From NCBI GenBank assembly GCA_937904325.1, contig CALGTK010000376.1, forward strand, positions 46,871 through 110,870: 64,000 bases of DNA, written 5' to 3'. The translations under genes were made by a program, and so were the position numbers. The notes beneath the pieces were generated by a model. That model made no database searches, was not told the origin of the DNA, and saw only the letters and a program-made list of their open reading frames with translations. Each line of letters begins with the position of its first letter. The stretch's first letter is position 1. Positions 1-64,000 of this stretch are shown here, in pieces. Source of the stretch: an uncultured Planctomyces sp. Its GTDB lineage: Bacteria; Planctomycetota; Planctomycetia; Planctomycetales; Planctomycetaceae.

Positions 1-265
1 CAAGCACGGACCGTGTCCAGAAAATGGCGCGCTCAGCTCCGGCATTGAAACCTTCGGGGTCGAATAACGCTCCCTGGTCGTGATTGCCAAGCAACGAAGT
101 CGTGCAGTGCTCGCGAACCCGGTCGATACATTCACGTGGGTTAGGGCCGTATCCGACGATATCGCCGAGACAGTAGATCTCGTCAATCTTCTGCCCTTTG
201 ATGTCGGCAAGCACCGCTTCAAGGGCGTCGAGATTTCCATGAATGTCGCTAAAGATCGCTCTCAA
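1..265 (-). CDS. Metallophosphoesterase (calcineurin-like), C-terminus cut off by window edge
   Basis: Reverse-strand translation from a TTG at 265: (M)[68 protein letters not shown]; contains DIHGN, GDxVGYGP and GNHD motifs. Confidence 0.85.
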
Positions 266-1101
266 GGGAGAACTCCGTACAAGTTGCGAAACCTGTGATT
301 ACACAGGCCCGCAACCTGATTTAAATAGCGGCCTGTCAAAAAAAGACACGGCCGAAGCCGCAACATTCGAAATTCCGCTCAATCGCGAATCAACACGCGA
401 CAGCATCGTCGAATGCGAAAACAGTTAGAAACGTATCCCCGACTATCTCGGCATTCTCTGGCCGAACTCGATCAGATTTCGCCAAACCTTCGCACAATAC
501 GAAAAACCGGATTACGAAGTCGGTTTGGAATCTTAGTTGAGCGGCGCAGAACCGGTCAAGCAGGCCGAATTGCTACACATCGGCTGGAAATCCGCAAACA
601 GACGCTCGAATCTTACATCTAACACTGAAGAAGTCTGAACGCCACGTTGTCAGCTTTCATTGATGCTCACTCGCCCGGCCGAAACACCATAACTAAGGCA
701 CATCCCGGAAGCCATTCATGTCTGTTGTGCCGGTTTGGCAAGCTCTTTTACAGATTCTTGACCGCGTGTCTTAATCAGCATCGGCCTGTCAACGCTCGGA
801 AGCGCAACTGCGTCAAAGCTCGCCCGAACGGTAGCACACAGGAGTTCACTGACTATGCCGATGGCGCAGTTTCGCCGGCCGTACAACGTGACACTTCCGC
901 CGAGTTGCACAACCTGGACGAGCATGATGCCAAATCTCGACAGTGTTTTGTTGACGACTCACCACCCTGGTCCAGGTTTCAACAAGAGACGGCATCCAGC
1001 CATGGGGCGCACCTGCCGAACGAACGACTATGGCGATTGTGACGGACAAAGTGAGCGATTAACTCACTGCATCCTCGCGACAACGCTGAAAGAAAGAAGC
1101 C

Positions 1102-2499
1102 ATGAAGAATAATCACGGTTCACTGCTGGTGGTTGACGACGATCAACACATCCTCGAAGCCATGGCTGATTACCTGCGTGGTCTGGGCCATCGAACAGAA
1201 ACCGCTTCGACCTGTCAGCAGGCAATTGATCGAATGGCAGAATTCCCGTTCGAAGTCGTCATCTGCGATGTCAATCTGCCGGACCAGGACGGTTTCCACC
1301 TGTTGGAATGGGCAACGCAAAACAGTCCAGAGAGCTCGGTCATCATGCTGACCGGGTACGGAACGATCGAAAGCGCCGTTGAAGCCATTCGGGTCGGTGC
1401 CTTCGACTACTTAACCAAGCCCGTCATCGACGACGAACTTAACCTCGCCATCCAGCGAGCACTCGGTCAGCGAGCCATCGTCGAAGAGAATAAGAGTCTG
1501 CGCAAGCAACTCAACGAACGATTCGGTCTCTCAAACATCGTCGGTCGCGATTACAAAATGCAGAAGATGTTCGACCTGATCGAAAGCGTCGCCGACACAC
1601 GAGCAACGGTCATGGTGCTCGGCGAAAGCGGCACCGGAAAAACGATGACCGCGCGAGCCGTCCATCAACTCAGCTCCCGCGGCGATCAGGAATTCGTTGA
1701 AGTCGCGTGTGGTGCCCTGCCTGACACATTGCTCGAAAGTGAACTTTTCGGACATGTCGAAGGTGCATTCACCGGAGCTACTCACGACAAAATTGGTAAG
1801 TTCCTGCAGGCCGACGGCGGCACGATTTTCCTCGACGAAATCGCAACCGCGTCACCGAGCCTGCAGGTCAAGCTGCTGCGAGTCCTGCAGGATCGTGAAT
1901 TCGAACCAGTCGGCGGAACGACCACCCACAAGGTCGACGTTCGCCTGATCCTGGCAACTAACGACGACCTCGAAGAACGCGTCCGAGCTGGAACGTTCCG
2001 ACAAGACCTCTTTTATAGAATCAACGTGATCTCAATCACGCAACCGCCTCTTCGAGAACGTATGGGTGACATTCCACTCCTCGTTGAACACTACATCGGC
2101 GAAATGAACGAGCGAAATGGCAAAGACGTCAAACGATTTGACGAATCCACGCTGCAGCTCATGCAACGTTACAACTGGCCGGGCAACGTTCGCGAACTGG
2201 TCAACGTTGTCGAGCGAGCCGTCGTGCTGGCACGAAACGAAACCGTCATGGTTGACGACCTGCCAGAGAACATCCGTCGCGATGATCCAAACCGCAATAC
2301 TCTGGAACTCCCCGGTTCTGCAGGATCATTGCGGTCGGCACTCGTCATACCAGAGCGCCAGATCATTTTGAACGCACTGGAGCAGCACGGCTGGAACCGC
2401 CAAAAGACTGCCGCAGCGTTGAGCATCAACCGAACGACGCTCTACAAAAAGATGAAGAAGTACGACATCAGCTTCGAAAAACAACTCGCCGAGTGCTAA
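1102..2499 (+). CDS. Sigma-54-dependent response regulator (NtrC family: receiver + AAA+ + Fis-type HTH)
   Basis: Receiver start [18 protein letters not shown], Walker [15 protein letters not shown] sigma-54 loop, C-terminal [26 protein letters not shown]. Confidence 0.95.
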
Positions 2500-2512
2500 A
2501 CAAATTGTGAAT

Positions 2513-2776
2513 TCATCGCTGAAATCTGATCAACTGCCGAAACCGTTGTTGCAATGGGTTCGGCAGTTTTTCGTTGCCCGACTGGCTACAACGAGAGTAG
2601 ACGATCACGACTAATCGCCATCGACAATTGCTCCACCAGCCTGAAGTACACATCGCGACAAAGGCTCCAATATCGATACTTTTGAATAGAAGTCGAACGC
2701 GACTGTCCGCAAACAGAATGTTTACTCCGCCAGCGTAAAAGCTGTTGGCATCCTGAATGTTGATCAATTTCACCAC
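2513..2776 (-). pseudogene. DUF1559 (prepilin-type, H-x-D-G) C-terminal relic
   Basis: NSFYAGGVNILFADSRVRLLFKSIDIGAFVAM resembles the conserved DUF1559 tail HxGGVNVLFADGSVRF...; no upstream prepilin-like part in frame. Confidence 0.55.
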
Positions 2777-2904
2777 GGCCGGCCGAATGACCGTGACACC
2801 GGCTGACAGTCGCCCCTTTACTTAAAAAAACTTATCAGGATCGACCCGGCCGGTTCCATCGGCGCATCTCAAATCGCAAAAAACGAATGACTGCTCATCG
2901 ATTA

Positions 2905-3235
2905 AAGTATATCTTCAGCGAGCCTTTTGAGCGGGCGCAGGCTCTTATCGACAACCCACCACAGAATTGAAATCCGAACGTTGACCGAACATCTGATAAC
3001 CATTCCGAGCAGCCATATCAGGCCGCTAACTGCGAGAACAATCGGTACAGTCTCGCTGGCAACGACCTGGGTGACTTTGCGTCGGTTGGGAAAAACGAAC
3101 GAGTCAACACATCCTGCGTCATGCCCTTGCGACCCAGGTTGCGACGAATCCTGCAGGAGCTCTTCTTCGACGTGCGGCAGAAACTGAATTCGAGCGCAAC
3201 GTCCAGGCCGTCCGTCAGGTTAGTCAGTACCTGCA
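2905..3235 (-). pseudogene. Sensor histidine kinase N-terminal relic
   Basis: Reverse-strand translation of this region gives ...QFLPHVEEELLQD...ETVPIVLAVSGLIWLLGMVI...RISILWWVVDKSLRPLKRLAEDIL then stop; TM segment plus HAMP-like SLRPLKRLAEDI, no kinase core downstream. Confidence 0.55.
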
Positions 3236-3329
3236 AATCCGGGGACGCTTATCGCACCGTCAATTCCGGGAAGGTCTCCCGTCTCAAGCCACCGCGACCT
3301 CTACCAGCCCCTCATCGCCCAGTCTGAGC

Positions 3330-3775
3330 TGGTAGTACTCGGGACGAATGTTCCACGCGAATTCCTGCATGCGGCACTTTGAAACTCGATGCGAACTTCG
3401 ACTACGTTGCTGTGAGCGTACGAGTGACCTGTTTCGATGCCGTGTTAATCCGAAGGTTTCCGTCCTCGAACATCGGGTTCAGTTTGTCATACCGACATCG
3501 CACCAGCACGTTGACCCGAGCGAATAACTCGTCGAAAGAAAAAAGTTTGATGAGGTGATCATCATTCCCGGCGTTCAGTCTGACGACTCGGTTTTCAACC
3601 TCGCCTTTGGCCGTCCGAATGAGAATCCCGACCCCCGCCCCAGGTATTATGAAGCTGCTTGAGAATGACCATTCCTGACTCTGCCGGAAGCATCAGGTCG
3701 AGGTTGATGGCGTCGTGGGTATTGTTCTGCGCATGCCACAAATCTTCGCGACCAACAGAAGGCGCATCAAGACTC
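3330..3775 (-). pseudogene. OmpR-type response regulator relic (frameshifted)
   Basis: Reverse strand: DAINLDLMLPAESGMVILKQLH in one frame, then VGILIRTAKGEVENRVVRLNAGNDDHLIKLFSFDELFARVNVLVR in another; receiver-domain pattern (LDLMLP...TAKGEVEDRV.GL.AGADDYL.KPF.F.EL.AR). Confidence 0.65.
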
Positions 3776-3890
3776 CTGTAGAGCTTCGAAGCTTTCGAAC
3801 ATCCAGAAACGCCGCCGCGTCAGACGATGAATACATCCGAGCTAATCGTTGTTCTCGAATATTGAAACTTAATCAAAAAGCGTCTCGAAA

Positions 3891-4601
3891 ATGACAGAAC
3901 GGGTAAAAATCTGCCAAGTCGTTCTCAAATCTCAAAACGGCCAAACGCTCACTGGAGCTCGTGTTCCGCCACATCAAGAAACGTCTCAGCAACCACTAAA
4001 CAGGTCGCAATGCAGCCGACTGTTCAATCGCCAACGCGGCAAGATAAACGACGTACCAATCCATTCTGCATTCGACGTCGGCGGTCAGGTCGAACAAGTC
4101 GAATCGCCACTGTTTCACTTTTCCAAGGCCACCATCTCGGTAAAAGTAAAACAATTCAACAACTGGACAGACGAGCTCTCTGTCAGCCGATTCGAAAAAA
4201 ACAAGTACCGATCGCCCTGAGCCCTGCTCTTCTATCTTCCCTTCGCCTTTCTGATAACGTTCTTCTTCAAACGACAATTCGTAAACGGGTGGGTCGGATT
4301 TATTGGCAGCGTCTGCATGGTCTTTTACGCATTCCTGAAAGACGCGAAAAGCTACGAACATACCCGCCACGTGGCGCTGAGTGGCGCCAACCTCATGGCA
4401 CAAATGCTGGCCACTGACGGACAGCCACCAGGCAAGCTCACGCCGAAATCCGCCTGCAACGAAAATCCGGCATCGGAACAGGACAACGGCGATCAGCGCT
4501 GCCTGACCAAAACTCGTTCTCGCTATGAGTCTGACGAGAACCACCAATGGACACCGACAAACACGAATGACGAATTGAGGATTTGTGTCTACTCACGTTG
4601 A
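3891..4601 (+). pseudogene. Hypothetical membrane protein ORF interrupted by an in-frame TGA (4218-4220)
   Basis: ORFs 3891..4220 and 4317..4601 share a frame; reading through the TGA gives ALLFYLPFAFLITFFFKRQFVNGWVGFIGSVCMVFYAFLKDAKSYEH with two TM-like segments. Confidence 0.35.
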
Positions 4602-5365
4602 TCCGTGGTTCTTTCTCTGGTCAGGCGCTCCGCCGATAGTGTGGCACCAAGTTGCAGCAACTGCCGCGCACTTTGGAAGTCTTCACCGGCCAACGCTGAA
4701 AGAACCATTGCCTCGCCCGTTGATGGATGGCTGACTTGCAACTCGCTGGCGACAAGCATTAGTCGGCGGATTCCAAACTCAGTTTCGATGAGCTGGTTCA
4801 CTCGATTATCACCGTGCTTGATGTCTCCAATGATGGGATGGGCGATGTGCTTGAGGTGTCGCCTGATCTGGTGACGCCTTCCCGTTCGCGGAGTCACCCG
4901 TAGAAACGAGAAGCGACTTGTCGGATACTTCCCCGCTGAGATTGGCAACTCCGATCTCGCCAACGTTTCAAACTCCGTGATCGCTGCCTTCGCCGGCTTG
5001 TCTGCAGCGGTCTCCACCGGCGTCGCAATTCTGTCGTACGGTTCTTTAAGCGGCATGTCGATCGTGCCGGTGTCATCCGTATAGCCACGAACAATCGCGT
5101 GGTAAGTCTTTGCGACTTCCCGCCGCTCAAACTGAGTCGTCAGTACTCGAGCCGCATCGGAATTTAACCCAAAGATCAGAACTCCCGACGTTGCCCGATC
5201 AAGTCGATGGACTGTGAAAACTCGTTGGCCGAGTTGCCGGCCCAGCGTCCGTACAACGTTTTCCCTCTCGCGTGTCGCGACAAAACTTCGATGTACAAGC
5301 AGGTCCGGCGGCTTGTTAACAGCCACGCATTTGTCGTCGAGATATAGAATCTCAAGTTCGTTCAT
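4589..5365 (-). CDS. RluA/TruC family tRNA/rRNA pseudouridine synthase
   Basis: HRLDRATSGVLIFG catalytic motif; N-terminus MNELEILYLDDKCVAVNKPPDLLVHRS typical of TruC-like enzymes. Confidence 0.9.
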   Translation of the reverse strand: MNELEILYLDDKCVAVNKPPDLLVHRSFVATRERENVVRTLGRQLGQRVFTVHRLDRATSGVLIFGLNSDAARVLTTQFERREVAKTYHAIVRGYTDDTGTIDMPLKEPYDRIATPVETAADKPAKAAITEFETLARSELPISAGKYPTSRFSFLRVTPRTGRRHQIRRHLKHIAHPIIGDIKHGDNRVNQLIETEFGIRRLMLVASELQVSHPSTGEAMVLSALAGEDFQSARQLLQLGATLSAERLTRERTTDQRE

Positions 5366-5973
5366 AACGCACAGGAGCGGCCTGGCCGCGAGGTTAGATC
5401 ACAAATTGAGCCGCACTCTAACGACCGCAGAGAAAATCGGCAGCGAACAGGATCCATTCTCCTTTTGAGATCCTACTTGTTTCAGCCGAAGATCTTCATA
5501 ACCGCCCTGCGAAGACTTTCGTGGACGCACTCAAATATCCAGTTTCGACGAGTCCTGATCAACTGCTGACCGAATAATTTATTCCATGCATCCAGCACCG
5601 CACGCGCCACGGCCCACCGACGCCGAACTGGAAAATCTGCGAACCCTTGTGCCCCTTCAGACTGAGCACCGTCCGATACATCCATGATGAACTGAGTCAA
5701 CACGCGACGTCGTCTACACACCATACAGAAGCACATGCAAATCATGACCGACAAGACGTTGCTGATCCGCGACGAGTCAGCACAATCGCACATTTATCGA
5801 GTAAAGCAGAAGTAAACAGTGACTCAGAAACAGAGAGTGCAGGGTCTGATTTCGCGAGCGTTCGGAGGGCCGACCTAGAAACTGGCCATGCAGACTTTTG
5901 TTTTCAAAGAAGGCGCCTGCCCATAAAATCGCCGTTAGTCGACAGTTCCTTGACAAGATGGAAGGCGGGCCAA

Positions 5974-6138
5974 ATGAGTAATCCCGCACTAATGTTGAGT
6001 CACCTTTTTGTTGAAACGCTCGGCAGGTCGCTCATTCATTTTCTCTGGCAGGGAATTCTCATGGCGACTCTCGCCGCCGTCGTACTTGTCATACTGAAAA
6101 CGCGTCGGCATCTCTTCGATACTTCGTCGACGACCTGA
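5974..6138 (+). pseudogene. M56/BlaR1-type N-terminal fragment
   Basis: MSNPALMLSHLFVETLGRSLIHFLWQGILMATLAAVVLVILKTRRHLFDTSSTT* resembles the M56 first TM segment (LGRSLIHFLWQG); stops after it. Confidence 0.5.
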
Positions 6139-6227
6139 CCTCAGCGAAAATTAAATCGCCGCAGGGCGGGCATCACCCAACGAAACAACAACGATTGGCG
6201 GGCAGTGACGAGGCTGCCGCTGGGTTT

Positions 6228-7406
6228 TCAGCGTGCTGCCAACGGCAGCCAGACACTATTCGCTTTACTGCTGGCAATCGTTTGCTCGATGAAGCGGACA
6301 CCTTCCAGACCGTCGTACACGTTCGGGTAAATCGTCGAACGAGGATCACGATCCCCACCAACCACTCGCCAGATCATGTCGTCGTAGGCCGACGAGTACA
6401 CATTGGCGAACGCTTCGAAGAACGCCTCGGGATGCCCACCTGGAATACGGCACGCGGCGTTTCCGGAATCGTTCATGTGAGCCTGTCCTGGAGCGCGATC
6501 GTAGATTCGCTGAGGCTGCCCCGTCTGGCGAATCGTCAACGAATCAGGTTCTTCCTGCCGCCATGACAGCGATGCTTTGTCCCCGTCAATTTCGATCGAA
6601 AGATCGTTGAGCCGCCCGTGAGTAACCTGGCTGACCGTCACCATGATCAGTGCGTCGTTCAAGCATCGCACCAACGCATGCCCATAATCATCAAGCTGTC
6701 GCCCTGAAAACGTTGTCAACTTGCCAAGCACTTCGGCAGGCTGCAGACCGCTCATGTACCGCGCGAGGTTATAAGCGTGTGTGCCAACGTCACCGATCGT
6801 CGCTCCTGGCCCGTTCCTGCGAGGGTCGTCTTTCCAGGTTCCGCGTTCGGCGGGTTGCGTCGGATCAACAGCCCACATCCAACCCTGGACATAGTTGGCA
6901 CGCACCGCTCGAATTTCACCCAGCTCATCCGCAGCGATCATCTCCCTCGCCTGACGGACCATCGGGTAGCCCGTGTAGTTGTGAGTCAGCGCGAAGACTG
7001 CTCCGGTCTCTTCAACGAGCCGAACCAGCGTTTCCGCATCGGCAGTATTCGTCGTCATCGGCTTGTCGCACAGGACGTTGAAACCGGCTGCCAGCGATGC
7101 CTTGGCCATAGGGAAATGCAGAAAGTTCGGCGTGGCGATACTGACGAAGTCAACGCGTTCGTCGTCAGGCCGAGCGGCTTCGGTTACCAGCATTTCTTCC
7201 CACGACGCGTACGCTCGCGCGGGGTCGACTCCGAAAGCCAGCGCCGTCTCGCGCGACCGATCCATTGACGACGAAAAAGCTCCGGCAACCAGCTCGGCTC
7301 GACCATCAAGCTGCGCTGCCGTGCGGTGCACTTTTCCGATAAATCCAGCACCGCCGCCGCCGATCAGGGCCATTCGGAGTTTTCGATTGAGTGAAGCATT
7401 CAACAT
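6228..7406 (-). CDS. Gfo/Idh/MocA family oxidoreductase
   Basis: Rossmann start LRMALIGGGGAGFIGKVH, CDKPMTTN motif, GDVGTHAYNLARYMSG. Confidence 0.93.
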   Translation of the reverse strand: MLNASLNRKLRMALIGGGGAGFIGKVHRTAAQLDGRAELVAGAFSSSMDRSRETALAFGVDPARAYASWEEMLVTEAARPDDERVDFVSIATPNFLHFPMAKASLAAGFNVLCDKPMTTNTADAETLVRLVEETGAVFALTHNYTGYPMVRQAREMIAADELGEIRAVRANYVQGWMWAVDPTQPAERGTWKDDPRRNGPGATIGDVGTHAYNLARYMSGLQPAEVLGKLTTFSGRQLDDYGHALVRCLNDALIMVTVSQVTHGRLNDLSIEIDGDKASLSWRQEEPDSLTIRQTGQPQRIYDRAPGQAHMNDSGNAACRIPGGHPEAFFEAFANVYSSAYDDMIWRVVGGDRDPRSTIYPNVYDGLEGVRFIEQTIASSKANSVWLPLAAR

Positions 7407-7549
7407 TATTTTTCGCCTAGTCGCTTTGAAAGTCCCGCAAAATTTGCGAGGCTCGTTGCACTCTTAAACGTGAGCGGAAAGACTACAAGTGCGACGTTTC
7501 CATAACCACTCGCGTGACCGTCTTTCTGCTTCCCGACAGGAGTTCGAAC

Positions 7550-8884
7550 ATGTCCCATCGATTGACCCGACGTTCCTTTATTCAAAGTGCTGCCGCAGCG
7601 GGCTTCGGCCTTCCATTAATTCGGACCAACGCGTTTGCCAGCGAGAACGACCAACTACACGTTGGCTGCGTTGGAGTCGGCGGCAAGGGCTGGTCTGACA
7701 TGATGGAAACGGCCAAGAGTCCGCATGTCACGATCCAGGCTATTTGCGATATCGACGACAGTGCGAAACATCTTGGACGAGCGGCCGAACAGTTCCCAAA
7801 GGCGACGAAGTATTCTGATTGGCGAACGCTTCTTGACAAGGAAAAGCTCGACGCACTCATCGTTTCAACGCCCGACCACATGCATGCTCCCGTCGCCCTC
7901 AGCGCGATTCAGCGAGGTCTTCATGTATATTGCCAGAAGCCGCTGACGCATACCGTTCGCGAAGCTCGAGTTCTCAGCGACGCTGCAAAGAAGGCCGGCG
8001 TCGTCACGCAAATGGGCAACCAGATTCAGGCCTACGCCGAATATCGTTCTGCCGTGCAGCTCGTTCATGACGGAGCTATCGGCAAGGTCAAAGAGGTCTT
8101 CTCGTGGCAGTCCGGTAGCCCACGTTGGAGAATCATCAGCGACCGCCCGGAAGGCGGCGACCCGGTTCCAAAGAGCGTCAAGTGGAACAATTGGCTCGGC
8201 GTTGCTCCCGAACGTCCTTACAAGAAAGAAATCTATCACCCGTTCAACTGGCGAGACTGGCAGGATTTCAGCAACGGCCAGCTCGGCGACTTTGGCTGCC
8301 ACATTCTTGATCCGGTTTCGATGGCCATCGGCCTGACCGCTCCGACATCGATTACCGCCGAGGCTCCACCAATCAACTCGGAAACGTGGACGCACTCGGC
8401 GCGGGTCAAATACGTCTTCCCTGGCAACGAGCGAACGGCGGAGTCAACCATCAACCTTACCTGGATCGACGGTCCGGGCCACAAACCCGTGAAGGAGCTT
8501 GCCGGAATTATCGACGAATCAAAACTGCCCGGCGCAGGTTCTGTTTTGATCGGCGAAAAGGGCTCGCTGCTGATCCCTCACGTTGGAGTTCCAAAGCTAC
8601 TGCCCGAAGAAAAATTTGTCGATTACGAGAAGCCAGAACTCGAACGACTCAGCCACTACGTACTATGGGCTGATGCCTGCCGAGGGGAAGGCACCACAAA
8701 CTCCAACTTCGGCTACGCCGGCAACCTGACGGAAACCATTCTGCTCGGCACAATCGCCATCCGATTGCGCGGGACGGAACTGAAGTGGGACGCCGCCGCA
8801 CAGAAACTTATCGGACACGCGCAGGCTGAAAATCTGCTCTCCAAACCGTACCGCAAGGAATGGGCTGTGGCTGGGCTTTCTTAG
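7550..8884 (+). CDS. Gfo/Idh/MocA family oxidoreductase with Tat-type signal
   Basis: MSHRLTRRSFIQSAAAAGFGLPL Tat-like leader; LHVGCVGVGGKG; YCQKPLTH; GDFGCHILDPVSMAI. Internal Met chosen as start. Confidence 0.93.
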   Translation: MSHRLTRRSFIQSAAAAGFGLPLIRTNAFASENDQLHVGCVGVGGKGWSDMMETAKSPHVTIQAICDIDDSAKHLGRAAEQFPKATKYSDWRTLLDKEKLDALIVSTPDHMHAPVALSAIQRGLHVYCQKPLTHTVREARVLSDAAKKAGVVTQMGNQIQAYAEYRSAVQLVHDGAIGKVKEVFSWQSGSPRWRIISDRPEGGDPVPKSVKWNNWLGVAPERPYKKEIYHPFNWRDWQDFSNGQLGDFGCHILDPVSMAIGLTAPTSITAEAPPINSETWTHSARVKYVFPGNERTAESTINLTWIDGPGHKPVKELAGIIDESKLPGAGSVLIGEKGSLLIPHVGVPKLLPEEKFVDYEKPELERLSHYVLWADACRGEGTTNSNFGYAGNLTETILLGTIAIRLRGTELKWDAAAQKLIGHAQAENLLSKPYRKEWAVAGLS

Positions 8885-9016
8885 GGCTCCAACTCGGCCT
8901 GACCAGACATCCTGACCTGGTGCAAATCCGCAGAGACACCTGGATTAGCAAAGTTTCTCTCTGTGGACCTTTGCGTCTTCGCGTCATGTCAGATAGTTAA
9001 GACAGCCCGGTAAAAA

Positions 9017-10759
9017 ATGTTAAAATCCAATCAGCTTCCAGCACTGATCATTATTGTTACCTGGCTGTTCACTTCAGCGTCGTACGGTCTGGCCGACGAC
9101 TGCAAGCCAAATGTCCTGTTCATTTCTGTCGACGACTTAAACGACTGGGTCGGTTGTCTGGGTGGTCATCCTCAGACAAAGACACCTAACCTTGACCGTC
9201 TGGCCGCCAGCGGTGTTCTGTTTACGAACGCGCATTGCCCGGCTCCTGCGTGTAATCCGTGTCGCACAGCCATTATGACAGGCATCGCTCCGAACACTTC
9301 CGGCATGTACGAAAACGGCCAGAAGATGAGAGAGGTGTTGCCCGATACGGAACTTCTGCCAAAATTTTTTTCGAGACACGGTTACTGGTCGAGTGGCTCG
9401 GGGAAAATCCTGCACTACTTCATTGATGCACCGTCATGGGACGACTACTTCCCGGCCAAAGAAACTGAGAATCCATTTCCACGAACCCTTTATCCTGACA
9501 AGCGGCCGGTGAATCTTCCGCGTGGCGGCCCGTGGCAGTATGTCGAAACTGACTGGGCCGGTCTGGACGCGACCGACGAAGAATTCGGCGGCGACTGGCT
9601 GGTTTCCAAGTACGTCGGCGAGCAACTCAGCCGAAAGCACGACAAGCCGTTCTTCCTGGCCTGCGGAATCTACCGCCCACATGAACCGTGGTTTGTACCG
9701 CAAAAATATTTCGACAAGTTCCCGCTCGACAAGATCCAATTGCCGCCGGGATATCGTGAAGACGACCTCGAAGACCTCCCACCTGCCGGTAAGAAGCGAG
9801 GCCCGAATCGCTACTTCGCGCATATCCGCGAACACGGCCAGTGGAAGCAGGGCATCCAGGGTTACCTTGCCTCCATTTCTTTTGCCGATGCGATGCTTGG
9901 TCGAGTGCTCGACGCGCTCGAAAAAGGGCCGAATGCGGACAATACCGTTGTCGTTCTGTGGAGCGACCACGGCTGGCATCTCGGAGAAAAACAGCACTGG
10001 CAGAAGTTCACGGGATGGCGAGCGTGTACTCGAGTGCCATTCATTGTCCGAGCCCCCAAGGGCGTGCCAGGACTTCCGACCGGCACGACCGCCGGTCAGC
10101 AATGTACGAAGCCGGTCAACCTGGTAAGTCTGTTTCCAACATTGACCGACCTTGCAGGAATTCCGCACAAGTCGGACAACGACGGCCCCAGTCTGCTGCC
10201 GCTGCTGAAGAATCCAAACGCTGACTGGGATCACACCTCGGTGACGTTTCTCGGGGATGCAGGTTCGTACGGAATGAGCACCGAAAACTGGCGGTACATC
10301 CATTACTCAAACGGCAACGAAGAGCTATACGACACTAAAGCCGACCGCTACGAATGGACGAACCTCGCTGCCAGATCGGAACATCTTGCGAAACTCAAAG
10401 AAATGCGGGCGTTGGCTCCGAAGAAGTTTACAAAGAAGGTGGACCCAAAAGATGAATCGTTACCGAGGCTCAAGTGGCGACCGGCGAAGAAGTCCGTCGC
10501 TCCCGCATCGAAGCCCGATGGCAACCCGTTCGATGTGGTTTTCATAAACGGAAGTAAGTCGACGGTTGTTCTGCACTGGATGGACCGATCCGGCAAACCC
10601 AAACCCTATGGCGGCATCGACTCCGGAAAACGCAAACGACAACAGACTCGCCCCGGTGCCGTATGGCTGATCACCGATCGGGATGACAAGCCACTTGGCC
10701 ATTTCATCGTCGGCGATCGTAAAGCTCAAGCTCAGATCCCACGAAGCATCAAGGATTAA
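9017..10759 (+). CDS. Secreted sulfatase (iduronate-2-sulfatase-like) with VHL-beta-like C-terminal domain
   Basis: NVLFISVDDLNDWVG metal-binding start; active-site segment CNPCRTAIMTG; WSDHGWHLGEKQHWQKFT; C-terminal VVFINGSKSTVVLHWMDRSGKPKPYGGIDSGKRKRQQTRPGAVWLITDRDDKPLG. Confidence 0.92.
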   Translation: MLKSNQLPALIIIVTWLFTSASYGLADDCKPNVLFISVDDLNDWVGCLGGHPQTKTPNLDRLAASGVLFTNAHCPAPACNPCRTAIMTGIAPNTSGMYENGQKMREVLPDTELLPKFFSRHGYWSSGSGKILHYFIDAPSWDDYFPAKETENPFPRTLYPDKRPVNLPRGGPWQYVETDWAGLDATDEEFGGDWLVSKYVGEQLSRKHDKPFFLACGIYRPHEPWFVPQKYFDKFPLDKIQLPPGYREDDLEDLPPAGKKRGPNRYFAHIREHGQWKQGIQGYLASISFADAMLGRVLDALEKGPNADNTVVVLWSDHGWHLGEKQHWQKFTGWRACTRVPFIVRAPKGVPGLPTGTTAGQQCTKPVNLVSLFPTLTDLAGIPHKSDNDGPSLLPLLKNPNADWDHTSVTFLGDAGSYGMSTENWRYIHYSNGNEELYDTKADRYEWTNLAARSEHLAKLKEMRALAPKKFTKKVDPKDESLPRLKWRPAKKSVAPASKPDGNPFDVVFINGSKSTVVLHWMDRSGKPKPYGGIDSGKRKRQQTRPGAVWLITDRDDKPLGHFIVGDRKAQAQIPRSIKD

Positions 10760-13089
10760 TGACACTCATGAATTTCAGACGATTTCTTTTGCTCACTGCA
10801 TCATTCGCATTTGTATTCACGCTGGCGATTCCAATTTGTGCACTCGCCGCTGAAACCGCAGACTCCAAGCCAAAATCCTCGAAACCAGAAGTTGATGATA
10901 CAGTCCTCACCGTAGATCGAATCTACGGTGCTAGCGAATTTGCATCAAAGGGCTTTGGCGGACGCTGGCAGGAAGACGGCAGCGCATTCACAACGCTCGA
11001 AAAATCCGCCGAGCACAAGGAACGCCGTGACATCGTGCGTCATGATCCAGCGACCGGTGAACAGGAGATCATAGTCTCCGCCGTCGAGCTGATCCCGCCG
11101 GGCGAATCTTCACCGCTCCAGATTGAAAACTACGTTTGGTCTAAGAACCAGACGAAGTTGCTGATTTACACCAATTCAAAGCGAGTCTGGCGGCAGAATT
11201 CCCGGGGCGATTACTGGGTGCTTGATCGGTCAGCGAGGCAGCTGCGAAAGCTTGGCGGCGACGCTTCGCCGTCAACGTTGATGTTTGCAAAGTTTTCGCC
11301 AACAGAAAAACACGTCGCCTATCTGCGAGACCGCAATATCTACATTGAAGACTTGTTTGATCACAACATTCGCTGCCTGACCGAAACAGCGACCGAAGAC
11401 ATCATTAACGGAACAGGCGACTGGGTCTACGAGGAAGAGTTTGGCCTGCGAGACGGATTTAAATGGAGCCCCGACGGAACATCGATCGCCTACCAGCAGA
11501 TCGACACATCCGGAGTTAAGAAATTCCCACTGATCAATAACACGGATTCGCTTTACCCAAAGGTGACGTGGTTCGCGTACCCAAAGGTCGGTCAAAAGAA
11601 TCCGTCGTGCCGGATCGGCGTTGTAAATTGCTCTACCGGAAGCACCCGCTGGATCAGACTGCCAGGCGACTCGCGAGATAACTACGTTCCGAAAATGGAC
11701 TGGGCTGACAACTCGAAAGAATTACTTCTTCAGCAGTTCAATCGTCTGCAGAATCGCAATCGGCTGTTTCTGGTCGATGCGGAAGCTCAGCCAGTTACAC
11801 GTCAGCAAGGCAGCCTGAAGCCGATACTCACCGAAGCGGACGACGCCTGGGTCGATGCTCATAACGAGCTGACGTGGTTCGACAGCGGCCAACAGTTCGC
11901 CTGGATCAGTGATCGCGATGGTTGGCGGCACGTCTACATCGTCTCGCGGGACGGCCGCCAGGCGACTCTGGCCACGCCGGGCGATTACGACGTAATCAAA
12001 TTACTCAAAATCGATGAAGCCAACGGCTGGCTGTACTTCATCGCCTCGCCCAGGGATGCGTCACAGCGATTTCTGTTTCGCGGAAACCTCGATGGTACGG
12101 ACATACAACGAGTCACCCCGGCTGACCAAACCGGCACTCACGATTATCAGATTTCCAAAGATGCCAGTTACGCAATTCACCGACAGTCCGCCGCTGGACA
12201 CCCGCCGATCGAAACCCTGATCACTCTGCCAGCTCACAAATCGATGAGGCTTCTGAAAGAAAACAAGACGTTGCACGAAAAGCTGGCAAAACTGAAGCTC
12301 GCTGACACCGAATTTCTGAAGGTTGACATTGGCGATGGAATCGTTCTGGACGGTTGGTGCATCAAGCCGGCGAATCTTGATCCATCAAAACAATATCCGC
12401 TGCTGGTTTATGTTTACGGAGAACCGGCCGGGCAGACAGTAGTCGATCGCTGGGGAGGAAATTCCTGGTTATGGCATTCGATGCTTGCTCAGCGTGGATA
12501 TGTCGTGATGAGCTTTGACAATCGAGGCACCAAAGCTCCGCGTGGTCGAGCGTGGCGAAAAAGCATTTACCAGAAGATCGGGATCATCCCACCGCAGGAT
12601 CAGGCATCCGCCGTCAAAGCCGTGCTGAAGCAGCGGCCGTATCTTGACGCCAGTCGAGTCGGCATCTGGGGCTGGAGCGGCGGCGGTTCGTCGAGCCTCC
12701 ATGCCATCTTCAAATACCCAAAGATTTACTCCACAGCCATCGCCGTCGCACCGGTTCCCAACCAGCGTTACTACGACACAATTTACCAGGAACGCTACAT
12801 GGGCCTGCCGGAAACCAACGTAGAGGGTTTTCGAGAAGGCTCGCCGATTAACTTCGCCAAACAGCTTGAAGGCAACCTTCTGCTGATTCACGGAACGGGC
12901 GACGACAATTGTCATTACCAGACCACCGAAATGCTGATCGACGAACTGATCGCTCACAACAAGCAGTTCGCCATGATGGCCTACCCCAACCGCACGCATT
13001 CGATCAAAGAACGAAAGAACACGACGCGGCATCTGCGGGAAATGATGACTCGCTATCTGCAGGTGAACCTGCCGACCAACGGCTTGTAG
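10759..13089 (+). CDS. S9 family peptidase (DPP IV-like prolyl oligopeptidase), secreted
   Basis: Signal peptide; DPPIV N-terminal propeller (DWVYEEEFGLRDGFKWSPDGTSIAYQQID); nucleophile GWSGGGSSS; C-terminal HGTGDDNCHYQ and YPNRTHSI. Start overlaps preceding stop (TAATG). Confidence 0.93.
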   Translation: MTLMNFRRFLLLTASFAFVFTLAIPICALAAETADSKPKSSKPEVDDTVLTVDRIYGASEFASKGFGGRWQEDGSAFTTLEKSAEHKERRDIVRHDPATGEQEIIVSAVELIPPGESSPLQIENYVWSKNQTKLLIYTNSKRVWRQNSRGDYWVLDRSARQLRKLGGDASPSTLMFAKFSPTEKHVAYLRDRNIYIEDLFDHNIRCLTETATEDIINGTGDWVYEEEFGLRDGFKWSPDGTSIAYQQIDTSGVKKFPLINNTDSLYPKVTWFAYPKVGQKNPSCRIGVVNCSTGSTRWIRLPGDSRDNYVPKMDWADNSKELLLQQFNRLQNRNRLFLVDAEAQPVTRQQGSLKPILTEADDAWVDAHNELTWFDSGQQFAWISDRDGWRHVYIVSRDGRQATLATPGDYDVIKLLKIDEANGWLYFIASPRDASQRFLFRGNLDGTDIQRVTPADQTGTHDYQISKDASYAIHRQSAAGHPPIETLITLPAHKSMRLLKENKTLHEKLAKLKLADTEFLKVDIGDGIVLDGWCIKPANLDPSKQYPLLVYVYGEPAGQTVVDRWGGNSWLWHSMLAQRGYVVMSFDNRGTKAPRGRAWRKSIYQKIGIIPPQDQASAVKAVLKQRPYLDASRVGIWGWSGGGSSSLHAIFKYPKIYSTAIAVAPVPNQRYYDTIYQERYMGLPETNVEGFREGSPINFAKQLEGNLLLIHGTGDDNCHYQTTEMLIDELIAHNKQFAMMAYPNRTHSIKERKNTTRHLREMMTRYLQVNLPTNGL

Positions 13090-13121
13090 CCCAGTCGCTC
13101 GGGCAAACAAACGGCACTCGT

Positions 13122-14528
13122 TTAACTGATAATCTCGCGAACGACTCGGCCGTGGACGTCGGTCAGGCGGAAGTCGCGGCCTGCGTAGCGGTAGGTGAGC
13201 TGCTCGTGATTGAAGCCGAGAAGGTGCAGCATAGTGGCGTGAAGGTCGTGGACGGAAACCGGATTCTCGACGGCGCGAAAACCAAATTCGTCTGTCGCAC
13301 CGTAAATTGTCCCGCCTTTGATTCCGCCGCCCGCCATCCACAATGAAAAACCCCAATGATTGTGGTCTCGTCCCTGGACAGAGCCACCGCCGCTCTGACT
13401 CATCTCGACCGAAGGCGTTCGACCGAATTCTCCCGTGCAGAGAATCAATGTTTCGTCGAGCAGACCTCGTTGTTTCAGGTCGGTGATCAACGCCGCCAGC
13501 CCCTGATCGCATTGACTGGCAACTTGGCGATGTCCATCCTTGATGTTGGAGTGACTGTCCCACGGCTGCATCTTTCCGTGCCATGTTTGTACGAATCGGA
13601 CGCCCCGCTCAACCAACCGTCGCGCCAGTAGCAACTGTCGGTTCTGTGGGCCGTCTCCATACATCTCAATAATATGATTGGGCTCCTGTTGAGTATCGAA
13701 AGCGTCGGTCGCTTCGACTTGCATTCGATAAGCGAGTTCGAAGGATCGAATGCGAGCTTCCAGCGCAGCTTCTTCAGGACGACCAGCCAGATGCTTCGCA
13801 TTAAGCGCCTGCAGTAATCTGAACTGCGACTTCTGCTCGATGGGAGTCAGACGGTTGTTCTGAACATTCGCGATCAGCTTCCTCGGATCTGTCTGCGACG
13901 TATCGATATGCGTTCCCTGATAAACACCCGGCAGAAAAGCGGATCGCCAGTTTCCTGCTCCTCCAACCGGATAGCCACCCGGACACAGAGCGATAAAGCC
14001 GGGCAGGTTCTGATTGTCAGTTCCCATTCCCCAGGTCAGCCAGGAACCAAAACTGGGACGCACGAGACGCTGATCGCCTGAGTTCATCAGCATCAGCGAC
14101 ATCTCGTGATTGGGAAGTTCGGCGTGCATCGACCGAACTACCGCGATGTCATCCGCACACGTCGACAGGTGCGGAAAAATTTCGCTGATTGGAATCCCGC
14201 TTTCGCCGTGGCGTTTGAATTTAAACGGCGACGGTAGAGCAACTCCGGTACGGCGTTCTGTCTGCAGGTTCTCAAAGGGCAGCATCTGCCCGCCACGCTT
14301 AGTGAGTTCCGGTTTGGGATCCAGCGTGTCGACCTGAGACATACCTCCGTTCAGGAAGACGTGGATCACGTGCTTTGCTTTTCCGACGAAATGGCATCCC
14401 GACGCCGCAGCGGCACTGCTATTCGTGATCAGGTCCGCCAGAGCAAGCGACCCGAAACCCATCCCGCTGCGTTTCAGAAGCACTCTACGTGAATAAGGCT
14501 GTTGAGAACAAAGTTGTTGAGCATCCAC
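13122..14528 (-). CDS. DUF1501 domain-containing protein
   Basis: SRRVLLKRSGMGFGSLALADL leader, HVIHVFLNGGMSQVDTLDPKP, TGEFGRTPSVEMSQSGGGSVQGRDHNHWGFSLWMAGGGIKGG. GTG start at 14528 avoids the upstream gene end. Confidence 0.92.
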   Translation of the reverse strand: MDAQQLCSQQPYSRRVLLKRSGMGFGSLALADLITNSSAAAASGCHFVGKAKHVIHVFLNGGMSQVDTLDPKPELTKRGGQMLPFENLQTERRTGVALPSPFKFKRHGESGIPISEIFPHLSTCADDIAVVRSMHAELPNHEMSLMLMNSGDQRLVRPSFGSWLTWGMGTDNQNLPGFIALCPGGYPVGGAGNWRSAFLPGVYQGTHIDTSQTDPRKLIANVQNNRLTPIEQKSQFRLLQALNAKHLAGRPEEAALEARIRSFELAYRMQVEATDAFDTQQEPNHIIEMYGDGPQNRQLLLARRLVERGVRFVQTWHGKMQPWDSHSNIKDGHRQVASQCDQGLAALITDLKQRGLLDETLILCTGEFGRTPSVEMSQSGGGSVQGRDHNHWGFSLWMAGGGIKGGTIYGATDEFGFRAVENPVSVHDLHATMLHLLGFNHEQLTYRYAGRDFRLTDVHGRVVREIIS

Positions 14529-14532
14529 GGCA

Positions 14533-17385
14533 TTAGTCCACAAAGATAAATTCGTTGGAAGCAAGCAGTGCGTGAGCCAGTCGGTACCACGAATTCGTTT
14601 TCGAAGTACCGTTATCAGCCTGAACGTAGCGGATTGCCAGTTGCAATTCATCGCGTTCCGGCATTCTTGAATAGGCTCGCTTATAAAGCATGCAAATTCG
14701 ATCCTCGTCCGAATCTGCGGAAACTATTTCTTCGACATCCGCCAGCGCCGCAGCCCGGTCCTGAATGAACTCGGAATTCAATGCAAACAAAGTCTGTTGC
14801 GGGACATTGGTTGCCGGACGCGTGGCCGTGCATGAGTTTGGATTCGCGGCGTCAAACGTGCTCGCAAAATCTGAAACGATATCTCGATTGACAAATCCGT
14901 AGATCGTTCTTCGTGGTTGAACCGGCTTCGACAGAAGATCAAAAGGGCGTCCGCCAATCTCCGTTGTCAGTTCACCAGAGACGGCCAGCATCGAATCACG
15001 CATGGCCTCAAATTCGAGTCGTCGCCTCGGCATTCTCCATAGAAGTTTGTTATCCGGGTCGACGATTCTGGCATCCGAATTCTCAATCGCACCCTGTTGA
15101 TAAACAGCCGACAACATGATTCGCCGATGTAGTTTCTTCAGCGACCAGCCGTCTTCTTCCAACGCTGACGCAAGGTAGTCCAATAACTGCGGGTATGTTG
15201 GCGACTGACCGCGAGTTCCAAAATCGTCAGGCGTCCGAACGAGAGCTTGCACAAAGTGATGCTGCCACATCCAGTTTACGACGACTCGACGTGTCAGCGG
15301 ATTGATCGGATCGACAATTGCCTGAGCCAGCCCCAGTCGACGCTTTCCGTCAGAAAACGACCGGACTCCTGAACCGGATAGAGCGGTCAGAAATCGAGCC
15401 CGCACCAGCTCACCTCGATTAATCGCGCTGCCTCGGCGAAAGACGTAGAAATCTGAGGGCGTCACATCTTCGTGAAGTATCATTGCACGCGGCGGAGAAC
15501 CGGGCGACGTTAGATGCAGATTCTGAATCGCCCCCTTGCGGCCATTCAAGTTGTCGCGTACTGGTCGATTAAGAAGCGTCACAGCAATGTCATCGGGCAT
15601 CGCCGTCGGAGTTCCCTCGGCATATAGATGATGCCTCAGCTGACGATTCACCGAACTGTTGACGTCTGCGTGCCGGGCATCTTCGTCCGGCACAACCCGA
15701 GCTCCAATTTGAGCTTCCTGCGTCGTCGCCAGCACGGCCTTCAACCACTCCGTCTGCACTGACGCAAACAGCGAACCGTATGCTTCAGCAAGTTCGATCA
15801 ACGACGAAGGCTTCCTTTCGGCAAGCGCCGAAAGAACTCGCGGATTCCAGCGAGGTGTGTTACCCGCCAGACTCTGCCCTGCCGGAAATTTGCTCGCATC
15901 CCCGTTCTCTTTGGTCAACGCTTCAATCAGCCTGCTACACCGTTTATCAAAATCTTTGCCGGCCACATCCGAAAGCCGCATCCACGGCGCAAAGACCGGA
16001 TCATCGACTGGCATCTTCTTAAGGTATTCCCGCCAGCTGTTTAGAACCAGAGGGCGAAGATCATCGGTTCGGTAGGAGAGGAAGGTGGCTGACAGGTCCT
16101 GTTCAGGAGTGCCTTTGGCCAGTTCCGTCAGATACAGACCGACCTGCATCCGCAGTCGTCCTCGCATTACAACGCTCTGCTCGCGAGCCATATCGAGATG
16201 CAGTCGTTGACGTTTATCCAATTCAACCTGGTAAGCCATGTACTCATTCGAAGTCTGCACATTGCCATCATCCGGCACGGCAATTTCCGGCAGAAGTTCG
16301 GGTTTGCGACTGCTGGCGAACGTCGCGTAGAGCGAGTAGTAATCGGTCGTTGGCACGGCGTCGTACTTATGGTCATGACAACGCGCGCATGCCACAGTCA
16401 GCCCAAGAAGCCCACGTGTCACGACATCGATCTGGTCGTCGATCGTGTCGTGCGGATTCCTGTACTGCATGCCGACCGTCAGAAACCCCAGTCCTGCCAA
16501 CGCCGGATCGTTTTCAGCAAGACCGAGCTGATCCGCCGCCAACTGCTCCGTGACGAAACGATCGTATGGAAGGTCGGCGTTGAGCGAGCGGATCACGTAA
16601 TCCCGATAGGTGTACGAGAACGGAAACTTCGTAAATCCGATCGCACTTCCGCCAAGCGTGTCTGCGTACCTGGCAATGTCGAGCCAATGCCTGCCCCATC
16701 GCTCACCGTATCGCGGTGAATCAAGCAAACGGTCGATGACCTTTCCATAGGCTTCCGGAGAATCGTCGTCTACGAAATCAGTTACTTCTTCCCACGTTGG
16801 CGGAAGCCCGATCAAGTCAAGAGATGCTCGACGAAGCAACTGCTGCCGATTGACAGGCGGCGAAAGTTTAAGGCCGGCCAACTCAAGTCGAGAGACAACA
16901 AACTGATCGATCTCCGTCGCCACTGCGTCACCGGGTGCTGGCACGGCCGGATTCGATATCGGCTCGAAAGCCCAATGTCCTTCGAAGCGGGCTCCGTCCA
17001 GAATCCATTGCCGAATAAGTCGAACCTGATCGTCTGACAATTTTTTCCCAGTCTCAGGAGGAGGCATCCGTTGGTCGAGCTCCGTAGACGTCAGCCGAAG
17101 AAACAATTCACTTTTCTCCGGATGCCCCGGCACAATCGCGTGCTCTTTTGCCAAACGCTCGATGTCCAGTCGCAGACCTGCTTCACGTTTCCTGGAATCA
17201 GGCCCGTGACAATGCAGACAATGTTCGGCGAGAATCGGTCGAATATGTTCATTGAATCGAACGTCCGCGGCCGAAGAGATAGCCGGCAGCAGGATCGATA
17301 AGGCAATGGCTAACAGACAACTCTGGAAGAGTCGCGTGCTTCGGAAGTTTTCATGAAATCTATACTGGTCGATTCGATGAGTCAT
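14533..17385 (-). CDS. PSD1 / DUF1549 / DUF1553 domain-containing protein with planctomycete cytochrome c domain
   Basis: IRPILAEHCLHCHGPD haem motif; [80 protein letters not shown]. Confidence 0.94.
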   Translation of the reverse strand: MTHRIDQYRFHENFRSTRLFQSCLLAIALSILLPAISSAADVRFNEHIRPILAEHCLHCHGPDSRKREAGLRLDIERLAKEHAIVPGHPEKSELFLRLTSTELDQRMPPPETGKKLSDDQVRLIRQWILDGARFEGHWAFEPISNPAVPAPGDAVATEIDQFVVSRLELAGLKLSPPVNRQQLLRRASLDLIGLPPTWEEVTDFVDDDSPEAYGKVIDRLLDSPRYGERWGRHWLDIARYADTLGGSAIGFTKFPFSYTYRDYVIRSLNADLPYDRFVTEQLAADQLGLAENDPALAGLGFLTVGMQYRNPHDTIDDQIDVVTRGLLGLTVACARCHDHKYDAVPTTDYYSLYATFASSRKPELLPEIAVPDDGNVQTSNEYMAYQVELDKRQRLHLDMAREQSVVMRGRLRMQVGLYLTELAKGTPEQDLSATFLSYRTDDLRPLVLNSWREYLKKMPVDDPVFAPWMRLSDVAGKDFDKRCSRLIEALTKENGDASKFPAGQSLAGNTPRWNPRVLSALAERKPSSLIELAEAYGSLFASVQTEWLKAVLATTQEAQIGARVVPDEDARHADVNSSVNRQLRHHLYAEGTPTAMPDDIAVTLLNRPVRDNLNGRKGAIQNLHLTSPGSPPRAMILHEDVTPSDFYVFRRGSAINRGELVRARFLTALSGSGVRSFSDGKRRLGLAQAIVDPINPLTRRVVVNWMWQHHFVQALVRTPDDFGTRGQSPTYPQLLDYLASALEEDGWSLKKLHRRIMLSAVYQQGAIENSDARIVDPDNKLLWRMPRRRLEFEAMRDSMLAVSGELTTEIGGRPFDLLSKPVQPRRTIYGFVNRDIVSDFASTFDAANPNSCTATRPATNVPQQTLFALNSEFIQDRAAALADVEEIVSADSDEDRICMLYKRAYSRMPERDELQLAIRYVQADNGTSKTNSWYRLAHALLASNEFIFVD

Positions 17386-17517
17386 TTTCTTTGCGACCTC
17401 GGTATTTCCATTCTGCTGGTCTCTACAATTTCAATCGTAACTCAGAATTTCCGCACTGTCTCACGTGAAAATCTTCGGCACAACTCGACCGGCAACATCG
17501 GCCGGATAATCATAGTT

Positions 17518-18612
17518 TCAAGCCAGCATTTCTGTCGCGACTTTGCATGAATCGTCAAAACCGACGCCGTTATGTTTGAATTGGCGATGGTCGAGGCCGC
17601 ACAACCAGAGAATCGTCGCGTGCAGATCCCGGACATGCACAGGATTTTCAACCGCGGTGAATCCCTGCTCGTCGGTTGCCCCGTAAACGCTGCCGGCACG
17701 TACGCCACCACCGGCCATCCACCAGGTGAATGCGTTGCCGTTGTGGTTCATGTGTCCGTTTCCGCCGCGTCCCATCTCGCCGCACCAGACGACCAGAGTC
17801 TGGTCGAGCAGACCTCGGTCTTTGAGGTCCGTAATTAAACCTGCCATCGGCTGATCACACGCTTTTGCAAGATTCGGAATGACGCCGCGGACCGGTGTCG
17901 GCGTGTGCGTGTCCCAGTCGCCAGTGCCGCCTTCCAGGCTGGGGACCTTCATCGACGGAACCAACACGAAACGAACGCCACGCTCAACCAGTCGCCGAGC
18001 GAGTAGAAGTTTGGCCTCGGTGCTGCGAGTCGGTAAAGGATCAAGACCATACAGTTTTCGCAGTGCCGGGTTGGCAATCTCGTTTTCCACGTCGAAGGCT
18101 TCCGGAGCAGCCGTCTGCATTCGGTACGCGGTCTGAAACGATTCAGTCCGGGAATCCAATTCTGCGACCCCCGGATGCCTCGCCGCAAACTGCGAATTCA
18201 ACGTCGCCAGTTCATCCAGCCATCTTCTCTGAGTTTCGGAGGCGATCGGGTTCTGCAGATCGCTGATGGCCTGAGCCTGCAACGACGGCGACAGACTGCC
18301 GGAACCAATCGATCTCGCACTTCCATGAACTCGACCATCACTGACCGCCCACTTGTCCCCGGGCACGCGACCGGTCAGCAGAACGTGCCCAGGCAGAATT
18401 GGGTTAGCGCTGCCAGGCCCGTGTAAAATCCAGGCACCAAGGCTCGCTCCCAGCTTGCTCACTCCGGTGAAAACATGAACGCCGCCTTCGCTGTGAGTCG
18501 CCTTGACGACGACAACACAACCGAAACGAAATTCTGATCCATCGTCGGTTAGACACCAACCGGAGTTCACGTTCTCATCCACCTCACGACGACCGAAAAA
18601 AATGGCGTTCAA
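17518..18612 (-). CDS. N-terminally truncated DUF1501 protein (possible pseudogene)
   Basis: C-terminal DUF1501 signature LVVWCGEMGRGGNGHMNHNGNAFTWWMAGGGVRAGSVYGATDE; lacks Tat leader and the FLxGGxSQ(L/V)DTFDPKP segment; starts MNAIFFGRREVDENVNSGW. Confidence 0.7.
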   Translation of the reverse strand: MNAIFFGRREVDENVNSGWCLTDDGSEFRFGCVVVVKATHSEGGVHVFTGVSKLGASLGAWILHGPGSANPILPGHVLLTGRVPGDKWAVSDGRVHGSARSIGSGSLSPSLQAQAISDLQNPIASETQRRWLDELATLNSQFAARHPGVAELDSRTESFQTAYRMQTAAPEAFDVENEIANPALRKLYGLDPLPTRSTEAKLLLARRLVERGVRFVLVPSMKVPSLEGGTGDWDTHTPTPVRGVIPNLAKACDQPMAGLITDLKDRGLLDQTLVVWCGEMGRGGNGHMNHNGNAFTWWMAGGGVRAGSVYGATDEQGFTAVENPVHVRDLHATILWLCGLDHRQFKHNGVGFDDSCKVATEMLA

Positions 18613-19997
18613 TCACCAAGCGTAGCTCGCAGGACGGCGGACGCTTCTGAATCGGTAGTCACTCCGGTTGAGTAACCGGGTGCGAATGCGGCAACGACTT
18701 CGAAGTGTTGCTCGTTGAGCGCCATCGCTAGGAGATCTTCGGCTGCCAGAGTCTTTCGGCCAGCTCGGTCGGTTAAGGCAAAGTTGATTCCGGCGAGTCC
18801 TTGAAACGATCGATAGACGACTTCGGTACAAACAAGCCGGTCCGATCGTGTCAGATCAAAATCAAAGTCGTACGGTTTCCCATCGTGAAACAAAGCCCGG
18901 CAGATTGCTTCTTTGACGGCATCCCCGGACAGTCGCGGCCGGATCACCGTAATGGCGTCGGCAGCGAACGGCGAAGCCAGCGAGCGTATTCGGACTCCGT
19001 CTTTAAGTGCTTCAACGACCCGCCCGTTGCAGTTGGAATCGCAGTCAAGCAACCGTCGCCAGCGGTGCTGTCCATTGGGGTGATCGGGGATGCCCATTTG
19101 CTCAAGCTGGTCCGTTTGCCCGATGTAGAAAGCGGCGTGTGGCCAGAATCCGGGCAGGAAGTAGTTTGTAATCGCATACTCTTTTCTATTAACGAAAACG
19201 TCGCCAGGCTGAATCAAAGTTCGAACCTGGTCAGCAATCTCAGGTGGCAATTGAGGCTTGTGACCGATCTGCGTGAACTTTCCAGAGATCAGCCGCGACA
19301 CCGATTTCTGCAAACCGTACAACGCTCGCCCGATCAGATCGCGTCCACGCGTCTTCGCTTGCCGAGTGCGAGTTCGGACTCGCTCGACTGCATACTGGCG
19401 CAGATCGACGTTATGCATCGAGTAAAGCGATTGAGCTATCTCGATCAACGGTTCAACTTCTGTTCCAGCGGCAAGTTCAGTCAGAAATGACTTATTCGAA
19501 GTCCAATATTCACGTGCGTGATAAAGGTGCCAGGCATGAACGGGGCTCGTCAATGACGCCTGAATTCTGTCATAAGTTCCGCTCGGTATTCCAAACTGTG
19601 GCTCGGGCTCATTCAACTTATTTCGGACGATTGGCCGCTCACCGCAGTTGTGTCGAAGAAACCTGGCGGCATCGACAAGTACCATCACGCCCGTCCACGC
19701 CACAAGAAACGCAGCATTTCGATCATCATCCGACGAACGATTCGTATTCGAGCAATCGCGACTGGCCGACTCCTGATGAAGTGCCACGACAAGTTCGGTC
19801 AACGCGTTTCGCGACTGCCAGTACGAAACCAGCAACTGCCGAACGCGTTCATCTTCAGATGGAGTGAAGTAGCCTCGTTCGGTCGCCGCCCCAGTCTCCA
19901 GAAGATCCGTGGCGGTACGTTTCAATCGCTCAAAGTGATCGGCGATTCCGACGACAGTTCTTGTACCGCTGGTAATCGATTCAGGAAAGCTCATCAA
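18609..19997 (-). CDS. YiiX/YebB-like (NlpC/P60-superfamily) cysteine hydrolase
   Basis: IQPGDVFVNRKEYAITNYFLPGFWPHAAFYIG and CTEVVYRSFQGLAGINF match the permuted papain-like fold. Confidence 0.75.
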   Translation of the reverse strand: MMSFPESITSGTRTVVGIADHFERLKRTATDLLETGAATERGYFTPSEDERVRQLLVSYWQSRNALTELVVALHQESASRDCSNTNRSSDDDRNAAFLVAWTGVMVLVDAARFLRHNCGERPIVRNKLNEPEPQFGIPSGTYDRIQASLTSPVHAWHLYHAREYWTSNKSFLTELAAGTEVEPLIEIAQSLYSMHNVDLRQYAVERVRTRTRQAKTRGRDLIGRALYGLQKSVSRLISGKFTQIGHKPQLPPEIADQVRTLIQPGDVFVNRKEYAITNYFLPGFWPHAAFYIGQTDQLEQMGIPDHPNGQHRWRRLLDCDSNCNGRVVEALKDGVRIRSLASPFAADAITVIRPRLSGDAVKEAICRALFHDGKPYDFDFDLTRSDRLVCTEVVYRSFQGLAGINFALTDRAGRKTLAAEDLLAMALNEQHFEVVAAFAPGYSTGVTTDSEASAVLRATLGD

Positions 19998-20084
19998 GAA
20001 ACCGCTTCCGATCTTTCAAACAAGCACACGTACCAAACTACGCATACCGAACGAGAAACAGAACGAGTGGCAAAGTGCTGAACG

Positions 20085-21035
20085 TTACTTCCTAAGACTC
20101 CAGCTTGGATCAATTACCGGGTTCTCATGGGGAGCGCCAAGGATATCGCGATACAACTCTGGCCGCCGCGCCGCAAGATGTTTTCGCCCCATCGCCATCG
20201 CAATTTTTTCCGGAGTGCACAGCCCAGTCACTACTCCGTTACCGAGCGCATTGCATTCTGCAATCACATCGCCATTCGGATCGATAATCATTGAGTTGCC
20301 GTTGCGGATTTGATCGTCATCTACTCCGACCGGGTTTGTGAAGACAGCGTAGACACCATTGTCATACGCACGGGCGGGCAACCACTTCATCAGCCACTCG
20401 CGGCCCTTCGGCCCCATGAACTCTTGCCGCAGTGATTCCGGGTCTTCTGCGCGGCGATCCCAGACTTCACGCGACACTTCCCCCGAGCCTGGGATCGGCC
20501 AGTCCAGACAACATGTCACGTGAGGCATGAACACAACCTCTGCTCCGAGCTGCGCGACTGCCTGGACGTTGCACGCGAGATTATTGTCATAGCAGATAAG
20601 AATGCTGCACGTGCAACCTCGCAGTTGGAAAGTAACATACTCGTTGCCGCATGAAATGTGCGGATTGATGAATGCGTGCAGCTTGCGGAACTTCGCAACA
20701 AGCTGGTCTCCGTCCACGCAGACGTAGGTGTTGAAATACTGGTCACCTTCGCGTTCGATAAGCCCCGCCAGAACCGGAATTCTGAAATCGCCCGATATTT
20801 CCATCAGACGCTTGACGCTGGCACCGCCTGGGACGGATTCCGACAACTCGCCGATTTCTTCGCGAGACGACTTCCGCATGAACGAGTAAGCCGGGATGCA
20901 GACTTCGGGAAACGAAATAATGTCGGCCCCCTTTTTGACAGCCTCTTCGACAAGCCCGCTCATGACGCCCAGGTTGTACTCCTTGTCCGCATTCCGGACC
21001 TCAAACTGCGCCGCGGCAATCCGAATCTCTTCCAT
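20085..21035 (-). CDS. Carbon-nitrogen hydrolase (nitrilase superfamily)
   Basis: IISFPEVCIPAY (Glu), KFRKLHAF (Lys), CSILICYDNNLACN (Cys) triad segments. Confidence 0.9.
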   Translation of the reverse strand: MEEIRIAAAQFEVRNADKEYNLGVMSGLVEEAVKKGADIISFPEVCIPAYSFMRKSSREEIGELSESVPGGASVKRLMEISGDFRIPVLAGLIEREGDQYFNTYVCVDGDQLVAKFRKLHAFINPHISCGNEYVTFQLRGCTCSILICYDNNLACNVQAVAQLGAEVVFMPHVTCCLDWPIPGSGEVSREVWDRRAEDPESLRQEFMGPKGREWLMKWLPARAYDNGVYAVFTNPVGVDDDQIRNGNSMIIDPNGDVIAECNALGNGVVTGLCTPEKIAMAMGRKHLAARRPELYRDILGAPHENPVIDPSWSLRK

Positions 21036-21153
21036 CGTTCTTCGCCTTTTCCAGATTTCCCGGTATCCTCTAAATTCATGACTATCAGCACAGAGTAGAT
21101 GATGCAGAGCCTGGCGTTTACCGGTCAGCCTTGAACGAAAGTGTCCCTGACTA

Positions 21154-22626
21154 ATGATGCGACATTCAACGACAACTCAGGTGCAAGTGTCTCGACCGCA
21201 GCATGACGAGTATTGCCGCCGGAGTCTGCTGCAGGCGGGAGCTCTTGGTTTGTGCGGATGGGCCAGGGCTGGCGAAAGGCAGAAGGCACTGGCCCATCCG
21301 ATTTCGTCAACGGCGGAACATCCCGGATTTGGTCGAGCGAAACGGTGCCTGCTGCTCTACATATATGGGGCATGGAGTCAGCTCGACACGTTTGATCCGA
21401 AACCGCAGGCGCCGGCCGAGATTCGTGGCGACTTCAGCGCGATTGACTCGTCCGTACCCGGCGTACAGATTTGCGAACACCTGCCGAAAACCGCTCGCGT
21501 AGTCGATCACTGCACTCTGGTACGGTCAATGACTCATCCCTGGAACATTCACTCGGCGTCGTACACGCTGACTGGGAACGCAGATACTGAGAAAATCGAA
21601 GGACGGCAGCGACACCCCGATCAGTGGCCATATATTGGCAGTGTGGTGGACCATCTTGCGAGAAATGAGCATTTCGGGCCGGAAGAACCGGGCGTTCCTA
21701 ATAACGTCATGCTGCCGTGGCGGCAAAGTCTGTACGCAAGGCCAAACAAACGGTCAGGAACTTTCGGCGCTTTTCTAGGGACAAACCACGATCCATTGTG
21801 GACGGAGTTTCACGGCGAAGCTCCGCTCGGTGATCCGTTCCGAGCAATCACTCCGAAAGGTCGATTCACATTCGGCACGGGGAACGCGTCATCGCTGGCT
21901 AAGGACGCACTGACTCGCAGGCGGTCACTGCTGTCTGAATTCGAAAGACACTCTGCCCTCATGGACCGTTCACCTACCGTGGCCAGCTACACCGATCTGC
22001 GAGCACGGGCGATCGACTTTCTGGCCACGAGTAAGGTGCGAGATGCACTGGCTCTTGAACGAGAGCCCGTCTCTCTTCGCGAAGACTATGGCATGACATT
22101 GTTCGGCCAGGCCTGCCTGACGGCGCGTAGGCTACTTGAATCGGATGTCAAATTTGTGACAGTCGTGTGGGACGAATACGGCCAGACCGACGAAAGCTGG
22201 GACACTCACTACGATCACCATTCGCGCATGAAAGAGTTCCTGCTGCCCGGATTTGATCGAGCATTCTCAACGCTGATGATAGATTTGAAACAGCGAGGCC
22301 TGCTGGACGACACGTTTGTGCTGTGCCTCAGCGAGCACGGGCGCACGCCGCGTTTCGATCCAAGCAATGTCGGAGCCCCAGGCAGGGGACACTGGTCGCG
22401 GGCATACAGCCAGCTCTTCGCCGGAGCCGGCATTCCATGTGGGCAGGTAGTCGGAGAAAGCGACGCGATCGCCGGCGACGTCGTCAATCGTCCCATCAAT
22501 CCCAAAGACGTCCTGTGCACGGCTTATCATCTGCTCGGCGTAGATCCTCGCCGCGAACTGCTCGCTTCACCGGGTCGACCCGTTCCACTGGTCGCTGGAG
22601 GAAGCGTAATCCGCGAACTGCTGTAA
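21154..22626 (+). CDS. DUF1501 domain-containing protein
   Basis: CRRSLLQAGALGLCGW leader; CLLLYIYGAWSQLDTFDPKPQAPAEIRG; LCLSEHGRTPR...GRGHWSRAYSQLFAGAGIPCGQVVGESD. Confidence 0.9.
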   Translation: MMRHSTTTQVQVSRPQHDEYCRRSLLQAGALGLCGWARAGERQKALAHPISSTAEHPGFGRAKRCLLLYIYGAWSQLDTFDPKPQAPAEIRGDFSAIDSSVPGVQICEHLPKTARVVDHCTLVRSMTHPWNIHSASYTLTGNADTEKIEGRQRHPDQWPYIGSVVDHLARNEHFGPEEPGVPNNVMLPWRQSLYARPNKRSGTFGAFLGTNHDPLWTEFHGEAPLGDPFRAITPKGRFTFGTGNASSLAKDALTRRRSLLSEFERHSALMDRSPTVASYTDLRARAIDFLATSKVRDALALEREPVSLREDYGMTLFGQACLTARRLLESDVKFVTVVWDEYGQTDESWDTHYDHHSRMKEFLLPGFDRAFSTLMIDLKQRGLLDDTFVLCLSEHGRTPRFDPSNVGAPGRGHWSRAYSQLFAGAGIPCGQVVGESDAIAGDVVNRPINPKDVLCTAYHLLGVDPRRELLASPGRPVPLVAGGSVIRELL

Positions 22627-22653
22627 TTGGTGCGGTCGGCTCGCCAGAAACGC

Positions 22654-23841
22654 TCAGGCGAGGACTTCGGAAAGCTGGACCAGACGACTTCTCTCCGTGA
22701 GCGATTTCGCTCCGGCGTAAATCATCGCGGTGACGTCGAGGATTTCCTTGTGCGACGTCGGCTCAATTCGAGTGCTGATCATCTTGCGAAACGCTCTCGC
22801 CATGTTGAACATTTCATAGTGATGACCAAACCAGAAGTTGCCCTCGATCGCTGGCGAGTATCGATAAACGCCCTTCTGGAAATGCACGCTGGTTTCGTTG
22901 TATTTGTTACCGACTCGGAGGTCGGGACGACCGTACCAGATCTCAGCCGTTGGCCGATCGCCGTAAACCACCATTCCATGAGCGGCATTGCCCTGCGCGT
23001 GCAGACTGACAGCCTCAACTCCCGCCCCCAGCAACGTAACGACCGACCAGCACGGATGCTGACCATAAACAAACCAGCCTTCCGGCGAATACCCGCCCAT
23101 CATGCTGGCGACGACGTGCTGGATTTCGCCGAGTTCCCCTTTCGCCAGCAATCGGCGAACTTCTTCGACACCCCATTCGTAGCTGAAGATACTGCCGGAC
23201 ATGAGCGGGGCTTCATGCTTCTTCGCGAGTTCAAGGATGCTGCGTGTGCCGGCGACAGTCTTCCCAATCGGCTTGTCGCAGAACGTCGGAAGCCCTTTCT
23301 CAAGCCCCGGCGCTACGAGGTCGAAATGATCGTCGCCAGTCCCCGACGCATCTCCCAACCAGACGGCGTCAACCTCTTCGACCATCTGCTCCAGCGACTT
23401 CGCCACCTGAACGCCCGGAAACGAATCTGCGAATAGTTGCGAGACTTCCGGATCCGCTTCGTAATAATGCGTGATCCGACTGTCCGGAAACGGCAGGATT
23501 CCGAAATCGCACGCTGGATTTCGAACGATCTCTTCGAAGTACTTTTTGTTGCCAGGATCAAGATGTTTCTGTGCCGTCGGCAGATCGATCGTCGGATGCA
23601 GATATTGCGCGAAGTGCCACGTGTGACCATTAATATTCTGCGGCTTGCCATCCCGCCTGGCAGAGATCACGCCAATTCGCCACGACTTCCCGTCAGGCGG
23701 TAACGTCGCTCCATGCTCATCCGAAGCGGGTGCATCCTGTGCAGCAGCAGCAGCACCGGTAGCCGAAACTCCAGCAGTTACTCCAACCGCTGCCAACTGA
23801 GTCGCAGAGCGAAGTATCCAGTCACGACGATTCTCAGGCAT
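22654..23841 (-). CDS. Gfo/Idh/MocA family oxidoreductase with Tat-type leader
   Basis: RRDWILRSATQLAAVGVTAGVSA leader; WRIGVISARRDG; TFCDKPIGKTVAGTRSI. Confidence 0.85.
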   Translation of the reverse strand: MPENRRDWILRSATQLAAVGVTAGVSATGAAAAAQDAPASDEHGATLPPDGKSWRIGVISARRDGKPQNINGHTWHFAQYLHPTIDLPTAQKHLDPGNKKYFEEIVRNPACDFGILPFPDSRITHYYEADPEVSQLFADSFPGVQVAKSLEQMVEEVDAVWLGDASGTGDDHFDLVAPGLEKGLPTFCDKPIGKTVAGTRSILELAKKHEAPLMSGSIFSYEWGVEEVRRLLAKGELGEIQHVVASMMGGYSPEGWFVYGQHPCWSVVTLLGAGVEAVSLHAQGNAAHGMVVYGDRPTAEIWYGRPDLRVGNKYNETSVHFQKGVYRYSPAIEGNFWFGHHYEMFNMARAFRKMISTRIEPTSHKEILDVTAMIYAGAKSLTERSRLVQLSEVLA

Positions 23842-23904
23842 TCAGACAGCCTTCCCTATTGCCGACAACCAGAATCGGTGAGGTCGCCAACTGGTATGCC
23901 GACT

Positions 23905-25416
23905 CTACATTTTCGGAACAAATTTCAAAGCATAGAGGTCAGCGTCTTTCAGCACGAATCTCAGCCGAACTGTCTTGCCGGACAGGGTGCTGACATCCGA
24001 TCCGTTCTTCCATTCAACGATACGATCAATCTCATCGCCGAAAACTTCGGCACAATCAACAAGAGTAAAACCCGGCAACGGTTTGCCATCGGCATTCTGA
24101 ATCTCGACTCGTATATCGCCCGCCGCTGACGTGGCAAAGTTGATTTCCAATCGGTCGCCGGTGAACTTGATCGGTTTGGTGATCAGCTCTCCGCCCTTCC
24201 AACCGGCGTTGATAGAAACAAAGCCGTCCAGTCTCAGCGAGTAACGTCTGATCGCATTACTGTCGCCGGTCCACGAACCTTCCGACGCATATAGCGAAAT
24301 TTCATTCGGAGCCCCCGGCAACGCCGACTTCGTTTCGACGGCGTGCCAGGCAATGTAGTTGTGTCCATAGAGCCACGTCTCAGGTCGCTGCGGTCCCGGC
24401 TTGAGAAAGCCCTCGTTCCACCGTTCGAAGTGGACTCCATTTCGACTGGCCATCAACAGGCCTTCCGTCAGAGATGTTCCGTATCGAAGGTGCGCGGCCG
24501 CTCGCTTTTCGCGATGCTCAGGTTGTGGCAACGCTCGCATGGACGGCGACCAGCCGCGTTCGATGTAGCGTGTCGGAAAGCCGATCAGGATATGCGGAGC
24601 TCTGAAGTAAGGCCCGATCTGGTTCGTATAAAGATGCTCGACCGGCGAGTCTTCATACGTGAGATCCGCTTCGTCACTCCACGCCAGAAAGTCCGCCGAC
24701 GATGCCGTCCGGATAGCTCGGTAACCAGCCGGCTTCCACACCTTGCCGGTCGTGATGCCTCCGGTAAACGTTCGAAAGTAAGCTCGATACTTACCGGCAG
24801 ACTGATCCCAGAACGCCAGGTTCTGAGAATCAAAAGCTCCCTCGGTGACGACTGGCTCCTTTCGCATCAACGACCAGTGAATTCCGTCCGGCGAGTGAAA
24901 CGCGAACAACCCGCCTTCCGTCGCTGTTCCAGCCAACGCCTTAAACCGAGATTCCAGCGGACACCCTGGACGAGTATCGAGAAACGGAGCAAAGTTATGA
25001 ACGCCGACTCCAGTCCAAATAATGTTGTTTTCTTTAGAGCCGCCATGTTCGAACAGTTCGAGGTTCGGCTTCTTCCAATGGATGCCGTCCTTGCTCTCTG
25101 CGTAGCAGTAAACCTGCGTACCGGTTTTCAGTCGACCGTTTTCGACGCCGAGCTTCGAACCACGGTGATACATGCGGTAGACATCGCCGTCGTGAATGAC
25201 GCTGTGATATCCACTGCCCGCCCCTTCCCACGGAGCGTCATGAACAATCGAAATCTCCCGCGCCACTGGATGGTGCATTCGTCGCTGAGCGCCGACGAGC
25301 CTGTCAATCAATTGCCCATCAACAAACAGTTCCCGCCGGGCACCAATTTCAATGATTCCTTGTCCACGCACGGCAGCAGGAGCAATCAGTAAAGCAATAA
25401 GCAATGCAGTTCTCAT
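23905..25416 (-). CDS. Secreted protein, probable glycosyl-hydrolase-like beta-propeller
   Basis: Signal peptide MRTALLIALLIAPAAVRGQG; GARRELFVDGQLIDRLVGAQRRMHHPVAREISIVHDAPWEGAGSGYHSVIHDGDVYRMYHRG, typical of planctomycete secreted propeller proteins. Confidence 0.8.
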   Translation of the reverse strand: MRTALLIALLIAPAAVRGQGIIEIGARRELFVDGQLIDRLVGAQRRMHHPVAREISIVHDAPWEGAGSGYHSVIHDGDVYRMYHRGSKLGVENGRLKTGTQVYCYAESKDGIHWKKPNLELFEHGGSKENNIIWTGVGVHNFAPFLDTRPGCPLESRFKALAGTATEGGLFAFHSPDGIHWSLMRKEPVVTEGAFDSQNLAFWDQSAGKYRAYFRTFTGGITTGKVWKPAGYRAIRTASSADFLAWSDEADLTYEDSPVEHLYTNQIGPYFRAPHILIGFPTRYIERGWSPSMRALPQPEHREKRAAAHLRYGTSLTEGLLMASRNGVHFERWNEGFLKPGPQRPETWLYGHNYIAWHAVETKSALPGAPNEISLYASEGSWTGDSNAIRRYSLRLDGFVSINAGWKGGELITKPIKFTGDRLEINFATSAAGDIRVEIQNADGKPLPGFTLVDCAEVFGDEIDRIVEWKNGSDVSTLSGKTVRLRFVLKDADLYALKFVPKM

Positions 25417-25684
25417 AGCAACCTTCCGAAAGGGGATCGATTTGTCCTTGAAAGCTATCGAATCACAACAGTCTAAGCCACGAACAACAGCCCAGCACTC
25501 GCCTCTGTGGTAAGGAAAATACGGAAAGAAATTTACACTTCTTACTTGCCCCTTTGAGTCCACAAAACAACTCAAAAAAGTTAAGTTTTTGCGTCCCGCT
25601 AATTGCTACGTTAACGGTAATGCTTGTGATGAGGTTGCTTGAGAACAGCCCGTGACATGCCAGAAAATGTCGGCAAACAATCAT

Positions 25685-26341
25685 ATGAGATCAACATCGC
25701 TCACCATCATCACGTTCGCTGCTGTGTCTTGTAGTACAATTCACGCCAATGCCGAAAAAGCTCCTCTAAGCCTGAGTGAATTGCAAAAATCGGACTTGAT
25801 CGTTGTCGGAAGCATAAGACGAATCCGAATTGAATCGGAACGTTCACGATTCGAGAACGCTTTCGGAAACTACGACTGGGGAATTTATGTCACTTTGGCA
25901 ATTGAGAATGTCGAGAAAGGTCAACTTGCGGATACCGAGATTGAGTTCAGGTGCTTCCGCGTCAAATCCCGTCGGCGTGCAATGGAGTACTTCTCACCAA
26001 GCGGACATCGCCCGATTCCCAGCATAGGCACAAGAGTTCGCGTTTTTCTGTACGGAGAAAAGCAAAAATGGTCGGCGGCGTTACCTAACGGAATCACACC
26101 ACCTGAGGCAAACGATGACGAGAGCGTCTGGCCAGATGGTCGCCTTACTGACGCTGCTGAAATAAGTGATCTCCGAAGCTTGCTCTATACGTACATCTTA
26201 CCGCTTGAATTATGGGGAATTCTGATATTTACCGCTGGCCCTGTCGCCATTGGGGCAATCATTTTCACACGTAAGTTCAGGCGACGCACACCGGAAGTGC
26301 CAAACGCGACAGGAAAAAATGCTGGACCGGACGGCGAATGA
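25685..26341 (+). CDS. Hypothetical protein with signal peptide and C-terminal TM segment
   Basis: MRSTSLTIITFAAVSCSTIHANA leader; LYTYILPLELWGILIFTAGPVAIGAIIFTRKFRRR TM segment; plausible coding composition. Confidence 0.6.
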   Translation: MRSTSLTIITFAAVSCSTIHANAEKAPLSLSELQKSDLIVVGSIRRIRIESERSRFENAFGNYDWGIYVTLAIENVEKGQLADTEIEFRCFRVKSRRRAMEYFSPSGHRPIPSIGTRVRVFLYGEKQKWSAALPNGITPPEANDDESVWPDGRLTDAAEISDLRSLLYTYILPLELWGILIFTAGPVAIGAIIFTRKFRRRTPEVPNATGKNAGPDGE

Positions 26342-26772
26342 TGTCCATACCAAAACCCGCGTCTTTCGCGTGCCGGTCAACTTTATCGTTATGCCGATAA
26401 ACATGGTCGAGTTTCAACTGTGGACTATCGTGCGGTAAACCAAATGCGTGACCGAATTCGTGCATGATCCCCTTGAGAGTCCGATCGGTAAATAGCGGCA
26501 TTGCCAGCGTCTCGGTCGCTTCGCCGAAATGCGATTTCGCTGAGTTCTCCGCATTGCGCAGAAAACTATTTTCTCTGACAGGCTGTGGTCCCACGCTTTC
26601 ATACATGTAACCAGCATTGCTTCGGTGTACCCGACAACCTGAGTAGTGACTTCGCCACGCCGGACGGAGCGTCAACATCGGCTGAAGTGAGGAAGACAAT
26701 CTACACGCTGGGCATCTTCGCCTGAGCCACCACAGGTATAGAAACCAAGGCAATCAGCCGGAGAATTCTCAT
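26277..26772 (-). pseudogene. Secreted zinc metalloprotease (HExxHxxGxxHD, metzincin/matrixin-like) relic
   Basis: ATG at 26772 encodes MRILRLIALVSIPVVAQAKMPSV then TAG; another frame carries GIMHEFGHAFGLPHDSPQLKLDHVYRHND. Signal peptide and catalytic motif are in different frames. Confidence 0.65.
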
Positions 26773-27019
26773 CGGTTATCGGCCTCAAATTAAGCGTGCA
26801 TGCTCACCTTAGCTAGCAGACTCGTGCCAGTAGTAACTCGATCCAGGTGATAACTCTAAGTCAATAATCGAGGATCTTTGACGTGGATCGACTGCCCGAA
26901 GGAACGAGGACGAAATAAATCCCCGATAGTGGCACGACACTCCGTATCGTCTGCCCATGGCTGATTGGACCGACGGAGTCACATGCCGCAGAAAACGGGA
27001 AGGTATTTCAAACAATTCT

Positions 27020-28369
27020 CTAAGCGAAGAGATCGTGGACGACGTTACCGCCCTCGGGGCCAGTGAGGCGGTGTTCGCGGCCTGCGTGCCAGTATTTGAG
27101 ATCGTTAGGAGGAAGTCCCATCAGATGCAGGATCGTGGCGTGCAGATCTCGAAAGTGTACTTTTCCTTCGACTGCTCTCGCTCCCGTCGGGTCAGTTTTT
27201 CCGTGAACATATCCTCGTTTCACTCCGCCGCCAGCCAGCCAGAAAGTGAAGCCGCGAGCGTTGTGACCCGTTTCGTTCTTACCGTCTTCCGGCGTCAGCC
27301 CCGGGCGTCCAAATTCGCCTCCCCAGACGACCAGCGTATCGTCAAGCAAACCCCGCTGTTTGAGATCACCGAGCAACGCTGCGATCGGAGCGTCCGTCAC
27401 ATGACAGTTTGCTTGCAGATCGCGGCGATGATTTTTGTGTTGATCCCAACTGCCGTGGCTAACCTCGATGAATCGAACTCCGGCTTCGGCAAATCGGCGA
27501 GCCAGTAAACACTGTCGGCCGAAGTCCGAAACCTTGCAGGTGCCCGTTGCTTTTTTCTGTTGGCCGACGCAATAAGTTTCCAGGGTCGCCTTCGATTCTG
27601 TCGATATGTCAAGCAAGTCCGGAGCGACGGACTGCATGCGGAAACCCAACTCCATCGACTGAATAACGCTTTCCAGTTTCTGGTCAGTTGGCCGTCGCTT
27701 CAGGTGACCGCGGTTCAGCATCTGTACGAAGTCAAGCTGTCGCCGCTTGGCCGACAACGGAAGATGATCGCTGCCGACGTTGCTGACCGTCGCGAGGCTC
27801 ATACTTTCGCCGTTCACGCCGATCGGAGTTCCGTTGTAAATCGACGGTAGAAACGCACTGGAGTAAATCGAACTTTTCGAAGTGTTTAGACTGATGAAGC
27901 CCGGCAGATTCTGATTCTCAGTCCCCAGCCCGTAACTGATCCACGACCCAAGACTCGGCCGTTTCCTCAATCGGTCTCCGGTGTGAAGCTGAAGAAATGA
28001 TTGCGCGTGAATTCCGGTGTCGGCATGCATTCCGTTAATCACACACAGATCGTCGGCAAACTTAGCAGTATCCGGTAGTAGTTCGGAAATACTCAGCCCG
28101 CTCTCACCATGCTGACGAAATTGGAATACCGAACCGGGATGCTTCTTCTTTCCCGTCTGCGGCTTGCAATCAAATGTGTCGAGATGAGCCGGGCCTCCGC
28201 TCATACAGAGAAAGATCACTCGCTTCGCACGAGCGGCCAGCGTCGGCGTTTGGGCCTCAAGACCACTATCCGATGCTGCCGCAACCTGTTCGCCACAAAG
28301 AGCGTTCAGGGCAAGCCCACCGAAACCGCAGGAAGTTGACTGAAGCATTGCTCGACGTGAGAAACTCAT
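27020..28369 (-). CDS. DUF1501 domain-containing protein
   Basis: [24 protein letters not shown] leader; [28 protein letters not shown]-like segment; [40 protein letters not shown]. Confidence 0.92.
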
Positions 28370-28446
28370 CTTCTGATCCCGTTCAGAGGACTGTCTATTC
28401 GAAAGTGCTTGACGGGCGCAGGAAGCTACCATCGCACCTCGGTCTA

Positions 28447-30804
28447 TCAATCGATGTAGCGAAATTCGTTCGTGACAAGCAACGCCTGACACAAACTATT
28501 CCATGCTTTGTTATCGGATCTCAGCTCAGTTTTCGTTGATCGCAGAAGTTCAATTGCCTGATCGATTTCATTTTGACTCGGGTCGCGATTCAATGCTCGA
28601 TTAAAAGCTGAACGCACTCGATGATTGTCGTCAGTTGAACCTTTCATGATCGATTGGGCAAAGTGTTCCGCCTGCTCAATCACAAATGGATTATTGAATA
28701 AATGCAGAGCCTGACCGGGGATCGTGCTGACGTCGCGTTGCCCGACGACGGTCGTGAAGTCCGGAAGGTCGAAGGCGGCCAGTTCCGGTGGCATCGAACT
28801 TCTCAAATAGCATAAGTAGACGCTGCGATGATTGCTGGGTTCGTGCAGGTTGCCAGCCAGATTCACCAGGATATCCCGATGCCTGACAATCGAACCTTCT
28901 GCCGGTTCACGATTCAACTGACCAGTTACCGCAAGCATGCTGTCCCTCAACGATTCGGCATCGAGCCTTCGCAGGCTGTGACGAGCGAGCAGCAGATTCT
29001 CAGTGTCAGCCTTTGCGAGAGATTCTTCTACATCACTGCCCAACTGGTAGGTCCGGCTAAGGACGATACTTCGAATTAGTCGCTTGATTGACCACCCGTC
29101 TTCCACAAATCGGTTTGCAAGGTGGTCGAGCATTTCGGGATGCGTCGGTCGCTCACCATAGACACCAAAGTCGTCTGGCGTCCGAACGATGCCCTGACCA
29201 AACAGGTGCAACCAGATTCGATTCACCATGACACGAGCAGTCAGAGGATGGTCCGGCCTCGTCAGCCACTGTGCGAGTTGCAACCGGCCGCTCTGCTTAG
29301 GATCGATTATTAACGACTTTGAAGCGTCAGTGTGGCACGCCGCAACGAAGCCTCGTGGCACGGCGTCACCCAGTTTCTTAGCGTCACCTTTAATGTTGAC
29401 CCTGCAGTCCGCAGGCTTGGCTTTGTCGCGGACCCCGATAGCCAGCGGAGTTCCGACTGGCCACTTTGATTTAGGAATAGGTTTGGGAATCCCCGTGTTT
29501 GATTCGAGAACCAGCACCGTCTCGACGAAACCTTCCGGCGGCAATACTTTTGGAGCAGCTTCAAGCACATGCAAATCCGTTGGTGAAGCCGTCAATTTCT
29601 CGTTAGCCGCTATGCCCCACATTGTCTCAGTGCTGGTGAAGATGCCAGCAAGCGCGTAGTAGTCGAGAGTTGGAATGGGATCGAACTTGTGATCGTGACA
29701 CCGTGCGCACGCGACGCTGATCCCCATGATTCCTGTCCCGATAACTTCGATCTGATCCGCGACGATGTCCATGTCGAAATTCGTGTTCATCGCCTTCGCC
29801 GGTTTCGATGCCATTGCAAGAAACCCAGTCGCGATAAGATACCGGTCGCGTTCGGTGGGCGAGTCGCTCGGCAAAAGATCACCAGCAATCTGCTCGGTGA
29901 GAAAATGGTCGTACGGCACGTCTCGATTAAACGCATCGATGACATAGTCGCGGTACCGCCAGGCGTGAGGGAATGTTGGATTGCGGCCTAGCCCGTCGTT
30001 GCCGTTCGATTCTCCGTAACGAGCGACGTCCAGCCAATGCCGCCCCCAACGTTCGCCGAACTGCGGCCGGGCAAGCAGATTGTCGACGAGAGTCCGTACT
30101 GCTGTCTGCCGGTCGGCTCGATACTCTTCGACAAAGGTCTCCACTTCGTCCATCAACGGCGGTAGACCGAGCAGGTCAACGTACACCCTTCGAATCAGTG
30201 TCCGCGGCTCGGCATCGTTCGTTGGGTTGATTCCTGCCGCTTCGATCCTCGCGAGCACGAAGGAATCAAGCGAGTCGCGCGGCCAGGCTTTGTTGCTAAC
30301 CTCGGGAATTGCAGATGTGCGCCGCGGCCGGAGTGACCAGAGTGGAGGTTTTTCATCGCCTGATGTAGAGGTATCGAGTGTCGGCGCGACGTCGGGACGA
30401 ACTCGCGGATCGGGGGCCCCCAACCTCACCCATTTCACAAAGTCATTGACGACGGTTTTCGGCAACGGCTTTTCCGGCGGCATTTCGATACCGTCGTAAC
30501 GCAGTGCCTGGATGATGCGGCTTTCATCCGGCTTTCCTACGGCAATTGCCGGCCCTGACTCGCCACCGTCCAAGACTCCTTCACGAGTATCCAGCAACAG
30601 CTTGCCGCCGACTTCTTCAGAGTCAGCGGAGTGGCACTCGTAACAATGCTCAACCAGGACCGGGCGGATTTTGTTTTCAAAGAATATCCGGTCTTCCGCC
30701 GAGACAGCCTGATCCATTGCAGAAATGTTGCTCGACAAGCCTGGCCCGATGGACAATCCAATCAAGACAGCAGTCACAATCTGGCTGGTCACGAAGTTAC
30801 TCAC
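28447..30804 (-). CDS. PSD1 / DUF1549 / DUF1553 domain-containing protein with planctomycete cytochrome c domain
   Basis: [112 protein letters not shown]. Confidence 0.94.
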
Positions 30805-31214
30805 ACTGTGCTGATTCTAAATTTGAGAGTGCAGGGCTGTCTGAGGGCGGAAACGTCATCAACGATGAAGTCTGGACGCAAAGCCGGTGGGACTTTGATT
30901 ATCACACGCGATCCTTCGAGCTTCAATCCTGCTTTAAATTTTTGGCGATCGGCGTATCGCTACGGATTCGACATAACGCCAGCGCTGTCAGACATTTCCA
31001 GATTGACCGCGGGGCCGAAACTGCTTCGTTCCAGAGAGATGTCCTTGCCAACCGTGGAAAGTCGCAACTAAGTCGATCATCCAGTTTTTAAGAGAAAATC
31101 CGTCGTCGCCAGGAAATAGGTTCCTACAACAGGTTTATACCTTGCAAGGCAGTTTTTTGGAAAATCAGACGTAAAACAATCGCACAGTCAACTTAGCCCA
31201 GGAGCTGGATCACT

Positions 31215-32402
31215 ATGCTGCTTACACGACGTTATCTACTCGCTGCTTCTCTTTCTGCCATCACGTTGATGAATTCTCCAGTACTCAAAGCTGGTGAGAA
31301 ATTCGACATTGTCGACACAGCGGTCAAAGCTGGTTCGTTCAAAACTCTGGCAGCCGCCCTCGATGCAGCCGAGCTGATCGGCGTTTTGAAAGGGAAAGGT
31401 CCGTTCACGGTCTTTGCCCCCACCGACGACGCGTTCTCCAAACTGCCTGAGGGTACTGTTGAATCGCTGCTCGAACCGGGGTCAAAGCGAACTTTGGGAA
31501 ACATTCTGAAGTATCACGTCGTGGCGGGGGCCGTGACGTCTGATCAAGTAGTTAAAATTTCAAACGCGACAACTTTGAACGGTCAAAGAGTAGACATCGC
31601 TGCGAAGAATGGAATTGTCACTGTCGACGGAGCCAAGGTAGTAACCGTCGACATTAAATGCTCAAACGGAATAATTCATGTCATCGATTCCGTAATTCTT
31701 CCATCCTCAAAGAACATCCCAGCAACAGCGGACGAGGCAGGTCAATTCAAGACTCTGTTAGCTGCTGCAAAGGCTACAAAACTTGTAGCGGCGTTAAGTG
31801 GTAACAAGCCATTAACCGTGTTTGCACCATCTGACGATGCCTTCGCTCGTCTGCCAAACGGAACCGTTGAGAGCCTTCTCAAGCCCGAAAATCTGGATCA
31901 GCTCAAACAAATCCTGCTCTACCACGTTGTAGAAGGGCGAGTTTACTCAGAGCAGGCCTTGAAACTGGACGAAGCCATGACGCTCGGAGGAAAATCAATC
32001 CAGATCAGTTCAAGGAAGGGTGGAGCCTTCATTAACGAATCGAAACTGACTGCTCTCGACGTTGAAGCATCGAATGGTGTTATTCACGTCATCGACAGAG
32101 TGCTCATGCCGCCGAAGTCAAAAAAAGTCTCGCAGGCCGCCACTCAGAAGGCGATCGAGCATACAATTCATCGAGGCACAGCTCTTTACAATGCAGGGCA
32201 TGCTGACGCCTGTGCATCGCTCTACATGAAATCGGTTGCTGGACTGCTCAGTGGAGAACATCAATTGCCTGAATCAGCTCATCACCATCTCACAATGGCA
32301 ATTAATAAAGCAAAAGCAACTTCCTGTTCGACGACGCGAAGCTGGGCTCTTCGAAAGGGACTGGATGGAGCCTATCGATCAATGATGGTCAGCGTTCGGT
32401 AA
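31215..32402 (+). CDS. Secreted fasciclin protein (two FAS1 domains)
   Basis: Repeated [23 protein letters not shown] / [23 protein letters not shown] and (A/L)[17 protein letters not shown] / [13 protein letters not shown]. Confidence 0.95.
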
Positions 32403-32512
32403 TCAATTCGGAATACATTTTGACCGGATTAAATCCCAAGGCGGAGTCGACAACGTCGACGCCGCCTTTTTCATTGTGTCCAGACAAACTTCATACCGCA
32501 GTATGTCTATTC

Positions 32513-33406
32513 TCAAGTCTCCGCTCTTGGCGGTGTTGGAATTCCAGGAACCGGATTCAGCGATCGTGCGAATCGCTCGAAGTCTCGGAACGTCTCACAA
32601 AAGACTGAATATTGGATCTGACGTCGAATATTTTCACTAAGAGCCCGACCACCGACAGCCATGGCTGCATTGCAGCCATGAGCGACACTAAATAATTGAT
32701 TGACACCGTTAATGAAGGTTGCATCATCGACAACGTGGGAAACGCTGAGCCAGAAGAGACGCGGCCGTGCGGTTTCAATCGCTTCGCAAAGTGTGTCAAA
32801 CGGTAAGTTAGTTCCCAGCAGAGTCGTCTTCCAGCCGACGGTCCGAAGTACAACTTCAGACATGGTGAGCGGCAATGTGTAGATGTCTGCTTCAACCGTT
32901 GCACCAACAGCGAGCGGCTGGTCGTCAGCTACTGTAGTGGACGCTCTCAGCTCATGAAGACATCGCATGCAGATTTCGCATGCCCGCCGTTCCTGGTAAA
33001 CGGCAACTTCTCCACAACTCCACTGTTCGCCGATCCGGTGTAATGCTGGAGCGAGTACATCATCAAAAATTGCAGTGACGGAATGATCTGCCAGTAGTAG
33101 ATCAAAAACGATCTGACGAACAACGGACTCTTCGCCCGACACCAGGCTCGCCACAAGGCGATCAACGGCGCGTACAAGGGTCCATTCGGTTTTCCCTGCG
33201 GTCACGGGGAGATTAAGCAATTCCGGCTCGACAACCTGACGGCCCGTTTCCCGCAAGAATTTGATAACTGCGGCGACTTCGATTCGTCGATGGCCACCCA
33301 CCGTCTTCGTCATTGGGATCAGACCGTCATCGCACCATCGTTTCAACGTTGATTCGCTGACGCCGATGGCTCGAGCAACCTGCTTTGGAGATGCGTTTTT
33401 CTGCAT
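32513..33406 (-). CDS. MerR-type HTH + cobalamin-binding-fold regulator (CarH/LitR-like) with substituted B12-ligand motif
   Basis: N-term ARAIGVSESTLKRWCDDGLIPMTKTVGGHRRI; helical domain HRIGEQWSCGEVAVYQERRACEICMRCLHELR; Rossmann part VEADIYTLPLTMSEVVLRTVGWKTTLLGTNLPFDTL. Confidence 0.85.
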   Translation of the reverse strand: MQKNASPKQVARAIGVSESTLKRWCDDGLIPMTKTVGGHRRIEVAAVIKFLRETGRQVVEPELLNLPVTAGKTEWTLVRAVDRLVASLVSGEESVVRQIVFDLLLADHSVTAIFDDVLAPALHRIGEQWSCGEVAVYQERRACEICMRCLHELRASTTVADDQPLAVGATVEADIYTLPLTMSEVVLRTVGWKTTLLGTNLPFDTLCEAIETARPRLFWLSVSHVVDDATFINGVNQLFSVAHGCNAAMAVGGRALSENIRRQIQYSVFCETFRDFERFARSLNPVPGIPTPPRAET

Positions 33407-33751
33407 TAGCTCAACAAGGAATTCAGTCCTGACTCGTCGGGATGCTGACTCAATCAGGCTGGTTATGTTCTGGAGATCTTTGAAAATGAATTAGAAAATG
33501 GATGTGGCCAGGAATCAGGAGCGATCTAAAAAAATAGTAATTCAGGAATCAACCTGCCGCGGCAGTTGTCATGAAGTTCGTCCCGACTGATTGACCCGCC
33601 GCGGTTTGTCGATTCAGGAGACACGACTGTACAGCGTAGTCATTCAGGTACTGATTCGCCTCATCGCCTTATCAATACAGTTCGCAGTGCCGAAATGTTG
33701 CTTTAGCTTGCTTCCGTGTGAGACAACTGCAAAGTCAAATCGTTTCAACCG

Positions 33752-34291
33752 TCATTTCGACGTGCATGCCATCTGCCCCGTATCCTCACAGGAATCGACG
33801 GCAGCGCGGCGGATTTCAATTGGCTCAAACCGGCAGCCCGAAGACTCGATTCCAAGCAGGTCCGGTAGCCTCTTCTGCCTGTATTCAAAAATGCGTTGCA
33901 GATCGCGTTTCACACAGAGCCGATGCACCAGAGCTCCGCCGATTGCTGAGTACCGCACCGCATCGCACATCAACGTGCCGCCGTCAATCTCAGTAAAAGT
34001 GTGCGTGTGCACCCACATCGAATACGGCCCTCGGACTTGCGAATCCTCAAATCGAGCCGGCGGTTCCCAGTTCGTGATCCGGGTTTGCCATCGAATTGGA
34101 AATCCGTGCAGTCGGAGCTTGTAGTCAATCAGCCGCCCGACACTCATTTCGATAGGGGGCGGAGTGACCACTGCGAATCCGAGAAAAGGTGGTGTCATCG
34201 GTTCCAGCTTAAATGCATCAGAAAACAGTTCGAACACATTTAAACGATTAACTGGCACCCAGACGCTGGTTTTCAACTCGTAGTGACTCAT
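33752..34291 (-). CDS. SRPBCC family (START/polyketide-cyclase fold) protein
   Basis: MSHYELKTSVWVPVNRLNVFELFSDAFKLEPMTPPFLGF...LRLHGFPIRWQTRITNWEPPARFEDSQVRGPYSMWVHTHTFTEIDGGTLMCDAVRYS. Confidence 0.85.
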   Translation of the reverse strand: MSHYELKTSVWVPVNRLNVFELFSDAFKLEPMTPPFLGFAVVTPPPIEMSVGRLIDYKLRLHGFPIRWQTRITNWEPPARFEDSQVRGPYSMWVHTHTFTEIDGGTLMCDAVRYSAIGGALVHRLCVKRDLQRIFEYRQKRLPDLLGIESSGCRFEPIEIRRAAVDSCEDTGQMACTSK

Positions 34292-34308
34292 TTTATATAT
34301 TTCCTGGT

Positions 34309-34359
34309 GAATAGTGGACGTTTTGACTGTTTTACTGTTATACATCCGAATAATGGACG
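34309..34359. promoter_or_regulatory. Pair of near-identical direct repeats GAATAGTGGACG / GAATAATGGACG in the divergent SRPBCC-sigma intergenic region
   Basis: 34309-34320 gaatagtggacg and 34348-34359 gaataatggacg, one mismatch, starts 39 bp apart. Confidence 0.4.
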
Positions 34360-34419
34360 GTCATTTATAAGAATCAAACCTATCCAAGTAAACGATACGA
34401 CTGTTTTAGGAATCAAGTA

Positions 34420-35343
34420 ATGCTCAATCAAGTAGCTCCGCAATCACCCAGTTCACGAGGCAAGACCAGCGACACAGCACTGGCTGCGATCCAGTTCATA
34501 CCGAATGAATCCTTCGAATCCACGACCGAAAATGACCTGCTGGACGTCGACGTAAATCTATACAAAACGGAGGAAACCGCCGCGGGAGCACTCGATCCTG
34601 ACTCGGTCGCGTCCTCGTTGCTCACGGCGTTGCAGCGCAGTCGCCTGCTGACTTTTGAAGGTGAACAGCTTCTATTCAAGCGACTTAACTTCCTGAGGTT
34701 CCGAGCCAATGCAATTCAGATTTCGATCAATCCGAAGAGGCCATCGAAAAGGAAGCTGGCAGAGCTTGAACGCCTACTTGCCGAGGTAAAGTCTGTTCGA
34801 GACGATCTTGCGGAAGCCAACCTCAGGCTCGTCGCCTCGATCGCGGGCAAACTCGCAATGTCACGCGAAGAGTTCGACGAGTTCTTCGCAGAAGGAAACG
34901 GAATTCTTCTCTACGCGATCGACAAGTTCGACTTTTCCCGAGGTTATCGGTTCAGCACTTACGTGACCCACGCGGTCCAGCGGCATCTCTACCGCTTCAT
35001 TGACCGACGGAAGAAGCGTTCCGGGCGTGAGTTTGCCCGCGAGCCGGAAATCCTGATGAATGAAGTAACAGTCGCCCCAAATCCTGACGTGATCTCGGAC
35101 GACGAAGTTAAAGAAGCAGCCGCGGCCGTGATTTCCAAAATCGACCTGGCGCTGGACGAGCGGGAAAGCTTTATCATCCGGGGGCGTTTCGGACTCGATG
35201 GAACCGGAAAAGGAAAGACTTACAGCTGCCTTGGAGAGCAGCTTGGTCTCAGCAAGGAACGAGTACGACAACTGTTTCAGAGAGCTATCGAAAAGCTGGG
35301 CGAAGTCGCGAAACCCTTCGAATCGACCTTGGCCCCCATGTAA
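34420..35343 (+). CDS. Sigma-70 family RNA polymerase sigma factor
   Basis: Region 2 LAEANLRLVASIAGK...GNGILLYAIDKFDFSRGYRFSTYVTHAVQRHLYRFI; region 4 LDERESFIIRGRFGLDG...CLGEQLGLSKERVRQLFQRAIEKL. Confidence 0.92.
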   Translation: MLNQVAPQSPSSRGKTSDTALAAIQFIPNESFESTTENDLLDVDVNLYKTEETAAGALDPDSVASSLLTALQRSRLLTFEGEQLLFKRLNFLRFRANAIQISINPKRPSKRKLAELERLLAEVKSVRDDLAEANLRLVASIAGKLAMSREEFDEFFAEGNGILLYAIDKFDFSRGYRFSTYVTHAVQRHLYRFIDRRKKRSGREFAREPEILMNEVTVAPNPDVISDDEVKEAAAAVISKIDLALDERESFIIRGRFGLDGTGKGKTYSCLGEQLGLSKERVRQLFQRAIEKLGEVAKPFESTLAPM

Positions 35344-35493
35344 GAGCGTCTATAAAGATTATCCACTAAAATTTAAGCTGAGCCAGCAGTGTGCGTGGGT
35401 GTCAAGCACCCGAGATGGCATCTATCCTGCAGCGTTTTCTCGTCCTGTTCTTCATAACTCATCAGTCGTGAGCTTCAAGTGGGAGTCTGAACC

Positions 35494-36465
35494 TTGACAA
35501 ACGACCTTCGACCCCGTCGGTGGATGGGCATCGTTCTACTGTTGGCCGGACTATATAATCTCGTCTGGGGTGCCGTCTGTATCGCGTTTCCGATAGCGAC
35601 TCTCGAGTTGCTCGGAGTTGAGCCCCGCCCAACGGTGCCACAACTGTGGCAGTGTATCGGAATGATTGTTGGCGTTTACGGATTGGGATATCTGATCGCT
35701 TCCCGAGACCCATTTCGTCACTGGCCGATCACGCTGACAGGATTGCTTGGCAAGGTGTTCGGTCCAGTCGGATTTTTCATTGCCGTTTCTTCAGATCAAC
35801 TCCCCATGTCGATGGGTTGGACGATCCTGACAAACGATCTTATCTGGTGGCTGCCATTCTCTGGAATTCTGTGGGGCGCGATCCGCCAGCATGAAAGTCT
35901 TGGCTCGGCATACGTCATGCCTGAGTCGGATGCACCGCTGATGGACCTTCGGTCGAATCGCGGTGAGAAGCTGGACGAACTGGCTGATCCTCAACCGCAA
36001 CTGGTCGTCTTTCTGAGACACGCCGGATGCACGTTCTGCCGCGAAGCACTGGCCGATATCGCCGAACAGCGAGAGCAGATCGAGTCAGATGGATGTGGAA
36101 TCGTCCTGATACATATGGGTGAGAACGACCGGGATGAAGTCTTCTTTGCCAACTACGACCTGGACGACCTGCCCCGGTTTTCTGATCCAGAATGTCGACT
36201 CTACCGACAGTTCGGGCTCGACATGGGCGGCTTTACTGAACTGCTTGGACCGATGGTATGGTTGCGTGGCTTCATGGCCGCGTTCATAAATGGGCATGGC
36301 GTTGGACGACTGAGAGGCAACGGGTTTCAAATGCCTGGAGTTTACGTCTATCACTGCGGGCAAATTCTTGGCGGCTTTCAACACGCTCGGGCGTCGGATC
36401 GCCCCGACTATGCCGCGCTCGCCAACGCTTTATCGGAACCTGAGCGAGTCCCCGTTGTCATTTGA
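35494..36465 (+). CDS. Membrane-anchored SelL-related / AhpC-TSA-like redox protein (TTG start)
   Basis: N-terminal TM helices (GIVLLLAGLYNLVWGAVCIAFPI) fused to LVVFLRHAGCTFCREALADIAEQREQI...GRLRGNGFQMPGVYVYHCGQILGGFQHARASDRPDY. Confidence 0.8.
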   Translation: MTNDLRPRRWMGIVLLLAGLYNLVWGAVCIAFPIATLELLGVEPRPTVPQLWQCIGMIVGVYGLGYLIASRDPFRHWPITLTGLLGKVFGPVGFFIAVSSDQLPMSMGWTILTNDLIWWLPFSGILWGAIRQHESLGSAYVMPESDAPLMDLRSNRGEKLDELADPQPQLVVFLRHAGCTFCREALADIAEQREQIESDGCGIVLIHMGENDRDEVFFANYDLDDLPRFSDPECRLYRQFGLDMGGFTELLGPMVWLRGFMAAFINGHGVGRLRGNGFQMPGVYVYHCGQILGGFQHARASDRPDYAALANALSEPERVPVVI

Positions 36466-36685
36466 GCAAAACCAGGCAGCAGTATCCGCCTTTTTCTCAT
36501 TAGGCGTTGAACTCTGACTGTCTGAAGTAGCCACGTCGATTCTGCCTGACGATCACGGTGCATGCTTTCGTTAAAGTCACCCTGACCGGCACGACGATAC
36601 TACTGCCGGAGGAACCAGATGGGTTCGGTCCGTGCGCGACCGGACTCGAATATCGTGTCGTTATTCGAGGAGCCGGGGTTCCGCG

Positions 36686-39600
36686 ATGTGTGTTCGCTTG
36701 GGTGCATGCCCGACATGGGTGATCTTTTCGTTACTGGCCGGCGTCTCGGCTTTCGTCTGCGGATGCTCACAGACTGAGTACCGACTTCAGGCAGATCACG
36801 AAGCATACGCAACGATCGCCGAACGGAATGAAGATCCCCGGTGGGCGACTTCTCAGTTCGATATCGATCTGGACCCTCGCAGCCGGTACTTCGACCCATA
36901 CGATCCTGATCACTCACCGATGCCCCTGGACGATCCGACGTCACAGCAGTACATGCACGTCGTGGATGACCTTGAAGGGTGGGAGCACTGGCACGAGAAC
37001 GGTGTTCGCTCTGAGCTGGAGAATCCGCAATGGCGGATCGCGCTGGGCGAGTACGTTGAGACTACGGAAGACGGATCGGTCAAACTCGATATTAACTCCG
37101 CTCTTCGACTGGCCTACGTTCACTCACCGAATCATCAGCGTCAGTTGGAGACGCTTTATTTGTCGGCTCTTGATGTCAGCGAAGAACGATTCAATCTGGA
37201 TACGCGATTCTTTGGTGGATACGGATTGAACTTTGATCACTCCGGAAAACTGGCAGGCAACTCCAGTCGTTTAACGGCGGGGCGGCTCGGTCGGAACCGC
37301 AACTCTGCGGCACTGTTTGCCGAGCGTCGATTCTCGACTGCGGGCGAATTGCTCGTTGGCTTTGCGAATTCATTCGTGTTTGAGTTTTCCGGCGGCGACA
37401 CCAACCTGTCCCAATCGCTGGTGAACTTCGCTGTGACGCAGCCATTGCTTCGTGGAGCCGGTCGCGACATCGCACTCGAAGGTCTGACTGCGGACGAGCG
37501 GAAACTTCTGGCAAACCTGCGAGCGTACAGTCAGTTTCGCCAGGGCTTCTACACGAACATCGCGATCGGCGATCTGGGTGTGGTTGGTCCAAGCCGCGGA
37601 CAGACCAGCACCAATCTAACTTCATTCGGAGGCAACGGGGGCGTTAATGGCTACGCCGGCCTGCTTCAGCAGATTCAACGAATCCGAAACACGCAGGACA
37701 ATCTCAATCTGCAGACCCGAACTCTTGAGCGTCTCGTCGCGTTGTACGACAACGAGTTGATTGACATCGTCCAGGTTGATCAGTTTCGGCAGAGCATCGA
37801 AGTCACCCGGGCTACTCTTCTGGATCAGACAAACGGACTGAAACTCGCCCTTGATAATTACAAGACCGGTCAGCTCGGCCTGCCTTCGGATCTTTCCCTT
37901 GACCTCGACGAAAGTCTGATCGCTCAGTTTCAGTTGTTACCGCTCGACGCCAATCCAATCCTCGACTCTCTGTTCCAATTTCAAAGACGGGTTGGCGACA
38001 TCGCCGAACTGCTGGCCCTGGCTGAAAGCATCGAGGAACTTCAAGCCGATGTTGTGCTGCTGCCTGGAAACGCCGACGTGGATTCTGTCGATGAGATACT
38101 CCGAGACAGCCTGACACTCGTTGAGTTCATGCAAATGCGCGTCGACAAACTGGCAGCCGACCTTGAGACGTTCGAGTTGATGAATGATCCATCGGAGCCT
38201 ACGGTCAGCGACGCCGATCTGGCACTTGTCGAAATGGTCAAAGAAAAAATCGCCAACGGCCCCAAAAGCCTTGTCAGACTTTATGTCGCAGCCGCTGTCA
38301 GGTTGGAGCGACTGTCAGACGGGTTAACGGACGAATCCCTAGAGACGACAGTCAGCGGAAATGCCGAATGGTTGTCCGATCTTCTCAGGCTGAGCGAAGG
38401 TTGCGTCGTCATCCAGCATCGGACTCGTCGCGTTGACCAGGAACCAAAGATGATCCTGGAAGACGCCTTCGCCTACATCGAACTCGTGAAGCGACTTTTT
38501 GATAACGCCCATGAAGATCTCGCCCGGATGGATGCTGTCGTTCCTGTCCGTGAAAAAACGATGACAGAAGCTGCGAAAGAGCTTTTCCAACGTGACCGCG
38601 AACGGCTGCATCAACGAATGGACGACCTGGAAAAGGGCGAGGTCGGTTTCGACGTCACCGTCGAAAAACTGGAATCGCTGCGTGACGGATTGACCGATGA
38701 AACTCGAGTCGAAACGAATCGTGGAGTGGTCGCGTGGGTGCAGGCATTTCTGCAGGTTGTCGAGCGTCTTTCGCTGGTGCCGGCTCAGGCAAGACTGGAA
38801 GTGATCACCGTCGATTCGATCGATCTTGAGCCAGAAGCTGCTTTCGAAGTCGCACTTGAAAACCGACTCGACTTTATGAACGGCCGTGCGGCGCTTGTTG
38901 ATCGCTGGCGTCGAATCCAAGTAACTTCCGACGCTCTGCAGTCCAACCTGACGGTGACCGCCAGCGGCGACATCAACACGGCCCGCGATAATCCTGTCAG
39001 CCTGCGGCCGGCTGACGGAAACTTTCGAATGGGGCTGCAATTCGATGCTCCGTTCACACGACTCGTCGAACGAAACGCTTACCGGTCATCGCTGATCACC
39101 TACCAGCAAAGTCGTCGGGAATTTATTCAGTCCCGCGACTCACTACAGAAAGGGCTTCGCGCTTTGATCCGAACCCTTGAGCAACGGCGTCGGCAACTGG
39201 AAATTCAACGACTTGCGGTCTCGATCGCGATCCGTCGAGTCGACCAGACGCAGCTCGACCTGAACACTCCACCGCCACAACTCCCCCCCGGGGCGAGAGC
39301 GATAATTAATCCGACGACGGCAATTAACCTGCTGAGTGCTCAGAGTTCGCTTCAAAATACTCAAAACGCATTTCTGGCAGCATGGCTGAACTACTACGCC
39401 GCGAAACTTCGACTGTATCGCGAACTGGGGGTCATGCAGCTCGACGAGGATGGCCGCTGGGTCGAGACGTCACTCGACGACCTGGGAGTTTCCGTTCCGC
39501 TCGACAATGAAGACACTGAAGCGTTGCCACCCATGGTTCCTCCGGCTCTTTACGAAGCGGCTTTGCAGCGTGAATCGGCGTCTGACTCGACTCAGGCTCC

Positions 39601-39985
39601 TGGGCTGATCGCCAGCGTTCTGGATCGCATCGGAATACGTAAGATCGCCAGGCCGCAACAGGACAACGAGGTGCGACAAGTTTCCGCTGAACTGGCAGCT
39701 CCCGCACCGAATTCCGCGAAGCATCGGGCGTCGTATGCTGAGCCCGAGCAACTCCCCAAATCAGTCAGCAACCAGGCAACGATTCGCAGGCCTGCTACGC
39801 GGCAATCACCCATGACTCAACAAACTAAGCGCGAGCCGAAATTGCAGCGAGCAACCTCAACCTCTGCCGAGCAATTCAAGCAGCCCGCAACGAGCAATCG
39901 AAGTGCGAAGGGCAGGAAACGTTCGAAAGTCAGTAAAGACAGGCCGTCAACAAAAGGCTGGGTCGCCACAAAGCCTCAAAATTAG
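36686..39985 (+). CDS. TolC-family outer-membrane efflux protein, lipoprotein, with large central insertion
   Basis: MCVRLGACPTWVIFSLLAGVSAFVCGCS lipobox; SVKLDINSALRLAYVHSPNHQRQLETLYLSALDVSEERF; AAFEVALENRLDFMNGRAALVDRWRRIQVTSDALQSNLTV; LLSAQSSLQNTQNAFLAAWLNYYAAKLRLYRELG. Confidence 0.88.
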   Translation: MCVRLGACPTWVIFSLLAGVSAFVCGCSQTEYRLQADHEAYATIAERNEDPRWATSQFDIDLDPRSRYFDPYDPDHSPMPLDDPTSQQYMHVVDDLEGWEHWHENGVRSELENPQWRIALGEYVETTEDGSVKLDINSALRLAYVHSPNHQRQLETLYLSALDVSEERFNLDTRFFGGYGLNFDHSGKLAGNSSRLTAGRLGRNRNSAALFAERRFSTAGELLVGFANSFVFEFSGGDTNLSQSLVNFAVTQPLLRGAGRDIALEGLTADERKLLANLRAYSQFRQGFYTNIAIGDLGVVGPSRGQTSTNLTSFGGNGGVNGYAGLLQQIQRIRNTQDNLNLQTRTLERLVALYDNELIDIVQVDQFRQSIEVTRATLLDQTNGLKLALDNYKTGQLGLPSDLSLDLDESLIAQFQLLPLDANPILDSLFQFQRRVGDIAELLALAESIEELQADVVLLPGNADVDSVDEILRDSLTLVEFMQMRVDKLAADLETFELMNDPSEPTVSDADLALVEMVKEKIANGPKSLVRLYVAAAVRLERLSDGLTDESLETTVSGNAEWLSDLLRLSEGCVVIQHRTRRVDQEPKMILEDAFAYIELVKRLFDNAHEDLARMDAVVPVREKTMTEAAKELFQRDRERLHQRMDDLEKGEVGFDVTVEKLESLRDGLTDETRVETNRGVVAWVQAFLQVVERLSLVPAQARLEVITVDSIDLEPEAAFEVALENRLDFMNGRAALVDRWRRIQVTSDALQSNLTVTASGDINTARDNPVSLRPADGNFRMGLQFDAPFTRLVERNAYRSSLITYQQSRREFIQSRDSLQKGLRALIRTLEQRRRQLEIQRLAVSIAIRRVDQTQLDLNTPPPQLPPGARAIINPTTAINLLSAQSSLQNTQNAFLAAWLNYYAAKLRLYRELGVMQLDEDGRWVETSLDDLGVSVPLDNEDTEALPPMVPPALYEAALQRESASDSTQAPGLIASVLDRIGIRKIARPQQDNEVRQVSAELAAPAPNSAKHRASYAEPEQLPKSVSNQATIRRPATRQSPMTQQTKREPKLQRATSTSAEQFKQPATSNRSAKGRKRSKVSKDRPSTKGWVATKPQN

Positions 39986-40085
39986 GGGAATCATGTCCAC
40001 GATTTCGCGAAATATCTGGTTGTCTTTTGACGTCCGGGCCCTGCCGCAAATACTCTAGAAGCATTCGGAGTTGCTCGTCAGAAGT

Positions 40086-40141
40086 GTAGCCGGACTCGCA
40101 AGAGTTCGGGCCGACGCCCGAAGTGTTCCCACTTCGGCTAC
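40086..40141. repeat. Palindromic intergenic REP-like element
   Basis: gtagccggactcgcaagagttcgggccgacgcccgaagtgttcccacttcggctac: outer GTAGCCG/CGGCTAC and inner TTCGGGC/GCCCGAA complementarity. Confidence 0.6.
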
Positions 40142-40211
40142 GAGAAAACAATCTTCGAAGATGATTCAAACGTTTCTCTGAACCCTGCCAAGATCTCTGC
40201 GGGTCACGACA

Positions 40212-41720
40212 ATGGCAAACGACGTGCTACCGGAATCTCCACAACAGTCCCCGGCTCATCGCACATCCGAGAGCGGGTTGAGTCAGGGATCTGGCGGTGG
40301 CCCAACTCCTTCTCGCTGGGGCCCGCAGTATTATCTCATTCTGTGCATGCTCACCGTTATTAGCGTCGGAGCTACATATCTCCCGTCGGTCATTCAGTCC
40401 GAGGAGATCGGGCCAAAGCTGACCTACCGAGTCTCTCGCGGCAATCTCATTGTGACGGTTACCGAGCAAGGCACGCTTGAAAGTTCGAATAACACAGAGA
40501 TCAAATGCCAGGTTAGAGGCTTCAGCACGGTTACGTATGTGATCCCGGCAGGAACGGTCGTCCAACCCGGAGACATTCTGGTTCGGCTCGACACAAAAGT
40601 CATCGACGAGCAACACAGTCTGACCAAAACGAATACGTTCATCGCTCAGGCCACGCTCGAAACAACAAAGGCCAACGTGGCACGATCCGAGATCACGCTT
40701 GAAGCTTATCAGGAAGGTCGGTTTCGTTCGGACTTGCAGCAACTCGAGAAAGATCTCGCAGCCAACAAACGAAATCTCCGAACGGCTCAGAAGATGCACA
40801 AGCGATCTGAATCGCTGTTTCGACAGGGCTACGTGACTGAACTGCAGGTCGACGGCAACGCGTTCACTGTTAAACAGGCAGAACTTGAGCTGAAAGTCAA
40901 AGAGACCGAGATCAAAGTTCTGAAAGAGTTCACAAGGGCGATGCAACTGGAAACACTGAATGGCAACTTGACCGCAACTCAATCGAAGCTGGCTGCAGAC
41001 CAGGCAGGGTTGCGAATGGAAATCAAACGTCGTGACCGAGCAGAGCAGGAACTCAAAGACTGCATCATTAAAGCGGAAACCGGAGGGCTGGTTATTTACC
41101 CGTCTGCAGCGTCGTGGAAGAGAACCCCTGATATCACCGAGGGCGCTTCGGTTCGTAAAGACCAGGTTCTGTTGTTGATGCCGGACCTTTCGAAGATGCA
41201 GGTGAAAGTCGGCATTCATGAATCGATGGTCGAACGTGTTCACGCCGGTTTGAAAGCGGTCGTCACATTGCCCGATCGCACACTCGACGCAGAAGTTTCC
41301 AAAGTAGCAACCGTCACGAAACCCGCCGGCTGGTGGACGGGCAACGTCGTCAAGTATGACACGGTCATCGATCTCCCATCCGACGCAGGCTTGAAGCCAG
41401 GCATGAGCGCCGAGGTCGAAGTAATTCTGGCGGAGCATCATGACGTTTTGACGGTCCCGGTCGCGGCCGTCGTTGAAACCGAAGAGGGTGACTTCTGCTG
41501 GGTGCGAACTGCCGGAAAAACTTCAAAGCGACGCCTTGAGCTGGGAGACAGCAATGACGTTTTCATTCTGGTGAAAGCCGGGCTGAACGACGGCGAGGAA
41601 GTTATTCTGAATCCAACCGCGTTTATCAAAGAAGCCGAGAAAGATGCTTTGGCAACAATCGACGCAACGGCGCCACAGGCAAAGCAAGACTCAGCGGAAG
41701 AAACTTCAGAATCCGAGTAG
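40212..41720 (+). CDS. HlyD/MFP-type efflux periplasmic adaptor, copy 1
   Basis: TM helix; VTVTEQGTLESSNNTEIKCQVRG; coiled coil; MPDLSKMQVKVGIHESMVERV; KPAGWWTGNVVKYDTVIDL; GLKPGMSAEVEV. Confidence 0.92.
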   Translation: MANDVLPESPQQSPAHRTSESGLSQGSGGGPTPSRWGPQYYLILCMLTVISVGATYLPSVIQSEEIGPKLTYRVSRGNLIVTVTEQGTLESSNNTEIKCQVRGFSTVTYVIPAGTVVQPGDILVRLDTKVIDEQHSLTKTNTFIAQATLETTKANVARSEITLEAYQEGRFRSDLQQLEKDLAANKRNLRTAQKMHKRSESLFRQGYVTELQVDGNAFTVKQAELELKVKETEIKVLKEFTRAMQLETLNGNLTATQSKLAADQAGLRMEIKRRDRAEQELKDCIIKAETGGLVIYPSAASWKRTPDITEGASVRKDQVLLLMPDLSKMQVKVGIHESMVERVHAGLKAVVTLPDRTLDAEVSKVATVTKPAGWWTGNVVKYDTVIDLPSDAGLKPGMSAEVEVILAEHHDVLTVPVAAVVETEEGDFCWVRTAGKTSKRRLELGDSNDVFILVKAGLNDGEEVILNPTAFIKEAEKDALATIDATAPQAKQDSAEETSESE

Positions 41721-41729
41721 TTCTGTTTA

Positions 41730-41795
41730 TAGACGGACTCGCAAGAGTTCAGTTGGAATTTCAACTCTTAACCGAAGTCTCGCGACTCCGGCTAC
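41730..41795. repeat. Diverged copy of the 40086 REP-like element
   Basis: tagacggactcgcaagagttcagttggaatttcaactcttaaccgaagtctcgcgactccggctac; shares CGGACTCGCAAGAGTTC and CCGGCTAC-type end. Confidence 0.45.
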
Positions 41796-41823
41796 ATTTG
41801 CGAATCAGCTTCGGAAGGCGATC

Positions 41824-43242
41824 ATGAAACGTGTTGTGACTGTAATCGCTGTTCTTGCTTTGGCTGGAGTTGCCGCTGCGGCTATTCTTTCCGAACGTGG
41901 AACGTCGCGTGGTTTCGGTCCCGATTCGACTCATGTGATCGCTCGTGGCGACTTACTCGTCTCCGTCACCGAACAGGGAACGCTGGAAAGCTCCAACAAC
42001 ACCGAGATCAAATGCAAAGTCCGAGGTGACAGCAACGTCATCATCTGGGTCATTGAAAGCGGGACGATTGTCGAGGCCGGCGATGAATTGCTGCGTCTGG
42101 AAACTCTTCTGATTGAGGAAGAGATCAACGAACGAACCAAATTCGCACACCTGGCAGACTCCCAGGTCGCACGGTCGCAAGCGGACGTGGCACGAGCGAC
42201 GATTGCGATTTCCGAGTATCTTGAAGGTCGATTCATTTCCGAAATGGCAACGATCCAAAAGAATCTCGCCATCGGCAAATCAAGCGTGCTCAGTGCAAAG
42301 AACAGATTGAAACATGCTCGCATGATGGCCCGCAGCGAGTATGCGAGTGAGTTGGAAGTCGAGGAGAAAGAGTTCGCAGTCGCACAGGCAGAGCTTTCAA
42401 TGGAGCTCACTCAAACTCGAATCGACATTCTCGAGAAATTCACGAAGAAAGAGGAGCTTGCAACTCTTAACGGAGCCTTGAACGTTGCCAGGGCAACACA
42501 CGAGGCCAATACGGAGCGTGCCTACGCTGATCACGAGCGGCTCAATCGAGCGAAAGAAGAGCTTCAGTACTGCGTCATCAAGGCTGCTCGTGGCGGAATG
42601 GTGATCTACCCAACGGGAAAAGACTGGTCGAACGCTCCCGAAATTGAAGAAGGATCCACCGTCCACAAAAATCAAATATTGTTGCTCATGCCGGACCTTT
42701 CAAAGATGCAGGTGAAGGTCGGCATTCACGAGTCCATCATCGATCGAATCCAACCCGGCCTGTCGGCCAGGGTGACGATGCCCGGTAGAAGCATCGAAGG
42801 AGACATCTCCTACGTGGCTGCGGTGACGAAGCCAGCCGGTTGGTGGACGGGCAACGTCGTGAAGTACGACACGATCGTCGAACTGCCGGAAGTTGAAGGC
42901 CTGAAGCCCGGCATGACCGTCGAGGTTGAAGTCGTTATGGCTCGGCACAAAGACGTGTTGCTGGTTCCAACGACCGCCGTGCTTGAAACGGCGAAAGGTT
43001 ACGTTTGCTGGGTCAAACAGGGCGATAAAACCATTCGTCAGCCACTTAAATTGGGCGACTCCAGCGACATGTTCATCCAGGTTGAGGCCGGTCTTACCGA
43101 AGGAGACGAAGTGGTTCTCGATCCACTGGCTAACGTCGAAGAGGCACAGACAGAAGCCGCAAAATCCGTGAGTAGTGGTGGGCTAAGAAGGCCAGATGGC
43201 GACGAGCCGGAGTTTGATCCCGCTCCGCCAGACAGTGACTGA
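41824..43242 (+). CDS. HlyD/MFP-type efflux periplasmic adaptor, copy 2
   Basis: MKRVVTVIAVLALAGVAAAAIL; VSVTEQGTLESSNNTEIKCKVRG; MPDLSKMQVKVGIHESIIDRI; KPAGWWTGNVVKYDTIVEL. Confidence 0.92.
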   Translation: MKRVVTVIAVLALAGVAAAAILSERGTSRGFGPDSTHVIARGDLLVSVTEQGTLESSNNTEIKCKVRGDSNVIIWVIESGTIVEAGDELLRLETLLIEEEINERTKFAHLADSQVARSQADVARATIAISEYLEGRFISEMATIQKNLAIGKSSVLSAKNRLKHARMMARSEYASELEVEEKEFAVAQAELSMELTQTRIDILEKFTKKEELATLNGALNVARATHEANTERAYADHERLNRAKEELQYCVIKAARGGMVIYPTGKDWSNAPEIEEGSTVHKNQILLLMPDLSKMQVKVGIHESIIDRIQPGLSARVTMPGRSIEGDISYVAAVTKPAGWWTGNVVKYDTIVELPEVEGLKPGMTVEVEVVMARHKDVLLVPTTAVLETAKGYVCWVKQGDKTIRQPLKLGDSSDMFIQVEAGLTEGDEVVLDPLANVEEAQTEAAKSVSSGGLRRPDGDEPEFDPAPPDSD

Positions 43243-43296
43243 TCGACGGTGCCGATTGTCTGTCGACGACTGACCGAAAATTGTAAAAGTTAAACC

Positions 43297-44793
43297 ATGG
43301 CGACTGACACAATTCCAGAAGCAATCGGTGCGGAACAACTCGCACACGACAAGCAAATGATTGCTCGTGGTCGTGCTGCGAGTTCGGTTCCGTGGAGCAG
43401 CGGCGTGATTGCTCTGGCCGTTCTTGCTGGAGTGGTGGCCGCGGTCGCGAAGATCTCCAGCGTGATGTCTTCGGAAAGTGCCGGTCCGCGGATGACGCAC
43501 ACGATCGCTCGCGGTGATCTCGTTGTAACCGTAACAAGTCAGGGCCTGGTCGAAAGCTCTGAAAACACCGAGATCAAGTGTCAGGTCCGTGGCCGAAATG
43601 CCGTCTTATGGATTGTCGAAAGTGGCACCATTGTGAAGACCGGGGACGAGCTGGTCAGAATCGATCCGCTCTTTCTCCAGGAGCAGATCGATGAACGCAC
43701 CAAATACGCTCATTGGTCACAGTCTGCTGCCGATCGTACCGCGGCGAATGTCGCGCGGGCAACTCTGGCAGTCTCTGAATATGAGCAGGGACGTTACATC
43801 TCTCAGGTCATGAGCCAGGAGAAAAATCTGGTGATCGCCGAAGCTACGTTGAAAACGGCCAGGAACCGGCTGAGCCATACCAGAGTCATGGCAAGGAGCA
43901 AATACATCAGTGAGTTGGAAGTCGAAGAGAGAGAATTTGCAGTCCAGCAGGCGAAGCTGAATGTCGAACTGAAGCGAACTCAGCTCGACGTACTGACACG
44001 GTTTACGAAGAAAGAGCAGTCGCAGACGCTCGGCGGCGAACTGAAATCCATCAAGGCAACACACAAAGCAAACGCAGAACGTGCCATGGCTGACGCATCA
44101 CGACGTGACCGAGCACTCGATGAAGTCCAATACTGCGTGATCAAAGCCCCGCGAGGCGGCCTGGTCATTCACCCGAATGCTGCATCGTGGGAGTCTGGCC
44201 CGATCGAAGAAGGCACGCGGGTCTACAAAAATCAGGTCATGCTATTGATGCCGGACCTTTCCAAAATGCAGGTGAAGGTTGGTATTAACGAATCTGTCGT
44301 TGACCGCGTGAAGGTCGGACAGAAATCTTCCGTCAAACTTGCCGACATGACACTTGCAGGAACGGTTTCATCGGTGGCTTCCATCACCAAGCCCGCTGGC
44401 TGGTGGACAGCAAACGAAGTCAACTATGACACGATGATTTCGCTTCCTGCCGGACACGGTTTGAGGCCAGGTATGAGTGCAGAAACCAAAGTAACCATCG
44501 CTTCCTATGAAGACGTCCTCACGATCCCCGTCGCGGCGATTGTCGAATCAGGAGATGATCATTTCTGCTGGGTGCAGACTGCCGATGGCCCGCTGCGGCG
44601 GCAGCTCAAGATTGGAGACAGCAATGGGGTCTTCATGGTTGTTGAGCAGGGACTGACCGAAGGGGATGAGGTGATCCTCAACCCAATCGCTTTCAGCGAA
44701 CCGGAACTTGCAGACAGCGAGCCAGCCGACGAATCCGAATCCGGCGAAGCTCTGAAAGCTGCGGCGAAGTCAAACGATAAGAAACAGGACTGA
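43297..44793 (+). CDS. HlyD/MFP-type efflux periplasmic adaptor, copy 3
   Basis: VTVTSQGLVESSENTEIKCQVRG; MPDLSKMQVKVGINESVVDRV; KPAGWWTANEVNYDTMISL; GLRPGMSAETKV. Confidence 0.92.
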   Translation: MATDTIPEAIGAEQLAHDKQMIARGRAASSVPWSSGVIALAVLAGVVAAVAKISSVMSSESAGPRMTHTIARGDLVVTVTSQGLVESSENTEIKCQVRGRNAVLWIVESGTIVKTGDELVRIDPLFLQEQIDERTKYAHWSQSAADRTAANVARATLAVSEYEQGRYISQVMSQEKNLVIAEATLKTARNRLSHTRVMARSKYISELEVEEREFAVQQAKLNVELKRTQLDVLTRFTKKEQSQTLGGELKSIKATHKANAERAMADASRRDRALDEVQYCVIKAPRGGLVIHPNAASWESGPIEEGTRVYKNQVMLLMPDLSKMQVKVGINESVVDRVKVGQKSSVKLADMTLAGTVSSVASITKPAGWWTANEVNYDTMISLPAGHGLRPGMSAETKVTIASYEDVLTIPVAAIVESGDDHFCWVQTADGPLRRQLKIGDSNGVFMVVEQGLTEGDEVILNPIAFSEPELADSEPADESESGEALKAAAKSNDKKQD

Positions 44794-44841
44794 TTCTTCC
44801 AACCGGGCGTGCTTCGTCCGACGACAGATTGAAACTGACCA

Positions 44842-46167
44842 GTGACAGGCTCCCTTTACCAAACCGTGCAACTGGGCATCAAAAGTTTGATGGTGCAGAA
44901 GATGCGAGCCGGTCTGGCCGCGCTGGGAATCTTCATTGGCACGACGACTGTCATCTGGCTGGTTGCGATGGGCGAAGGAGTCAGCCATCGGGCCCAGCAG
45001 CAGATTTTGGAACTCGGCGCGCGAAATGTGATCGTCCGGACAAAAGAGCCAAACGCGGGCAGCGATCAGGAATCGGGCAATCGTGTAAAAACTTATGGCT
45101 TACTCCGTGCCGACTACCGGCGGATCGTCGAGAACATACCAAACATCAGCCGCGCGATTCCGATGCGGGAATTGCGTTTTGAACTACGACTCGACAACCG
45201 AACGGCCGATGCAAAACTCGTTGGCTGTGTCGAGGATTACTTCGAGCTGAACCGACTTCAAATTGCACGCGGGCGCTGGCTCACGGCACGCGATCGAGGA
45301 AAGAAAGTTGTCGTTCTGGCCGATGACACTGCCAAACGACTCTTCCCGTTCGAGAATCCCATCGGACGAACGATCTGGGTCGGCAGCGAGTTTTATACGG
45401 TCATTGGCCAGACAAAGCCGCGAACAGCTTCGGCGGCAATCGGCGGAAGCCTCGATTCTCGTGACTACAACCTGGATGCCTACATCTCGCTCGAGACACT
45501 GCGGCATCGAGTCGGTGACCTCGTGATGAAACGCATTGGCGGCGGGCAGGGATTTGATTTCACTGGAGAAAAAGTTGAACTGAGCCAGATCACGGTCGAA
45601 GTTGAAAACATCGAAGACGTCGACGAAACAGCTCAGATCATCGAGACACTGCTGAAGAAGTTTCACGACGAAGAAGACTACGCGGTCGTCGTTCCTCGCG
45701 AACTGCTGCGACAGGCCGAGCGAACTAGAGCCATGTTCAACGTGCTGCTGGTCGTGATTGCGGGGATCTCGTTGTTCGTCGGCGGAATTGGCATCATGAA
45801 TATCATGCTGGCGACAGTGACCGAACGAACCCGCGAGATCGGTGTCCGCCGCGCGCTTGGAGCGACGCGGAAACACATAATCAATCAGTTCCTTGCCGAG
45901 ACCGTCGTGCTGACATCAATCGGCGGACTGCTCGGCGTCCTGTTCGGTCTTTCAGTCGGGCCAATTTTTCGAGGGCTACGCGCAGGAATCACAATGGCTT
46001 CCCCTGACATGCTGCCACCGATCGTGCAGTCACTTGAGCCGCGCATCGCACCGTGGTCGGTGATCCTGTCACTGATTATTTCGCTCGGCGTCGGAGTGAT
46101 CTTCGGCGTCTACCCAGCACGGCAGGCAGCCCATATGGATCCAATCGAAGCGCTGCGGCACGAATGA
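44842..46167 (+). CDS. MacB/FtsX-like ABC transporter permease (no ATPase domain; GTG start)
   Basis: QTVQLGIKSLMVQKMRAGLAALGIFIGTTTVIWLVAMGEG; MNIMLATVTERTREIGVRRALGATRKHIINQFLAE; GVYPARQAAHMDPIEALRHE. Confidence 0.93.
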   Translation: MTGSLYQTVQLGIKSLMVQKMRAGLAALGIFIGTTTVIWLVAMGEGVSHRAQQQILELGARNVIVRTKEPNAGSDQESGNRVKTYGLLRADYRRIVENIPNISRAIPMRELRFELRLDNRTADAKLVGCVEDYFELNRLQIARGRWLTARDRGKKVVVLADDTAKRLFPFENPIGRTIWVGSEFYTVIGQTKPRTASAAIGGSLDSRDYNLDAYISLETLRHRVGDLVMKRIGGGQGFDFTGEKVELSQITVEVENIEDVDETAQIIETLLKKFHDEEDYAVVVPRELLRQAERTRAMFNVLLVVIAGISLFVGGIGIMNIMLATVTERTREIGVRRALGATRKHIINQFLAETVVLTSIGGLLGVLFGLSVGPIFRGLRAGITMASPDMLPPIVQSLEPRIAPWSVILSLIISLGVGVIFGVYPARQAAHMDPIEALRHE

Positions 46168-46173
46168 GCCACA

Positions 46174-47187
46174 TCAGAACTGCGAGAGGAAACGGACGTC
46201 GTTTTCGTAGAAGCGACGGATATCGGTGATCTGGTGCCGCCGCATGCAGAAACGTTCGATGCCCAGACCGAAGGCAAAACCGCTGACTTCGTCCGGGTTG
46301 TAGCCGACGGCTTTAAGGACGTTCGGGTCAATCATTCCCGCTCCGCCGATTTCGAGCCAGTCGTCACCCCAGCCCATGTCGACTTCCACGGACGGTTCGG
46401 TAAAGGGGAAGAACGAAGGTCGGAACCTGATCTGCACGTCCTGGCCAAGGTACGTCGTGGCAAAGAGTTGCAGGACGGTTTTCAACTGAGCCATCGTGAC
46501 ATCGTCGCCGACCATCAGGCCTTCCATCTGATGGAACATGCACGAGTGCGTCGCGTCGATCGTGTCCGGTCGGTAAACGCGGCCGAGTGAGACGATTCGA
46601 ATCGGTGGCTTCTCCTTTTCCATCATGCGAATCTGCACGGTCGACGTCTGGCTTCGCAGTAGCCGAGGATTATCCGGCAAACCGCCTGTCGCGTACGACG
46701 CTGCCGACAGGTAAAAGTTGTCGAGAGGATCTCGTGCAGGATGATCGTCGGGAATGTTCAGCGCGTTGAAGTTATGATACTCGTCTTCGATTTCGGGGCC
46801 GTCCGCCACAGTGAAACCGAATCGACCGATGATGTCTTTGAAGTCTTCCATTGTCTGAGTCAGTGGGTGTCGCTTACCCAGTTTGACCGGAGTTCCAGGC
46901 AGCGTAATGTCGAGTGACGACAACGCCGTCTTTGGTCGTTCAACTTCTTTCTTGCGAGCGTCGAACGCTGTCGAGACTCGCATTTTGACTTCGTTGAACG
47001 CCTTCCCGACGACGGGGCGTTCTTCGGCGGAAACTTTTCCGACAACGGCCTGCAGGTCTTTCAGCCGGCCCTTCTTCTTACCTAGAAACTCGATGCGGAC
47101 GTTTTCCAGCGCGGCCGCATCTGCGGCCGCGACGATTGCTTCCAGAGCCGACTGTTCATATTCCTGAAACGCGGTGATGTGGTCCAT
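46174..47187 (-). CDS. pheS: Phenylalanine--tRNA ligase subunit alpha
   Basis: [85 protein letters not shown]. Confidence 0.97.
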
Positions 47188-47304
47188 TGTTCGTTTCCTC
47201 GGAGCCGATGGCCCAACTTTGCCTGTCTACAAAACTGCCCACCGTGGACATCGTCCAGGTGGGCAGGTTTCGTCAGTGATTCTTCAGCGTGGCGTGCCAT
47301 CTAA

Positions 47305-47664
47305 TTAAGCGTTGGCAGCCGCCTCTTTGGCTGACGCGACGATCTCTTCGAAAACCGAAGGTTCGTTAATCGCCAGTTCGCTGAGCGTCTTTCGGTTCAG
47401 ATCGATCTGAGCCACTTTCAACCCATGGATAAATGCCGAGTAGGACAGTCCATGTTGACGGCATGCGGCACTCAGACGAGTGATCCAAAGGCGGCGGAAA
47501 TCTCGTTTCCGGACACGACGATCGCGATAAGCGAATACTCGGGCACGAATGGTTGTTTCTTTGACGGTTCGCAGAAGCTTGCCACGACCACCTCGTCGAC
47601 CTTTGGCTTCCTTAAACAGTCTCTTCTTCGCGCGGTGTCGTGCTTTTCCGTATCGAACTCTCAT
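47305..47664 (-). CDS. rplT: 50S ribosomal protein L20
   Basis: [82 protein letters not shown]. Confidence 0.97.
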
Positions 47665-47717
47665 TGTCTTATGTCCTCAGCAGATGTGTTAATTCAAGGT
47701 TTGGAACGGGTGGCGGC

Positions 47718-47918
47718 TTAGGAGCACGGTCGCAAAGCATTAATTATGTGCTTTGCCTCTGCTCCGCTGATCAGGCTGCCTCTGCGGAGCATTCGCTTCC
47801 GCTTGCCGTTCTTCTTGCTGAGGATATGGCCTCGATTCGCGCTTCGCTTGGTCGACAGCCCGGAAGCTGTGATCTTGAAGCGTTTCTTGATTCCCTTGTG
47901 TGTCTTTTGCTTTGGCAT
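47718..47918 (-). CDS. rpmI: 50S ribosomal protein L35
   Basis: [47 protein letters not shown]. Confidence 0.95.
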
Positions 47919-48268
47919 CGCTCCACCATGCTTCTATTATGAGGTTTATGTTCAAATCTGCCCGAACAAAGGCGACGGCGGAGTTTCCAGAGCCAGTCCC
48001 GAGGCAGTAAATCCGTGCCGATTCCCAGCCATCTGCAGGGAAAGCGGCGGGAGTATAGACACCATCTCATCGTGAATTCCAGCGACCGGCTTCAGCGTTT
48101 CCGATTTACTGGCAAAGGTTTGCGTCAGATTGCCGAAGATTCATGTTCATCAGGTCAAGGCTCGATTTTGCTCTGATTGCTGTCTTTCCATACGATCAAA
48201 TGTCCCCATATCCAGACACGTGATGAGTTGCACAATTCCTGAGTAGCAGGTTTTCAGTTTCGAAGAGC

Positions 48269-48692
48269 CACTCGCTGTGGCAGTTCGACATCGAAACGGA
48301 TTCGTTCGGAAACAACACCAGCGTGCTCAGCGAATTTGGTGGTGTTCAATTGACAGTCGGCTGTCGTGGACAGCTATCTGCTGCAGTACAACCCTAGTCG
48401 CCCCTCACCAACATCGAAGGACAGGCTATTTACAACAGAAATCCGATTCGATCGACCGGTCATTGGTATCATTGCCCAGAAAGATCTTCTCACTGAACAC
48501 GATCCGCAACTCGCTCACCCGGATGCGGACTTTGTCGGTCTCGTGAATCGTGGATTGTATAAAAACGACCAAGTCACACTCAGTTCCGATCGTCGTACAA
48601 TTCACGTTAACATTTGATATTGAGGATGGCGTTGATCAGATTCGAGTTCTGGTTGAGTCTCAGTTCCCGGAAGCATTCGCTCGTAAACCGTA
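48269..48692 (+). pseudogene. C-terminal relic of a FecR/LamG-type planctomycete protein (multiple frameshifts)
   Basis: HSLWQFDIETDSFGNNTSVLSEFGGVQLTVGCRGQ in one frame, VDSYLLQYNPSRPSPTSKDRLFTTEIRFDRPVIGIIAQKDLLTEHDPQLAHPDADF in a second, FTLTFDIEDGVDQIRVLVESQFPEAFARKP* in a third. Confidence 0.6.
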
Positions 48693-48715
48693 GTCTCAAC
48701 CTACAGGAAAAAGAC

Positions 48716-50089
48716 ATGGTCACACGCAGACAGGCACTCAAAGGGCTGACACTCGGCGCCGGAGCCACGCTGTTAAATCCCATGATTCAACGCGTGCTGG
48801 CCAGCGAGAACGGCGAGCAGACACCGCCTCGCTTCGTCTTCGTTCTGCAGAGCAACGGGTTCGATGCAATCCAGGCGTGTCCTGAATCGATACCGTTCCA
48901 GAAGTACGCCGATCGCGAGAAGTTCGAGACGTTCGATCTGACCAAACACACATTGCCAAATGGCTTCACGCCGCTGGAGAAGCACAAGAATCGGGTGACC
49001 GTGCTGCAGGGGTTGTCCGGGAAATGCACGGGCGGCGGGCACTCGACATGGAGTGGGGCTCTGGGACAGTTCCGACTTTCCGGAGCGAATAATCAGGACC
49101 CTCTTGGTGTGACCATCGACTATCAGCTTGGCCAGGCAGTCACCGGGATTCTGCCGTGGATCGGTGTTGGCATGTCTGCGAACGAGAATCAGACCGCGAC
49201 GCTGGGATTCTCCGGACGTGCTGCCCACAAGCCACTGGCGATCGCGCTGAATCCCGAGAAAGCCTACAACGCCTACTTCAGCGTGGCTGCCAGTGGAGAT
49301 TTAAAGAAGCGCTTCCACCTGAAACGCAACCTGCTCGACTACATGATCGACGACGTGAAGCGGACGCAGAAACAGCTCGGGCCGTTGGGAGGAATTGAAC
49401 TGGAAGCGTATCTCGATTCGTACGACTCACTGGCGCGTCGTCAGTACAAGTTGCTGAGCGCGGAAGACCAACTGACTCGGGCTGCACCGAAACCAGATGA
49501 CCGCTTTACCTCGTCGGTCGCCACAAAACGAATGGAAGCTCAATTTGAGATCGCGTCGTCGGCGTTAATCGGTGGACTCAGTAATGTGGCGACCATCACC
49601 TGTGCAGCTGGCGAGATCAACGCGCAGCCTTATCTCGGTATTGGTCTGGAAGAGTCGAATCACGGCTTCGGGCATATGGGCGGCAGCGCACGGGATGCCC
49701 GAGGCATACCACTCTATGAACAGTCCCGCAGCTTCCTTATGAGACAGATCGCAACGATGGTCGATCGCCTGGAGTCGATGCCCGAAGGCGAAGGCACGAT
49801 GATGGATAACACTCTTATCGTCTACATGAGCGATGCTCCGGACACGCATCATTCGACCGCGATGGAATGGCCACTGTTGCTCGTCGGCGATCTGGGCGGA
49901 CGCCTGAAGCTCGGCGGCCGGTACATCAACTATCCTGGCTACGGGAAGCCCGGTCACCGCACCGTCGGATCGTTCTACACGACGCTACTGAATGCGGTCG
50001 GGGCGAAGCAGAATACGTTCGGGCGGCTTGATCCGGACCTTGATGAGGTCGCCATGCAGACAGGTCCATGCCGAGAGATTCTTGCTTAA
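48716..50089 (+). CDS. DUF1552 domain-containing protein
   Basis: MVTRRQALKGLTLGAGATLLNPMIQRVLA leader; HSTWSGALGQFRLSGANNQDPLGVTIDYQLGQ; MVDRLESMPEGEGTMMDNTLIVYMSDAPDTHHS. Confidence 0.9.
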   Translation: MVTRRQALKGLTLGAGATLLNPMIQRVLASENGEQTPPRFVFVLQSNGFDAIQACPESIPFQKYADREKFETFDLTKHTLPNGFTPLEKHKNRVTVLQGLSGKCTGGGHSTWSGALGQFRLSGANNQDPLGVTIDYQLGQAVTGILPWIGVGMSANENQTATLGFSGRAAHKPLAIALNPEKAYNAYFSVAASGDLKKRFHLKRNLLDYMIDDVKRTQKQLGPLGGIELEAYLDSYDSLARRQYKLLSAEDQLTRAAPKPDDRFTSSVATKRMEAQFEIASSALIGGLSNVATITCAAGEINAQPYLGIGLEESNHGFGHMGGSARDARGIPLYEQSRSFLMRQIATMVDRLESMPEGEGTMMDNTLIVYMSDAPDTHHSTAMEWPLLLVGDLGGRLKLGGRYINYPGYGKPGHRTVGSFYTTLLNAVGAKQNTFGRLDPDLDEVAMQTGPCREILA

Positions 50090-50129
50090 TGTCTCGCGCA
50101 CAGACGCAAGTCGCGGAGGGAGAGTTCAC

Positions 50130-51587
50130 ATGAAACGCATCGGCAGAAATTCTTTGCGTCACTTCACCTTTGCGCGGGGATTAAGCGTCTTTGTAATTTG
50201 CCTCGCCGGTTCTGCTCATGCCGCTGAAACGACTGAGCATCGTCGTGCTCTTCTGATTGGAAATGAAAACGCGGAGCTTACCGCAACTTTGAAGGCCCAC
50301 GGATTCTCGATCGCGACAGGGACGATCACCGACTCACTTCCCGGAATTCCGCACCATGGCTTCAATCTGATCTATTACCACGGCACCGTAAGCAACATTG
50401 ACGGAAAGTGGAATCTGTCCGGTGAGAGCCTGGTCTCTCAGGAAGTTCTCCAGCATCTGCAGAACAGAAACATCGCGCGTCACAACGTCATCCTCTTCGA
50501 TCTACAGAACCAGGATGACGAGTCTCGTAAGTCGCTGTATGAGGCATTCCGTCGAATCATCGGGCGATATCATAAGGGTGGCCTGGTCGTCGTTAACAGA
50601 TCAGCAGAAGAGCAGGATGCCCTTGCGGACGGTCTGATCACGTGGATGAAGCGTCCTGAATCCAGTCTCCGCGACGTTTTTGTGAAGTCGGCGCTCGTGT
50701 CCGGTGAGACGGATAAGCCCGTGATTCTGCGTGGGGATGCTGCGAAACCCGTTTCACGTCCAGAACGATTGATCAAGGGCGGAACAGCGGGCGATGAATG
50801 GCTCGCCCCCGATGGAATGAGCTTCGTCTGGTGTCCGCCCGGCAAATACGTGATGGGCGATGCACAGTTTTATGATGCTCAACCCGTTCCTGTGGTAATT
50901 GAAAGAGGATTCTGGATCGGCAAGTACGAATTAAGCCGACTGGAAGTTGGCGGCTCGTTTACATGGGGGCGACAGCCGATGCTGCCAGCAGCATGCAATG
51001 TTGACGGTGTACTCAACTGGCTGAACGAAAAAGAGGCTCCGGACGACTGGACCTACGATCTGCCTTCCGAAGCCGAGTGGGAATACGCGGCCCGGGCAGG
51101 TTCCACAAAGGGGCTTCCGGCGCCGATCGATCAGCTTGGACTGTTCGCCAATTTCGCAGATCGCAGCCTTTACAACGCTCGCGAGGAAGTGCATTTCGTC
51201 TTCGCTCACCGTGAGATTGATGACGGAACTGCGCATGGGTTTGCGGAGATTGGCCGGTATCTCCCCAATGTCTGGGGAATCCATGACATGTTCGGCAACG
51301 CCAGTGAGTTTTGTGCCGGCTATTACTCTGAAAAGTTGACAGGCGGTGTGGATTATTCGCTTAAGACGTCACGCGACCGACGCACGCTCGTCCTGCGGGG
51401 TGGAGCATGGTGTACGCCACTTGAGAATCTCCACGTCGCTTACCGAACCGCACACAACGGCGACGAAAATCAGCCCTACTCCGGTGCTCGGCTGGTTCTT
51501 CGACAAGGAAAACGGATCGCTAGAAGCTACGCCGAAGTGGTCGCTGCGAAGAAAGCCGAAGAAGCGGCTACTCGGAGGAACAAATGA
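50130..51587 (+). CDS. SUMF1/formylglycine-generating-enzyme-domain secreted protein
   Basis: APDGMSFVWCPPGKYVMGD; YDLPSEAEWEYAARAGST; LPNVWGIHDMFGNASEFCAGYY; LVLRGGAWCTPLENLHVAYRTAHN. Confidence 0.88.
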   Translation: MKRIGRNSLRHFTFARGLSVFVICLAGSAHAAETTEHRRALLIGNENAELTATLKAHGFSIATGTITDSLPGIPHHGFNLIYYHGTVSNIDGKWNLSGESLVSQEVLQHLQNRNIARHNVILFDLQNQDDESRKSLYEAFRRIIGRYHKGGLVVVNRSAEEQDALADGLITWMKRPESSLRDVFVKSALVSGETDKPVILRGDAAKPVSRPERLIKGGTAGDEWLAPDGMSFVWCPPGKYVMGDAQFYDAQPVPVVIERGFWIGKYELSRLEVGGSFTWGRQPMLPAACNVDGVLNWLNEKEAPDDWTYDLPSEAEWEYAARAGSTKGLPAPIDQLGLFANFADRSLYNAREEVHFVFAHREIDDGTAHGFAEIGRYLPNVWGIHDMFGNASEFCAGYYSEKLTGGVDYSLKTSRDRRTLVLRGGAWCTPLENLHVAYRTAHNGDENQPYSGARLVLRQGKRIARSYAEVVAAKKAEEAATRRNK

Positions 51588-53641
51588 GAATTCGGATTCG
51601 CAGAGCCGGACGCCGCTCTAACTCCAGGTGCATTCGTCTGGGCGGAGTTACAACCTGCAGCATCCTCGTTGCATTGTCGCTACTGACACGAGCGGCGCGG
51701 ACCGACGACAAGCAATTCGATATGACGGTGAGACCGTTTCTTAAGTCGTACTGCATCGACTGCCACAGCGAGGGCCACGCAGAAGGCGACATTCGGCTCG
51801 ATGACCTCGGCCGTCAGTTCAACAATCGCAAAGAAGCCGGTGTCTGGGCTCGCGTACTGGAAACGCTTGCATTCCGGGCGATGCCACTTGCGACTGCTGA
51901 TACGTTCCCAACGAAAGTAGAATCGCGAGCCGTTCAGAACTGGATTGCCACAAATCTGAATCACCAGGACATCCAGTTCGAAGACAAATCACATGCGGAA
52001 GGATTCGGCAATCTTGTCCCGCATGACCTGCTGTTCTCTTCGGAAGAACGACTCCGCCGAATCGACGTAGCCGCACGAATCTGGCGAGTGAGTCCTGAAA
52101 CGCTCCGCAGCAAACTGAACGCCGCCGCACGCTTCAATCTGCCAACGAATCCGTTCGACTTCGACAAACCTCACGGCAACTTCACGGATTTCAAGGGCAA
52201 GTATCTGCTGAATTCGATCATGACGGAGCAGTTAACGGAACTCGCCATGATCGCGGCAGAGAATCAGACAAAAGATGGTCGCGCCAGGGCTGCGATTGAA
52301 GCGGCAATAAAACGTGGAGCCACGCGTGAAGAGGCAGTACAGCAACTCCTTGTTCGCCAGTTTCAGAATGTTCTGCGCCGGAATCCATCAGACGCCGAAC
52401 TGACACGATTAATGAATCTGTTGAAACGAATTGACGCCGAACTGGGAGAACCGTTTGGCCTGCAGGCAGCCTGTGCGGCTGTCCTGCTGACGCCGGAAAC
52501 TATCTTTCGGTTTGAAGGCGCAGGTTGGGACTCCGACCCGGACAATTCGTCCGAGTCGGAAAATGGCCGGGTCAGAGACCCGGCTTACGTTCAGCTTTCG
52601 AATCGTGAACTCGCTGATGCACTGGCGTACGCACTGACGGATCGCCCGCCTGAGAAAGACCTGCTCGTAACCTTCTCTTCATCCGACGCGCCAGTCCGCG
52701 ACACACTTCGCCAGCAGGCGACAATACTGCTGGCAGAAAATCGCTACGTCCCGGACCGCCTCCTGCAGTTCTTCCAGGAGTACTTCGACTACGAGAAAGC
52801 GAACGACATATTCAAGGACAAGATTCCGAAGCACCAGCACTGGGCACCTGGTCTTGTCCATGATCTTGATGTACTCATCGAGAACGTGCTGCACGCGGAC
52901 GAGCAGGTCCTCCGAACATTGCTGACGACCAGCCAGATGTACGTGCTTTTCTACAGCCACAAGGAACGCGGCAACCAGCTGTCGTTCAACCTGCCACCGG
53001 ACTTCAAGAAGACGACCCGTCCAGTTCGTTTCCCAAAGGACCAGCGTATGGGCGTGCTGACTCACCCTGCGTGGCTGGTCGCTCACTCCGGAAATTTCGA
53101 CAACGATCCAATCCGCCGAGGCCTCTGGATTCGCAAGAAACTGCTCGGCGGAAACGTCCCGGACGTTCCAATCACGGTCGATGCCAAATTGCCCGACGAG
53201 CCGACATGGACGCTCCGCAAACGCCTGCACGTGACCGAAGCCGACCAATGCTACAAATGCCACGCGAAAATGAATCCCCTCGGCCTGCCCTTCGAACGCT
53301 TCGATCACTATGGCCGTTTTCGGTTCGACGAACTCGACGGGGCTGTGATAACCACCGGCGCAGTCCTCAATAGCGGAGTTCCGGAGCTCGATGGAGAAGT
53401 CGACTCTCCGTTTGAAATGATCCAAAAGCTGGCGAAGTCCGAGCACATAGAACAGGTCTTCGTCCGCCACGTCTTCCGCTTCTTCATGGGCCGCAACGAA
53501 ACTCTCGGCGATGCGATGACTCTGCAGGATGCCCACAAGGCCTACGTCGACAGCAACGGGAGTATGAAGACACTCGTCGTTTCACTGCTCAGTTCTGATT
53601 CTTTCCTCTATCGCGCGAAACAGAGTTACGCCGCCGAATGA
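51584..53641 (+). CDS. DUF1592/DUF1588/DUF1585-type planctomycete cytochrome protein
   Basis: VRPFLKSYCIDCHSEGHAEGDIRLDDL haem motif; LSNRELADALAYALTDRPPEKDLL; RMGVLTHPAWLVAHSGNFDNDPIRRGLWIRKKLLGGNVPDVP; CYKCHAKMNPLGLPFERFDHYGRFR. Confidence 0.92.
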   Translation: MRIRIRRAGRRSNSRCIRLGGVTTCSILVALSLLTRAARTDDKQFDMTVRPFLKSYCIDCHSEGHAEGDIRLDDLGRQFNNRKEAGVWARVLETLAFRAMPLATADTFPTKVESRAVQNWIATNLNHQDIQFEDKSHAEGFGNLVPHDLLFSSEERLRRIDVAARIWRVSPETLRSKLNAAARFNLPTNPFDFDKPHGNFTDFKGKYLLNSIMTEQLTELAMIAAENQTKDGRARAAIEAAIKRGATREEAVQQLLVRQFQNVLRRNPSDAELTRLMNLLKRIDAELGEPFGLQAACAAVLLTPETIFRFEGAGWDSDPDNSSESENGRVRDPAYVQLSNRELADALAYALTDRPPEKDLLVTFSSSDAPVRDTLRQQATILLAENRYVPDRLLQFFQEYFDYEKANDIFKDKIPKHQHWAPGLVHDLDVLIENVLHADEQVLRTLLTTSQMYVLFYSHKERGNQLSFNLPPDFKKTTRPVRFPKDQRMGVLTHPAWLVAHSGNFDNDPIRRGLWIRKKLLGGNVPDVPITVDAKLPDEPTWTLRKRLHVTEADQCYKCHAKMNPLGLPFERFDHYGRFRFDELDGAVITTGAVLNSGVPELDGEVDSPFEMIQKLAKSEHIEQVFVRHVFRFFMGRNETLGDAMTLQDAHKAYVDSNGSMKTLVVSLLSSDSFLYRAKQSYAAE

Positions 53642-53647
53642 ATTAGA

Positions 53648-54373
53648 TCAATCGTCGGACATGTTTCCGTCGATTCGCTTCCAGAGACCACGGAAAATCG
53701 GGAAGCCTCCCTTGCGTTTCTTCCTCTCGAAGCTCGTCTGATAGTCCATGTCGTGTTCTGAAGGTCGCTCATCGGGGGCGGGTTGTGTTTCGAAATCGTC
53801 GTGATGGTCCATCAGAGCCTGGATGATGTCGAAATAGTCCGGCACGTCGGTCCAGGAATGCAGCATTCCGCCCGGTTTGAGGACTCGAGAACACAAACCG
53901 ACAAATTCATCCGTAAAAATACGTCTCCGGCGATGCTTCCTCCGCCACCAGGGATCCGGAAAATAAACGTGGACGGCGTCGACCGAGTGCGGCTCGATAT
54001 GCTTCCGCAGAGAAGTCGTCGCGTCACCACCGATGACTCGAGCGTTGGGAGCCTGCCGTTTCCAGGCACGTTTGGCCGATCGACGGCCTTCCTTAAAGTC
54101 GAGTTCCAGGCCAAGATAATTGGTATCAGGATTCTGGACGCTCGCATTGTGTAGAAACAGGCCTCGCCCACACCCGACGTCCAGTTCGATGCGATTGTCG
54201 TTGCCCCAGAACGTCGACCAGTCGATCCGTTCGGGAAGATCATAAACGGCGATAAACCACGGTCGCAGATCCTGCACGCCTTCCGGCAGAGGCTCTTTGA
54301 AATCAATCGGCTGTTCCTGTTGAGTCACCTGCGTCCGCACTCCTCGTTCTGCAAATCTCATTTTCTGTGGCAC
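53648..54373 (-). CDS. trmB: tRNA (guanine-N7-)-methyltransferase
   Basis: IELDVGCGRGLFLHNAS; NYLGLELDFKEGRRSAKRA; VDAVHVYFPDPWWRRKHRRRRIF. Confidence 0.93.
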   Translation of the reverse strand: MPQKMRFAERGVRTQVTQQEQPIDFKEPLPEGVQDLRPWFIAVYDLPERIDWSTFWGNDNRIELDVGCGRGLFLHNASVQNPDTNYLGLELDFKEGRRSAKRAWKRQAPNARVIGGDATTSLRKHIEPHSVDAVHVYFPDPWWRRKHRRRRIFTDEFVGLCSRVLKPGGMLHSWTDVPDYFDIIQALMDHHDDFETQPAPDERPSEHDMDYQTSFERKKRKGGFPIFRGLWKRIDGNMSDD

Positions 54374-54594
54374 GCGACGCCGTCGCGTCAGCCCATCGGC
54401 GGGCTTTCCGCACGGTGCACGAAGCCACTATTGGAAAGCGGATTTTATACACGTGCCACGTAATTTTCGTTGCTCCAGAAATCGGCGGGCATTCTGGTAG
54501 TCAACTCGCCTGAATTCAAGGTGCGGAAAAATTCAACAGGATTCGTGCTTTGCTCCGGTAGGACAACAACGATCGTCGAGCTATAATCGTCGAT

Positions 54595-55749
54595 ATGGCA
54601 GGCAACACCTTTGGACAATTGTTTCGAATCACGACCGCGGGCGAGAGTCACGGTCCCGGTAACGTCGTCATCATTGACGGAGTTCCACCCGGAATTCCCC
54701 TGACCGAAGCCGATTTCGAGCTGGACCTCAGCCGTCGCCGACCGGGACAGAGCAAGATCGTCACTCAACGAAATGAGTCCGACACTCCTGAGATCCTGTC
54801 CGGAGTTTTCGAAGGACAAACGACGGGAACAAGTCTCGCCATCCTGATTCGAAATCAAGACCAACGCAGCCGCGACTACGGCGACATTGCTCAGAAGTAT
54901 CGTCCCGGACATGCTGATTTCGGCTTCGACGCCAAGTATGGACTGCGAGATTATCGTGGCGGCGGACGCTCCAGCGCCCGCGAAACCAGTGTCCGAGTTG
55001 CCGCCGGAGTCGTCGCAAAAAAGATCATTGCTGAAGCGTTCGGTGGACAGGTCCTTTCTTATGTCGTCCAGGTCGGTTCGATCAAAGCTGACATTGCCAA
55101 CCCGGCAGCGGTGACTCTCGACCAGATTGAAAAACTACCAAATGGCGACCCGAACATCGTCCGCTGCCCGGACGTCAATGCCGCCGCAAAAATGATCGAA
55201 CTGATCGACGAAGTTCGTCGCGAAGGAGATTCCATCGGCGGCGCCGCCGAGATCGTCGCCACGGGAATTCCAGCCGGGCTGGGCGAGCCGGTGTTTGACA
55301 AGATCAAAGCGGAGCTTGGCAAAGCATTGTTCACTCTGCCGGCGGTTCTGGGAGTCGAGTACGGAATCGGCTTCGGCTGCACAACGATGCGTGGCAGTGA
55401 GCACAACGACATTTTCGTGCCCGCTGGTGGCTCGGCTGCCGGCACCGAAACGGCCATAAAAAATGTCCAATCCAAGCGGCCGGGGATCTCGACTGAATCA
55501 AATCGTCACGGTGGAATCCTTGGTGGCATCACGACGGGGCAGCCAATCGTACTGCGGGCTGCCGTCAAGCCGACCAGCAGCCTGCCGATCGAACAACGCA
55601 CAGTTAATTCTGCTGCGGAAACAACCACGATTCAGACAAAAGGCCGTCATGATCCCTGCCTGCTACCGCGATTCATTCCGATGGCCGAAGCGATGGTTGC
55701 GATCGTCCTTGCCGATCACTGGCTACGCTGGAAGGCGCAATGCCGATAG
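54595..55749 (+). CDS. aroC: Chorismate synthase
   Basis: MAGNTFGQLFRITTAGESHGPG; RRRPGQSKIVTQRNESDTPEILSGVFEGQTTGTSLAI; YRGGGRSSARETSVRVAAG; GRHDPCLLPRFIPMAEAM. Confidence 0.97.
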   Translation: MAGNTFGQLFRITTAGESHGPGNVVIIDGVPPGIPLTEADFELDLSRRRPGQSKIVTQRNESDTPEILSGVFEGQTTGTSLAILIRNQDQRSRDYGDIAQKYRPGHADFGFDAKYGLRDYRGGGRSSARETSVRVAAGVVAKKIIAEAFGGQVLSYVVQVGSIKADIANPAAVTLDQIEKLPNGDPNIVRCPDVNAAAKMIELIDEVRREGDSIGGAAEIVATGIPAGLGEPVFDKIKAELGKALFTLPAVLGVEYGIGFGCTTMRGSEHNDIFVPAGGSAAGTETAIKNVQSKRPGISTESNRHGGILGGITTGQPIVLRAAVKPTSSLPIEQRTVNSAAETTTIQTKGRHDPCLLPRFIPMAEAMVAIVLADHWLRWKAQCR

Positions 55750-56055
55750 GTGTCGAGCGACATCGCCGCATTGATTTTTGCCCTTCAGAAATCGTTTTCA
55801 AATGCCCGACGGTCCCCCCAATTCTTGCAAAACTGACAAACTCGCATGAGTCGGCACCACGCTTCGAGCTAAATCTGAACGATCGTTTACACGACAGAGT
55901 CGGTATTTCCTGCCAAGACGGTAACGACCTGAAATTGCTTGTGATCCGTTCGGTCGAAATGGCGTCAGCCAAATCTTGCCTGGCATACATGTTCGCAGTT
56001 GACTAAAAACGTGTGCCTGCGAACTGAGCAACCGTTTCGGGCGATTTCGCCAATC

Positions 56056-56778
56056 ATGCCGAAAACTTCGACGGGTTCGCCAAAACAGGTTGAGTTTCGT
56101 CAACACGTTGCACAGCATATTCGCGCTATGCTCAGAATCGATGACGACTATCTACCAGGTTCCGACCAGATCTACCTCGCCTTCCGCATCTCTTTCCAGG
56201 AGACGCTTGAGCGGATCGTTCTGTCGCGGCAGCTCAACGATACCAACGGAGAATTCGGCTATCTGACCGAAGTTCCGTTTCTGCGCGGAGTCGCCCCGCA
56301 TGTGCAACTCGACCTGCTGTCCGATTGCTGGCAGAAACATTCTTCGAAACGCGACTTCGAAGCGACCCTGATCGATGAAAGCATCATCTACGCCGTCTGC
56401 GAAACCGCTGCCCGCATCGCTGAGGACGAGCCTACCGTCATCACTCACGGATTGATCACCGGTCCGAAGACGACTCGAATCAAGGTTGACGCATTTCTGC
56501 CGGGCGAACTTCGGAACCTGCACCTGCGACTCGCTAACGAATCCGACTTTCTACTGATCAGCCAGTTCGAGGACATAAACCCAGACGATGCCTCCGACCT
56601 GAAAATGCAGTTCGGTCTCGACGTGCCTCGCTTCGAGGAGATGTTTAAAATTCTAGGTCGCTGGAACGTCGACGCAGGCATGTCAACAAACCTGAAAGGT
56701 CTGCTGACCGAACGTGAAATCGTACGAACTGGCTTTGTCATCAGTGAAATCCTGCAACCCCGCACCGCTCGCGATTAA
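56056..56778 (+). CDS. Hypothetical protein
   Basis: Long ORF with coherent composition (QVEFRQHVAQHIRAMLRIDDDYLPGSDQIYLAFRISFQETLERIVLSRQL...); no family recognised; internal Met chosen. Confidence 0.6.
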   Translation: MPKTSTGSPKQVEFRQHVAQHIRAMLRIDDDYLPGSDQIYLAFRISFQETLERIVLSRQLNDTNGEFGYLTEVPFLRGVAPHVQLDLLSDCWQKHSSKRDFEATLIDESIIYAVCETAARIAEDEPTVITHGLITGPKTTRIKVDAFLPGELRNLHLRLANESDFLLISQFEDINPDDASDLKMQFGLDVPRFEEMFKILGRWNVDAGMSTNLKGLLTEREIVRTGFVISEILQPRTARD

Positions 56779-57669
56779 CGATCTGATTCGAATGGCCATC
56801 GGAGCCAGTCGGCGAGGTCAAATGTTTGGAATCATTTCTGATCCGATTCCACTTTCGAAACTTTTTGCCCCGATGATCGATAAGGCAGATTGCTCCTGGT
56901 GATTTCCCGGGGCTTTCGGAATCCAACTTCCAAGTCCTGCTGGCATCGGAGACTCCGCTGATCTGCTTGCCCGCATGCGGGCTCAATCAGAGGAGTACAG
57001 TGGGTGGTTGATCGATAAATGTGGATGCCGTATTTGACGTTCCAGGGGGTTCCGTCGATACGTTGGTCTTACAGATTCAAACTGGGCTGGCTGCTTTGGA
57101 TGCGAGGACTCAACCGACGAGTTGCCCGAGTCAACAATAGCCTGGCTGGATAAGTTCACGAGCCAAGGCACGGACTGATTCGAAATCGTGGAATCTCCCG
57201 AAAAAAGCCTCATTGGTCTGATGCTGAATCGATGATGCGCATTGGCACTTGTTTACTCGCGTAACATTCAGACCATGTTCTCGTTCACGACTATCTGTGA
57301 TCCCGGTATATAATGCGTTTAAAATGCGATCTAAACTTATAGTCGGTGCGGCCCGGGCAGCGAGGACTGCGTTCTGGATTGCAGATCGTGACTGTCTCAC
57401 AGTCGCAGCCCTAAGCCACGACTTGCCCGCTTGCGGGCCGAGAATGGACACGGATGCAAGTTGCGGGCGTTTTGGCAACAATTCCGCAATCTTAAACCGG
57501 TAAAACGAGGGATTCTCAAGAAACCTCGTGTAACCAAGTAAGGTTGCCTGGTAATTGCATGCAGATCGTTTTTCCGGTCGCGCAATCACAACTTCAGCAC
57601 GATGGCGTTCCAGGAATTTGCAATCTTCATATAGCCGCTTTTCAAACCGGAAGTCAGGAATTATCCGAG

Positions 57670-58485
57670 ATGATCAAATCAGCAATTACGGTCAGCCTTG
57701 TCGAAGAAGCTCGCGGCGGACCGTTTGTATACTGGGATGGCCTTGCTGATGCCTGTGAAAAGGCAGCCGCACTGGGTTTCGACGCGATTGAGATTTTTGC
57801 TCCGTCGCCCGACGCCGTTGATCCTGACGAACTGAATGTTCTATTGGAAAGGCACAATCTCCAAGTGGCTGCCGTCGGCACCGGAGCCGGCATGGTCAAA
57901 CACGGCTTGTGTCTGACCGATCCGGATCCTGCTAAACGTGAAGAAGCGAAATCCTTTATTCGATCGATCATCGATTTCGGCGGACCTCTCGGAGCACCGG
58001 CGATCATCGGCTCGATGCAGGGCAAGTGGGGTGGCGATCTGGATCTCGACGGAGCGTTGGCTTTACTGCGGGAAGCGTTGGACGAACTCGGCCCGTACGC
58101 CGCGAAGCACGGCGTCACTCTGATTTACGAACCGCTCAACCGCTACGAAACCAACCTCATTAAGACCATCGCCGACGGCGTTGCCTTCATGAAAACGCTG
58201 TCGACCGACAACGTCAAACTTCTGGCCGACCTCTTCCACATGAACATCGAAGAAGCCAACCTCGCCGACGCATTGCGAACCGGCGAAGGCTACATCGGCC
58301 ATGTTCACTTTGTGGATTCGAATCGTCAGGCGACCGGCCTTGGCCACATGGATTACGCACCGATCGCTGCCGCTTTGAAAGAAACGAACTACGACGGCTA
58401 CGCTTCTGCAGAAGCGTTTCCGATTCCGGACTCAGAGACCGCCGCCGAGAAAACGATCGAAGCTTTCAACAAGTATCTCAAATAG
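57670..58485 (+). CDS. Sugar phosphate isomerase/epimerase (AP endonuclease family 2 TIM barrel)
   Basis: CEKAAALGFDAIEIFAPSPDAVD; GVTLIYEPLNRYETNLIKTIADGVAFMKTL; LLADLFHMNIEEANLADALRTGEGYIGHVHFVDSNRQATGLGHMDY. Confidence 0.9.
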   Translation: MIKSAITVSLVEEARGGPFVYWDGLADACEKAAALGFDAIEIFAPSPDAVDPDELNVLLERHNLQVAAVGTGAGMVKHGLCLTDPDPAKREEAKSFIRSIIDFGGPLGAPAIIGSMQGKWGGDLDLDGALALLREALDELGPYAAKHGVTLIYEPLNRYETNLIKTIADGVAFMKTLSTDNVKLLADLFHMNIEEANLADALRTGEGYIGHVHFVDSNRQATGLGHMDYAPIAAALKETNYDGYASAEAFPIPDSETAAEKTIEAFNKYLK

Positions 58486-58589
58486 TCGAGCGACCGTTCG
58501 CCGATTTTCACCAACGCAGATCAACTGCCAGCCGGTAATCCGGTCAAAGGACCGGCCACAACACCGGAACAACAGAAAGACAATTAGCG

Positions 58590-59870
58590 ATGAGTGCAGA
58601 CACTCTTTCGAAATGCGTTCCTCTTGGTCTCGCCCCAAGCTTCGGCTTCGGAGACCGCATCGGGCTGGCGACTCCCGGCCATGTTGAGTCCATGAAACGA
58701 TCAGCAAACGGCATCGAGCCGATCTTTCCTCAGCAGTCCATCCGAGAAATGACCCGTACGCAGCGTACCGCTCAGCAGGTCATGGACGATGCGATGAACG
58801 GCGCTCGCGAAGCTGGGTGGACCGGCCGCATCGGAGCTGACGCTGACCACCTTAAAACTCCGGACGACGTTAACGTCACTCAGGCCGTTGGTTTTACCTT
58901 CTTCACGATCGACCCGTCCGACGACGTCGACCAGAAGGCTGACGATTACGACGAGTCCACTCTTCGTGAAAAGTTCGGTTCTGCTAAAGGTGCCGCACCC
59001 TGGTACGACACCTACCTCGGCAAGTCGGTCGATCTTTCAACGGGAGCGACGATCGAGTTGACCGAAGAAGCCTGCATGCGAGCGGCAGTGAAGTACGGTC
59101 CGGCAATTTCGCGAGCCCTTTTACTGGGTGACCACATTAAGAGCGTGAACGAGTCGGCTGGTACGGACTACGAAGTCGAACTCTCTGTCGACGAAACCGA
59201 CCAGCCAACAACGCTGGCCGAACATTACATCATCGCCGATCAGTGCATCGCTGGCGGAATGAAACTTGTCAGTCTGGCTCCGCGGTTCATCGGTGAACTG
59301 GAAAAAGGGGTGGACTACAAAGGCGACGTTGGAGCACTGGAAGCATCGCTGAACGATCACGCAGCAATCGCCGAACTGCTCGGCCCATACAAGCTGAGTC
59401 TGCACTCCGGTTCGGACAAGGTTTCGATGTACCCGGCACTGGCTCGCGCGACTAAAGGCCGCTTTCACGTGAAGACTGCCGGCACAAGCTACCTCGAAGC
59501 ACTGCGAGTCGTCGCCCGTCACGACGAAGCGTTGTTCCGTCGTATTATTCAGTTTGGTCGGGAACGTTACCCCGTCGACAAAGCCACGTACCATGTTTCA
59601 GCAACTAACCAAGCAGTGGTTCCAGGAGACGACCTCGACGCGAAAAAGCTCGAACAGGTCTACCTCGAATGCTGGTCAGACGTGCCGAAGGGACTTGGAT
59701 TCACCGAACCTGGCCGACAAATCCTGCATTGTACTTTCGGTTCAACTTTGACTGATCCGGAACTCGGACCAGCCGTTCGGTCGGTTCTGGAATCACACCC
59801 GGATACCTACACTGAAGTTCTGGCCGACCACTTCAGCCGCCATCTGGAAGCACTTGCTGAAGGCATGTAA
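58590..59870 (+). CDS. Tagaturonate epimerase (UxaE)-family protein
   Basis: GLAPSFGFGDRIGLATPGHVESM; RIGADADHLKTPDDVNVTQAVGFTFFTIDPSDDVDQKADDY; LAPRFIGELEKGVDYKGD; YKLSLHSGSDKVSMYPALARATKGRFHVKTAGTSYLEALRVVA. Confidence 0.85.
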   Translation: MSADTLSKCVPLGLAPSFGFGDRIGLATPGHVESMKRSANGIEPIFPQQSIREMTRTQRTAQQVMDDAMNGAREAGWTGRIGADADHLKTPDDVNVTQAVGFTFFTIDPSDDVDQKADDYDESTLREKFGSAKGAAPWYDTYLGKSVDLSTGATIELTEEACMRAAVKYGPAISRALLLGDHIKSVNESAGTDYEVELSVDETDQPTTLAEHYIIADQCIAGGMKLVSLAPRFIGELEKGVDYKGDVGALEASLNDHAAIAELLGPYKLSLHSGSDKVSMYPALARATKGRFHVKTAGTSYLEALRVVARHDEALFRRIIQFGRERYPVDKATYHVSATNQAVVPGDDLDAKKLEQVYLECWSDVPKGLGFTEPGRQILHCTFGSTLTDPELGPAVRSVLESHPDTYTEVLADHFSRHLEALAEGM

Positions 59871-60121
59871 GCGGCTGATCGAGTCGGTTATCAATTGATT
59901 CACCCGGATCGTGACTTCATCATCCACTGCGGGATGGCCTGCCAGCCAATCCTGCAGTGGATGTTTTAGTTCTGGACAGCTTTTGCTGAGTCCCATGCTC
60001 CGTGTGGGAACGCACCTTCTGGATGCTCGGCGTCTTTACAACCCACAAATTCAATTATCATTTCGTGGCGCAGAGCGTCAGTAACGAGTGAGACCTTCAA
60101 TCCAACGCATTGGCCTGATTC

Positions 60122-61402
60122 ATGTTCGACGGTGACCTGCTTGACGATGACGAGTTTCCCGGAGGAGTCTTCTCCGAAGAAATCGACGGAGGTCGATCCG
60201 GTGCACATCTCAGGTTGGGAGATCGCGGCATCACCGCTCGGAGTTCTGAAGGTCGCAAGTTTGTTATTTCTTATTCGGACTGTGATCTCGAATTGGGCGG
60301 TGACAGTGGTCGTATGGTCTTCTGTCGAACGGCTGATCGAAGCCTGACATTCTTTTGCGAGGATCGTCGTTTTCCCGAAGCACTCAAACGTGCTGCCGCC
60401 GGTGAATTGTTCGAACAGGTTGATCAGATACTGGCCGTTGGGAGTCGGCAGCGTTGGGTGAGCCGTATCGGCTTGTGGGTGATGCTTGCCGTTTGTGTGC
60501 TCGTACTGATCGGTGGCTATTACGCAGTTGTCTTCGGTGCTCAGCTTGCGATTGAAGCCGTACCGATGACTGTTGATGAACAAATTGCCGAGGCAGCACT
60601 GCCTTCCGTTCTTTCCGAATTTGGTGAGGAAATTAAAAGTCCGAAAGCCGTGAACGCAGTTCAAAGCGTCGTCGATCGGCTGGCTCCGCACTCTGCAATC
60701 CAAGACGTGAATTACCAGGTGCTGATAATCGATTCCGACGTCGTCAACGCCCTGGCATTGCCTGGCGGACGAATTCTGGTTTTCCGAGGACTTATCGACA
60801 CGATGGATTCGACAGAGCAGCTCTCTGCAGTCATCGCTCACGAAATGTCACACGTCACACTCCGGCACCACCTGAGACAAATTTCTCGCTCAGTCGGAAT
60901 TGTGGCCGCGGTCCACATCGTTATAGGAGACGTCGGGGGAATCGTCGCGTTTGGCACAGAAGTTCTGCAGACAGCCGCGTTGAACAATTACTCGCAGGGG
61001 CAGGAGACGGCAGCCGATCTCGAAGGTGCCCGCATGATGCACGCCGCCGGCCTCGACCCCCAAGCCATGATCCAGATGCTCGACTCGCTCCCGAACGCTC
61101 ACCTGCACGGTCCTCTTTCCTGGCTATCGACGCACCCGAATTCGAATGAAAGGATTAACTCAGTTCAGCAATTTCTTGATGAAACGGAGTCGCGTGACTA
61201 CAGTCAGTTGGACTTTCGGCTGGAAGAACTGCGAACAATACTTGATAACACTCAAACCGACGTCGTTCTGAACTCCGAAAGAAACGACAAAGAAACAGCA
61301 AACGATCCACCAGTGGATGATTCGCCAGTGGATGATTCGCCAGTGGATGATTCGACCGACGAGGAAACTGACAAGCGTGATGGCATCAAGTCGCAAGAGT
61401 AG
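60122..61402 (+). CDS. M48-family membrane zinc metalloprotease
   Basis: TM helix WVMLAVCVLVLIGGYYAVVFG; HEMSHVTLRHH active site; ETAADLEGARMMHAAGLDPQAMIQMLDSL; WLSTHPNSNERINSV. Confidence 0.9.
   Translation: MFDGDLLDDDEFPGGVFSEEIDGGRSGAHLRLGDRGITARSSEGRKFVISYSDCDLELGGDSGRMVFCRTADRSLTFFCEDRRFPEALKRAAAGELFEQVDQILAVGSRQRWVSRIGLWVMLAVCVLVLIGGYYAVVFGAQLAIEAVPMTVDEQIAEAALPSVLSEFGEEIKSPKAVNAVQSVVDRLAPHSAIQDVNYQVLIIDSDVVNALALPGGRILVFRGLIDTMDSTEQLSAVIAHEMSHVTLRHHLRQISRSVGIVAAVHIVIGDVGGIVAFGTEVLQTAALNNYSQGQETAADLEGARMMHAAGLDPQAMIQMLDSLPNAHLHGPLSWLSTHPNSNERINSVQQFLDETESRDYSQLDFRLEELRTILDNTQTDVVLNSERNDKETANDPPVDDSPVDDSPVDDSTDEETDKRDGIKSQE
61310..61354 (+). repeat. Three perfect 15-bp tandem repeats inside the M48 gene
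   Basis: ccagtggatgattcg x3, encoding PVDDS-PVDDS-PVDDS. Confidence 0.95.
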
Positions 61403-61474
61403 GTCTATCGATTTGACAACTCGAATCTGCGACACCGAACACCACACCAATACACTTGAAGATTGAGGCTGCTC

Positions 61475-62131
61475 ATGAAAGCGGAAGTTCGCGACAAACC
61501 CGCCTTCGCCAACATTCGAGCGGAGCTGAATGCTGGCGATTCAATCATCGCCGAATCCGATGCCATGGCGAGCATGAGTTCGTCTATCGAAATGAGCACT
61601 CGGTGGAATGGTGGCTTCTTCAGCGCCGTCGCTCGAAAGTTCTTTGGTGGCGAGTCACTTTTCGTCAACGAATTTACGACAAACAGCTCCGGCGAGATTG
61701 TGCTGACTCAACCATTCCCGGGCGACATTGAGTGCATCGATCTGAAAGGAACCACGATGTTTCTTCAGCCGGGAGCTTTTCTTGCCTGCGAGCCAAAAGT
61801 GAAACTCGGGCTGGGTTGGGCCGGCATTGCAAGCTTCATTGGTCGTGAAGGACTATTCCGCCTCAAAGTCAGCGGACACGGCAAAATCTGGTTCGGAGCG
61901 TACGGCGGAATCTTCGCTCGAGAAATCGACAGCGAATTCGTCGTCGACACCGGACATCTCGTCGCTTACGAACCGTCCATCAACCTGCGGATGGGCATGG
62001 CTGGTGGCATCTTCTCCAGCTTCTTTGGTGGAGAAGGGCTGGTCACACGTGTCAAAGGGCCCGGGCGAATTTACATGCAGTCTCGTTCGATAGGCGGACT
62101 GGCCGCCTGGACGAACTCACATTTGTGGTAG
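61475..62131 (+). CDS. AIM24/TIGR00266 family protein, copy 1
   Basis: MKAEVRDKPAFANIRAELNAGDSIIAESDAMASMSSSIEM; FFGGESLFVNEFT; GHGKIWFGAYGGIFAREIDSEFVVDTGHLVAYEPSI; GGEGLVTRVKGPGRIYMQSRS. Confidence 0.92.
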   Translation: MKAEVRDKPAFANIRAELNAGDSIIAESDAMASMSSSIEMSTRWNGGFFSAVARKFFGGESLFVNEFTTNSSGEIVLTQPFPGDIECIDLKGTTMFLQPGAFLACEPKVKLGLGWAGIASFIGREGLFRLKVSGHGKIWFGAYGGIFAREIDSEFVVDTGHLVAYEPSINLRMGMAGGIFSSFFGGEGLVTRVKGPGRIYMQSRSIGGLAAWTNSHLW

Positions 62132-62242
62132 ATACCCGAAGAGATTGCCCGCTGTACGTGACTCTGCAGGTTGCCGATCTCGACCGACCAGTGAGGCCCT
62201 GCAAACAATCGCTTCCGGATCAACGATCAGAGGAACGCTTAC

Positions 62243-62923
62243 ATGCAATACGAGATAAAGGCTCAGCCCGCCGCCTCGGTTGTCGACATCAGAATGTCGG
62301 CCGGTGAATCGATCACGGCCGAAGTCGGTGCAATGATCTCCATGACGATCGGCATGACCGTCGAAACAACTTCCCGCACGAAGGGAGGCAAAGGCGGCAT
62401 GATGAAGGGGCTCAAGCGAATGTTCGCGGGAGAAAACTTCTTCCTGAACCACTTCAGCTCGCACAGCGAAGGGCAAAGCCTGATCCTCGGCCCGCAGTTG
62501 ATGGGAGACATCATCCACTACCCGTTAAACGGTACGCTGATCGTTCAAGGTTCAAGTTGGCTGGCATCAGCCGCGAACATCGAAATCGACGCAAGCTGGC
62601 AAGGCCTGGGTAAAGCTCTCTTCAGCGGCGAGCGAATGTTCTGGGTCAAATGCTCGGGGCACGGCGATCTGTTCCTCAGTAGCTTCGGATCGATCTACGA
62701 AGTTGAAGTTGATGGAGAATTCACCGTCGACACGGGGCACATTGTCGCCTTCGAAGAGACGCTGGAATTCCAAATTGGAAAAGCAGGTAAGAGTCTGATT
62801 GGCAGTTTCCTCGGCGGCGAAGGACTTGTCTGCAAGTTCAACGGCCACGGAAAACTTTACTGCCAAAGCCACAACCCGCCATCGTTCGGAGCAGCCCTCG
62901 GTCCAATGTTGAAGACTCGATAA
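62243..62923 (+). CDS. AIM24/TIGR00266 family protein, copy 2
   Basis: ASVVDIRMSAGESITAEVGAMISMTIGMTVETTSR; FAGENFFLNHFS; GHGDLFLSSFGSIYEVEVDGEFTVDTGHIVAFEETL; GGEGLVCKFNGHGKLYCQSHN. Confidence 0.92.
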   Translation: MQYEIKAQPAASVVDIRMSAGESITAEVGAMISMTIGMTVETTSRTKGGKGGMMKGLKRMFAGENFFLNHFSSHSEGQSLILGPQLMGDIIHYPLNGTLIVQGSSWLASAANIEIDASWQGLGKALFSGERMFWVKCSGHGDLFLSSFGSIYEVEVDGEFTVDTGHIVAFEETLEFQIGKAGKSLIGSFLGGEGLVCKFNGHGKLYCQSHNPPSFGAALGPMLKTR

Positions 62924-62991
62924 ACAAGTCGCCGCGTTTCCTTGCCGATCACTAACAAAGCAGTCGCACTTAGCCTTCCGGGAACCATCTG

Positions 62992-63696
62992 ATGGATAGC
63001 GACGTACAATTCGAAATCAGCCAACGGCCGGACTTTGGCCTCATCTCCGTGCAGCTCGAACAAGGACAAAAGATCTTTGCCGAGCCATCCGCCATGGCCG
63101 CGATGGATCCGTCGATCACACTGAAAGCCGGCCTGAAAGGTGGCATCAGAAAAACAATCGGACGAGCCCTGGGTGGCGAGAGCATGGTCATCAACACGTT
63201 CACCGCCGACCGAGGTTCAGGCGAAGTAATCTTCGCTCCCGGAGCCCCCGGTGACGCCGCCCACTACCACCTCGACATGAACACGCTGATGGTTCAACGA
63301 GGCGCCTTCGTCGCCCACACCGACGGTGTCGAGCTGACCGGAAAATGGCAGGGAGCCAAAGGCTTCTTCAGCGGCAAGGGCCTGGTGCTGCTGCAGGCAT
63401 CGGGAACCGGCGACCTCTTCTTCAACTCGTACGGAGCCATCCTGGAAATGGACGTCCGAGACGAATACATCGTCGACACTGGCTACGTCGTCGCCTTCGA
63501 AAACACGCTCCATTACCAGGTCGACGTCCTTCCCGGCCTGAAAACAGGTGGCAAACTAAAAAGCTTCCTCTTCGGCGGAGAAGGCCTGGTCGCAAAATTC
63601 AGCGGTCAGGGAAAAATCTGGGTGCAAACCCGAGCCGTTAACTCATTCCTGACATGGGTCTACCCCTTCCGCCCAGCCCCAAAAAACAACAACTAG
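62992..63696 (+). CDS. AIM24/TIGR00266 family protein, copy 3
   Basis: FGLISVQLEQGQKIFAEPSAMAAMDPSITLKAG; GGESMVINTFTAD; GTGDLFFNSYGAILEMDVRDEYIVDTGYVVAFENTL; GGEGLVAKFSGQGKIWVQTRA. Confidence 0.92.
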   Translation: MDSDVQFEISQRPDFGLISVQLEQGQKIFAEPSAMAAMDPSITLKAGLKGGIRKTIGRALGGESMVINTFTADRGSGEVIFAPGAPGDAAHYHLDMNTLMVQRGAFVAHTDGVELTGKWQGAKGFFSGKGLVLLQASGTGDLFFNSYGAILEMDVRDEYIVDTGYVVAFENTLHYQVDVLPGLKTGGKLKSFLFGGEGLVAKFSGQGKIWVQTRAVNSFLTWVYPFRPAPKNNN

Positions 63697-63925
63697 CCGC
63701 CCGTGGCGCAACCGACGTTCACGACAAATTATGGTGTCCGGCAGTTCTCACTGTATGAGGCCTGCTGATTTAGTTGAGTGTCGGTTAGACGATGGTCAAT
63801 TCACGTGAATCAACCGCAATGTCGCAATGCTCAGCCCAACCGGACGCCGTTCCAAGTCAACGAATAACGAACGACTTCGAGAAGCTTGACTCCACGTCAC
63901 GAAGCACATAGTTTCCCCCACCTCG

Positions 63926-63999
63926 GGACGATTAGCTCAGTTGGCTAGAGCGCCACGTTGACATCGTGGAGGTCACTGGTTCAAGTCCAGTATCGTCCA
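63926..63999 (+). tRNA. tRNA-Val (anticodon GAC)
   Basis: Acceptor GGACGAT/ATCGTCC, D arm GCTC..GAGC, anticodon stem-loop CCACG-TTGACAT-CGTGG, T arm ACTGGTTCAAGTCCAGT; no encoded CCA visible before window end. Confidence 0.95.
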
Positions 64000-64000
64000 T

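Follow-up and report, generated by a model that had tools for sequence, protein, structure and literature searches.

A planctomycete CarH/LitR-like MerR regulator with a conserved tyrosine in place of the axial histidine

Introduction

Known CarH photochemistry centres on cobalt ligated by histidine, and a CarH-like regulator from which that histidine is missing raises the question of what, if anything, its sensor domain still binds. A regulator of this kind is encoded on a contig of an uncultured Planctomyces sp. (CALGTK010000376.1), of which a 64,000-nt stretch, referred to hereafter as the window, was analysed. An initial annotation, made by reading the sequence alone, had described the protein as a CarH/LitR-like MerR regulator that appeared to have lost its cobalamin ligand, and from this had proposed that it is B12-independent, comparable in principle to CarA-type paralogues, or senses another ligand. 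The literature that we searched yielded no paper connecting planctomycetes with CarH/LitR, although such papers may exist elsewhere, and none on light or photo-oxidative-stress regulation in planctomycetes. The reading that we favour, and to which we give a probability of roughly one half, is that the protein belongs to a group of CarH/LitR-type MerR repressors of photo-stress genes that is spread across the Planctomycetota and has a remodelled, still selected pocket. That is, the regulator probably still controls light-damage genes, but unlike the known B12 light sensors.

Results

Architecture of the regulator

The MerR-family ORF was confirmed at positions 32513-33406 of the window (minus strand). 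It encodes 297 aa from an ATG start that is in register with the orthologues (MxxLxSPKQVARAIGVSES). The N-terminal helix-turn-helix (HTH) domain (residues 5-53; 33248-33394, minus strand) matches Pfam HTH_17/MerR at 1.7e-10 and is BldC-like, matching NCBIfam HTH_BldC at 1.6e-8, under the family cut-off. It is followed by a four-helix B12-binding_2-like subdomain (residues 74-156; 32939-33187, minus strand), recognized by Pfam at 1.9e-12 and by the helices of an AlphaFold2 (AF2) model, and by a Rossmann B12-binding-like subdomain (residues 165-284; 32555-32914, minus strand), which is seen in the AF2 model and matched by Pfam at 3.2e-4, below the cut-off, while the same domain is matched in 60 of 68 relatives. 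The model (pLDDT 89.4, pTM 0.75) is most similar to the AdoCbl-bound cobalamin domain of CtMerR (TM 0.87 of target, rmsd 2.0 A), and next resembles photocobilins and CarH. The succession of MerR-type HTH, four-helix bundle and Rossmann sensor is that of the broad CarH/LitR kind by Pfam, AF2 and Foldseek, which bears out the first part of the initial annotation. The regulator is present as a single copy in its genome, the other three matches having E values of at least 0.2.

Axial position and cobalamin motifs

In the AF2 model, the loop that follows Rossmann strand 1, which holds DxHxxG in B12 proteins, is occupied by DIYTLP (residues 174-179; 32870-32887, minus strand). Profile alignments to CtMerR (GDLHEI), the photocobilins SasPcob (GEWHAL) and AbDPcob (GDWHSL) and the corrinoid protein MttC (GDIHSI) put Tyr176 (codon 32879-32881) in the axial-His column. 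No alternative His aligned in the ligand column, the partly conserved His residues at 108, 123 and 151 being outside the motif. In the helical subdomain, Trp129 of the Wx9E(H/R) motif (33020-33022, minus strand) is kept at a spacing of exactly x9 from Glu139-Arg140 (32987-32992, minus strand), a pair that stands instead of the Glu-His of CarH and in which Arg is found in all members of the window's clade and His in the sister clade. Thus, the axial His to Tyr and EH to ER replacements and the retention of Trp, all previously read by eye, were recovered from the DNA and from the profile alignments, and loss of the His ligand is supported at the sequence level. The change of Gly to Pro, also taken as a loss, is uninformative: D/ExHx2G/P is the form of the motif in functional CarH-type proteins, and SasPcob, a photocobilin that binds AdoCbl, has EWHALP, so that Pro179 is not a lost residue.

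Taken as a whole, the Rossmann motif of the window protein reads DxYx2P-x41-SxS-x28-GG (S221-x-S223, then GG252-253), against D/ExHx2G/Px41SxT/Vx22-27GG in myxobacterial CarH and CarA (PMC9304148). Asp, Pro, Ser and GG are kept and His is replaced by Tyr, just as Trp129 and Glu139 of Wx9EH are kept and His is replaced by Arg140 throughout the clade. With the CarH equivalog model NCBIfam NF052513 the protein scores 41.3 bits, the cut-off being 400 bits. As to the signature of light-responsive cobalamin-binding domains (PMC11796333), GxxW and GxxxP are present (G126/W129 and G198/P202, all invariant in the window's clade), whereas ER and AxxY occur in place of EH and GxxH.

Conservation across the Planctomycetota

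Relatives were found in 104 of the 150 genomes of a family-level sample and, at E<=1e-12, in 163 of the 392 genomes of a phylum-level sample; weaker matches include other B12-domain proteins. Among cultured relatives, Lacipirellula limnantheis and Adhaeretor mobilis encode orthologues. Tyr occupies the axial column in 159 of 178 distinct sequences. When the family is split by residue 140, Tyr is found in 122 of the 126 sequences of the ER group, the window's clade, and in 36 of the 48 of its sister EH group, which is spread over the Planctomycetota and otherwise shows H, S, G, D, F, T or N. The check proposed earlier, namely whether the Tyr substitution is conserved in planctomycete orthologues, therefore gave a positive answer in both groups, and on these alignments the substitution is a conserved feature, not decay. 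Tyr176 did not covary with Ser221 within the EH clade (p=1).

A quick tree separates the Tyr-type family from CtMerR and the four true DxH/ExH relatives in planctomycetes (SH-aLRT 97). This topology suggests a single His-to-Tyr change at the base, with EH giving way to ER on a subsequent branch (support 83) and a few later changes of the Tyr, the details being unsure because of long branches.

Several loci showed individual variations. A divergent subgroup (L049, L050 and L051, from genomes G013, G007 and G061) retains neither the Trp and Glu nor the Asp/Tyr motif (e.g. GYEVDSLP), and from its sequences the pocket there really looks degraded. One locus carries side-by-side copies, the second of which is degenerate, with Asp in the axial column and the Trp lost (L047:4742-6743), and another carries two intact copies facing apart (L222:3947-5817). 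Three genomes of the window's genus (G073, G094 and G107) encode at least two Tyr-type regulators, each near its own sigma gene, and the window genome encodes one.

Gene neighbourhood

Immediately upstream of the regulator and on the same strand lies a gene for an SRPBCC-like protein (33752-34345, minus strand), a recurrent neighbour that matches 3oh8 at E=0.0014 and whose orthologues match Polyketide_cyc. Its start is probably at 34291 (MSHYELK) and not at the first ATG, 34345, a start that would place the candidate operator described below inside the gene. Next comes a divergent gene for a sigma-70-type factor (34420-35343, plus strand; Pfam Sigma70_r2 and r4), which is a recurrent partner, and on the other side a convergent gene for a two-domain fasciclin protein (31215-32402, plus strand; Pfam 1.1e-75). 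In relatives, fasciclin genes recur near the regulator and also behind the operator motif. This link is not confined to planctomycetes, since an unannotated related frame on Rhizobium sp. TH2 plasmid pTH2c (L266, approximately 5001-5573), with a canonical His in ERHQLG, also adjoins a fasciclin gene.

By ORF clustering, the recurrent neighbours are the sigma factor, SRPBCC, an amine-oxidase-like FAD protein (FAD oxidoreductase), DUF1365 and a CMAS-type methyltransferase, and further photolyase, TspO, an NmrA/DUF2867 protein, fasciclin and glyoxalase; the recurrences are raw counts, not enrichments over background, and with many of the loci being short they are minimum values. No conspicuous photoreceptor gene was seen among these neighbours. 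We read the set of FAD oxidoreductase-DUF1365-CMAS, photolyase, TspO, fasciclin, SRPBCC and sigma factor as a photo-oxidative-stress neighbourhood. In the window genome, the assembly of which is estimated to be 99.9% complete, DUF1365 is on a different contig, and a search for the photolyase/cryptochrome FAD domain PF03441 found none.

Two further features were seen around the locus. Downstream of the sigma factor, 35494-36465 encodes a protein that has a membrane part at its N-terminus and also an AhpC/TSA-like domain; it keeps this place in several same-genus loci. Beside the fasciclin gene, 27020-30804 holds a planctomycete cytochrome gene (PSCyt1/2, PSD1) and a DUF1501 gene, a pair that stays near the regulator in some loci of the genus.

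A conserved direct repeat as candidate operator

Enrichment of word pairs upstream of the sigma and fasciclin genes pointed to GAAC-N5-GAAC, and the conserved candidate operator of the family is a 9-bp direct repeat, TGAACGATTTGAACG, the full motif being TGAACG(A/T)TTTGAACG(A/T)WTTT. The exact form TGAACG-N3-TGAACG has 59 sites in 177 loci, most of them within about 200 bp of the regulator ORF start, and a relaxed pattern occurs at 0.70 sites per kb near that start versus 0.015 per kb elsewhere. The motif is present in both the ER and EH groups. Thirteen whole genomes contain between 0 and 4 perfect sites each, and none with the reversed control; of those not near the regulator, three are located ahead of fasciclin genes and the others have no clear gene.

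In the window, the best match to the family motif across all 64 kb is a drifted pair of 9-bp direct repeats, TGGACGTTT-TGACTGTTT, at 34311-34336 (plus strand), between the SRPBCC and sigma factor genes. The motif has drifted to about TGRACGTTTTGRATGTTTTT in the window's genus, and in the majority of the same-genus and near loci, too, the best site falls in the corresponding promoter region. A search of the 7.97-Mb genome with this genus form gave a single match, at 34315-34334; it is the uniqueness of the site, not its presence, that counts as evidence, as the pattern was written after the site was seen. The Pseudomonas-type operator TRTACA-N12-TRTAYA was absent from the upstream regions. We ascribe the motif to the regulator because it lies at the regulator's promoter even where no sigma gene is recognized (e.g. 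locus L089), and because direct repeats are suited to recognition by a BldC-like HTH. Alternatively, the motif could act as a sigma-factor promoter element.

Selection on the pocket

In an alignment of 68 sequences of the window's clade, the invariant residues of the sensor are D115, G126, W129, E139, R140, A166, D174, Y176, G198, P202, S221, G252 and G253. Eleven of these 13 fall within the 14 cobalamin-signature positions known from the literature (GxxW, EH, G/DxH, G/P, GxxxP, SxT and GG, with the two substituted ones counted by column; hypergeometric p=3.9e-14). Hardly any sensor residue outside the signature positions is invariant, which is unlike a discarded pocket, and the best reading of the alignment is that the pocket has been remodelled and is under continued selection. 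The initial claim of a lost ligand with B12-independence as its consequence thus stands for the His ligand but not, as stated, for B12-independence.

B12-independence might take a form similar to that of CarA or class II LitR, in which the sensor would only oligomerise and an antirepressor or a separate photoreceptor would strip the protein off DNA. Both the axial His and the His of the EH pair are indeed replaced, and there are precedents in CarA (PMC9304148) and in the class II LitR/short LOV system of Pseudomonas, which has a similar gene cluster (PMC9758184). This explanation is possible, but we hold it to be the less probable side of the question: besides the near-exclusive invariance of the signature positions, in CarA it is the Trp that is lost and the His that is kept, the reverse of what is seen in the window family; class II LitR has no recognizable Rossmann motif, whereas that of the window protein is intact; and no photoreceptor gene is conspicuous among the recurrent neighbours.

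The window's clade is further marked by Cys131 (33014-33016, minus strand; 83% of the clade, absent among the common letters of the sister clade), Cys143 (32978-32980, minus strand; 94%, not in the sister clade) and Cys270 (32597-32599, minus strand; 88%), and, besides Arg140, the ER group has Cys25 (95%) and Tyr137 (91%). None of these five residues is a common letter in the EH group or in CtMerR. Cys131 and Cys143 are close in sequence to Trp129, Glu139 and Arg140, which correspond to adenosyl-facing positions in CarH. A thiol or redox switch on a CarH scaffold, in which Cys131, Cys143 and Cys270 would sense singlet oxygen or peroxides by the old adenosyl face of an empty or structural pocket, would be in keeping with this clade-specific conservation (83-95% for the four cysteines) and with the photo-oxidative neighbours. 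It is nevertheless unlikely, for the cysteines are confined to the ER clade, and the EH clade has the Tyr change, the neighbourhood and the motif without them; moreover, 17% of the ER clade lacks Cys131 itself.

For a pocket holding another tetrapyrrole, such as heme, through Tyr176 there are parallels in the tyrosine ligands of known heme proteins and in AppA, whose B12-like SCHIC domain binds heme; the Ser and GG residues tied to the cobalamin tail are kept, however, and we regard this alternative as improbable. The missing His and the Pfam B12-binding score below the cut-off might speak for neutral decay, in a single genome, of a cobalamin pocket that is not used, but this is hardly credible given the same Tyr and ER in more than 100 relatives with an intact pocket signature.

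Discussion

Ligand and mode of action

Under the preferred reading, that of a repressor with a remodelled but selected pocket, we infer the following mode of action. The HTH would bind head-to-tail 9-bp direct repeats of the TGAACGATT type at promoters of its own cluster, and in the window the bound promoter would be that of SRPBCC and the sigma factor. The sensor keeps the CarH fold and the cobalamin-pocket residues with a conserved Tyr for the lower axial His and, in the window's clade, an Arg for the upper-face His, with cysteines nearby. It would respond to a ligand in the pocket, most likely cobalamin without His coordination, either Tyr-on or free of any protein ligand. Under light or photo-oxidative stress the assembly would change, and repression of the sigma factor and photo-protection genes would be released.

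With regard to the ligand, the equivalents of His142 and His177 are both absent. HaAI-2E, with a naturally occurring Arg in the axial column, binds hydroxocobalamin alone, and neither AdoCbl nor MeCbl (PMC11796333), which, with both His gone here, counts against classical AdoCbl photochemistry. The CarA precedent also means that a retained B12 motif is no proof of B12 dependence. Among the pocket residues, Asp174, Tyr176 and Ser221 stand where MetH has its Asp-His-Ser ligand triad, and Tyr176 as a ligand or hydrogen-bond partner would fit this arrangement. A pocket needing no protein ligand would fit as well, since the Ser, Gly, Phe and Thr variants of the EH group retain Trp, Glu and GG. The window genome encodes MetH and a PduO-type adenosyltransferase, so that AdoCbl should be available, given a corrinoid. 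Co-occurrence with adenosyltransferases was also considered as a B12 test; of the 80 family-bearing genomes, 77 have PF01923 and 78 have either type, but this does not discriminate, as approximately 94% of the remaining genomes carry one too.

More tentatively, the changes may have been stepwise, with a phylum-wide His to Tyr replacement followed in one clade by His to Arg and the cysteines, giving a photo-oxidative-stress sensor that would work through non-His-ligated cobalamin or a nearby thiol. Such sensing chemistry has not been described for the CarH/LitR family in the literature that we searched. A family with Tyr for His would test the weight of the axial ligand, its natural variants (His, Tyr, Ser, Gly and Phe) are a resource for B12 chemistry and optogenetics, and it opens up the regulation of light and photo-oxidative-stress responses in planctomycetes. 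The predicted operator makes the idea directly testable.

Comparison with known systems

CarA of Myxococcus xanthus is comparable in being a CarH relative missing part of the AdoCbl machinery. CarA, though, keeps the His motif and EH and is without the Trp (PMC9304148), whereas the window family shows the opposite pattern, retaining the Trp without either His, and the window genome has no CarH sibling. The comparison with CarA made in the initial annotation therefore fails, and a CarA-like paralogue was ruled out by the single copy together with the opposite residue pattern.

The class II LitR proteins of Pseudomonas (PmlR/PplR), judged unable to bind B12, are encoded near PhrB, SDR, FAD oxidoreductase and UfaM genes (PMC9758184), and the neighbours of the window family resemble these PhrB/FAD oxidoreductase/UfaM surroundings. 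Only the helical bundle is recognizable in those proteins, however, whereas the Rossmann fold, motif spacing, Ser and GG are intact in the window protein, and the short LOV partner found there was not noticed among the recurrent neighbours here.

CarH itself (Thermus thermophilus, 5c8d, and myxobacteria) shares three domains with the window protein, the MerR HTH, the four-helix bundle and the Rossmann sensor, as well as Wx9E and the spacing of the motif. It differs in that both key His are replaced in the window protein, in the recognition helix (KRWCDDG versus RxWERRY in CarH) and in the predicted operator of 9-bp direct repeats.

Among relatives of solved structure, the nearest is CtMerR of Chloracidobacterium thermophilum (8jbs/8jbt; phmmer 2e-25, profile 8e-46), an AdoCbl light-responsive MerR protein that senses green light (PMC11796333). 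The two have the same architecture, are alignable end to end including the BldC-like HTH region, and have the GxxW, Glu, GxxxP, Ser and GG positions in common, but CtMerR has EH and the axial His204 where the window protein has ER and Tyr. Judged by these sequence features, the window protein is outside the strict definitions of CarH, CarA and class II LitR, and CtMerR is its closest known counterpart.
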